Assembly: GCA_025267735.1 (NCBI GenBank)
Contig: CM046293.1
Location: 12,672,560-12,736,559, forward strand
DNA: 64,000 nt
Source: Mactra quadrangularis
Lineage: Eukaryota > Mollusca > Bivalvia > Venerida > Mactridae
Direction: 5' to 3'
Shown: positions 1-64,000 of the stretch, in pieces
Position numbering within the stretch: position 1 is the stretch's first letter
How the letters are laid out: each line of letters opens with the position of its first letter
Position numbers and translations under genes: made by a program
Notes under the pieces: generated by a model
Database searches by the model: none
The model's input: the letters and a program-made list of their open reading frames with translations, nothing else
What the model was told of the DNA's origin: nothing

Positions 1-497
1 TTGCCCCGTAATCAAACTCGACACCGTCTTCGCTAATCTGAGGGACTCGCATAGCTCTTAATAATCGTTATTAAACCATTTCTTATGCGGAATAAGGGAG
101 ACAACTGGTATGTTCCAAGTTGTAAATATTTCAGTTTAAACTCTGAGTAACTTCCCTTTATACATTGGTCAAAATGATCACAACACGGGTTATTGGCGTT
201 TGTTTCATGTATTACAAAATTGTGTCAATCTAATTGCTAGATTCAATAAGTAATTTCCATGTTTGCATTAAGTACCATATTATTCCATGATAAAAACTAC
301 ACGATGAAAGATCTTACTTTGAAACTGCAAGATATTTTTTAATTTTGGAAAATTAAGATAGTTCTTTACTTCAACACCTGAGGTTTTCATTTGATTTCCT
401 AGCAATGTCACTGTTGAGAACATATGCTTGCTTAGTTTGCTCAGTCAGGTAAAAATTAATCTTACACCAAAATGGTGTACATATTCTTTTTTATACA

Positions 498-767
498 GGG
501 TTTGACGACGTGTCATCGCAATTTTAGGTGATTTATATCGACTAAAGCATGTAAACTAGCTTTTATGGACCCTTGTCTATAAGCAGTACTCACCTACCCT
601 TCCACTAGGTCGGCGTCGTCTTCATATTCTTTATTAACGAAAATGATAATATTGGTTTTTTTTTCAAGAAAGAGTATAACCTCCCAGGATGTGATTCGAA
701 CACGCACCCCCTTCGGGAATCTTGATTCGAAATCCCGGCGCGCTTCCAACTGCTCTTCAGGCCTGAG
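498..767 (-). repeat. SINE family A copy (degenerate)
   Basis: On the minus strand: tRNA-like head with box B-like GATTCGAAATCC-type sequence, body (AGGTTATAC, CTTTC), and the SINE A 3' body with GGTGAGTACTG. Homologous to the copies at 5888, 14474 and 60762. Confidence 0.65.
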
Positions 768-1087
768 TTAATGTCATTTTCTTTCATCTTTGTTACAGAT
801 GATTGTATCAATTCTTACTCGTCAGAAAGAAGAGTGCTGTTATGACATTGATTACCTTTAAACAATTTCTTCTGAGTAGAAATTATATTGCTTGTTTTAA
901 ACATGAATGACTAAGCTCGATTATTGATCATTCAAGCTTAAAACTCTCTGTCTGCTACTCTTGACCTTCAGTAGCCATATCCAATAAAACATGAAAAGTT
1001 TGCTTGTGCAAGAACATTGTAGGTGTGATTTTGACTTAGCTTTGAAACAACGCATATGTTTAAGAGAAGGTGAAACAGTCTAAACAC

Positions 1088-1407
1088 AACTACCGTGTTT
1101 TGACGCATAAAATACGCACTTTTTTACCTCCAAATCTGACTTGATTTTTTTGATGCGTGTTTTACGCGTAAACAACGAAAAATTGCCGTGTCGTTGACAA
1201 AAATCGTCAAAATTTGCATATGCGTATTTTGAAAAAGGGAGGTAATTTTGTAAATTCCGGACTGCGTACGGGTTAATGAAAAAAACTAGCGATCGCGCTA
1301 TTTGACCTGCCGTTTATGTTTCTTTCATTGTAACGTTGTGAACGCAAAAATAAAGTCAGATTTGGAGGTAAAAAAGTGCGTATTTTATGCGTCAAAATAC
1401 GGTAGTT
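1088..1407. mobile_element. TIR element with 55-bp near-perfect ends
   Basis: Both ends read AACTACCGT(G/A)TTTTGACGC and onwards, with one mismatch over about 55 bp. The 320-bp element has no coding capacity. The long, clean TIR suggests recent activity. The target-site duplication is not clear. Confidence 0.8.
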
Positions 1408-1645
1408 AAATATTTATATAGAGTAAGGAAACTTCAAGCTGAGTCCAGATTTTAGCGTAGATGTGTAGTCTTTCAGTTAGCTTAATTTTTATCGTAGAAT
1501 TTGGCTTCATTCAGCTGGTTTCATAATTTCTTATGCTGGCAATCTCGTATTATGAAAAATTGATATATTTGTAGCAATTTGACCTGAGGCAGATTACTTC
1601 AGTAAAGGCTTCTACTACTATATATCTTTCTTTCAACTGATTTAA

Positions 1646-1966
1646 AGGTACTCAGTTACAGATTTCAACTTAAATATCAACTTTTTCTAAAACTATAACA
1701 GTTGTATGGAGCCATTTTTGGAAGCAGGAAAGTAGTGTTCTGATAATGACAATTTTACTGCAAGTTGACATATAACTACAAATGTTGGTGTATCATGTCT
1801 TGTAAAAATCTACACCGTATGTAACGACAATATGCATGTAGTGCATTTTTGTGACTTTTATTGTGTATTCCTTGTTTGTCTTATAACATTAAGAATTAAT
1901 GTTTTGACACAATTACTGACACTGATTGATATTCTGATTTTACAGAAAAAATTAACCAAATCTGAT
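1646..1966 (+). mobile_element. piggyBac-like MITE, copy P1 (decayed right end)
   Basis: TTAA then AGGTACTCAGTTACAGATTT, with the family body (GCAAGTTGACATATAACTAC, TTTTATTGTGTATT). The right end lacks the usual GTGAACTAGTACC. Confidence 0.65.
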
Positions 1967-2793
1967 TTTTTAATGAAACGCAGCCCTGGGCTTTACTGAG
2001 TGCAACTTGTTTTTTTTCTCTCAGGTCTGTTTTGAAAAGCTACTCTATACATTAAGTACTCGAAACTCAAACTGTTATATTTCAAATGTTTATTTCTTAA
2101 TACGTGTACAATCTACTGGTAATACAATAAAAACTACAAACATTATCATATTTCCATAGCAACAACAATAAATTATAGTCAAACCTCAATAATGCAAAAA
2201 CTGATTGTAGTGAGAAAAATTTAAGGTTAACAACGATCGTAAGTCTCATACATAGCCTCGCACTAAACTAGGTGCTTCCAGAGCCAAATATACTTGTACT
2301 TATACACGAGTACATTAGTTAAAATTATATGTTGAAAATTAATCTATGTTGATTTTGGAATTGGCTAATATGCCTCTCTCATGTTTCTGTTCCTATATTG
2401 AATAATACATGAGAATCAGGTTTCCCTAAAAAACAAGGTTTTGTCCATTGACTTACAAAGATTATTGTTTGTAGACAATTAGTGCGAGAACTATCAAAAA
2501 ACTATTATTGTCAGTTAACCTAATGAATCAACCAAACATAATTTTTCAATGCAATCAAAGTTCAATGCAATAAGTTATGTATTATCAAAGTCATACCAAG
2601 TATAGTTGTGCAGGAAAATGATGTGCCGATTATAGAAGTTATATCTAAATATACAATAATATGTTTATACAGTGTTAGTATATATTAGTACATATTTATA
2701 CAAGTATAAGATACAAAAAACAACATATTATATTAAAGTCAGGATAAATTTTAAAATAAATTATCACAAGAAACATGTACATATAAAATCAGC

Positions 2794-3008
2794 AGCGTGT
2801 TCAATTTCCCCGAACGTTCCGTAACGTTCCGTAACGATAGTGTCGAGATAACTCAACCCATAGACAACTCAATCTGAGAAAACTCAATACCTCACCAACG
2901 GTTTGAGTTTTCCCAACTTTGGATTTGAGTTATCCATGGGTTGAGTTGTCTACGGGTTGAGTTGTTCCGTATCCGAAACGTTCGCTAACAGTCGTTACTG
3001 AACACGCT
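2794..3008. mobile_element. Palindromic MITE, outer ends AGCGTGTTCA, core type 2 (F5)
   Basis: Ends AGCGTGTTCAATTTCCCC and GTTACTGAACACGCT are inverted. The inner arms carry GTTCCGTAACG. The core is made of repeated TTGAGTTGTC/GACAACTCAA blocks, unlike the cores of the other copies. Confidence 0.7.
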
Positions 3009-3127
3009 ACTGGGTATATAGTCACGCGATCTACAATAACATCTTATACGATGAGCAAAATTTGCTTTTTACTAAGTTCTCTTTTCAGACTAACTGAAAT
3101 GACAATTAATAGCGCATAAGATGACTA

Positions 3128-3367
3128 CACTGGCACCAGAGTCCTCACACTCGTTAAATACCCACACATATATATTTTTTGTAAACAAACACAATTAAAA
3201 ATCGGTCCAGTATATTAATACATAACCATGTACGAGTTATAACTAAACTTTCATTATAGTATGATAATTATATTTACGGTAGTGTACATGTACATATGCA
3301 CAGGGAACTATATATAAGAACGTACGCATTATGTTATGATCATAAGATATGGACTCTGGTGCCAGTG
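3128..3367. mobile_element. hAT-like MITE with CACTGGCACCAGAGTCC ends
   Basis: Inverted ends CACTGGCACCAGAGTCC and GGACTCTGGTGCCAGTG. The flanking 8-mers GATGACTA and GATAACTT differ at two bases, as a decayed 8-bp duplication would. A relative with a perfect duplication lies at 9178-9531. Confidence 0.7.
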
Positions 3368-4365
3368 GATAACTTGTGCTTTTCTTTCCAAAAAAAAAAA
3401 CAATTGATCTTGTGTGCCTTTAACATCTACTTTACAGTCATAGCTTAAAATTAAACCGGGAAGTAAACCGGGTTATTTACAAAACTATTTTATGCAGAAG
3501 ATATAGAAAAAATGAGTACAACTCACAGGGTTATGTACGTATTTCCGGACAAAGAAATAGCAATTATTGCTGTTTTAATCTTTCATATGTTTGACTGCTG
3601 CAATGACATGATAGAAAAAAAACAATTTTTTACATGTTGTTGGTCACGTGATGATATACCCAGAACCTAGTCCGTCTGTAGTTTTATTTGCTATTCTATC
3701 AACAACAACTCTGACATATTTCCGAGCAAAGTTTACTAATCATCAAAGAACCGCACTGAGTGTGTATTGTGACTATGCAAATAAATGTTCTCATGGAATT
3801 AAAGTTTAGCTCACTTTTGGGATCGGACCTCAAAGTATATTGAACCCAAAAAGTACGTTCACAACTTTGCTTCAAAATTTCAGGCAAACAATACAAAGAT
3901 GTACGCATGGAAAAAGACCCAAGGAACACTAAACATTATCCTCAAAGCTTTCAAATTATTTAACTTATTGTGCTTTCTAAGCTTCTCCTAACACAGAGTT
4001 ATACTGTTGACATAATACATACAAGGAAATATAATTCACAGGCGCATCACAAAAGTAGTCAAACTTGTTGTCTTTGTACAACGCAAATGTATAAAAAAGT
4101 ACCCTATATGTGCACAAATCTGTCGAATTTGTCCCGAATGATCTATACAAAACAGTTAAAATTTGCTTTATTATTCGCCACACAAATAATGTCCATACCG
4201 GCATAACAATTTATTTTGGCTTAATTACGTAACACAGAATTATTAAAGCATGCCCTATATATGCCATAAAGAGCTCATGACGCCCTATTTTATACAAATT
4301 AATGTTTCAACGTGCCATATACTATAAGAAAAACACAGGATAGTACGTTTTATGAACCACACTAA

Positions 4366-4559
4366 GTAAATACCCAATATGGGCGACACAGAACGGTTGA
4401 AATACAAGTGTACTACTTTATCATTCGGTACACCACGGCGATGTTCCTGGAAGACAGTCTCGGATATCAGAAGTGGTATGAATACAACAAGTTATTAGGC
4501 CCGGCTGATAACTCGACGATAAATAGTTCCATCATTATTTACGCTACACTGGAAGTGGT
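4366..4559 (+). other. Unassigned open stretch ending at a strong donor
   Basis: An open frame runs from 4366 and reads FLEDSLGYQKWYEYNKLL and then GPADNSTINSSIIIYATLEV, with a very good splice donor (GTG|GTAAGT) at 4559. I see no clear acceptor or partner exon, and I do not recognise the protein. It lies on the strand opposite to ligand 1. It may be an exon of an unseen gene, a relic or chance. Confidence 0.18.
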
Positions 4560-5055
4560 AAGTCAACATAAACAACTTAGTAGCCTGTTTATCTGCTTAT
4601 TAGCTACAATAAAACTTTGAGCAGTCTTCACAACTGTGAAGGGTATTATACATATTTATTGAAACACTACCAGCAGTCATTTTATTTATACACTTAGTAA
4701 CTCAGACTTCAGTTAAATAGAAGTACTTTGTCTCACATGCCGTATTTCCGTGAAGTTAAGGTTATATAACATAAAAAACCAAAGTGCATTAAATTCACGT
4801 TTTCTATGGAATCCATGTTAGAACTATATTCACTTCCTATGATGTCTGAAGTGAAGCCATGTAGAAAATCGCCGGAGAGATAAAAATGTTGTTGCACATA
4901 ACTTCAGAAACATGCCATGTGTACTCGAATGGACATCTCCTATTTTGAGAACTAGTCTATAGACGAAACTGCATTTACAAATGTATATACAACATTATGT
5001 TAATGAGAATTGCACCATGGCTTAGTTGGAATGGATTACTTCGATTCATGTTTTC

Positions 5056-17073
<12,018 letters not shown>

Positions 17074-17156
17074 GTTTGTCCTGACAGAAATAGTTCACAA
17101 TAAATCTAAATCCAACACGATGTTACTGCTTCACCAATGTAAATCTCTGTAGCATT

Positions 17157-17170
17157 CTTATATATAAAAC
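17157..17170 (-). promoter_or_regulatory. TATA-like box upstream of ligand 1
   Basis: On the minus strand this reads TTTTATATATAAGA and lies about 85-97 bp before the ATG of ligand 1. Position and sequence fit a TATA box, but the region is AT-rich and chance is possible. Confidence 0.3.
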
Positions 17171-18115
17171 ACTGTGTATTTGATCATTTAAATTACCTGA
17201 TTTATTCAACCTAAGATTTATACAATATACTGCAAATACTGATTTGTAATGCTAACACAGTGTAAAAATTACCTACAGGTAGGTCTGCATAAACTTGAAG
17301 ATATTCTATCCAATTTCCATGAACATAATAATCTATTTTTATATTTTGTTATTTTAAACATTTCATTTGCTTTTCTTAAGTATTTCGTCCAAAGTCTTTT
17401 TAAATTAATCCTCGAGTTTAGAAGTCAAGGCCAAACAAAGATAGGGTACATGGACGCAATGTTCTCTTTTTAATTTGGCACAAAAGCATTTCCAAAAGCT
17501 ATTATTCAAAATATCTACGTTTGGAGGCTGTTAAAGAAGGTAAAATTACAGTCACGATAAAGAACACATTGTTAATGCAAAGTCATGCGAATGTTGACGA
17601 ATTTTCGATCTCAAATTGTTAAGAACATATTAACAAGGTATTATCAAGGATCTTACGACCAATTTTAGTCTTAAGTTCTTCTTTAATGTATAGCTAAATT
17701 ATCGTAAGACGTTTGATAACATGTTGCCTTAGAGCTTAAATTCAAGCCCTGGAATTCAAAACATTTCTAAAACACTGACGCCACCTTAAATGTGGTTCAC
17801 TAGTTGCGCAAGTTGAAAATTGAAAAACATCAGAAACCAAATGATTGTTCCGCCTTTGAGATATTTGATTTTGATTGTTTTAATAATAGAACTAGCCGAA
17901 AAAGTATAATTGTTTTTAAAGCATCGCTCTTAACAAACCAGTCTTGCAATTAATGCTTAGTTCGAAAAACTAATGGAGATGGCTTTAAGTCTTGTAATTT
18001 TGGGTAAAAGCGGATTTAAAGTTTTGACTATCATATCTGTTAATGGAATTTTCCAAGAAATAAGCTATTGGCATCCTATGTTATTTAGCTACGGTTTACA
18101 ATTAGCCATTTGGTA

Positions 18116-18280
18116 TAAGGGTGGTATAATTCCGTTGCGCCAATTGTCGGCTGCACTAATATGCGGAGTAAAAAATCTCAAGGGAGATTGATAGATAGAT
18201 ACCAGTAGCACAATGACCAGGTATAAAAGCTGTAAAGTCGGTGAACATGTGTAAGCATGAAACTCAGACTATAAAATGCC
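18116..18280 (+). repeat. SINE family C, 3' part
   Basis: GGTGGTATAATTCCGTTGCG, then AGGGAGATTGATAGATAG and GTAAGCATGAAACTCAGAC; the same order as at 5303-5610, without the tRNA-like head. Confidence 0.75.
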
Positions 18281-18666
18281 AATACAATTTTTTACATGTA
18301 TATACATTCATTACTTTACTCTGAATGGTCAAACTTCATGCGGAGTTCTTTAGCATTATTAGACGGATGAAATAGTTCATGATTATTCTTGAATAAATTC
18401 CCAGGCGTCCCATTGATCAAAGACATTTGTTTTATTACACATGTACATTTATGTAATACTATTATTGTACTTTTTTAATTCAAAATTGATTATTAGTCAT
18501 TAAATGAACTTACAAATATGCAAATGTCATAACATAACAATGGTTTAAACAGTTTTGGTTTGAACTGTTTTATTTTACGTTCTTTTTTAAATGATAGATT
18601 AAAAAGCAAGGCGGACAAAGAAACTACCAAAGAACATTGCTGCCTTCGTTGTTACACTATGGATTG

Positions 18667-18977
18667 TAGCTGAGGTTAGGTTTAGGCTAAATTCAGTAGC
18701 ACACAGGTCTACTGATCGAGGGGTCATGTGTTCGATTCAAGGACAGGGCATACTTTTGTAGAGTTTGATCAAGAAATAATTTATACGGCCATTCTCTCTC
18801 CCGCCATTAATCCTTAATCAAGTTGGTTAGTTGTCAGTCACAGACGAAAGTGTGTACCTGGTAACTGGTTAACAGTTAAATCCAGAGATTTAGCCAATTC
18901 AGAAACGATGACTAGGTGGGCTGACCGCCGTAATATGACCTTTACAATGTGTAGCTACGGCATTAAACCAAACTAAA
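18667..18977 (+). repeat. SINE family B, decayed head
   Basis: GTCTACTGATCGAGGGGTC, box B-like GTTCGATTCAAGG, GCCATTCTCTC and the tail TACGGCATTAAACCAAAC. Other features as at 58508. Confidence 0.75.
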
Positions 18978-19557
18978 AAAGAATTTCTGGTCTTATTTTA
19001 CTTATTTAAAGAAACAATGACCTAAACAACTCGGTCATGTATGGAGTGTGACCATATTAGAATTACAGAACGTTACACCAGTTTCAATCTGATGAAAACC
19101 CGATCTAAAGTTTTCCGCTCGCCTACTCGCTAATTTTGATCTGGCCGTTTTAAAAAGAGGGTCATGTTCTGGTGACCTTTTCTCATCAAATTATTAATGA
19201 CGAAATTGTTATGATACGTAACTTGTTTACATCGTCTACGTCACGCAATTTGAAATGAGCCGTCCAATCGCAGACTGTGAAAAATACCGCTGTTAAATTA
19301 GCTTGCAAACCTTGGTCTAAAAATAGAAATTACGAAATCAAAATGTTATTAATAGCGTTTCGTCTAGATGAAAGCTACGCATTGATTAGTCGACCTAAAG
19401 GTCATCTCGACGTGACCCTTTATTTAGATAGTAGAGATCCTGTACGACAATGCTCTACATGATATCTGTTTACGGAGATTGCACCAGTTTAAAACTATCT
19501 AACAAAAACTAACAAGTTCTGCAATGTTTGTTTTTAGAAACACAAGTGGCCAATTTT

Positions 19558-19675
19558 TTAGCATATCGCTAACAAGCACTTCGCTCTCTGGTACCCTCGA
19601 TTAAATATCGCATACTTATTCCTTTTTGTGTAAGAAAGGGACCAAAGGACAAAGTGCTAAGCAGCTATATCCTTA
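19558..19675 (-). repeat. AAGGGTACCAGG repeat, third copy
   Basis: GCATATCGCTAACAAGCACTT and TCTGGTACCC match, in reverse, the repeats at 10889-11128, here with an inverted second half. Confidence 0.55.
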
Positions 19676-19901
19676 GAAAATGGTTCAGTTTTTATACTAG
19701 GAATTTTAAATCAGTCACCATGCCAAGGTCAAAATAAGTAAACATTGTTTACTAAATATATTATATGGTTTTTACATAGAGAATTGACCTAACATTAACC
19801 TACTTAAGTTTGACAACAAATTTAATCAAAGTATGTGACACTGTACAGATAGTATGATACGTAGGTCATGCGTATGATACTTAGGTCATTTTGTACTTTA
19901 A

Positions 19902-20246
19902 AGATACTCATTCACAGATTTCAACTTAAATATCAACAATGTTTTTTTAAATATCAAAATTGCTTGGAAGCAACGAAGTAGTGTTCTGATAATTACAATT
20001 TTAATGCACATTGACATACAACTACAAATGATGGTGTTTTATGTAGAATAAATCTATCCCGTATGTCACGGTATAGACAATTTTAGTGCATTTTTGTTAC
20101 GTTTATGTTACGTTTATTGTATATTTCTTGCAACTTATAGGTCTTTTTCATCCTTAAAATATTAAGAATTAATATTTTGACACAATTACAGACACTGAAT
20201 AGTATTTTGAAAATACGGAGTTAACCAAATCAGTGAACTAGTAACT
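19902..20246 (+). mobile_element. piggyBac-like MITE, copy P2
   Basis: Flanked by TTAA on both sides (19898-19901, 20247-20250). Ends AGATACTCATTCACAGATTT and CAGTGAACTAGTAACT. Confidence 0.78.
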
Positions 20247-21541
20247 TTAAACAATGGACTTGCCTAATCACTAGGTAAATAAGCTGATGAGTGTACATTG
20301 AAACCCAATGAAATTCCACTAAATGATAGAAAGTGTTTAAATTGTGATACTTTAGAAGACGAATGTCATTTTGATTTGGAATGTGCTCTATACAGCAATC
20401 TAAGATAGCAATTTATACCTAAATTTTATTAGTTAAACGTGTTAGGAGTAATCATATGTATACATTTGTTAGGTTTCAATGTGCACGGAAGTCTTTCTGT
20501 ATTTCGATACTTTGATTAGATAACTAAATTGCCTGACTCATTCCATATAAAAGCAGTTTGCTTCCTAATGAAATACTGCAAAATCTACAGTTATAGTGTT
20601 TGTTAAGTTTCTGTCATTTACTGGCTTTTTATTCAAGCGTTCTGGAAATAGATCCATGCATAGTCATGTTATATTCCTGAAATGCTACAAGATTGTTATC
20701 TCCCCGATTGTTCAAACTGTCAAATGTTTAGCAAGGGTAAGTAAGTAGCCGTTAGAGTAAAGTGCAGAAACTCTGGTTAGTCTAAACGATGGAAATATGC
20801 AAATGCTTTCTCTAAAAGCAGCATAAGTACAACAGCATTCGGAACCCCTCTACGATTTTCTACGCAAATATACCTCGGACATTATAAGAAAGTAAAGTAG
20901 TTCTTAGTACATGTATTCCGTAGTTAATTCAAATTTCAATGAATGAGGATTCTGTTGAAACATAAAGTCAGAACTACATTGAACCATGACCTTTCAGACA
21001 TTGTACTTCAAGTAAGATACTTTTGATAAGGCTTTTAACAAGGTATATCTAAATTTTTAAGTGTATAAACAAAATGACAGCTGATTGTGTTTCAATGTAT
21101 AAGTTGATAATCCTTGGCCATTTGCAGTGAGAAAGACGTTTTCAAGTTGTATTGTAGCAAATTAGAAGAAAACTCGTTTGGTAATATGGACAAAGCACGT
21201 CCATGCATAAACAATAATAGCACTACTTTCAGCGAGTTATTCGCCGAGCCTCATTACTTGTAATCCTACACCCCTTCTGATATCCGAGGTATATCTTCGT
21301 AGAAGATTTCTGAGGTGTTCCGAGTGGCACAACAGCAAAAGATGAGAGTTTGTTAAAAACAACAGACAACAACAAATAATCAGATTCAAGTTTTCTTCAT
21401 ACACAAAACCAACATGCAGATAAATATAAATGTAATAATTATACATATGAGTATACGAATTATATACACGTAAAATAGTAAAATGTCAACAAAAGATGGT
21501 ATGGTTGGGTAAAACGTGATGTGTTAATGCATTTTATCATT

Positions 21542-21787
21542 TTAGTTTCCAACCCGAATAAGTCCTAACACAGCAGTGATACCCGAATAGTTCACACTTG
21601 AGTTTGTATCAATTTCCTCTATGTATAAATTGTCACCAGACTTTAAAGGAAGGACAGTCATTGTAGGACAAGATTTACTATCCGTGGTGGAATCACCATT
21701 AGAGAAGTTAAAACAAGAAGCCACAGAGATCTTGTCTGGTTCCTTCTTTATATAATATCCTCTCTTGTATTCACCCGTCAACGTCAT
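21542..21787 (-). CDS. Ligand 2 last exon, version b (distal)
   Basis: 82 codons including the stop, phase 0, acceptor CTTTACAG|ATG. It starts MTLTGEYKRGYYIKKE, has the Cys pair (SVASCFNF ... SKSCPTM), then NLYIEEIDTNSSVNY and ends VLGLIRVGN. Only 440 bp separate it from version a, with no room for the earlier THD exons, so it is best read as an alternative last exon. It could also be a silent duplicate, though the frame is intact and the TNF motifs are kept. Confidence 0.8.
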   Translation of the reverse strand: MTLTGEYKRGYYIKKEPDKISVASCFNFSNGDSTTDSKSCPTMTVLPLKSGDNLYIEEIDTNSSVNYSGITAVLGLIRVGN

Positions 21788-24700
21788 CTGTAAAGAGGAG
21801 GATAATACCATTGTTAATGGTGAACTGGTAACACGAGTCACGTGATATGTTCGTTGCTTGGTTACGAACAAATTTATTCGAATTTAAGAATTCATTGGAT
21901 TTCTTTTTGCTCGGGGAGTCACAAGGCAAGATACGCGGTTTGTTTGTAGTGCGGTTACGAACACATGTTGTGCAATTTCAAGACTTCTTTGTATTTCCTT
22001 TTGATAAGGGCGAGACATGGTACACGATTATGCCTAAAACGAGAGGTCCTTCGCAGTTCTTTATATATACGTTTTAGGGACATCACAGTTCATTTAACAC
22101 CGTTGCTCTATACACCATAATTCATTAGATACACGTTGCTAAGAGCGATGCAGTTCATTAGAAACACGTTGCTAAGGAAGTCACATGACATTTTATTCCA
22201 CGATTGCTAAGGAAGCCACATGACATTTTATTCCACGTAGTTTCCTATTTTGATGAGTCCTAAGTAATTAGATGTAGGCAGATATTGTATGCTACTGTTG
22301 GAGTCAATCTCACGGATGAATATTTCTGTATTTTGTCTTAAATTGACCACATTCATTGTAAAACATGTTTCACTGCGCGTGTTTGTAACAGTTCTGTTTC
22401 TTTTGCACACAGCTATGGTTTGTAAACGCGGTGTGGTTCGAGTACTGGACAAACTAGATTCTTGTTTTAATATTTCCATTCCAGCAATGGTTGGTCCCTG
22501 TAATTTCAACTGTAAATTAACAAAACAAAAAAGTAACACGTGACTTGGTAAAACTAGAAAGTGCATTTATAATTACATACATTATTTGAAAATAAACGTT
22601 TTCTAAGTTTATGAAATTATTTCTACGGCCTTTCTCCCTCCTACCAATGATTTTTAATTATGTAGGACAGTTGTCAGTCACGGACGAAAGTAAGCGTTTA
22701 GTAGTTGGTTAACAGCTAAATCCAAAGATTAAGCCTTTCCAGGAGTGAGTAGGTTGATTGACCGACGTGATATGACCTACACAATGTGTTGCTACGGCGT
22801 TAAACCCAACAAAAACAAAACAAACAAATCTTCTCTAACTTCTACGACTTCATTTCATGGTAAAATTTTATGTACACGTCATTTGCATTTATTATTTCTA
22901 AAAAAGCACATACGGCAGAGCAGGATGATAAGTTTTGTTAAATTTGCTTAAATTTTTGTGAAAAGGGTAGCAGACAAGCAACACGTAGTCACAACTACTA
23001 AAATATGTGAAACTGCTTGTAAGATAACCTTGAATCAAACCATGTCAATATCTTTACTTAGAAACTGTGAAATGTTTTCGGCAAGAAATGATAATTCAAA
23101 ATGTATTCTCATTTACCTGTGCATAAAGTAAATAAAGACCGTCTTTAACAACCTTCAATTTTCCATCTTGATTAACTCTCTTTGTATCAAAAAATTTAGC
23201 CGTTGAATCTGACCATGTAGAGGCTTTCCAAAAGCCAGATAAATCTGCAATAATGGGGAAAATAGTTAAACTCCTTTTTTAGAGTTTTAAAGGAAAAAAA
23301 ATGTAATTTATGAAAAAGTTTAATTAAAGATTCCGTGCTTATTGTTAAGACAATCAGTGCTTTGACGACTAATGCTTATGACAATCAGGGTGAAAAGTGA
23401 TAAACGATTAATCCATCAGATTAATCTGTGCACCATATAATCGAATATCTTACACTTTGATTACATTATATTGTAGATGATTTACGATGAAATTTGATCG
23501 TAAGACCGTTTACAATATGGGTCCCTGGGCGCTTAATGGTTCTTATGGGTCCCGGGGCGCTTAGTGGTTCTTATGGGTCCCTGGGCGCTTAATGGTTCTT
23601 ATGGGTCCCTGGGCGCTTAGTGGGTCTGATGAGTCCCTGGGCGCTTAATGGTTCGTATGAGTCCCTGGGTGCTTAATGGTTCTTATGGGTCCCGGGGCGC
23701 TTAGTGGTTCTTATGGGTCCCGGGGCGCTTAGTGGTTCTTATAGGTCCCTGGGCGCTTATAGGTTCTTATGGGTCCCTGGGCGCTTAGTGGTTCTTATAT
23801 TAACAATCAGGGCGAAGAGGTTTTTTGATGATGCCTTTTCTGCCTTTGATAATTTTTTCAAATTTTTGGTATGACAATCGATCATATGATACTATTAAAA
23901 TATCGAACTTGTTCAGGTGAACAGTATAAGTGTCAAGGACCGGTATATTCCATTTTAAAAATTTACAACTCAAGAAACTGGTCACTTTAATTTTGAATGT
24001 TACGTACAGAAACATGTGTAACACGTGGCACAGTGACAGAGAAGTGTTGATAATATTGCGATTATCGATGTATGAAATCTAAATCAATTTATAAAAGCAA
24101 TAAATAATATTAAAAACGGTCGGCACGGACCCTGTCCACGAAAGATGCTACTTTTATACATATGCACAGAGCCTCAGATAAAACAAAGGCATGCTGACCG
24201 GCTTTGCTATCATCCTAATATCCTAAACAATGCGCGGCTGTATAATCAGTGTTGAGAATCACGTGACCTATGTTCCTAACACGGCAAAAATGACGACCAG
24301 ATCAACAAATTTAGATGAAAAAGACATACTTAATGGCATTTATACATAACCGACTTTTATCAGACCTAGTGCAGTCTAAGCAGCACAAAATTTTCTTTCT
24401 TGCGGTGGCTCACCCAACCCCACAACGGTTCTAGTTTTCTAGATTACTTCGAGGTTATGTACGTGTCGAGAGATTTTTGGAAGAATTTAGAGGTAATCTA
24501 GAAAACTAGAACCATTGTGGGGTTGGGAGAGCTATCGCTAGAGAATTGTGTGCTGCTTAGACTGCACTATGTCTAATAAAAAATGTTTACCTATAAATGT
24601 CATTTATCTTGTCTTTTCATCTTAACTTGTTGATCTGGTCGTTTTTGTTGTGTTTGGAATCATATAGGTTACTTGATTTCCCACACAGATAATGTCTAGT

Positions 24701-27700
24701 TACAGAATATACAAGAATGTATGATATATAAAATAAAGTATAATTACCAGATTTGTCTTGTTTACTAAATCCACCGGTTCCTTCTATTTGAACAACAGGA
24801 AGACAATTCTAAAATCAACCAATATAAAACACACTGATGATAATGTAACACTTTGATTATACGAGATTAAGTGTTATGTAATATAAATGAAGTTGTCATC
24901 GATTCCAACGACATCGCTGTATTGTAGGGCTGTAACGATTCACCGATGCATCGTGAGATCGTATTCGCGACTGACCGATACGGATGTATCGAATCGCGTC
25001 CTAAAAAATCGCGATTCAGAAGACCCTTTATAAGAAATCAGTAAAAGACAAAATATACCATATATCTATAGCATTTAACTTGCAATTTCAATCTGTATTT
25101 ACTTCTTATTCTCAATAGTCATTAAACAAAGATAACATTTGTTTTGTTGGTTTTATTTTGTGCCAAGTGAGGGTAATTACTAACTTTGTTAATTTTATGA
25201 TTGTTTGATAAAAATATCACAATTTGTCAATGCATCCATACCAAATTTACAATTTACATCGTGTCGCAATTAATACCGTAATCGCGAGGCATATATCGTG
25301 ATACGTATCGTATCGCGACCTTAATCAAGATACGCAGCCCTACTGTATTGTTGATATTTTTTCAAAACAATAGTCGATGTGCATTTTGAAACATCGGTAA
25401 TTAAGCTTAAATAGGTAAATAAATAAAAGTGTAAATTTGCGAGACGATCCTTCTATCATGAGCGGTGCGTTGTCATAATATGAACGGATAGGTCTAAAAC
25501 ATTGACGGCATCCCTATTGACGAAACAGCCCTAATCAACAGATTGTACATTGTTGCATTTTTATGTCAAATATACATCTATTATGAGTTTATGACAACAT
25601 AAATGGTCTGTATAGTATTGCAATGAATGTATCGATATATATATCAATGTGTCTTCTATATTTATTTGTCGATGTATCATCGATGCTTTTCGAGCCAAAT
25701 AGATGACAGTGCTATACATATAAGGCCTTTAATAATCATTTTGCAAACCTTCTTATCGAGACAGTCGCCGTAAATTACATTCGTGTCATTCGGAACACCT
25801 CGACCTTTCATGAATGAATAATCTCGGAAGGATTCGTGGGGGTCTACCCTGGCGGCTTGGAATTTTACTACCAACGCGAGGCGAAGCACGTAACGGTTAT
25901 GCAAAATAGCTCTTGAAGTATACACACAGATCTTTGTCAAAACATAATTCTTTGTAATATATTGAACCAAATATTGTTCAGCGATATCATTGAACTGCGT
26001 AATTTCAAATTTACGGGCTAAAAAATGAAAAATCACTCATCGCCTAAACTTGTTTACTTCAACACCGGTAGTTTCAAAATGGCGCCTAAATATGTCCGAG
26101 GTTATTCGTTGCGAATGGCCGAGGAGTTCCGAATGGTATTCGTGTACGCCACGGTAGTCGCAACGTTAGTCAGAGAATCTTGATCACTCTTGTCATTTTA
26201 GAATTGTCTACGAGTTATTAACATATATATATATATTTCTTTTTTTTCGCGTATGTGGAGAAAATAGCTTGAAAAAATCAGTATACATGAACGTGTTCAA
26301 TACGTGAAGTTTTTTAATTCTGACACACCGATAGCTGTATGATTCTATGGTTTTGATATATATACCTTAATTTTTATTGCAATCTGCACAAACAATGCTT
26401 TTAGTCAAACAACATATTAATCATTATATTCACGAATAATATATATGATTAATTCCATTAATTATACAATTTTGTTTGGATGTTTAAGCTAATGAAAATA
26501 GCTTGATCCCTTTGGGATATGTGTCTATTTTTCAGACAAAAAATATTTGACTTGCATGTAACGCCGTGATGTAAAGTTTTCCAGTTTCTTTACATATTCA
26601 TGTATTTCAAAATGTGCATTCGAAGTGTTTCTTGGTTTCCCATAACTTAAATAGCTCTAGTTAGGATTTATACCAAACTGTTTGAAGTAAAGAGTGGGCG
26701 ACTACAGGGAATCCCCTTCTGTGTCCAAAACTACCAAAAATACTTATGTACATGTATATATATGAACAAAATCAGTTAAATATTGAAGTTAGTTGAGAAA
26801 CGTAAAAGATTCAGTTTAGTTAACGGGGATATATATGTTTTTTAGTGATTTAATAGATTTGTGTTGAATTTTTCGTCATAGTACGTACGGTAGAGTTTTT
26901 AAATTAAACATTTATTATACATACATGGATATATATCAATTTACTTAATGGAAGATTGACTAAGTTTAATATTAAATCTGTATTGTGTTCAAAGTGCACG
27001 TATTCTAGGTATTGGGCAAAATCATACAATTATAATATATTACTTAAAACTCTAAACGTTAACTTTAAAATATTCAACTTTTTTTGTATATTATCAACTA
27101 CCACCTAGATGTATTTCGTAGAAATAAACATTCAATTCTCATAAGGGAATAAAGATATTTCACTAAGATGGTAAACCGTAAATAATTTTAACGAAAAAAA
27201 AAACGATGGTATTTATTTTTTCAGATCGCATTAAGATTATGCGCTTTGTTCTACCGTTTTCAATTCTAAATAAAGGTTTTGTATATTGGGTTCATCGTCG
27301 AACATAACAGATTTAATTTACAAAGGTTTCATATTTCACATACTCTCCTAACCTATATAAATTAGGAAGTTTAGAACCAATATTTTCATTGGTTGATGAA
27401 CCAACCTATGAAAATCCGTGTTCTCATGTATATTTCATATATCTATTATTATTAAATTTAGAGTTCAGACTACCCTGGCGACCCTGAACTCAGTGTACTC
27501 CAATTGTTGGGAGACTTGTTGTAAACAAACCGTCTGCCAAGTTGATTTATGTGGAACAATTTAAGGTCGAGGTTTTTTTGTGTGTTCAATTTACTGGTCG
27601 CAAATTGCCCTAGTCATTTATATTGTGGTATTTTTGGCAAACAGTTTGCTCAATGTCACTGTATACATGTATAGTGTACCCACGTGGTTGTTTGTAAAGT

Positions 27701-30700
27701 TGTTGTGTTTTATTTGTCGCAGATTGATCAGTTGACACATATTATTTACCGCCGGCCTCAAGGCCGGTGGTATGTTGGAGTCTTCAGAATCTGATGACCA
27801 TGGTAGGAGCAGTTCATGTATTCTTTTACTTGCGTCCTCCTTTTTTTATTTACAAATGTTGACATTGCTAAATTGTATTAATGTTTACTTTTAAAGTACA
27901 GCAATAAAATTTAGTGATTGTTTTTTTTTTTGGGGGGGGGGGCATTTTAAAGAAATTTATCCTTAATTTACATATGAAGACATTGTAAAATATCTGCTCC
28001 CCTAAATTTAGGTTCAGGCTAAAAAAGCACGTACCGTACATATTTCACGCACGTCTCGGTGAACAGATTTGCAACGGACTCGCGCTTAATAAGCGAGTAC
28101 GCGGGCTGAGAATTTTAGATCGGGTTTATTTTAAAATTTGCATTGTCAATTGACATTAATTATGCACAAAAAAAGGAACCCACACACAACCCCCCCCCAT
28201 AGAAGTGCGGTGATTAGCGGGATTGGGGAGCCGGATTTTTTTACATAGTAGCTTTTCCCTCGCATTGGCGGACGACTGCAGGAGAATTGTTTTCATGCCA
28301 ATAACAGCAATGAACATTGCCGTGGTCACTGCCGGATATAGCCTCTGTTGTCGATGTTTTTACTAGAATTAAAAGAGCTGCGTAGTGCCATATACATATG
28401 GGATCGGCACGGTTCTGAGACTAAAATACTATACATACATACAATGTACACTCATAAAAAAGGATAGATAATTATGGTGGCATATTTCTGCCATCAGATA
28501 ACCACATAACTAACTAGTTAGTTATGTAGTTAACTAGTTACGGTAACTAGTTAATCTCTTAAGTTAAGTAGTTAACTAGTTACCGTATCTAGTTAACCAC
28601 TTAACTTAATAAACTTAAGAGGTTAACTAGTTGCCGTAACTAATGAACTACTTAACTAACTAGTTAATTATGTGGTTAACTAGTTACGGTAACTAGTTAA
28701 CCACATCACTTAATTAACTTCAGAGGTTAACTAGTTACCGTAATTAGTTAACCTCTTAATTGACAAGTTAGTTAATCTGATGGCAGAAATATGCCACCAT
28801 AGATAATACTACAGTTAATCTTGCATAAGCGACCACGTCTCCTAAGCGACCATTTGCACTAAGCGACCACTCTGAGTTCCCACGGACCAATTTAACTCTT
28901 TTTAAAGAACTGTATTTTTAAATTGTTATGATTACAGGCGGAGGGCACGGTCCCGAATAAAAGACACTATACATTGTATATATAAGGTATATCACTCAAA
29001 AATAGTAGTTTTGTAATCAATGTCAATTAGAGACAATTCCACTACATGTATTATAAATAATTTATTTCACAGATGTTTACATACACGCGTAGCCAAGACT
29101 TAATTTTTTTTAATTTCACCAGCATCTTTGCATACGCCGAATAATAAAGCCATTGTCCGATCTAAAACATACAAGCTCATTTTCAAGCTGCTCTTTTCAG
29201 CAAGATAAGGATCATACTGTTTAAAGTACGCATCACTATGCAGAATAATGTTGTCTTTATTCGTATCTCAATTGCTTTGACTTGTATTGTGATTTGATTC
29301 TACGTTGCAATAAAGCCTTAAAGGTACTAGTTCACAGATTTGGTTTATTTTTTCCATAATTTCAAAATACCATTCAGTGTCTGTAATTGTGTCAAAAAAT
29401 TAATTCTTATTATTTTAACACAAACTGACCTATATGTTGTTAGAAATATACAATAAAAGTCACAAAAATGCACTTAAAGCGTCTATACCGTGACATACGG
29501 GGTAGATATTTACTACATAAAATACCATCAATTGTAGTTTTAAGCTAGGTTAGGTGCGCTGGACGCCGTAAAATGACCTAAAAATTGTGTTGACACGGCG
29601 TTAACTCCAATAAATAAATAAATATGTAAGTCAATTTGCATTAAAATTGTTATTATCAGAACACTCCTTCTCTGCTTCTAAAATGTTTCCAAAAACATAA
29701 TAGTTTTAGAAAAAGTTGATATTTAAAGTGAAATCTTTGAATGAGTACCTTTAAATCACTACATAAAGATGCATTCATGAGCTCCAAAGTTCTGTCCAGT
29801 CTTTAAACTATATCATGTGTTGTAGGCACTGTTTATATCAAAAAGCATTTTGTTTATTTGAAGTTTGACAAAGAGCCCGCTTAAAAAAAGAGAAATCCTT
29901 TCATAAGAAGGGCAATACATTCATTTCTTCATAAATGTTTCATTATAAATTATTTTATAAGTCTTAAGAGCTTTATTTCCTAAGATTGAAGACGTTTCTT
30001 GTGAATTGGGAAAATATACATAATGTACATAGTTTATTTGTTCATTTCTAGTTAACATTTTGTTTATCTGTTTAAATGTTTAAACATGTACATTGTATTT
30101 TGTATGTTTATAATAATGTTTATCACCCTAATGATGGAAATAAAGAGTATATGGTATTTAATAAGTCTTCAGAGCTTATTTATCAAAGTTTGAGGACGTT
30201 CCTTTCATCATGAACTTCATCTTGAATAGTTTAACAGATGGTGATCAAAACTATTGTTCTAGGTATTAACAGTCAAAGTCTATTTTCGGTTTGGTCTACT
30301 TTCACTTTGGCATGCATGAAGTTAACGGTATGAAAAATACATTTGATAAGGTTTCTAAATAACGAGTCATTTGAAATTTTATATGAATCATTTGTTCCTG
30401 TTAAATGCTTGATTTTATCTTGCAGTCCTGGGACACTGTTCGTGTTGATATACGGACTTTAAGTTCGATGATCTGATTTGATATGACTAAAAATTAAATG
30501 ATTATTGCAATAATATAAAGAATAAGAACTTAACTCATTTTGTTGAGGCTTTTCGTGAATGTTGTAATTAAAAACAGTTTAAGCAATTTATAATTAAGAT
30601 TTATGGAGAATTTTACAGAATTCATAATTTTACAAGCATCGACAATGTTTTGACAAACAAGAAGCAAAACAAGGCACAACTTTGTTAAACTGATAGTTAA

Positions 30701-33700
30701 TGTTTTGACACACTATGACAAATATCACTCTGCATGTAGACTTGTAGACTATTATCTCTAAGGCTCACGATGACAGAACATTATTTTCAGAATCTTAGTT
30801 TTCACTGCAATGCACTTATACAGTCCTCTCCAAAAATCGTTGGACAAAATTCTATTTTCACAATTGTGACAAAAAGAAACAACGAGTCATTTAAACAATT
30901 TCCTAAATCATTAAATTTGCGATAGTATGTTAAAGGTACTAGTTCACAGATTTGGTTAATTTTTTCTATAATTTCAAAATATCATTCAGTGTTTGTTATT
31001 GTGTAATAAAAATAATTCACATTATTTTAAGACAAACTGGCCTATATGTAGCGAGAAATATACAATAAAAGTCACAAAAATGCACCACAATTGTCTATAC
31101 CGTGACATACGGGGTAGATATTTACTACATGAAACACCATCATTTGTAGTTAAAAGTCAATTTGCACTAGCATGACTAAAATTGGCATAATCAGAACACA
31201 ACTTTCTGGCTACCAATAGTATTTCCATACAAATTTGTTAGTTTTAGAAAAAGTTGAAATCTGTGAATGAGTATCTTTAAGGATATACGGCTAAGCCAAG
31301 ATAAATGGGACCTTTTGATTTTGCCAATGTTACATTGAAATATTCTGATAAGTTCATTTTAAATTAAATGAAGAGTATTTTTTTCCAACACGTTATTTTG
31401 AGAGCTTTCTGATGATGTATAGTTTTATATATGTTCCATTACCATTTTTTGAATTATTTAGGATTATAATCCCTAAAAACCCTGTTTTTACCCTGTTTTT
31501 GAGTCTCACTGAGGTTTTGTTCTTTTTTCATCAGTTGTTTTGAAAAGTGTTTGTTGGTTACAGTTATTTTGATGTGTTTTCTATTTCTGACTGACATACA
31601 GGTATACGGTATTTATTACGAAATTTATTTATAATCAATATTTAAGAAAATATTCATGAAATAGTAAACATGTACCCTTGTAACGCAAGTTAGAGTTTTA
31701 CGTTACCATCTTTGATAGACTTTAAAATAATGTTACTGCTTTATTTCACTTGTATCACCTTTTTACTATTACAGTTTATAATTATTTTTATCTAACCAAA
31801 ATGAAGTTTTTAGAGCATATGCATTTTCTTTTTGGAAAATAACTACTGAACATTGTAAATTTTATGTAGAGTCCGTAGCCCCTGTTTTAAACTGTGTGCT
31901 GACTTAATATAAAGAAACATAGCTGCTGTTTTATTACGTTTTCTGTTTTTGATTGTGCCATGTAGGTAATGCAGGAAAGGAATTAAATCAGAAGAAGAAC
32001 AAAAAAAATCTAAAGACAAATAGGTGCTGTCCGTAGCCCTGTAGAGTCCGTAGCCCCTGATATATTTATATCTTTTTTCACACAGGAAAATTATAAAACT
32101 TTTCTAATTTTCTTGGTTTCGTACTTGTGCTGACTAGCTATGCATCTAAATACTGTATGTCTTGACAATCTTCATTCTGTTGAAAAAAATGTTAAATTTG
32201 ACGTAATTTATAAATTTTCTGATAGATTTCTTTAATGGTCAAACTGATACATTAGACATTTCAGAAGATACTTAAATATATATTTGTAGTGTTTGTAAGT
32301 TGAAGTTTATTGTTTTTTAAAGGATAATTACACTTAAAACAAAACAAAACAGCTTTAAATATGTGATAGAAACAGATACTGGTGTGGTGTAGAGTCCGTA
32401 GCCCCATGTTAATTTTCACATAATTCATTCTTTTGTATTTTTACTCCCAAACTTATATATGTATAGAGATAATTTATTTGATAGATTTTTGTTGTTGAAA
32501 TATACATAGAAACAGGTTGAAAATTCAGGACTTTGTTTTGTTTTGACATTTTATGTTACTAAAAAACATACATTTTTCGTGTTTTCTCAAGTAAAGTAAA
32601 GGAATTATTTCTTCATATTATTGCTCATTTTTTCAAAAGTCAGAAAATTAATACTGTATCAAAAGAATATTATACCACAGGTCAATTTACATTAAACTAC
32701 TTTCTTCAATCTACTAAATACAATCAAGTCAGTATGTAGAGTCCGTAGCCCCTGATAATTCCATTTTATGATTTTCTTTATTTGGTCAAGAAACATATTT
32801 TTATTCATATCAAACTTGTTCTAAATGTGTTGTCTACATCTTCGAATACTTTCAAATATAAAAAATCAGTTTTGTTTCTTTTTTCTCATTTAGATGTAAA
32901 TTTAAACTTTACATTCCCTGTGTATTTTGGGTTTTTGCGCTTTTGACCATGGTAAATGTTGCAAACAATGAGAGTCAGTGTAGATTTACTTCTAAATTGA
33001 TAAATACATAAATATCAAACTTATCATAAATCATATATAAGAAATATACGTCTATCTAATTTTTTCTAGTGGTGATATGAATTACCGTGTAGAGTCCGTA
33101 GCCCTGGTTTCCAATTATATATTTTTCTTTTTAAGGGTCAGCAAAACCATATTATTCATATCAAACATGTTCTAAATGTGTTGTCTACATCTTCGAATAC
33201 TTTCAAATATAAAAAATCAGTTTCGTTTCTTTTTTTCCATCTATATGTAAATTGAAACTTAACATTTCCTGTGTATTTTGGGGTATTTGCACCTTTGACC
33301 TCGGTAAATGTTGCAGACAAGGAGAGAGTGGGCATGGATTCTCTTCAAAATTTTAAAGTACATGTTTATAAAACTAAATAACAAATTTTTTATAAGAAAT
33401 AAACATCTTTCTAATTTTTCGTGTGGTGATATAAATTACCATGTAGAGTCCGTAGGCCCCTTGGGTACATCTATTCAACCGTTCTTAACTTTTTTGTTCT
33501 ACATGTTCCATCCAAGATCTTTTGGAAATTAGTGCCTAATAGACATGTCTGTATATTACTTTAAAAGAATCTGCACTCTGATGGGGTCTGAAAATTGGCC
33601 TATGTGAGACTGAAGAGGTACCCTTTATCTTGGCTTAGCCGACAGTCAAATTGTCTCAATATATTGTGATAAATGTTTTAGTGTGACAAGGTATTTATAT

Positions 33701-36700
33701 TAGAAGCAGTTCGCTAACAAAGATGAAGCAAGAAATCAAGAGAATGTCGTAACAAAACATATACAAATAAAGCTTAGATGTTCCCTGGCTACAATATCAT
33801 TTACAAAGCAAGCTGAGGAAACAAGTGCAAGGCAGAAGTTCTGGACTCTGGAATTGATCGGCTTTACGAAACATGAAATTATTATATTTTGTAAAATCTT
33901 ATTATATTGACAGTGTGACAGTTGTTACCAATTCCAAGTTATCACAGAATGTGTGCATTGTATTGATAATATTGACCAATCACATGCATGTATACATGCA
34001 GCAGCGAGTTTCATGCTGACGGTAGATTAAATGCCGGTCCCTCACCTCCCAGCAGCCAGCAACATACTGCTGATAGTGTGACTGATCTGCTCTAAAATCA
34101 GCAAGCCTAAAAGCTATTTGTGACAAGCAAGTTTGTGACCTCTAAATTTCTAGCGATGGGCTATTACATGATTAAGGAGAATTCATAATGGAATTAAATG
34201 GTAAAACAAAATTTGGCAGTTACCTTGCATCTCTTTTTTCTATTCTTATTCTTATGACGTTCTTTGTTTGCTTTACGTTTGTTTCTATGTAACAAGAGTT
34301 GTTGTAACGGTGCTGACATATTATCTTCCTCTGATGAATGGGTACCCGAGATCTGAAATGATAAACATGTTTTCTCAAGCTTCATATACTTAACGAAAAT
34401 TCTAAGTACTCCAATTTCTTTATAGTAGGAAATACTTATTTTTCAACAAAAATGTCCAATCGATAATGGAAATGTGTATAGGACCATACTGTCGTCTGCT
34501 TGCATGGTTTTCATGCATCATTATCAATGCAATACTGGTTTTGACGTGCATATGCTGAAAAGCAGAAATGGGCACGTGCTTCTCATGCAAAAATCCCACA
34601 TGGTCAGTTTTGGTGAAAATCATAAGTGTGTTGATATGCTTAACGAAAATTCAAGAAATGGCTCGAATGTCGCTACAAGAAGGAGTAATCGCCAAAGGTC
34701 TTTTGCACGGCCGTGCGTAAGAGATAAAAAGTTCTAATTGCTATATTTTCTGTTAAATCATAGCAATTAAATCGACCTATACACGACAAAACTGGTTTGG
34801 CAACCTTGTGGATGCAAGAAAACCATGCAAGCAGACGACAGTATGGTTTCGTATACAATTCCACTATCGATTGGACATAAATGTTGAAAAGTAAAGATTT
34901 CCTACAATGAAGTTTTACAGCAATAACGATGAATGTCATTCAAACACAGGAGTACTAAGTTCCGCTATTAAGATCATCAAATTCGATCTTTTAATACTGG
35001 AACGGTCCTCATATATAGGTCCAATTTTTAGTACTTGAAGCTTAACAATTCTCAAAAACGCATGATTTGCATAAATCAACGTGGTCTTAGAAGCGGAACT
35101 TAACTTACTGCCACGTACATCAACAGTAAAAGAGTTGAAAAGTGAGTGAGCATAAGTTATAAACCACTGCTTGTGTGTCACTCCTACCAAAGCCGTACTC
35201 GAATTAGTTGTCATATAAAACAATATTGCATTGCATTGCAACCACAGGCAGGCAGGGCCGCACGGTCCCAAAGCAAAAACAATATGCACTCGTATATAAA
35301 GTGTTTTTGCTTCGGCACCGCGCCGGCCTCCAGTGATTGCAACAGTTTACCGCTATTGTCCAAGATGCAAATTTATGGCAACTGTTATTTGATATAGCAT
35401 ATTTACTATATTTACTCAATAAGATAATTTTACATGTTTTGTCTTTGTGCGAGTCAATGCATTAAGGAGACATCATCTTGGCTTGCATGCATTGTTCTTC
35501 CAGAATACATGTAACATGCAAATAACCAAGGGATCCTCCTTATCAACACTTCAATGGCTTATTAATGTCGTAAATCCTTTTATATGTATAGTCATAGTAA
35601 CGTAAGATCTTTGATAATTATTATGCTTCCCAGTTCTATATCTACCTAGTAAATATGTGAGCATCATTCTTTGGTACTTGCACTGGCATATTATTGAGCA
35701 AACTTACTTTTTGTTGATTTGATCAACAATTATAAGTTGTTGTCTTACAGCCTTCACTTTAGGCGACAACTTTGAATGAAAATGGAAAGTTTGAACAATT
35801 TTAAGATTCAAGAGGGACGCTCATTTCACTAATGTTTCAATGCTTACACCCGTCAACCAATATGAAGCTCAGTATTGCAATATGATAGACCAAGACGTTT
35901 AAAACACGGTTTGCAGAACCAGGTGGAGCATTGGCATCGCTAGCTAATGTTTTGGGGACGGGCTTGAATCTAGCAAAGGAATGTTCATTTCAGTCGAACA
36001 AAAGTTTTGCAGCACGTTCCAAATTGTTCTTCCTTGAAATTCTAAGAAATGCATTTCACGTGTGCATTCTTTCATACACCAAACATTGCTTTTGTGGACC
36101 TTGTCTAAAACCAGTACTAACCTACCTTTCAACAAGGCTAACGACCTCTCCACATACCTAATTGATGGTACTGCTGGAAATCGACTTTTTTGTCAAATGT
36201 TCATAGAATTGTATTACATGACTAGGTGAGGTTCGAACCAGCAGAGCAGCTAAAATACTACAGTGTGCATATGACCAATAACTACCGACTATAGTATTTC
36301 TACATCTACATAAGGATGACCTATTAAGATGAGTGCATGTTCGAGTTAACAAGGCATAAAACATAAAATAATTTTGGCAATATAGGGTACTCCAAAAGGC
36401 ATTGGACAAAATCTGATTTTAGGATAAACCGTTTCGAATTTACCAATGCAAATACTAGTACAACAAAGATTCATATAAGTAAATTCTAAAATCAGCGTTA
36501 TTTTAAAACTAAGCTCTAAAGTACATTGCATTTATGTAATTTTAAATGCATACATAGTAAAATTTCTTGTAGTATGCAATATCAGTTTTTTCTTAAAATT
36601 CGATTTGTCCAAGAACTTTTGGAGTGCACTGTATGACAATAGCACGTACCAGCTGTGTATCTGCTAGACCTTGTTGCTGCTGAACCAAAGCTACTAGATT

Positions 36701-36961
36701 CTCTAAATTCCTTGCAAGGTCATCAATACGTGATCTCAGTTCATTATTGTCATTAGATAAAGTATTCATTTTGTCCCATGCTGTGTAATTAAACAATACA
36801 TTACTAATTAAACAAACAACGCCTACTACGATAGAACACACTGCAATGTTTTGAAATCGTTTAACTCTTAATTTGTTCTTCAAGCAACACGTGCATGCAT
36901 TGTCTACAATTGCATCGTCACTTTTGTCACTATACGGAACTGATATCACACTCTCCTTCAT
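21542..36961 (-). CDS. TNF superfamily ligand 2 with two alternative last exons
   Basis: Predicted type II TNFSF ligand. Exons: 36650-36961, 34224-34352, 24748-24808, 23117-23244, then either 22228-22509 (303 aa in total) or 21542-21787 (291 aa). Phases 0,0,1,0, all GT-AG. Residues 1-38 are cytoplasmic with a CTCC cluster at 23-26; the membrane segment is about 39-57; residues 60-104 look like a coiled coil with a QQQQ run. Exon 2 is a polybasic stalk with RKKR. The THD opens with PVVQIEGTG, has DGLYLLYAQ at the central strand, and ends with an EIDxNSS...LGLI motif in both last exons. A Cys pair (13-14 residues between) in each last exon matches the disulfide of several TNF ligands. Its likely job is ligand for TNF receptors in immunity or cell death (family knowledge). 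The last-exon choice is inferred from sequence only. Confidence 0.87.
22171..22242. repeat. 36-bp tandem duplication over the end of last exon a
   Basis: GCTAAGGAAG(T/C)CACATGACA followed by TTTTATTCCACG occurs twice in tandem. One copy contains the stop codon, so the duplication copied the last coding bases and the polyadenylation signal. Confidence 0.85.
22190..22232 (-). terminator. Two AATAAA signals at the end of ligand 2 last exon a
   Basis: On the minus strand the end of the exon reads GTG GAA TAA AAT, so the stop codon lies inside AATAAA. A second AATAAA follows about 30 nt on (22192-22197). Both sit in a tandemly duplicated block of about 36 bp. They would allow cleavage right after version a. 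Confidence 0.5.
22228..22509 (-). CDS. Ligand 2 last exon, version a (proximal)
   Basis: 94 codons including the stop, phase 0, acceptor TTTACAG|TTG. It starts LKLQGPTIAGMEILKQ, has TIAVCKRNRTVTNTRSETCF (Cys pair), then EIFIREIDSNSSIQY and ends LGLIKIGNYVE. A second in-frame AG 12 nt further in (exon from 22497) would drop LKLQ. The stop TAA lies inside an AATAAA motif, and a further AATAAA about 30 nt on could end the transcript here. Confidence 0.85.
   Translation of the reverse strand: MKLQGPTIAGMEILKQESSLSSTRTTPRLQTIAVCKRNRTVTNTRSETCFTMNVVNLRQNTEIFIREIDSNSSIQYLPTSNYLGLIKIGNYVE
22609..22818 (+). repeat. SINE family B, headless
   Basis: ATGAAATTATTTCTACGGCC, the GGACAGTTGTCAGTCACGGA body, and the tail TGCTACGGCGTTAAACCCAA. 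It sits in intron 4 of ligand 2, just before last exon a. Confidence 0.8.
23117..23244 (-). CDS. Ligand 2 exon 4: THD core with DGLYLLYAQ
   Basis: 128 nt, phase 1 in and phase 0 out, acceptor ATTATTGCAG, donor CAG|GTAAAT. It reads DLSGFWKASTWSDSTAKFF and ends VVKDGLYLLYAQ, the most recognisable TNF-family segment (G-L/I-Y-x-V-Y-x-Q). The exon ends exactly after the Gln, as in ligand 3. Confidence 0.88.
23519..23798 (+). repeat. Minisatellite, 10 x 28 bp
   Basis: Ten units of exactly 28 bp (GGGTCCCTGGGCGCTTAATG + GTTCTTAT, with small changes) fill 280 bp with no indels. The array is far richer in G and C than its surroundings. It lies in intron 3 of ligand 2. Confidence 0.95.
24258..24677. 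mobile_element. Fold-back element, about 420 bp
   Basis: The halves are inverted copies: GACGACCAGATCAACAAA pairs with TTGTTGATCTGGTCG, TGCAGTCTAAGCAGCAC with GTGCTGCTTAGACTGCA, and AACCCCACAACGGTTCTAG with CTAGAACCATTGTGGGGTT. No coding frame. Confidence 0.8.
24748..24808 (-). CDS. Ligand 2 exon 3: THD first strand
   Basis: 61 nt, phase 0 in and phase 1 out. The acceptor is GATTTTAG and the donor CTG|GTAATT. It reads NCLPVVQIEGTGGFSKQDKS. VVQIEG is in the position of the AHFELKG strand. It sits 9.4 kb from exon 2 and 1.5 kb from exon 4. Confidence 0.8.
24925..25342. mobile_element. hAT-like MITE with 8-bp TSD CTGTATTG
   Basis: TAGGGCTGTAACGATTC on the left and GATACGCAGCCCTA on the right, flanked by CTGTATTG on both sides (24917-24924, 25343-25350). 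The inner part is rich in ATCGCGA/CGATAC words. It sits in intron 2 of ligand 2, just upstream of exon 3. Confidence 0.85.
25787..26135. mobile_element. MULE-like MITE, second copy
   Basis: Same ends (CATTCGGAACACCTCGACC / CCGAGGAGTTCCGAATG) and interior as 12146-12511. Flanks CATTCGTGT and TATTCGTGT form a 9-bp duplication with one change. Confidence 0.8.
26140..28472. other. Intron 2 of ligand 2: no gene seen
   Basis: AT-rich sequence without a repeat family I recognise, apart from a T-then-G run near 27921-27943 and a C run near 28189. No exon of the ligand is needed here by phase. Confidence 0.5.
28473..28799. mobile_element. Palindrome-of-palindromes element with 8-bp TSD TAGATAAT
   Basis: Ends TATGGTGGCATATTTCTGCC and GGCAGAAATATGCCACCA; flanks TAGATAAT on both sides (28465-28472, 28800-28807). 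The interior is built almost wholly from (T)TAACTAGTTACGGTAACTAG-type palindromes. Confidence 0.85.
29322..29750 (-). mobile_element. piggyBac-like MITE, copy P3, with a SINE fragment inside
   Basis: TTAA flanks at 29318-29321 and 29751-29754. Ends AGGTACTAGTTCACAGATTT and GAATGAGTACCT. A SINE A 3' end (29548-29622) is inserted in the middle. Confidence 0.82.
29548..29622 (+). repeat. SINE family A 3' end, nested
   Basis: CTAGGTTAGGTGCGCTGGAC, TTGTGTTGACACGGCGTTAA and an AATA-repeat tail; the rest is missing, as after 5'-truncated insertion. Confidence 0.8.
29760..30930. other. Intron 2 of ligand 2: nothing recognised
   Basis: AT-rich, no open frame with protein-like features and no clear repeat. 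Confidence 0.5.
30934..31276 (-). mobile_element. piggyBac-like MITE, copy P4
   Basis: TTAA at 30930-30933 and 31277-31280. Ends AGGTACTAGTTCACAGATTT and GTGAATGAGTATCT. Confidence 0.82.
31288..33641. mobile_element. 2.35-kb TIR element with periodic GTAGAGTCCGTAGCCC motif
   Basis: Ends CGGCTAAGCCAAGATAAA and TTTATCTTGGCTTAGCCG are perfect inverted repeats. Inside, GTAGAGTCCGTAGCCC (or one-base variants) stands at 31866, 32041, 32389, 32736, 33089 and 33443; the last five are 347-354 bp apart. The units between are diverged. No transposase frame is seen. Confidence 0.75.
34224..34352 (-). CDS. Ligand 2 exon 2: polybasic stalk with RKKR convertase site
   Basis: 43 codons, phase 0 on both sides, between TCATTTCAG and AAG|GTAACT. 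The exon starts ISGTHSSEEDNMS and ends in a Lys/Arg run (HRNKRK ... NKNRKKRCK). RKKR is a classical furin site, as in BAFF, APRIL and EDA stalks, so the ligand may be shed. The open frame continues past the donor, but the joins on both sides fit. Confidence 0.8.
34426..34905. mobile_element. TIR element with ends of about 90 bp
   Basis: The ends GTAGGAAAT ... TGTCCAATCGAT ... ACCATACTGTCGTCTGCTTG are repeated inverted on the right. Several frames seen here (for example 34474-34737) are products of the repeat. It lies between exons 1 and 2 of ligand 2. Confidence 0.8.
34955..35110. mobile_element. Tc1/mariner-like MITE, degenerate
   Basis: AAGTTCCGCTATTAAGATCA and, inverted, GGTCTTAGAAGCGGAACTTA are the ends of the family whose clean copy is nested at 37651-37822. 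Confidence 0.65.
36085..36245 (-). repeat. SINE family A, degenerate
   Basis: TTGTGGACCTTGTCTAAAAC, CAGTACTAACCTACC and a decayed box B (GGTTCGAACC inverted) follow the SINE A order. Confidence 0.55.
36650..36961 (-). CDS. Ligand 2 exon 1: cytoplasmic part, membrane segment, coiled coil
   Basis: 104 codons from the ATG at 36961 to the donor CAGCTG|GTACGT (phase 0). MKESVISVPYSDKSDD is acidic and Ser-rich; NACTCC and a basic run (KNKLRVKRF) lie just before the membrane segment IAVCSIVVGVVCLISNVLF. The heptad-like stretch NELRSRIDDLARNLENLVAL then suits a trimeric stalk. Confidence 0.88.
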
Positions 36962-37508
36962 TTTATTGCTTTTTCTTTAAATGTCTAAATATTAAAAATA
37001 GAATTATGCACAATAGTTATCACGCGCAGCAACGACAGGTGCACGACGTAAACAATTAAAACAACGTAAATTATTTATTCGCTGCATGCAAATTAAATCA
37101 AATTTAAATGCATGATGTATCCAAAATTAGTGTACATATAAGAATGCAATCACAATATTTGCTGTATTTAAAACACTTGCACAAACTAAGTCCCAGAAGA
37201 AAGCTTCCACAATATGTATGAATATTAAGCTAATATTACATACTCATTCAACGGGCATAAACTTAAGGTTTAATGTACCCAAACTATATAGGTCTTGGTT
37301 TATTTAAAAGCGACAAGTTTTGATCAATCTTGGAATAGGGCTACGACTACCGAGAAATACTCATATATGTACCTCATATTTATGTTTATTTATTTATGTA
37401 AATTATGTACTATTACAGGTAATGCAATATTTGCATGTTTGGAGTAAATTAATGCAGTGTGCACTTTTGATAATACATCCAGTCAAACAATGAGGTCAAT
37501 AGTATTAA

Positions 37509-38015
37509 AGGTACTAGTTCACATATTCGGTAAAGATATTTCTACATTATCAAAAAGCCATTCAGTGCCTGTTATTGTGTCAAAAAATAATTCTTAATAT
37601 TTTAAGACAAACTGATCCACAGGTTGCAAGAAATATACAATAAAAAATGCACTACAGTAAAGTTCCGCTATTAAGACCACTTTTGTTATTTCAAAATCAT
37701 GCGATTTTTGACAATTTTAAAGACCCAAATGCTTAATTTGTGAACAAAATGGTCTCTATAATAAGACTGTTTCTCTATTTAAACCAACTATTTTGCTGGT
37801 CTTAATAGCGGAACTTTACTGTACAATTGTCTATACTGTGACATACGGGGTAGAGTTTTACTAATTGAAACACCAACAATTGTAGTTGTATGTCCATTTT
37901 CACTCAAATTATCATTATCAAAACATTAATTTCCTGCTTCAAATAATGTTTCCATACAATTTAGATAGTTTCAGAAAAAGTTGATATTTAAGCTGAAACC
38001 TGTGGATGAGTACCT
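37509..38015 (-). mobile_element. piggyBac-like MITE, copy P5, with nested MITE
   Basis: TTAA on both sides (37505-37508, 38016-38019). Ends AGGTACTAGTTCACATATTC and GGATGAGTACCT. Interrupted by the element at 37651-37822. Confidence 0.82.
37651..37822. mobile_element. Tc1/mariner-like MITE nested in P5
   Basis: CAGTAAAGTTCCGCTATTAA and its inverse TTAATAGCGGAACTTTACTG, flanked by TA on both sides. Comparison with the uninterrupted copies shows the empty site CACTACAATTGTC, so TA was duplicated. Confidence 0.88.
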
Positions 38016-38496
38016 TTAAGAATCTAGATATAAGATGAAACTAAAATTTATATATAGTATTAACGTAATATGATGTACATATAGCCTTGACCTTTAATTC
38101 ATACTTCCTACTGCTAATGAAAAAGCGATGTAATGTCGCTACCCTCTGTTTATGTCACTTGAAATTCAGTATCTGCAATCTATTTCTATCTTTAAATTTA
38201 ACTAGGTTAATAGAATAATAATATCATACTAATTAATATCAGTTATGTCTATACTTGAAAGATAATAATAAATATGTATTGTGATTTATTTAAGATCAGT
38301 TGAACAACTATTACGTTTTAACTATGTAAGTTAATATCAAGGCCGCTGTCTAGTGCTACGGTACTTAACAATTAGAATGGGGACACTTGTACAATGAAAA
38401 CTAGATAATTTTTGGACTTGTTTCGAAACAATTAAAAAACTATCCAAACTATAGTAAGTGCATCGTTGTATTTGTTCAGCTTATCAACTGTCAGTG

Positions 38497-38590
38497 GCTC
38501 ATACATTAACCCCACTGATTTAAATACTCACTTTAATGCTTATGAACTTAGGATCGATTAAAATCAGCGAGGTTAATGTACGCATCATTG
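38497..38590. repeat. Small hairpin repeat CCGCTGATTTAAATA, copy 1
   Basis: CATTAACCCCACTGATTTAA pairs with TTAAAATCAGCGAGGTTAAT. One of a small family in the right half of the window. Confidence 0.65.
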
Positions 38591-39177
38591 AGAGATGAAT
38601 AAAATTGTAATCCTATATGATTTATTAACTAGTGCATATTCACATTCAACAGAGGGTGGTAGAACGGAATGTTCACCCTTGACAAGTAATGTCAACCTTG
38701 GCTTTTATGCCTTCTTCAGAAATATGCATGTAAACTGTACCGTTTATAAAATAACTGCGATGACTTTAATCGCAAGAAACTATTCTAACTTAAACAGCTA
38801 TGCATTGTTATCAATAATCTTTGCAAAACAACGATTAATAGTCCTATGTGAGTACTGGTGGCCTCGGTGGCAACCATAAATAATGACATAAATGGTTACA
38901 AAACTTGACGATGTGTCAAACATTTGTTGAATATAATCGTGAATAACTACCGTCTATTGATCAGTGTACATAAACAACGTACTGGGAGAAAACTTAAAAA
39001 GGTTTAATAGCATTAATACGGGCATTTTAAACTAACCATTCAGATTAATATCGCTTTCATATAATTTTACCTGTCAAACCCAGTATATACGCGTATTTTG
39101 TACCGATTATTGACCCAAACTGACCGTATTTTAATGCCTAGCGACAATAATGCACGGTTATTGTTTATAAATAACAA

Positions 39178-39275
39178 ACTTAGCCCCAGGAAAGCCAAGT
39201 TAGGTACGCTGGACGCAATAAAATGACCTAAATTATGTTGACAAGGCGTTAAACTCAATAAAAAAACAAGAAACA
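39178..39275 (+). repeat. SINE family A 3' end
   Basis: CCAGGAAAGCCAAGTTAGGT, GCTGGACGCAATAAAATGAC, GTTGACAAGGCGTTAAACTC, then A-rich tail. 5' truncated. Confidence 0.75.
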
Positions 39276-39356
39276 AACAAACCTTGTAACCATGACTAGA
39301 CAAAAAAGATCAGGTACCTCAAATATGTGTCTTTTGTTACCGATAACTCAAGCATT

Positions 39357-39510
39357 ATCAAGCACTTTTATTATATGCTGCACCAAGAACGCACGGTCGT
39401 TACAATCTTCAAGAGCCTTCACAAATGAATGAACACTTACAGCAATATTATGGCGTCGTCTTGAAACTGCAACTGGTCTAAAACATGCAAAACTTAATAA
39501 ATTAGCAATA
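39357..39510 (-). other. Unassigned short open frame with RRR motif
   Basis: On the minus strand an open stretch of about 50 codons ends at 39357 and reads SFACFRPVAVSRRRHNIAV, then an amphipathic helix-like part (HSFVKALEDCNDRAFLVQHI) to the stop. A GTAAGT lies inside it. I do not recognise it. It may be an exon end, a relic or chance. Confidence 0.2.
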
Positions 39511-39536
39511 GGGATATCTTCATGTTACATAATTGT

Positions 39537-40065
39537 TAGGGATGTAACAATACGGTAAAGAGCGTATTGCAATATATATTGCAATATTCAAAACCAGTAT
39601 TGCAATATATTGCAATAGGTATCGGGTTTTTTTTGTTTTTAGTAGACGTGCGAAACATGAGTTAATGCACGTGCATTGCATTCTTTACAGGCAAGTGAGC
39701 TCTTATCCAAATATTAGACTTGTGAAAAATGGATTACATGTTAGAAAATAAATAATTTGAAAGGGACTTTCGAGGAGAATTATTCTCTCATTTGTCGAAA
39801 TGTTTAACATTTAAAGCACGATCAGATTATTTCAAGTTTTCAACCAAATTAATAGCTGTAAAGTCAGTGAACGTGCGTAAGCATGAAACTAAGACTATAA
39901 AATGCCATTACATTTATTCAAATATTTAAATTTCATACTGTGATAAAACAATATAAACGGCACATAACTACAAAAACCGGTTCAGGAAAAAAACGAACCG
40001 GTTAAAAACCGTCAGAATTCGTATTGCAATATTAACCGGTATATCGGTTAACCGTTACACCTCTA
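39537..40065. mobile_element. Possible hAT-like MITE, decayed
   Basis: TAGGGATGTAACAATACGGT on the left, and TTAACCGTTACACCTCTA on the right, resemble hAT-type ends. The interior is rich in TATTGCAATA and AACCGGT palindromes and contains a piece of SINE C tail (39851-39906). No target duplication survives. Confidence 0.6.
39851..39906 (+). repeat. SINE family C tail fragment
   Basis: AGCTGTAAAGTCAGTGAACG, then GTAAGCATGAAACTAAGAC; same words as at 18230-18275. Confidence 0.65.
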
Positions 40066-42023
40066 ATTATTTTGGCATTATTAAATCTGTATGTGCAATA
40101 TGCCATTTGATGTGTCTGTGTTTACGGCATTGGTTAATGAATTATCTCCCTTGGTAAAGCCTATTTTCATCAAGTAATGTCTGACAAGCTTTTAAAAATT
40201 GTTTCAATGCTGCAACCGGTGATTTATGATGAATGCGATATTTTTCACTAGAAGTTTTGTTTGTGGACTTTATCATTTTTGGTCTGCTAGCTTGAAGCCA
40301 TGCCGACGCACGTCAAATGACTAACCTACCGAAAAAAAGCTACATATATAGCGTCCCGTAAACGCAACGTGCTCAATATGTATATTAAAAGAGACTTTTT
40401 TGCGCAGCAGACTCTTTATGTGCATTTAACATTACAAAAACTTATTGTTGTCTCTATACGGAGTTATTGTCAAAGCAACCACACGTCCTTTAATATTGGT
40501 CATATATTTACATCATATAATGCTATACCATTGTAAGTTAACGCGACAAATAGACGCATGCATTGAACCTAATTAAAGACGCAATTTAAGGAAGATAATT
40601 TATCACAAACTGCCAAGAAATTATTATGTGATGTGATTATGATCAAAGACTAGCAATTCATATATGCATTAACCCTAACTTGCATTTTACACAGAAAAAC
40701 AGAAAATGCAAACTTAACATTGTCATTGCAGTATACATATTGTCTCAAACCCTAAATAATGTTTCTACCCGAACCACTTTAAAATACATGTCCGTGAAAC
40801 ATGACATTTTTTATAAAGCTGCCCTAACTTTAATGGTGAAAGGGCGCCTGTTAACTTGTATGATATATTAACAAAACGAATAAAGTCCGATTGATTGTGT
40901 ATCTACTGACTGACCTATTGACAAGACGTCATGTATGGAAGCCCTTGTACTAAATTTTAATATTTTGCAAAATAATCTCAGGGGGATTAAATAAATAGTC
41001 TATTTTTATACTGTTTTCGTGGAAGTTGGTAATCTTTCTAGGAATTTATGAAAGAAAAGTACTTAAGACCAATTTTAGTGATATAAATACATATTTAGGT
41101 CAAACCCCGGCGTATTTATATTGCATACTGCCAATATTTCATAGCTAAACTATAAATGTTTAGATGTTTCCATTATCTAGGTTATATACATTGAAAATTG
41201 TAGGTTAATATAATATTTCATTTGAAAATACAGTATCACCATGGGGGAAGATTAGGGTGCAATGATTCTTTATTCTTACCCTGTTGTAATTTTCTTTCAT
41301 ATTTTTGAAATTTTTGTAACATCCCTCTTTATTAGCATCAACTTGGCTCCAAGAGCTGACGATGAATGTCCATTATAAGGATGATATTATCTTCAACAAC
41401 CCTTGGAGGACCTTCTCTTACAGATTGTTTACACGTCTACTTTGCATGGCTTACCGTGGGACCTGAAAACTCGAACAAACGAGAGCTCCATGATATTATA
41501 TTATATAAATAGCAACAATCTTGATATTGAACTTATAAAATGTTTGCAAGCTTGGATGCACATATATTGTTATATAACGTACGTTGATCTATCATGACAC
41601 ACAAAAATTGTTGAAGGTTGCTTATGATTTAGCCTAGATTTTCATTTTCTAAAAACAGACATTGTTTAGTTAAAATACTTTGGACCATAATTGCTATGGG
41701 TGTGTCTCGAGATCTTAAAGAACTAAGTAACAAAGAACCTATCACAAGAAACCTGCATGTGATCTAGTTCCACCCCAAGTTATACATGTTAAGGCTGCTC
41801 AGTGTGCACAGTGATATATTTGCAAGCACTTCAAACCATGTCTTTAATTTATATTAGAAGTTTAACATGTGCAAATCTATTAAATACAAACCTGTACAAG
41901 TTATCTCCCTTTTCAAACCTCCAAACGAAAATATACAAGATAACTCCTGTGGTCTTTGGCTGACTTTTGTGAAAGTTGCTTCCCCTGAAATATGTTAAAT
42001 ATCTTTTCGAAATAGAGAATAAC

Positions 42024-42100
42024 CATTCGGAACACCCTCGATCTTTCATAGATGAATAATAATAGTTATTCGTAGCGAATGGCCGAGGATGTTCCGAATG
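42024..42100. mobile_element. 77-bp MULE-like MITE with 10-bp TSD AGAGAATAAC
   Basis: CATTCGGAACACCCTCGATC and GGCCGAGGATGTTCCGAATG form an almost complete hairpin. AGAGAATAAC flanks both sides exactly (42014-42023, 42101-42110). Confidence 0.88.
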
Positions 42101-42193
42101 AGAGAATAACTACATAAATCAATGTTAATATGCATAATATTCAATACTGTATATTGTTAACTTGTATTTAACTGCCAGTGGTGCATAAATTAA

Positions 42194-42537
42194 AGGTACT
42201 CATTCACAGATTTCAACTTAAACATCAACTTTTTCTAAAACTATCAAAATTGTTTGGAAACATTTTAAAGCAGAAAATTAGTGATTTGATAATAACAATG
42301 TTGGTGCAAATTGACATACAACTCCAGAAGATGGTGTTTCAAGTAGTAAAACTCTACCCCGTATGTTACGGTATAGATATCTTTAGTGCATTTTTATGAT
42401 TTTTATTGTATATTTCTTGTAACATATAGGTCGATTTGTCTTAAAGAATCAAGAATTACTTTTTGGCACAATTACAGACACTGAATAGTATTTTGGAAAT
42501 ATAGAAAACGCTTAACCAAATCTGTGAACTAGTACCT
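42194..42537 (+). mobile_element. piggyBac-like MITE, copy P6
   Basis: TTAA on both sides (42190-42193, 42538-42541). Ends AGGTACTCATTCACAGATTT and TGTGAACTAGTACCT. Uninterrupted, so it is a good reference copy. Confidence 0.85.
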
Positions 42538-42541
42538 TTAA

Positions 42542-42640
42542 CCTCAATGATTTAAAAATACACTACCGTACTTCTGTACTTAAAATCTATCAAATCATAT
42601 TTAAATCAGCGGAGCTTATGTATGTGTCAGTGACAGTTGA
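42542..42640. repeat. Small hairpin repeat CCGCTGATTTAAATA, copy 2
   Basis: CCTCAATGATTTAAAAATAC pairs with ATATTTAAATCAGCGGAGC. It directly abuts the right TTAA of P6. Confidence 0.6.
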
Positions 42641-42682
42641 ATAAAATTGAACAATACCTGTGCACAATAATTAATATTCGAT

Positions 42683-42985
42683 TAGGCCTCAACAAGTTGA
42701 TCATATGTTCTATGAATTCGCTGCACCTTAATTTTGACGGTTTTTACACAAATTTGTTTTTTGTTTCCTCGCTCGTTCATAAAAATTTGGTTAATCTGCT
42801 ATATAAAGCAACTAAACTAAAAAAAAATTTTATTTTTGTTTCCTCGCTCGCTCATAAAAATTTGGTTAATCTGCTATATAAAGTAACTAAACTAAGATTT
42901 TTTTTTATTTCTTCGCTCGCTCGCCCCATTCCCCCCCCCCCCCCGAAAAATCCATAGAACACATGATCAACTTGTTGTGGCCTTA
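42683..42985. mobile_element. TIR element with internal tandem repeats
   Basis: TAGGCCTCAACAAGTTGATC and GATCAACTTGTTGTGGCCTTA are inverted ends. Inside, a unit with TTTCCTCGCTCG and AATTTGGTTAATCTGC is repeated at 42763 and 42838, with a partial third at 42907, before a C run. Confidence 0.75.
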
Positions 42986-43430
42986 GAATGTAACAATCTA
43001 GGGTTTACTTTCGCGGAATAGTATTTTCGAAGGAAAACCGTATATGCTCAAAGGGAACACAATGGATAGGTTAGTTGTTTCTGCCCGGTTATTAAGTGAA
43101 TCTCTTGTCTACTGGTCACAGTTATGTTTTATACAACAATTATGTCAGTCAAATAATACACGTTTACCTTGACACAAAGCTGAAATATATATAAAACATA
43201 TTTGTCATTGTTAAGCGTAAAATCTTATTTCACTTATTCAGCTCAGAAAATTTGTTTTCTTTTTATACAAACGTGACGTCAAAAGTATGTTTTCACTGCA
43301 ATAAGATACATGTATTTGACTTTTCCCTTCCAACAGTGATCATACTTTGACCATTAAACTCAGGAATAGTTGGTAAAATGATGCATATTTTCCCGCATTT
43401 AAGTTAAACAAGTATTAGGTTTAGATCTGT

Positions 43431-43744
43431 AGCGTGTTCAATTACCCTAAACGTCCTAAACCGTTCCGTAACGATACATTTGGAACTCCTCGGTCATCCA
43501 CTGCAAATAATCTCATTTAATACACAAATATGCGATCGTTTAGGCAATGAGTGATGTCTCAAAATTTACGGACTAAAAACGAAACATCACTAATTGCCTA
43601 AACGATCATATTTTTTTTTCTTCAACACCGGTAGTTTCAAAATAGCGTCTATATATGTCCGAGATTAATCGCAGTGAATGGCCAAGGAGTTCCGAATGTA
43701 TCGTTACGGAATGTTCTATAACGTTTTGTGTAATTGAACAGGCT
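43431..43744. mobile_element. Palindromic MITE, core type 1 (F2)
   Basis: AGCGTGTTCAATTACCC ... GTAATTGAACAGGCT, with the arms GTTCCGTAACGATACAT and GGAACTCCTCGG. Folds back around about 43575. Confidence 0.8.
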
Positions 43745-43910
43745 ACAGGCTAATGGTCCGTTACAAAACCTTACGTGTCTATGTAAATATTAAAATAAAC
43801 TTATACATTCAATAGGTAGGGTGGTTTTGAGAAATAAAAGTCGTATAGTGCGACAAAATTAACATGAGCTTGAACTACCTTATTATAATAATTACACTTG
43901 GGAGTTCAGT

Positions 43911-44215
43911 TACCGCGAACGTTCTGTAACGTTCTGTAACGTTACATTTGGAATTCCTCGGCCATTCGTTGCGATTAATCTCGGACATATTTAGACGCTA
44001 TTTGGAAACTTCTGGTGTTGAAGTAAACAAATATATGATCATATAGGCAATTGATGATGTTTCGTTTTTTTAAACCGTAAATTTTGAAACATCACTCATT
44101 GTCTTAACGATCGCATATTTATGTATTAGATAAGATTATTCGCAGCGAATGGTCGAGGAGTTCCGAATGTATCGTTATGTAACGTTCTGTAACGTTTTGT
44201 GTGATTGAACACGCT
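43911..44215. mobile_element. Palindromic MITE, core type 1 (F3)
   Basis: Close relative of F2, 166 bp away and in tandem. Ends GGAGTTCAGTTACCGCG and GTGATTGAACACGCT; arms CGTTCTGTAACG. Confidence 0.78.
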
Positions 44216-44910
44216 ACTGGTTTCACTTGCAATTAATCGTGAGTTTCCGTATACGTGTATACGATCATACACATGTATTTGACGATAGATCAATTTTGTA
44301 ATCGTAGCAAATTTTTGTACTTTTAATTTTGGACTCGTTCTTTTGTGGGGAAACGCATAAGTCTGCAATATTGTGACACAGTTTCAAAGTATTTATTCTT
44401 AGGCAAATAGAATAGTTCAGTATGTGTATTTTGCCGAAAACTTCCGATAAAGCGCGATTTACAAACGAAGAAAAAATAGACAGTAAATACTGAGATTAAT
44501 ATATCGTCGTGGTCACTTGAAAGTGCCGGAACTACAAAAATCTAAGTTTTCAGGAGACGAAAAAAACATTATTTCTTAAAGCTGAACTATGAACCTCCGG
44601 TATTTTTAATAGTTACAATGTAACAGGTTAATATTGTCGGACTATAATATTCCATTTTAACAAAATTAGTGCAGTGGATAAACTATCACTCTTTTAGCAC
44701 ATCAGGAAGGCACTCGTAAAACAAATTGAATTTGATAATATATAATATTTCATTATCATTCTAAGCACCCCCTGTCGTGGATCAGGTGATAGTATTATTT
44801 ACATAAACAACGTTTGTTTTTAACGTACTTTTGTTCAGTTTTAAATAACAAAATGTACACAATTTAAGGTGTGAACTAAACAACTCCCCTATCATCAGTG
44901 TTATACATGT

Positions 44911-45252
44911 AGGTACTCATTCACAGATTTCAACTTAAATATCAACTTTTATTAAAACTATCAAAACTGAATAGAAACATTTTTTGAAGCAGGAAAGTAG
45001 CGGTCTGATAATGACAATTTCAGTGCAAGTTGACATACAACTACAAATGATGGTGTTTCATGTAGTAAAAATCTATACCGTATGCAACGGTCTAGACAAT
45101 TTAGTGCATTTTTGTGATTTTTATTGTATATTTCTTGCAACCTATAGATCAGTTTGTCTTATGATATTAAGAATTCTTTTGACACAAGTACAGACACTGA
45201 ATGATATTCTGAAATTACAAAAAAAATTAACCAAATCTGTGAACTAGTACCT
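44911..45252 (+). mobile_element. piggyBac-like MITE, copy P7
   Basis: AGGTACTCATTCACAGATTT to TGTGAACTAGTACCT; family body present. The flanks are GT and TTAG, so the TTAA sites have decayed. Confidence 0.78.
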
Positions 45253-45882
45253 TTAGGAAGCAAGCTTTCATAATTCTATTAAGGAACAAACATTCAGACG
45301 AATGCTTTTAATATATTATATAAATGGATACCTGTACTGACAACTTACCATCGTCTTTAAGGTACGATATCTACATCTTGGCTATTTTACCAGACATCAT
45401 ATAAGGCGATAGAACTTTCAACTATTCATTGCAATTTTGTACTCTAAAAAATACCCTGTAAAATGTTGATATTAATAAAAATAAAAACAAAATGCGGTAA
45501 AAGTATTATTTCATTTACATGTTTGGCCGACTTTACAATATTGCTGTTGAACCCTTATCGTTGAAATCACCTTCAAGCAGGTGACTCTTATACAGGTCGT
45601 ATTTTAGGTCATGCGTGTTTTTGTACTTTAAACAATGAAATTGCCCACTAAATGGGTGAATAAGCTGGTGCATGAACAGCATTTTTCTGATTCAAACATA
45701 CCATTTTGATACTCAACATGTGTTTAAAATAGTGAATATGAAGATTGTAAATTTTACATGATATGTTTATGAAATAAGTGAAAAATAACTAAACTTTAAA
45801 ATTGTATGAATAATTCACCCCTTAATATTGGCGTATAATAAAACTGGCTGATATGTTTATAAACGCGATGTTTACGTGGACG

Positions 45883-46030
45883 ACCTGTAGTACCGATTCA
45901 CACCTGAATGGAGGGTAACAGCTGTGGGTAGCTTTTAGAAATAAGCATTGCTCCTAGTGGGATTCAAAACCTGAGACCTTTTGAAACCTAAATGCGCGTC
46001 CTACGACTTGATCTTTGTTCCTACATACCA
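45883..46030 (-). repeat. SINE family C, head part, degenerate
   Basis: On the minus strand: AAGTCGTAGGACGCGCATTT, box B-like GGTTTTGAATCCCACTAGG and GAGCAATGC. Matches the head of 5303-5610. Confidence 0.6.
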
Positions 46031-46280
46031 TTTGTATCTCAAAGTTTACGAACAGTTCAATATCCCTTTTTATAAGATAATTGAAGCCTGACAGAACCCT
46101 TCACAAATGTTTGATTAAGGTCAAGTCGTCATCCTGTCTTATTAAGTAATGGTGCAAACCCTTTAGTAATACATTTAAGTCAACGTTTCATGTCGTTGCA
46201 TGTACATCGACCTGTCAGTGACAACAAAAAGTTAGTCATCAGGTAGCTGGTATCTACCGTTTACACATGGAATATGAGTG

Positions 46281-46440
46281 GGCGTGGCCAAGCGGTTACA
46301 ACGTTGGACTGGTAATCATTGGATAGCCAGCTCTGTGTTGGTTCAAATCCCATCCAAAACCTACCCCGTTGTTTCCTTGAACAAGAATCTTTATCCTACT
46401 AGCTCAGTACTGGGGGCAAGGAAGTGGCTTGAAAACTGAT
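46281..46440 (+). repeat. SINE with tRNA-Ser-like head
   Basis: GTGGGCGTGGCCAAGCGGTT, GGACTGGTAATC and the box B GGTTCAAATCCCATCC look like a tRNA-Ser/Leu head. It runs straight on into CCTTGAACAAGAATCTTTAT, as SINEs do, so it is not a tRNA gene. Confidence 0.6.
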
Positions 46441-46559
46441 TTATATAAGTTGTAAGAACTTGTTTCAACAATCGAGCTGAAATCAATAAGTATAGTATAG
46501 CTTAACACAAGGATTTTCTTCACTCGGTATACTTAGAATAATAGCAAGAATCACTGACA

Positions 46560-46965
46560 GTGTATCGTCGGAAACCCATGGTACTCATACGTTATGACAA
46601 ATAATAATACCCTGGCTTATGCATCAGTCCCATAAAATCGTGGCTTGTTGCGGACCCATACGTGCAAACAGTCGTAGGCCGTTGGAAGCCTTGCGTGCTA
46701 AGGTGACGGTACGCACATGGCACAAAACAACACACCCATACGGAGCCGTAGCTGGAAAATATGCAAGCTAAATTCATACTCGGCCAAGAGCGTGTTCACG
46801 ATTTGACTTTGAAACTGATACGTGTATCCTGGGCTTATCTCACAGATCCTGGTAAAAACGTAACAGTACGTGGGGGTACTCAATAATTCGTTCGGGTCCT
46901 TGCGTTCGAGCTTGATCGCTCGGCGCCCTCACGGCTATTTTTATGCTTATGGGACTGTAACATTA
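46560..46965. other. GC-richer island of unknown nature
   Basis: Richer in G and C than its surroundings. CAGTCCCATAA (46630) and TTATGGGACTG (46945) form an inverted pair that may bound a mobile element. Minus-strand frames (ending at 46592 and 46698) are open for about 60 codons, but I do not recognise them. Confidence 0.3.
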
Positions 46966-47109
46966 CTGAGTAAGCTGACAGTGATGATGTCGCTAAATGG
47001 CAAAATAATTGCGATATCATGGAAACTATAACTTCTAAAACGTTATTATTTGAATACGGAATGTATCATATAACATTGAATTCATTGAACTCATATAGTT
47101 TGTTTGTTT

Positions 47110-47322
47110 TGTTGGGGTTAACGCCGTAGCATAGGTTATATAACGGCGGTCAGTCAACCTACTCACAGTTCCTGGAAAGGCTAAGTCTCTGGATTAAGCT
47201 GTTAACTAACTACTAAGCACATACTTTCGTCAGTGACTGACAACTGCTCTACATAATCAGAAATCATTGGTAGGAGAATGGCCGTAGAAATAATTTCATT
47301 ACCAAGCTCCATGAAAGTATGC
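47110..47322 (-). repeat. SINE family B, headless
   Basis: GTTGGGGTTAACGCCGTAGC, GGCGGTCAGTCAACCTACTC, TTTCGTCAGTGACTGACAAC and GGAGAATGGCCGTAG: the SINE B body in minus orientation. Confidence 0.8.
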
Positions 47323-47798
47323 GAACTCATACAATCTATTGTTTAACATAATGACAGTTCATAAGTCATAATCCCTTTACTAGATTTGCACATTGAAAAA
47401 TCGTTGTATCATCACATTTAATAAGACACAGTGAGGAATTTCAAGTTGTTACAACTTGTCCACAGACAAGTCAAATTTAAAAAAACAACTTGCCAGGACT
47501 CAAAATGCACTTATCCAGATGTTTAATACTCAAAAAAGAAATATTGAGAACTATGATGTAAAATACATTCTATCATTATATCAATAATAATAATAGTTGA
47601 TTAAAAAATAGTTCACTGTTGAAAATAATTGAAACATTGAGACATCTACATTATTAAGTATTTCTATGTTAGTATGCCTACAGTTAGAAATATTACTTGT
47701 TCACCGACTAGACGGAATGGAAATATTTACTTGTCCGCAGACATACATGTACGAGTCAGACAAGTCGGACATGGGAATTCCAATCTCCTGGTAATACA

Positions 47799-48018
47799 TA
47801 TATCGAGGGCTTGACGGAAAATTGTCGTAACTAGCATTTTTTTTTCAAAAATGTTTTTTTTATAAATTTGGCTTTAGAAGTGCCAAAAACATTTTACTAC
47901 CAAATTTCATCAAAATATTCCATTTATAAAGTACATAAATTTACTTATTTCTATGTTCGGAGCCCCCAGTGGAAAACTGTTGTAAGTCAAAGAAAGCCCT
48001 CGATATATAGAATCACAA
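47799..48018. mobile_element. Possible TIR element with ATATCGAGGGCTT ends
   Basis: ATATATCGAGGGCTTGAC on the left and AAAGCCCTCGATATAT on the right, with GAAAATTGTCGTAAC and GAAAACTGTTGTAAG in subterminal places. No coding capacity. Confidence 0.5.
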
Positions 48019-48093
48019 TTACCAGAGCATCTAATCCTAGGATTCCAAACTATGAAATTTAAGCCTCAATTTGGAAGATCGACTTATAACTGA

Positions 48094-48312
48094 AGCCGCT
48101 CGGTTAGCTCAGTTGGTAGCATGCAAGTCTACTGATCGAGGGGTTGTGGGTTCAATTCCCTGGCGGAGCATACTTTCTTGGAGCTTGGTCATGAAATTAT
48201 TTCTACGGTCATTCTCCCTTTTACCGATGGTTCCTAATTATGTAGGGCAGTTGTCAGTCACTGATGAAAGTATGCGCTTAGTAGTTGGTTAACAGCGTTA
48301 AATCCAACAAAA
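48094..48312 (+). repeat. SINE family B with head
   Basis: GCCGCTCGGTTAGCTCAGTT, box B GGTTCAATTCCC, CTTGGAGCTTGGTCATG, and GTTGGTTAACAGC. An internal gap removes part of the 3' body. Confidence 0.82.
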
Positions 48313-48724
48313 ACAAGCAAAGACTTATAACTGGTACAATGAACTATGAATGTGACAATCGTTCATTTGTTAATATTGACAAAGATAAAAATCTAAGACC
48401 AACCATGCATAAAAACAAACTGTCGATATCCTACTAAGATAAACAGTGTAACAGTTATATTCAAGTCCAAGTTCAATATTTTATTTAGCACAAACATATT
48501 AGTTTTTTGCCAATACAATATATACAGTTTGAAAAAAAAGAGAAATCAACAAGCATTATTGTATGCTTTCCAGTGGAATACCGGAATTTATCGGTGAAAT
48601 AAAGATAAATATTCCACCGTTTTGAAACAATGAAAATAAATGTGTTATTTTTTTACTGTTTGAATGGGTCGTTCTGATGACATATCATTAAAAAAGCCAG
48701 TTTGAAGTATATGATAAACAGAAA

Positions 48725-48870
48725 ATTTGTTTATTTCAGTGTAGATCTATTCATTTTACTCGTGAGCTTATGATATTATATTTTCACTCGTGGTTACGCC
48801 ACTCGTGAAAATATTGCATCTTTAGCTCACTCGTGAAATAAAAATCGATCTTACACCAAAATAAACAAAT
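48725..48870. mobile_element. 146-bp hairpin MITE
   Basis: ATTTGTTTATTTCAGTGTAG and CTTACACCAAAATAAACAAAT are inverted ends, and ACTCGTGAGCT pairs with AGCTCACTCGTG further in. Confidence 0.7.
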
Positions 48871-49215
48871 ATCCTCTATAACAGACATAATATAGGGAAA
48901 AAAGAGAAACAAAGAAAAAAGGAAAAACATGTATAAGTTAAATAAAGGAAAAAATGATTTACATGGAAAAAAATAACAAGTTAAAAATACTTTTATATTT
49001 TTGTTTATACATTAGCCAAGTAAATAAATTTTGCAAGTGATTTTATAGTTTTGAAATTTTCATTAGAAAAATGATTTTGTTGATAGTTGGCTAAGAATAA
49101 TAATAATGTGATGAGAAAAGTAAATCCATGTTATATGATACATTTCATATTCAAATAGTATGGCGTTTTTTTATTATAATATTTCCCGTATGGTCTTAGG
49201 TGTCAGTTGAGTTTA

Positions 49216-49486
49216 TTTTGATTGGGTTCAACGCTCTTGTAACTTATTGTATAGGTCATATTCTGGTGGACAGTCGACCTACTCACGTCATTATTTGAAT
49301 ACGGAATGTCTAATATAACATTGGATTCACTGAACTCATTATGTTTTGTTTGTTGGTTGGTTTGTTTGTTAGTTGGGTTCAACGCCGTAGTATAGGTCAT
49401 ATAACGGCGGTCAGTCGACCTACTCACGGTTCCTGGAAAGGCTAAACCCTGGATTCAGCTGTTAACCAATTACTAAGCGCTCACTT
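49216..49486 (-). repeat. Two headless SINE B pieces around a duplicated block
   Basis: 49216-49287 and 49370-49486 are 3' pieces of SINE B. Between them, 49287-49350 (GAATACGGAATGT, ATAACATTG) matches 47041-47100, which also adjoins a SINE B piece. Confidence 0.7.
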
Positions 49487-49684
49487 AACCTAGCTTTCCT
49501 GGACCTTCTATAAGAATCAAGATCGACAACTTATCCATATTCCTTATTTATGAAGGAAAATCGACATTTGTTTCAAATTTTCATGAAAGATAGATATAAC
49601 AAGCTCGGTGAGTTTCGAACCAGGGATCCCTTCGGGACTCAACATTCTAAATCCTGCCAGTAACCTGCTGCGCTACGGACTTGG
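49484..49684 (-). repeat. SINE family A, 5' part
   Basis: Directly after the SINE B piece: AACCTAGCTTTCCTGGACC, the body, and a decayed head (CTGCTGCGCTACGGAC). Confidence 0.7.
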
Positions 49685-49727
49685 ATTCAACAGCTAAAAT
49701 GTCCATTGCTAATTTCATTATATTTAA

Positions 49728-50436
49728 AGGTACTCATTCACAGATTTCAACTTAAAAATCAACTTTTTCTAAAACTATCAAAATTGTTTGGAAATACTTT
49801 TGAAGCAGGAAAGTAGTGATCTGATAATGACAATTTCAGTGCAAATTGACATACAACTACAAATGATAGTGTTTCGTGAAGTAAATATATACCGCGTATG
49901 TCACGGTATAGACAATTTAGTGCATTTTTGTGACTTTAATTGTATATTTCTTGCTACAAATAGGTCAGTTTGTCCTAAAATATTAATATATAATTTTTGG
50001 ACACAATTATGGACTTCAGTCAGTTACTTCCCCTGATAAAATCTGAAGCATTCCAATTGGTAAGAAGGTTCTTGCAGTTGGAATCCTCGGATTTTATCAT
50101 TGAATTCCTATGTAAGGATAACAAAATATTTGATCTAATATCTTTCTTGGTTATGAAGGAATTTACAGAAGTGATGAAATTTGGATAATTCTTTATCCTA
50201 AATATACTTAGTCTGAATTTCAAACAAATTAAATGATTTACAAAAAAGTTATTAAAGATTAATTTTGGCAAATTGACATTGAAAAGTAAGGGTAAAATCT
50301 GAGTAATCCAACTAAATAGACCTACCTTTTTGTAGAGTATACAAGGGGAAATAACTGACTAAAGTCCCTAATTACTGACACTGAATGGTATTTTGAAATT
50401 AAAGAAACAATAAACCAAACCTGTGAACAAGTACTT
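49728..50436 (+). mobile_element. piggyBac-like MITE, copy P8, with nested element
   Basis: Left TTAA at 49724-49727 and AGGTACTCATTCACAGATTT; right end CTGTGAACAAGTACTT with a decayed TTGA. Interrupted by 50011-50367. Confidence 0.78.
50011..50367. mobile_element. Nested MITE with GGACTTNAGTCAGTTA ends
   Basis: GGACTTCAGTCAGTTACTTC and ATAACTGACTAAAGTCC are inverted ends. AATTA on both sides, compared with the empty site in other copies (ACAATTACAGAC), is the duplication. A second copy lies at 55903-56255. Confidence 0.8.
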
Positions 50437-51142
50437 TTGATATTACTTAAAAAGGTATCATTACGGTAATCAGTGGCAACTTGGATTTACTAATACTAAA
50501 AAATGTAAATACTTAGTTTTGAAATTATCATGATTTTCAGATAATTATTGAATTGTTGAATACGTTTATTTACAGCGAATTCAAATGAAAAATATTGTTT
50601 CTCAAATAACCATATATTAAAGAAAACACTAAAAATGAAGTCTTACATATAAATACCGACCGACGCATAAAGTCAACTAATTCTATCCTTATCAGTGCAC
50701 AAATAGACCACTTTATCCTTACTGTTTATGTCCAAAAATAATAGAAAATTAAACAAATAAATAATTTAACTCTTACCCTATTATAGAACTTCATATTTAT
50801 GCCGCTACCAAGGGCGGAAATTAATGCGGATACTTCTTTTTTCTTGTACTAACGCCGACGTATGCAAGACTGGTAAAATTTAGGGTAATTCCCTTGGTTA
50901 TATCAGTGAGTAAGAATAGATCACTAAAACTTGAGAGATTTAATGCTGAGTACGCAAATTTTACAAATATGTGTCACTGTGTCGATACATTGTACAATAA
51001 CTATATTGAATAAAACAGTGAAAAAAATGAAATAACCCCAAACTATTATGTTACATGACTTCTTTCTTAGATGTTTTACATTTCATCCGTTTTGTAACAA
51101 ACGCGTACTGTTTTCGTAGTTTGCTCAAATAATATGACTAAC

Positions 51143-51335
51143 AGCATCGTGTTCAGTTACCTTGAACGCTACAAAGCGTTCCGTAACGAAAGTGTCGGTA
51201 CAACTCATCCCATATACAACTCAACCCGAGACAACTCAATCCCCTACTAACGGATTGAGTTGTCCCAACTTTTGTCTTCGGATTGACTTCACTCGTACGC
51301 GTAACGTTAGCTACCAGTAGTTACTGAACATGGGA
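51143..51335. mobile_element. Palindromic MITE, core type 2 (F6)
   Basis: AGCATCGTGTTCAGTTACC outer end, GCGTTCCGTAACG arm and a core of CAACTCA/TTGAGTTG blocks, as in 2794-3008. Confidence 0.7.
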
Positions 51336-51440
51336 CTGATACTTAGTTTTACTCAAAATATACTGTTATGTTTGGGCTAGTCTTTACAAAACGTTTAAAA
51401 CTTACAATCAGTATTCGATTATTGGAGTAAATTGTAAGGT

Positions 51441-52060
51441 AATATACTAATGGACAAAAGTCTTGTCCGGTCTACAAAAACCATAATATCTTTTTTGTTT
51501 GTTATTGCACACTCATACAATTGGTATCGTTAGAAAGAGGATGATATTATGCATTGAATAAAAAAAAGAATTGTGAAATTTGAGTCAGTTATGTCGGTAC
51601 AGTAATGTTTTGAAAATTGACATTGAGGATTTGCAAGTTACAAATGATTGCGTTGTGTCAGTTTTAAATGAAACATTTTTTTTTCAATAGTGTGTGTGAC
51701 CCCCAATAACCCAAATGAGTTTTCTGGTCTTCCGGCTAGATTCCTTTGCAAACTTGTAGCATCGATGCGTAAAAGGAGCACCGAACTCATTCGGGTTAAT
51801 TGGGGTCACACACACATTGAAAAAATGTTTCATTTAAAACTGACTTAACGCAATCGTTTGTTACTTGCAAATCCTCAATGTCAATTTTCAACACATTACT
51901 GTACCGACAGAACTGGCTTAAATTTCACAATTATTTTTTTATTTAATGCATAATAACATTTTCTTTCTAACGATACCAATTGTATGAGTGTGCAATAACA
52001 AACAAAAAAGATATTATGGTTTTTGTACACCGGACAAAACTTTTGTCCATTAGTATACTA
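51441..52060. mobile_element. 620-bp fold-back element
   Basis: TACTAATGGACAAAAG, CCATAATATCTTTTTTG and GACATTGAGGATTTGCAAG all reappear inverted at matching distance on the right. Arms are about 290 bp each, meeting near 51750, where GACCCCCAATAACCC faces TTAATTGGGGTC. No coding frame. Confidence 0.85.
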
Positions 52061-52844
52061 TGCTTATGCCAAACTTGTGCCACTCGAACATTCATATGTA
52101 CGGACAGGTACATGTACATTGTACTTGTATTTTTACTCTTACGACCGTGGATGATTAATATGTTTCTATGTTAAAAATAGGATTAGAAACGGTACTAAAT
52201 GACCAATATGTAAATTGTCGCCGTGGTTTTTGTGAACAGAAATTTGTTCATTAAGGCATACAATCCATAATGCAACTCACTGATTTGAAAGGTATATAGT
52301 ACATGCATGCACTATACATGTACCTTTATGAAATAATATCATATTTTCATTCATTTCAATATGTTCATCATTGTGCGGATCAGATTCATTACATAGCTTG
52401 TGATTGCAAAATTATTTGATGCCATCTGCTTCAGTCATCCGAAATAAGTAATTACTTCAAATTCATGCGAAAAAATCAATTTTGAATATTTCCGTAAAAT
52501 GCCTAGGTTTACTTTAAAGTTAAGATATCTCTTCAGGTGAAAACATAGTTTTACAGTGTAGTTAGGGGTTGTATGCCTTAAAAAAGATTTTTGAGGTTGG
52601 TGTATGCTTATAAGCATTTTTTCTCAAATTGTCTGGATTATATACTTGTTTAAATGCATGTTGAAGTTGAATGAAAATAAATATACATTAATAAAAATCC
52701 ACTTTATTTTAGAATCGTAGTTAATTGAGTTTGACAGGCATACAATGTTATTATCTGTTACAAAAAAAAACAGAACAGGTAATTTGATTGAAAAGGGTAA
52801 TTCATATTACATTATATTGGTAAAGTACATTTTAATGTCTGAGG

Positions 52845-52965
52845 CACATACCAGACATTAACCCTGCTGATTTAAATACTTCATTATTGATAACGTAAGT
52901 ACAAAAGTACTGTTGTGAGTATTTAAATCAGCGGTGCCCATGTATGCGCAACCTACTAATAAAGT
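52845..52965. repeat. Small hairpin repeat CCGCTGATTTAAATA, copy 3
   Basis: ACATTAACCCTGCTGATTTA pairs with TATTTAAATCAGCGGTGCCC around a GTACAAAAGTAC centre. Confidence 0.7.
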
Positions 52966-53143
52966 GTAACAATATATATAGAGACAAATTTATGAACTGT
53001 ACATTAATATGTGGCAATCGAGATAAAATAACTTCTTATCTATGATTGGATATTAGTCAAATTATGTTATGTTTGACGTGATCTATGTACTTTACATGAT
53101 TCATAAACAGGTACAGATCTTGAGAATGCTTTCAGGTTGGGTT

Positions 53144-53400
53144 TCAGTCACGATTTAAAGAACAGAAATATAAAACCCTATTATCAATATTGTTAGAATC
53201 CGACACAAAATTCGCCATTACGGAGGTTAAGTAACAATTATCTTTTAACACTGTATATGATTTCAATGAAAATGCACTTTCAAGAACACTTAATTTATAA
53301 ATTAAAAGCTCGCCAAAACCCCCATTGATAAAATAGTTATAGAAATAGGGGGTTGAGTTTATTTTTAACAAAATAATCAGAACAAAAACATAACCCTGAA
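53144..53400 (-). other. Unassigned minus-strand open frame, weakly TNF-like end
   Basis: About 75-80 codons ending at 53144. It reads GGFGELLIYKLSVLESAFSL, then VLKDNCYLTSV and NNIDNRVLYFCSL before the stop. The end loosely resembles the last THD strands of the cluster, but there is no DGLYxVYAQ exon nearby and no convincing acceptor. It is probably chance or a worn relic. Confidence 0.15.
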
Positions 53401-53521
53401 GATGACATTCTGGTTGTTACAACAAGTTAATTAAGAATTTTATACATTCAAGTACAAATTAATAAGATGTAAAATGAATAGTCAAAGCATCAAACTGCAT
53501 ATGTGCTCATCGACAAACAGT

Positions 53522-53839
53522 AGCGTGTTCAATTACACTAAACGTTACAGAACGTTACATAACGATACATTCGGAACTCCTCGACCATTCGCTGCGAATA
53601 ATCTAATCTAATACACAAATATGCGATCGTTTAGGCAATGAGTGATGTTTCAAAATTTACGGACTAAAAACGAAACATCACTCAATGCCTAAACGATCAT
53701 ATATTTGTTTACTTCAACATTGGTAGTTTCAAAATAGCGTCTAAATATGTCCGAGATTATTCGCAGCTAATGGCTGATGAGTTCCGAATGTCTCGTTACG
53801 GAACGTTTTGTAACGTTCGCGGTAACTGAACGCAGGGCT
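53522..53839. mobile_element. Palindromic MITE, core type 1 (F4)
   Basis: AGCGTGTTCAATTACACT outer end, arms GTTACATAACGATACATTCG and GTCTCGTTACGGAACG, right end GGTAACTGAACGCAGGGCT. Confidence 0.78.
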
Positions 53840-53924
53840 GATATAAAGCATTATTTTACCATAAAACATTGAACAAATATCTTAAACAATTACATTGTAT
53901 AGTTAAATTATATTCAACTGTCAT

Positions 53925-54000
53925 GTGCGCATACATTAACCCAATTTATTTAAATATTCAGTACAATACTCGATTGACATCAGCAGGGTTAGATTACAAA
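53925..54000. repeat. Small hairpin repeat, copy 4 (degenerate)
   Basis: CATACATTAACCCAATTTAT and ACATCAGCAGGGTTAGAT; related to copies at 38497 and 58390. Confidence 0.5.
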
Positions 54001-54249
54001 TTAATACTGAAACTCAAATACATGTATTGGGTTTTTCCACCTGCACTCATGGGGCATAAACACACTTAACCCATTATTCACTCAAAATAACGTGTTTCAA
54101 ACGTACTTCTATTGTTTTTGTACGCATTACATTTCATTGTAATGACACTTGATGTTTGAATGGAAAACTAATAGATTTTATAGGATAAGGTCTATTGATA
54201 GAGTAACTAGTGCATAAATATCATGCTACATTTGTATATACTTCATATT

Positions 54250-54437
54250 AGGTTTTTTACGGCGTCCAGCACACCTAACCTAGCTTTCCTGGACACTTGT
54301 CAACAACCAGTACTCACCTACTCAGTCTTCCTTACGGCCGGAAACTTCTCCATATACCTTATTAATGGAGGAAAATTGACATTTTTTTCAAACTTTCTTG
54401 GAAGGGTATAACCTCCCCGGGTGAGATTTGAACATAT
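54250..54437 (-). repeat. SINE family A, head cut off
   Basis: TTACGGCGTCCAGCACACC, CTAGCTTTCCTGGACAC and GGTATAACCTCCCCGGGTGA; stops inside the box B region (GATTTGAAC). Confidence 0.75.
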
Positions 54438-55149
54438 TCTTCATAAAATAATTCAATTTGAGACTAGTTCACTTATATTAAATTTTCTCAAATCTCTGTA
54501 GGCCAGTTCTTTTGTTCAATGTTTAGTTAATTTAATTCAACAGTCAGCGTGGCATTCTTCAACTCTGCCGTTTTAAATCCTTTTTTACCTATCATGGGTA
54601 TAGAAGTATTGTAGTGAGTATTTAAAGCAGTTGGATTGTATGAACAATTGACAGTATAATAAAAATAAACATATAAATGTACACGATAAGTGAATACAGT
54701 CGTAGCGATGTCTGAATGAATGTGGTTGTTAAATTGAATCAATCAACAGACACAAATGGTCAACACTGCAAAAGCTAATCATCGAACGAAATTACTCGTG
54801 CAATTTTCTGAATGGCTTTTAATTAATCAAACATTTTTAACAATAAATATGGGCCGATGTGATATCATATGTACAATATTAAATTATTAAAATCAGGATT
54901 TCAGAGCACACCATATTCGGAAGCATAGGCGGCCGGTATGATTCCGAGACAAAAATACCAAATAAACATACGTATATACATTGTATTGTTAAAGCGGAAC
55001 AGAGCTCACCGCCTAAACATGTATTTGAAAGGTAATGTTAAACTCTAAGAGTTTTTTTGACTGGCGATGTTCCATTCAATCTTGGGTCAGTAAAATATAC
55101 ACATACTTAACACTGATAATTCATAGAGCTATACTCTATAATTATTTAC

Positions 55150-55270
55150 AACTTGTCCATATTGTCCACTGATTTAAATATTTACTTGAGTACTCTTGTA
55201 TTCACAATCTATATTGATATATTTAAATCAGTGGAGTTAATGTTTTCGACACCGATAGATGTATGAAATT
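55150..55270. repeat. Small hairpin repeat CCGCTGATTTAAATA, copy 5
   Basis: TCCACTGATTTAAATATTTA pairs with ATATTTAAATCAGTGGAGTT. Confidence 0.65.
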
Positions 55271-55372
55271 GAAAACACGAACCAGATTGTATATTACATT
55301 AAAAGCTCTGTTTCAGGTCAAGTGAACGAGCTATGCATGTAAATGGACCAGTTATGTTATAAGACTGTGCAC

Positions 55373-55606
55373 CTTTTTCACAAAAATTCTTACGATAAAA
55401 GATATCGTAAGTCAATTTAATAAATTTGTTATTTAGAATTAGAAGGATAATAAACATAACTAATGTATGATACTCAAAGAGTATACAAATATTTTACATA
55501 ATTCAATAATATTTCGAATTGATTAGCCAAAAAATGATCGTATATTAAAAGTTTCTTGCTTTGACTTACGATGATTTTTGTCGTAAAATATTTTGTGAAA
55601 AGCGCC
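55373..55606. mobile_element. Fold-back MITE directly after the ligand 3 stop
   Basis: CTTTTTCACAAAAATTCTTA ... ATCGTAAGTCAA faces TTGACTTACGAT ... AAAATATTTTGTGAAAAG. A relative lies at 57977-58195. It would fall in the 3' UTR and carries an ATTAAA on the minus strand. Confidence 0.75.
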
Positions 55607-55616
55607 ACAGTGGTTT

Positions 55617-55871
55617 TCAGTCTATCAACACTGCACCAATAAATGTATTATTATAACTGCGATAATTTATATGTACTTCCGGTAAGTAATTCTCCATGGA
55701 AACTACGTCGTTTTTCTCTAGATGGAATAAAACAGTTATAGAACATGTATTGTTATATTTTATATTAGATTGTTTGACTCCTGTCACACAGAAATGTTCC
55801 TGTATTGTTACATCATTTCTTTTCTGTTGTAAAATCATGACTTGAGACTCTCTGCAGTCTTCAAAGATAAT
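55617..55871 (-). CDS. Ligand 3 exon 5: THD C-terminal half and stop
   Basis: 85 codons including TGA, phase 0, acceptor TTATTCCAG|ATT. It starts IIFEDCRESQVMILQQKRND, has the Cys pair (EHFCVTG and NNTCSITV), the strand VLFHLEKNDVVSM and ends NNTFIGAVLID. A fold-back element starts about 10 bp past the stop and may supply the 3' UTR. Confidence 0.9.
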   Translation of the reverse strand: MIFEDCRESQVMILQQKRNDVTIQEHFCVTGVKQSNIKYNNTCSITVLFHLEKNDVVSMENYLPEVHINYRSYNNTFIGAVLID

Positions 55872-58800
55872 CTGGAATAATAAGATTTAAATAAGGAACA
55901 TTAGTCAGTTATTTCCCCTTGTAGACTCTTTATATAGGTAGGTCCTATCCGTTGGATTACTCCGATTTTACCCTTACTTTTCAATGTCAATTTGCCACAA
56001 TTAATCTTATATATCTTTTTTGTTAATATTTTATTTTGTTTGAAAATCAAGCAAAGTATTGTCTTGGTGAAGAAATATCTCAATTTCACTAATACTGGTA
56101 ATAATATCTTAACAAGAAAGATATTAGATGAAATATTTTGGTATCCTTACATAGAGCTTCAATGATAAAATCCGAGGATTCCAGCTGATAGGAACTACTT
56201 ACCAATCGGGTTGCTTCAGATTTTTTAAGGAAAGATAATTCTCTTAAGTCCCTCGTTGAGTCCATAGGCGATTTGTTGATTCATGGGGAATAAATGGTTC
56301 AAATATGATTAACTGGTTGATGGTTATTGGCAGACACTAGAATCAATGGTTAAGATGTGCCTTGTGCGACTCGGTGGTAAGAGTCGCTGTATCGCAGTGA
56401 ATAGGGTTATAGTTCCAACTCAATCTTTCGACAATTGCTTTTATGATAAAAGTAGATAATTGCTTTTGGAAGATAAGAGACTAATGCTGGTGAATTCCAG
56501 GAACGATGGTTATTTGACTGTTTCTCTGACACTAGCTAAACTGTTGAAACAACCACCGACCATTATTTCTAGTCATGATGAAAAACGATTAATTAATTTT
56601 GCTCCACCACACTGGTACTGCAATATCCTATACAATGCTCTCAGAGACGCAGATTGGTTACATTTGCAGTAAATTAAAATCACAAACAACATGAACACCA
56701 AGTTCTGTATGAAATGCCATTATACATGTACATTGTGTATAGTAACGTTTTATTAGTTCTGTACAATTAACATAGTAAACATTATATCTGCATACAACAA
56801 AACTGGTATGTATATAAACATTTTATGCAAATTTTGTGTTCACAACTAGATATAAAAATAAAATGTTGAAAATTAAATTTAAGATATTTTACTTTACATT
56901 CTCTGTGACGTTTTCCTTATCAATTCACCGAGTATCGATGCTAGCATAAAGAGGCAACTTTGAAAGACCAACGAACTGTGTCCAAAACAGTCAGACAGAC
57001 TAGAATATTTAATTTTGTTGTAAGTTTGAATTTAAGTACATGTAATTTCGTAACAGGTTGAAAATAGAAAAGCCAATATTTTTTAATTGATTTTTAACGT
57101 CGTATTCAGCACATATTTAGGTTATATATACGACGGCCAGCTCTTTCTATAATAAGCTTCCTGGACACTTTTCTATCACCAGAACTAGTTTACCCTACTA
57201 CGAGACCAACAAATCATGTATAGGGTATGACCTACCGCGACCGGGCTCGAACCCGCGATCTCCGGATTCAGACAAGAAGTCAGACATGCAAACCACTACG
57301 CCACGGCCGCGGCTTCCCATTACTGAAATATACGTATTTAGTCGAACATGAATGATAATATATATATAACTACATTACCTGGGCATATACCAGATATAAT
57401 CCTTTATTTTTTACAATAAACAATCCATTGGAGTGTAAGAATGGATTTGTTTTTTCTTGAACAAATGGTGCCGCAGTGAAGCGTTTTAAATGATACACTG
57501 TGAAATAGACAAAACATGTTTTAAAATTTTAATCAATTTTAAAATTATACATCTCCAAAATTACCATTTGACATCATTTTACTTATAGATGATATTAACT
57601 TGTTTTTCCATGTTTCTATAGTTTGACAGTTACTAAAAAGATGTATTTTGTCCTCACTCAATATGTTTTATGGAATGATATTGCATTTCTCCAAGCTTAA
57701 GAGAATTGAATTACTTGTTCTAACATTTACAAAAAGAAAAAAAAAACAGTATATTTTTTATGAATGTTCTTTCTCTCTGTCTCAGGCTTCTCCCCGACCC
57801 CCCTCTCTCTGTCCCCTCTCCCTCTCTTTCTTCAATCACCATCTTTGTATTTTATGTTTAATCCCTAGTTTTTTACTTTGAAACGTTGCATATTTATAAT
57901 TATAAAAGGGAGATAATTCACTCATCTGCCATGTCATGATGTGTTCAAATAGAAGTTAATGATATATAAAAATGTAGGTCTTTTCACAAGAATTCTTATG
58001 AAAAAAAATTTATCGTAAGTCAATTTCATAATTTTGCAGCACAAAGTAAGAAGGCTTATAAAAATAACTATGATAATTATATGATATTCAATATATATAC
58101 AATATAGGTATACAATATTTTATATAATGCAGTGATATTTTGGAATTGATTTACCAAAAAAATGAGCGTATTATAACTGATTCTTGCTTTTGAAGATTCT
58201 TTTTTAAACGAGCCACTAAGCATTATTTTATAAGCATTAAAAACTCTAGAAATAGAGAACTTACAGTTTGGTGTTTTTGAAGTTTCTGGTTTTTGTATTG
58301 GACAAACAACTCCAGGATCTGGAATGTCACTCTGTAGTGTATAGTGTGCGACCATCGTCTGTAAACATATCATAATACTTATAATGTATTGATATTCATT
58401 AACCCCGCTGATTTAGATACACACTACAGTATTTCTGTACTTACTTTAGTTAACAAGTATTTAAATCAGCGGGGCTGATAAATGTTCCACTGACAAAGTA
58501 TATCAAAGCCGCACGGCTAGCTCAGTCGGTAGCACGCAAGTCTACAGATCGAGGGGTCGTGGGTTCGATTCCCGGGCGGGGCATACTTTCGTGGAGCTTG
58601 GTCATGAAGTTATTTCTACGGCCATTCTCCCTCCTACCAATGATTTTTAATTATGTCTGGCAGTTGTCAGTCACTGACGAAAGTATGCGCTTAGTAGTTG
58701 GTTAACAGCTTAATCCAGCGATTTAGCCTTTCCAGGAGGAGTGAGTAGGTTGACTGACCGCCGTGAGATAACCTATACAATGTGTTGTTACGGCGTTAAA

Positions 58801-61800
58801 CCCAACACACAAACAAACAAAGTATAGCAATATTGCGTAGAGAACACAGACTCGGTTGTTTAACTAATTTTCACTTAGAAGTCTCAAGTTAACCACATCC
58901 ATGGAGATAGAGACACGAGTCTTTCGCAGACAGCTTATATTTACTTGACCTATTCAAGCCTACAACAAGGTATAGAATACGCAGAAGGCTATTTCATTAG
59001 ACTTTCTACTATTAATAACATCCGGTGCGTCAGATGACCCTTTTCTACTAAGAACTAAGACGAGCTTGATCGAAATACTTGAGACCCAAAGTCAAACCTC
59101 GCGAAATCATGTTACAATAAACTTTTTGGCAATTAATCATCAAATAAACATTAATTGGCCAATAATCCTACATGTATTTATTTGTGATGTTTTTTATACT
59201 AAAATCATGAAGTTAAAAGAAATCGAACTTGGGTGTCAAATGATATCAAATAGTATAACCATAATGTAATGAAATTTATATTGATTGCTGGGTATTTTCA
59301 GAAAACAGGAAGCGATTTCCTTACGTTTATTGTAGCGCATTTTTACTATAAAATATGCAAACATCGTGTTATATTGCATATTTATTCATGATAATCATTC
59401 ATGTACTTATCTATACTTATTCTTTTCACTCGTAGGTAATATCCTTTTGAATTCATTCAGACGATGTGTAAACATAACATAATATATTCTTTATTTAACA
59501 AAACAGTTGTATCACACTCCATATAGATTAACTAAAATTCTGAATCAATAAAGCCAAGGACGATAAGCTGCACTCCGATTATAAATTCATAATTGTAATG
59601 TAATTAATGTATCTTTACGCCACATTTCAAAGTTGTTTAGTCATACCGCGGCAGTCAGTCGTTATTCTCTTCACCTGTACGGTCCTCGATCTCTAGACAC
59701 AAGTGTTTCAATTATTCCTTTTCAGTGACAGACAAAATTGTAAAGTCGGCTGAATATTAACATGAAAGCAGACTTTTAAACGCACTTATACTTCAATTTT
59801 GACAACTATCCTACTTAATACAAAACATGAGGAGGGGAATTATTTGAAAATGTTCCGTAACTTTAATCCGCAAAGGCATTTTAGTCGTGCACTTTATATA
59901 ATGATAACATTTACACAAATCTTAGTATTAGGGACATTTTAGCAAATATTAGTAGATTAGTAAATAGTTTTATTTCAATTACGTCGATCCTTCAACGAAT
60001 TGCTTTTTAATAAGACAAATTCATTTTTAACATACAGGACGGACAATACTCATAAAATGTTTATTTCGTACATGGTCTTATAAGAACAAACTATAGTTAT
60101 AAGTTTACCAACCTTTTTTCTGCGTTTACTTTTCTTTTTTCTGTTTCTACGTGTTTTAGTATTGTCTCCTTTTTCATTCAATTTATTTCTATTTTCTGAA
60201 CTCTCAGATTCTTGTTTTACTTCCGTATGCCTGGTTCCCTTATCTCTCTTGACTCTTGTCTCTTCATAATACTTTAAATCACCGGACTGCTAAATATAAC
60301 AAAATGTATACAGAGTTACTTGAGAAGTCTCATCAAATCTGGGAACCAACAAAATGTTTAACTCTTGTAGCAGTTTACGAAATTAGTGTCTGGTTGCCCG
60401 GGACAACCACTTTCTGTTCTGGCAACCAAAAGTTTCTTTTGGGTAACCAAATTTCTACCCACAAGATAGAGTGCTAGCTGCTAAAATTACCTGTTCGGAC
60501 AACCATTTCTATATCCTAATTTCGTAGACTGCTTGTAGAAATTTGTATTTGAATGTTTAAATTGGTACCAGATTATCTTTCGACACTATGCTTGACATAT
60601 CTACGTAAGAAAATTCAGTACATGCAATTCATATACACTTTTGTAATTTTGTTTTTCATACTTAACTCATATCTTTTGTTAATTTTCTTAAACTGGTTTC
60701 TATTAGCCTTATTAATATATTGGCACTATGGCTCATTAGCCAATGTGTCTTCTAGTTTTAACTCGGGTCTGTAGCGCAGTTGGTAGCGTGTCTGGATTTC
60801 CTATCCCGAAAGGGGTACGGGTTCGAATTGCACCCGGGGAGGTTATACCCTTCCATGAAATTTTTACTATATTGTCAATTTCCCTCCATTAGTAAGGTAT
60901 ATGGAGAAGTTTCCGGCCTTGTGGAAGGTAAGGTGAGTACTGGTTATACACAAGGGTCCAGTAAAATTAAGTTAGGTGCGCTAGACGCCGTAAATAACCT
61001 AACCAATTATGTTGACACGGCGTTTTAAACCCAGTATAAATAAATGATACCTTTTACTTCTAAGAGAGTACAACAAAATTACAAAAAATGTAATTAACAC
61101 AAACAACGAATAAAGGGAACTAACTCATATATGGAAACTTGCTTAAATTGTAATTCGTTTGATAACAGAACGATAGTTTTTGTTACGTATTTTCTATTGA
61201 GGTTTAAGTCAACAGGAATATGACCGTGATCAAGATGTAAGGGCATCCTTTGATATTGGATGACCTTAGCAGAACATTAAATCATATATACGTGTAGGCT
61301 GTAGGACAATTTAAAGTTGCTTCTTCACAGTTTCAACTACCTAAAACTCCAAATTATACACATTTTTGAATGAACATTTTGATAGCAGTTAGGCGGTCTA
61401 ATTATGATGACGTTTCAGAGCAAATTTGCATACAACTGTAAGGTATGCGCTAAATATGCCAGAAGTAAAAATGCCATGCCCTAAGTGGTAAAATGGCATA
61501 GGTCAAAATGTCATTTTTACCTGCATACAACTCTTTATTATGTCTACGATCCTACTGTGTTAGTAGCTAAATAGCTGCTGACTTAAGTGCGGTTTTGTTT
61601 TACTTTTGTTTTATACCTCAAATCTCAGTTTGCCAAATATATTTAGAATTATTTTTGGCACCCATAAACAGGCTCCGACTGCTAATTTTAAATTAGTAAA
61701 AATTACATAGTCTGTAAGTGAGTAGATTTAATGAAGAACTGGTAATAAAGACATTTTGTTTTGTATGTCAATGTCTGGGGATAACCTATTTATAGAGATG

Positions 61801-63375
61801 TAGATGAAAAAGAATCAAATAAAAAATACAAAAAAAACTCACGTCGGTTATGTCACGTGTTGTGATTTTCTATAAAGGGACGTAACCTGTGCGTGAAGTT
61901 TGATCATCCTGCTTTCAGTTAACAAAATTGGGTCAGAAATCAAGTAGCTCTACTGAACTGTCAACCAGACCGTGACTTGTGAATATGTTTATCTTACTTA
62001 TCTATTGTTAACATTTGTGCGTGAATAATATATATATTTTACATAACCGCCTAGTTTAATTTCATAAAAAATATTATCAAAACGAGCCCGTACATACATT
62101 TACTTCATTTAGAACCCGGAAGTTTACCTTACCCAAACTAGTTTCATATATAAACAAATACGTCTACAATTATGATTTTGATAATATCAATAGATAATTA
62201 TATTGTTATTATATATTTATGTCAACCTCTTCGACCTTGTTTTGTATCGTATAAGCACACGCCTGGTATCATATTACATTTTGTATGTTTTTGTCGTCTA
62301 TAAATTGTTAGTTCCAAGCCAAATTGAATATCTAATATAAACAATGGGACATGTTTTATCTTTGTCTTAGGTGACCCAGATCTACAAACGTATGATCCCT
62401 TGAACTCACTAATAAACATATCTAACATTAAGTCCTACAATCTTGTTTGAAACAAAACAAACCATGGGATGCATATGGCCAAGCGTAATATTATTCTAAT
62501 ATACTGCCGAGTCAAAAAGTAGTACACTAAAATGCCAAAAATATTTGTCTGTGACAGACTTGATTAGAGCATGCCAAATTGGAATTCTGTTAAGCGTCAA
62601 CTTAAATTTGTCAAACCTAGGTACCTATTCACAAAAAAACACACAAACCGAAAACAAAAACACAAATGTTTTTTACGGCAAAAATAATGGATTATATATA
62701 TTTTTCAACGGAGTAACATCCAAATAATAAGAACAATGGTCTGAATTAAATATTAAATGACTAGTGGTTTTTTACGTTATATATATATTGTATCAATGAC
62801 GCGGTTATGATAAATTGCTTACGATGAATAACGTTATGTAAATGCAATAAGGCCATGCCATATCGGAATTTTGTTAAGCGCCCGCGTGCGCGTAGGTTTT
62901 AGAGTCCTCAATCAAAATAAAAAAACAAAATGGTAAGTAAAATGTTCCAGAATTCGCTACGGCAATTTAATTCAGGGAAAATGTGTTCAGCCAGGTCATT
63001 CTTCTTCTACCACAAATTAAGATATTCTGTAAACAAAGGCCACTTTTCTATTTTTCCATTTTTGGCCTTTGTTCACAAGTTTGACTGTACCAGGCAACAG
63101 TCCATTGAAATACCTAGCGCCATATTTCAACCATTACTTCAGAAATAAATCATACCTACCTGTTCACGTGGACTAGCATCTTGGGTAGATGGTTTGTTCG
63201 TATCACAATTGTTTGAACTGACTGACGTATCAATTGTTTGTAGTGAGCTCACTTTGTATATACAATATCCACAACACGTGAGTACAAATAAACAAGTAAA
63301 CAAACAAACTATACATGTATAATTGAATAATTTATAACAATTACATCCATTGCACTTACAAGCAGAAATCACCAT
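55617..63375 (-). CDS. TNF superfamily ligand 3 (Cys-rich N-terminus, 5 exons)
   Basis: Predicted type II TNFSF ligand of about 285 aa. Exons: 63160-63375, 60113-60286, 58265-58358, 57379-57497 and 55617-55871; phases 0,0,1,0; all GT-AG. The very short cytoplasmic tail has CKCNGCNC; the membrane segment is about residues 17-40 and also Cys-rich. Exon 2 is a hydrophilic stalk ending in a dense Arg/Lys run. The THD starts with MVAHYTLQSD, has KNKGLYLVYAQ in the middle, a Cys pair in the last exon (FCVTG ... NNTCSITV), then FHLEKNDVVSM, and ends NNTFIGAVLID. All these are TNF-family hallmarks. The exon plan equals that of ligand 2, so the two are tandem paralogues. Role as a TNF-receptor ligand follows from the family; receptor and tissue are unknown. 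Confidence 0.9.
55903..56255. mobile_element. MITE, second copy of the element at 50011
   Basis: TTAGTCAGTTATTTCCCC, TTACCCTTACTTTTCAATGT and TGATAAAATCCGAGGATTCC match the nested element at 50011-50367 in reverse. It lies in intron 4 of ligand 3. Confidence 0.75.
56460..56672 (+). other. Unassigned 70-codon open frame
   Basis: It reads LLEDKRLMLVNSRNDGYLTV and ends NILYNALRDADWLHLQ. Composition is protein-like (PPHWYCN), but no domain is recognised. It lies inside intron 4 of ligand 3 on the opposite strand. Probably a relic of a mobile element. Confidence 0.2.
57083..57312 (-). repeat. SINE with clear tRNA-like head (A-like body)
   Basis: On the minus strand: GCGGCCGTGGCGTAGTGGTT and box B GGTTCGAGCCCGGTCG, then a SINE A-like body with GTCCAGGAAGC and a tail ATACGACGTTAAAAATC. 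It ends 66 bp before exon 4 of ligand 3. Confidence 0.8.
57379..57497 (-). CDS. Ligand 3 exon 4: THD core with GLYLVYAQ
   Basis: 119 nt, phase 1 in and phase 0 out; acceptor ATTTCACAG, donor CAG|GTAATG. It reads LYHLKRFTAAPFVQEKTNPF and ends FIVKNKGLYLVYAQ, a near-perfect TNF-family core strand. The exon ends at the same residue as exon 4 of ligand 2. Confidence 0.9.
57977..58195. mobile_element. Relative of the MITE at 55373
   Basis: CTTTTCACAAGAATTCTTAT, ATCGTAAGTCAATTTCATAA and TTTTGGAATTGATTTACCAA follow the same order as at 55373-55606. Right end decayed. Confidence 0.65.
58265..58358 (-). CDS. Ligand 3 exon 3: THD first strand
   Basis: 94 nt, phase 0 in and phase 1 out; acceptor GTTTACAG|ACG, donor AACT|GTAAGT. 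It reads TMVAHYTLQSDIPDPGVVCP and ends SKTPN. VAHYTLQ is the typical first strand of a TNF domain. Confidence 0.88.
58390..58490. repeat. Small hairpin repeat CCGCTGATTTAAATA, copy 6
   Basis: CATTAACCCCGCTGATTTAG pairs with GTATTTAAATCAGCGGGGCT; the best-preserved arms of the family. Confidence 0.72.
58508..58820 (+). repeat. SINE family B, full length
   Basis: Head GCCGCACGGCTAGCTCAGTC, box B GGTTCGATTCCCGGGCGG, body CGTGGAGCTTGGTCATGAAG, tail TTACGGCGTTAAACCCAAC, then CAAA repeats. Best reference copy of the family. Intron 2 of ligand 3. Confidence 0.9.
58850..60112. other. Intron 2 of ligand 3: nothing recognised
   Basis: AT-rich, no repeat family or protein-like frame that I can support. 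Confidence 0.5.
60113..60286 (-). CDS. Ligand 3 exon 2: polybasic stalk
   Basis: 58 codons, phase 0 on both sides, acceptor TTTAGCAG|TCC, donor AAAAAG|GTTGGT. There is no Met in it. It reads SGDLKYYEETRVKRDKG, then an acidic/Asn-rich middle, and ends TKTRRNRKKKSKRRKK. RRNR fits RXXR, so convertase cleavage is likely before the THD. It corresponds in place and phase to exon 2 of ligand 2. Confidence 0.82.
60373..60517 (+). repeat. GGTTGTCC/GGTTGCC repeat, second copy
   Basis: GTGTCTGGTTGCCCGGGACA, GGCAACCAAAAGTTTCTTTT and GTTCGGACAACCATTTCTA; inverted homologue of 9259-9405. Confidence 0.7.
60762..61047 (+). repeat. SINE family A, full length
   Basis: Head CTCGGGTCTGTAGCGCAGTT, box B GGTTCGAATTGCACC, body GGTTATACCCTTCCATGAAA, tail GTTGACACGGCGTTTTAAAC. 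Intron 1 of ligand 3. Confidence 0.88.
61048..63159. other. Intron 1 of ligand 3: no gene seen
   Basis: AT-rich sequence. Short frames at 62545-62727 and 62930-63148 on the plus strand have no recognisable features. Confidence 0.5.
63160..63375 (-). CDS. Ligand 3 exon 1: Cys-rich cytoplasmic tail and membrane segment
   Basis: 72 codons from the ATG at 63375 to the donor GAACAG|GTAGGT (phase 0). Ten Cys lie in the first 38 residues: C6, C8, C11 and C13 form CxCxxCxC before the membrane, and six more lie within or at the edge of it. The outer part is Ser/Thr/Asn-rich (SLQTIDTSVSSNNCDTNKPS). Confidence 0.87.
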
Positions 63376-64000
63376 GATTTATATTATTTAAGAGTTATTG
63401 TTCTTAAATAAAAAGCAAAAATCCGAGTAGTTTTGTATCATCCCTCAAATGTCGATGAACGTAAACAGTCAATAATTCACATGGAAATATACATGTGATC
63501 CATGTTTTAAATTATGATTATCCATCGAGGTCTGAGTTCAAGGCTTTGATGAAAACCGCAAAAGTTAGAGTTATTGCACTAAAACGGTATCGATATAAAA
63601 TGATTTTAAATCCTGCTAAAAACACCTTGACATTTGTAAAATGAATTGGGTATGAAGATAATTTTCTTTACATTGTGTATTTAGGTTATAATAGTCTATT
63701 TATAATTTAATATTTATAACCAATAAAAGGTATGTTTTCTTTCAAGAGGTTATACCCCTTATACCAAGGCTTACACTATCCTTGGACGGCATGGAAAATA
63801 GACCTTTATCTGGAATATATATTGTTAAGAACACTTCTAGTTAAAGTTTTTTATACATGTATATGAAACTTTCGCTAAAATACTCATATGTTTATGTTGT
63901 TTTTTGCATTTCAACGTGGAAGTACGAGTAGACCGAAACCGAAAGTAGAATTTGGTTTGTCAGTGCTTTTAACAATATGTTTGATAACAACATGCTTAAG
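63376..64000. other. Upstream region of ligand 3
   Basis: Probable promoter region, with the ISRE-like motif at 63935. No other gene or repeat is recognised. Confidence 0.45.
63935..63945 (+). promoter_or_regulatory. ISRE/IRF-like motif upstream of ligand 3
   Basis: GAAACCGAAAG matches the core GAAANNGAAA bound by interferon regulatory factors. It lies about 560 bp before the ATG of ligand 3. An IRF link would suit an immune ligand, but a single motif this short is only suggestive. Confidence 0.3.

Follow-up and report, generated by a model that had tools for sequence, protein, structure and literature searches.

A TNF ligand gene of the clam Mactra quadrangularis with two probable alternative last exons for half of the TNF domain

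Results

Our analyses of a 64-kb stretch of Mactra quadrangularis DNA (hereafter the window, that is, the whole stretch analysed; G+C of 0.305-0.372 per 4 kb block) suggest with good confidence that the middle gene of three TNF-ligand-like genes, standing in tandem on the minus strand, possesses two alternative last exons, A and B, each supplying its own version of the C-terminal half of the TNF domain, and that this one gene probably makes two different signals. Alternative last exons are the best reading of this gene, ligand 2, because isoforms X3 and X4 of Mercenaria mercenaria, a gene model of Mactra antiquata and trees in which the ends group by exon type all point to them. The genes and exons to which we refer are the following (positions in the window).

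63378-55617, minus strand: ligand 1 gene
36961-21542, minus strand: ligand 2 gene, putatively two-ended
36650..36961, minus strand: exon 1 of ligand 2, with start codon, cytoplasmic tail, membrane segment and beginning of the stalk; phase-0 donor GTACGT
34224..34352, minus strand: furin-site exon of ligand 2, with motifs RNKR and RKKR, which we take to be furin-like; phase 0 at both ends
24748..24808, minus strand: exon 2 of ligand 2, where the TNF domain begins (NCLPVVQIEGTGGFSKQDKS); starts in phase 0 and ends in phase 1
23117..23244, minus strand: exon 3 of ligand 2, TNF domain into strand C, last residues YAQ; phase-0 donor CAG/GTAAAT
22228..22509, minus strand: proximal last exon A, encoding one version of the C-terminal TNF half, its Cys pair and a stop codon
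22192..22232, minus strand: the two AATAAA hexamers of exon A, the first overlapping the stop codon
21542..21787, minus strand: distal last exon B, candidate for the other version of this C-terminal half, again with a Cys pair and its own stop codon
17073-5056, minus strand: ligand 3 gene

Ligand 2 is best explained as a type II membrane TNF ligand with a stalk and a predicted furin site. Its exon 1 encodes one strongly hydrophobic stretch past a 38-residue tail (maximum of the 19-residue hydropathy mean, 2.65) and shows 57% identity to residues 1-96 of the M. antiquata protein P0001; the furin-site exon matches residues 100-144 of the same protein (E 9e-8), and exon 2 is identical to it, and likewise to Mercenaria, at 18/20 residues. 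A preliminary description of this DNA had given the donor at 23117 and the acceptors at 22509 and 21787, and these coordinates proved exact; its exon set was nevertheless incomplete, the furin-site exon at 34352-34224 having been missed.

As that description had it, both last exons start in phase 0 after YAQ, and they stay open to their own stop codons over 93 (A) and 81 (B) residues, so that one common upstream donor faces two in-frame terminal exons, the anatomy of alternative last exons. The full products, furin exon included, amount to 303 (A) and 291 (B) residues with a single, terminal stop each, and shuffling of the bases left frame 0 open in 1/2000 cases for A and 4/2000 for B. Two features said to be common to the ends were likewise recovered, namely a Cys pair (residues 35 and 49 of A, 25 and 40 of B) and an ending motif that reads EIDSNSS or EIDTNSS with LGLI. 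When exon 3 was joined to either last exon, the Pfam TNF family (PF00229, cutoff of 23 bits) scored 47.9 bits for the A form and 36.1 bits for the B form, which identifies a TNF homology domain in both window products. The two ends are identical at 21/47 residues (BLASTP 2e-13), these including the second cysteine and much of NSS...LGLI, and they differ in length and in the region surrounding the first cysteine.

The splice sites were ranked against the minus-strand AGs (n=3158) and GTs (n=3866) of the window. According to the approximate matrices used, both acceptors are good, as had been claimed, with percentiles of 100 (B) and 95.8 (A) among the AGs, and the donor behind YAQ (23117) has a percentile of 98.9 among the GTs. 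Exon A has two AATAAA hexamers, one overlapping its stop codon (22232) and the other at 22197. Downstream of exon B, no AATAAA occurs within 900 bases, the next one standing at 20633, and close to its end there are variant hexamers only (GATAAA at 21538 and ACTAAA at 21546). Regulated last exons usually combine a weaker near exon, endowed with its own poly(A) signal, with a stronger far exon, and this arrangement may be in use at ligand 2.

The strongest evidence for paired last exons comes from the gene models of other clams. With the B product as query, a protein search returned two of 175 candidates, M. antiquata ACF0H5_021110 (P0001) and isoform X3 of Mercenaria mercenaria LOC123553845 (P0002), and a further search from P0002 returned 4 of 554, the new ones being isoforms X4 (P0003) and X5 (P0004) of the same gene; X3, X4 and X5 are all annotated gene models ('X' isoforms). 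The search with the isoform-A product found Mactra alone (1 of 220 candidates) and missed Mercenaria X3 and X4, hence its lack of further matches is no negative result. X3 and X4 are identical over residues 1-199, through ...GLYFVYAQM, beyond which X3 reads TLAGKSKRGY and X4 reads NLIGPSIKGF. The X3 end is identical to window B at 41/81 residues versus 23/80 for window A, and the X4 end to window A at 32/81 versus 25/78 for window B; the X4 and X3 ends agree with each other at 31/78, about as much as X4 does with window A. At 34.7 and 34.4 bits, the two isoform products both clear the Pfam TNF threshold. Their common upstream part and divergent ends support the proposal, made in the preliminary description, that the choice of end would replace the C-terminal half of the TNF domain and keep tail, membrane segment and stalk. 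In Mactra P0001, YAQ is followed by 33 A-like residues (residues 209-241, 20/33 identical) and then by a complete B-like exon that is identical to window B at 68/81 residues. Whether related species keep both exons had been suggested as a check, and the outcome is favourable: Mercenaria has the B-like end in X3 and the A-like end in X4, and Mactra has an A-like piece together with a B-like exon.

Maximum-likelihood trees, from which the 33-residue Mactra A piece was omitted as too short, recovered the B-type ends, which came from three species, as a group distinct from the A-type ends, which came from two species. The B-type group received a bootstrap of 91/100 when the ligand 1 exon was included and 100/100 when it was left out; in the former tree, the branch separating A and X4 from B and ligand 1 reached 52. 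Among 78 ungapped columns, again without the Mactra piece and the ligand 1 exon, 11 were informative, 7 grouping the ends by exon type, 4 by species and 0 in the crossed manner. Since the ends cluster by exon type and not by species, the exon duplication probably predates the divergence between the Mercenaria lineage and the one leading to M. antiquata and M. quadrangularis. An independent duplication in each lineage is disfavoured by the trees; the signals to the contrary are the four columns that group by species, the bootstrap of 52 and the likeness of X4 to X3. Some convergence or gene conversion between the ends is possible.

The same data bear on the proposal that only one end, B or A, is used and that the other is a silent relic of the exon duplication, which we consider improbable. 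B is the better kept of the two in Mactra, judging from the counts given above for B and for the visible part of A, and it has the better acceptor; A, on the other hand, is open, retains its Cys pair, has a homologue in the X4 end and obtains the higher Pfam TNF score. Given the age that the tree indicates, an unused exon would be expected to have decayed by now, which argues against this explanation. We give still less credit to the idea that A and B are placed in one mRNA by an internal donor in A that joins its first 33 residues to B. Mactra P0001 is indeed modelled in this manner and as such exceeds the Pfam TNF cutoff (34.6 bits), and exon A of the window has a GT after the codon that matches the Mactra internal junction (GCT/GTGTGC, about 22411). 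By eye, however, this donor is off the consensus, the product would carry the post-junction stretch twice, and the Mercenaria models take one whole A-like or one whole B-like end. We would rather read the P0001 model as two tandem exons forced together.

It is just as doubtful that B is the end of another, downstream gene that has lost its upstream exons or whose upstream exons escaped notice: TNF-like genes do stand in tandem here and a further gene lies downstream of B, its membrane-segment exon starting at 17073, but no second upstream set was found in the window and one Mercenaria gene attaches B-like and A-like ends to identical upstream sequence. That the upstream exons have no second copy in the window had been stated at the outset, and it holds in a tblastn search of the window with P0001-P0004 as queries (E up to 5), which gave one strong match each for exon 1, the furin exon and exon 2. 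The remaining matches to parts of these three exons all had E values of at least 0.03, and the exon 3 query also matched, weakly, a paralogue at 57438-57376.

Structure models were obtained for monomers of Mercenaria X4 and X3. They are weak overall (mean pLDDT of 56.7 for X4 and 50.7 for X3), and from residue 201 onward the ten-residue blocks range over 58-84 in X4 and 48-84 in X3. In both predicted models the junction, at residue 198, falls within one strand (192-203 in X4, 191-202 in X3), which, following the usual order of TNF strands, we take to be strand C. A Foldseek search against the PDB places both among TNF ligands. The best match of X4 is Eiger 6i50 (E 1.1e-6), and C1q heads, which belong to the same fold family, are also returned; X3 is closest to TRAIL 8slr (E 2.0e-6, though with an rmsd of 14.7), followed by Eiger 6zt0 (E 2.4e-6, rmsd 3.5).

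Ligand 1 includes an exon at about 57497-57379 and a last exon at 55871-55617; its YAQ junction is likewise in phase 0, and its Pfam TNF score is 37.9 bits. An exon with a hydrophobic stretch is present in each of ligands 1, 2 and 3. The joined exons of ligand 3 matched 0 Pfam families, so its identity rests on its likeness to Mercenaria X5. In X5 the furin exon MNVNRMLRRKRASSRRRGKKRCK, common to X3 and X4, is joined to another TNF domain (Pfam TNF, 26.4 bits), and X5 matches the window in ligand 3 at 7705-7589 (E 0.003), 6589-6494 (E 0.004) and 5217-5080 (E 1.4e-6); a stretch at 9646-9569 (E 0.69) is perhaps related. As modelled, X5 is without a membrane segment. It is possible that X5 represents a third head of the locus, and it may equally be a gene-prediction error in the tandem array.

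Discussion

The specificity of TNF ligands is generally thought to be gained through gene duplication. With a conserved exon pair of the kind described here, one gene could equip the same anchor with either of two receptor-binding halves, and the pair would amount to an experiment of nature on whether receptor choice is set by the first or the second half of the TNF domain. The succession of events that we envisage begins with an ancient tandem exon duplication that would have given rise to two alternative last exons. The donor at 23117 would then be joined either to exon A, with the AATAAA that overlaps A's stop codon directing polyadenylation, or, exon A being skipped, to exon B. Everything up to YAQ would be common to both products, namely tail, membrane segment, stalk, furin site and the N-terminal half of the TNF domain; past YAQ, from within strand C, they would differ in the later loops and strands, the cysteine-bounded loop among them. 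A and B would be used in a regulated manner in M. quadrangularis, and their products would bind different receptors, or one receptor differently.

The closest precedent is ectodysplasin (EDA-A1/A2), in which, as proposed for the clam ligand 2, one TNF ligand gene offers a splice choice within the TNF domain. According to the excerpts of two studies, EDAR binds EDA-A1 only and XEDAR binds EDA-A2 (PMC12686597, PMC10334605), two residues distinguishing the EDAR-binding from the XEDAR-binding form (PMC10334605). The extent of the change differs, since the EDA splice alters two residues whereas the clam gene would exchange 81-93 residues via a second last exon. The nearest PDB sequence match of the A-type X4 is EDA-A2 (E 3.4e-5). 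In the alignments of P0003, EDA-A2 (1rj8) reads YFIYSQVYYIN, EDA chain 7x9g reads YFIYSQVEVYYIN and the clam protein reads YFVYAQ/MNLIG; the extra residues of EDA-A1 come after YSQ, which aligns to the clam YAQ junction, so that in both systems the change is placed directly after the strand C motif YxQ. These alignments put the EDA receptor-switch residues no more than one residue away from the junction of the clam exons, and the human EDA intron presumably lies at the same position as the clam intron. The contacts between EDA-A1 and EDAR given in the excerpt of PMC12686597 include Gln256, Gln261, Asp265 and Asp273, which precede the clam junction, and also Tyr310 and Lys340, which follow it. 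As contacts lie on both sides of the junction, at least among those of the excerpt, it is plausible by analogy that the choice of end would switch the receptor.

Other known systems are more remote. TWE-PRIL, a TWEAK-APRIL hybrid, is described in the excerpt of PMC6262789 as the membrane part of one TNF ligand with the extracellular domain of another, and Mercenaria X5 likewise joins the stalk exon to a ligand-3-like domain. TWE-PRIL, as that excerpt presents it, nonetheless unites two ligands and replaces the extracellular domain in its entirety, whereas A and B would constitute a pair of exons within a single gene and a single domain. The clam ligand also has the TNF domain in common with invertebrate TNF ligands such as Drosophila Eiger, which is the best PDB sequence match of the B-type X3 (E 0.0014). 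We know of no paired last exons in Eiger.

It is tempting, if rather speculative, to regard the YxQ junction in strand C as an ancient switch point of TNF ligands, operated through two residues in EDA and through a duplicated exon in clams, and, with the X5 model, to picture one locus serving three receptor-binding heads, namely A, B and the whole domain of ligand 3; we hold this larger picture to be possible but on balance unlikely. In the excerpt of the study of the Mercenaria genome (PMC8905726), 76 TNF genes are counted, mostly in tandem, as are the TNF ligands of the window; that study counts genes, and the word 'isoform' is absent from the main text as excerpted. Gene-based tallies of clam TNF ligands would understate the number of ligands. 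No description of such paired exons in mollusc TNF ligands was found among the matches listed (titles and beginnings of abstracts, with few subscription journals). The Mercenaria isoforms are already available publicly as models named 'uncharacterized protein'; what is undescribed, as far as we found in this literature, is thus not the sequences but the arrangement, two last exons in a TNF ligand.

Several repeats accompany the ligand 2 gene. The intron before exon 3 contains a minisatellite at 23516-23798 (28-base units, 10.1 copies, 90% matches), and the same intron holds a long, imperfect inverted repeat at 24285-24650 (arms of 37, 78 and 53 bases, 81-89% complementary), which extends near exon 2 and resembles a short DNA transposon. 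At the stop of exon A there is a 35-base tandem duplication (2.1 copies, 22165-22238), which doubles the AATAAA signal.
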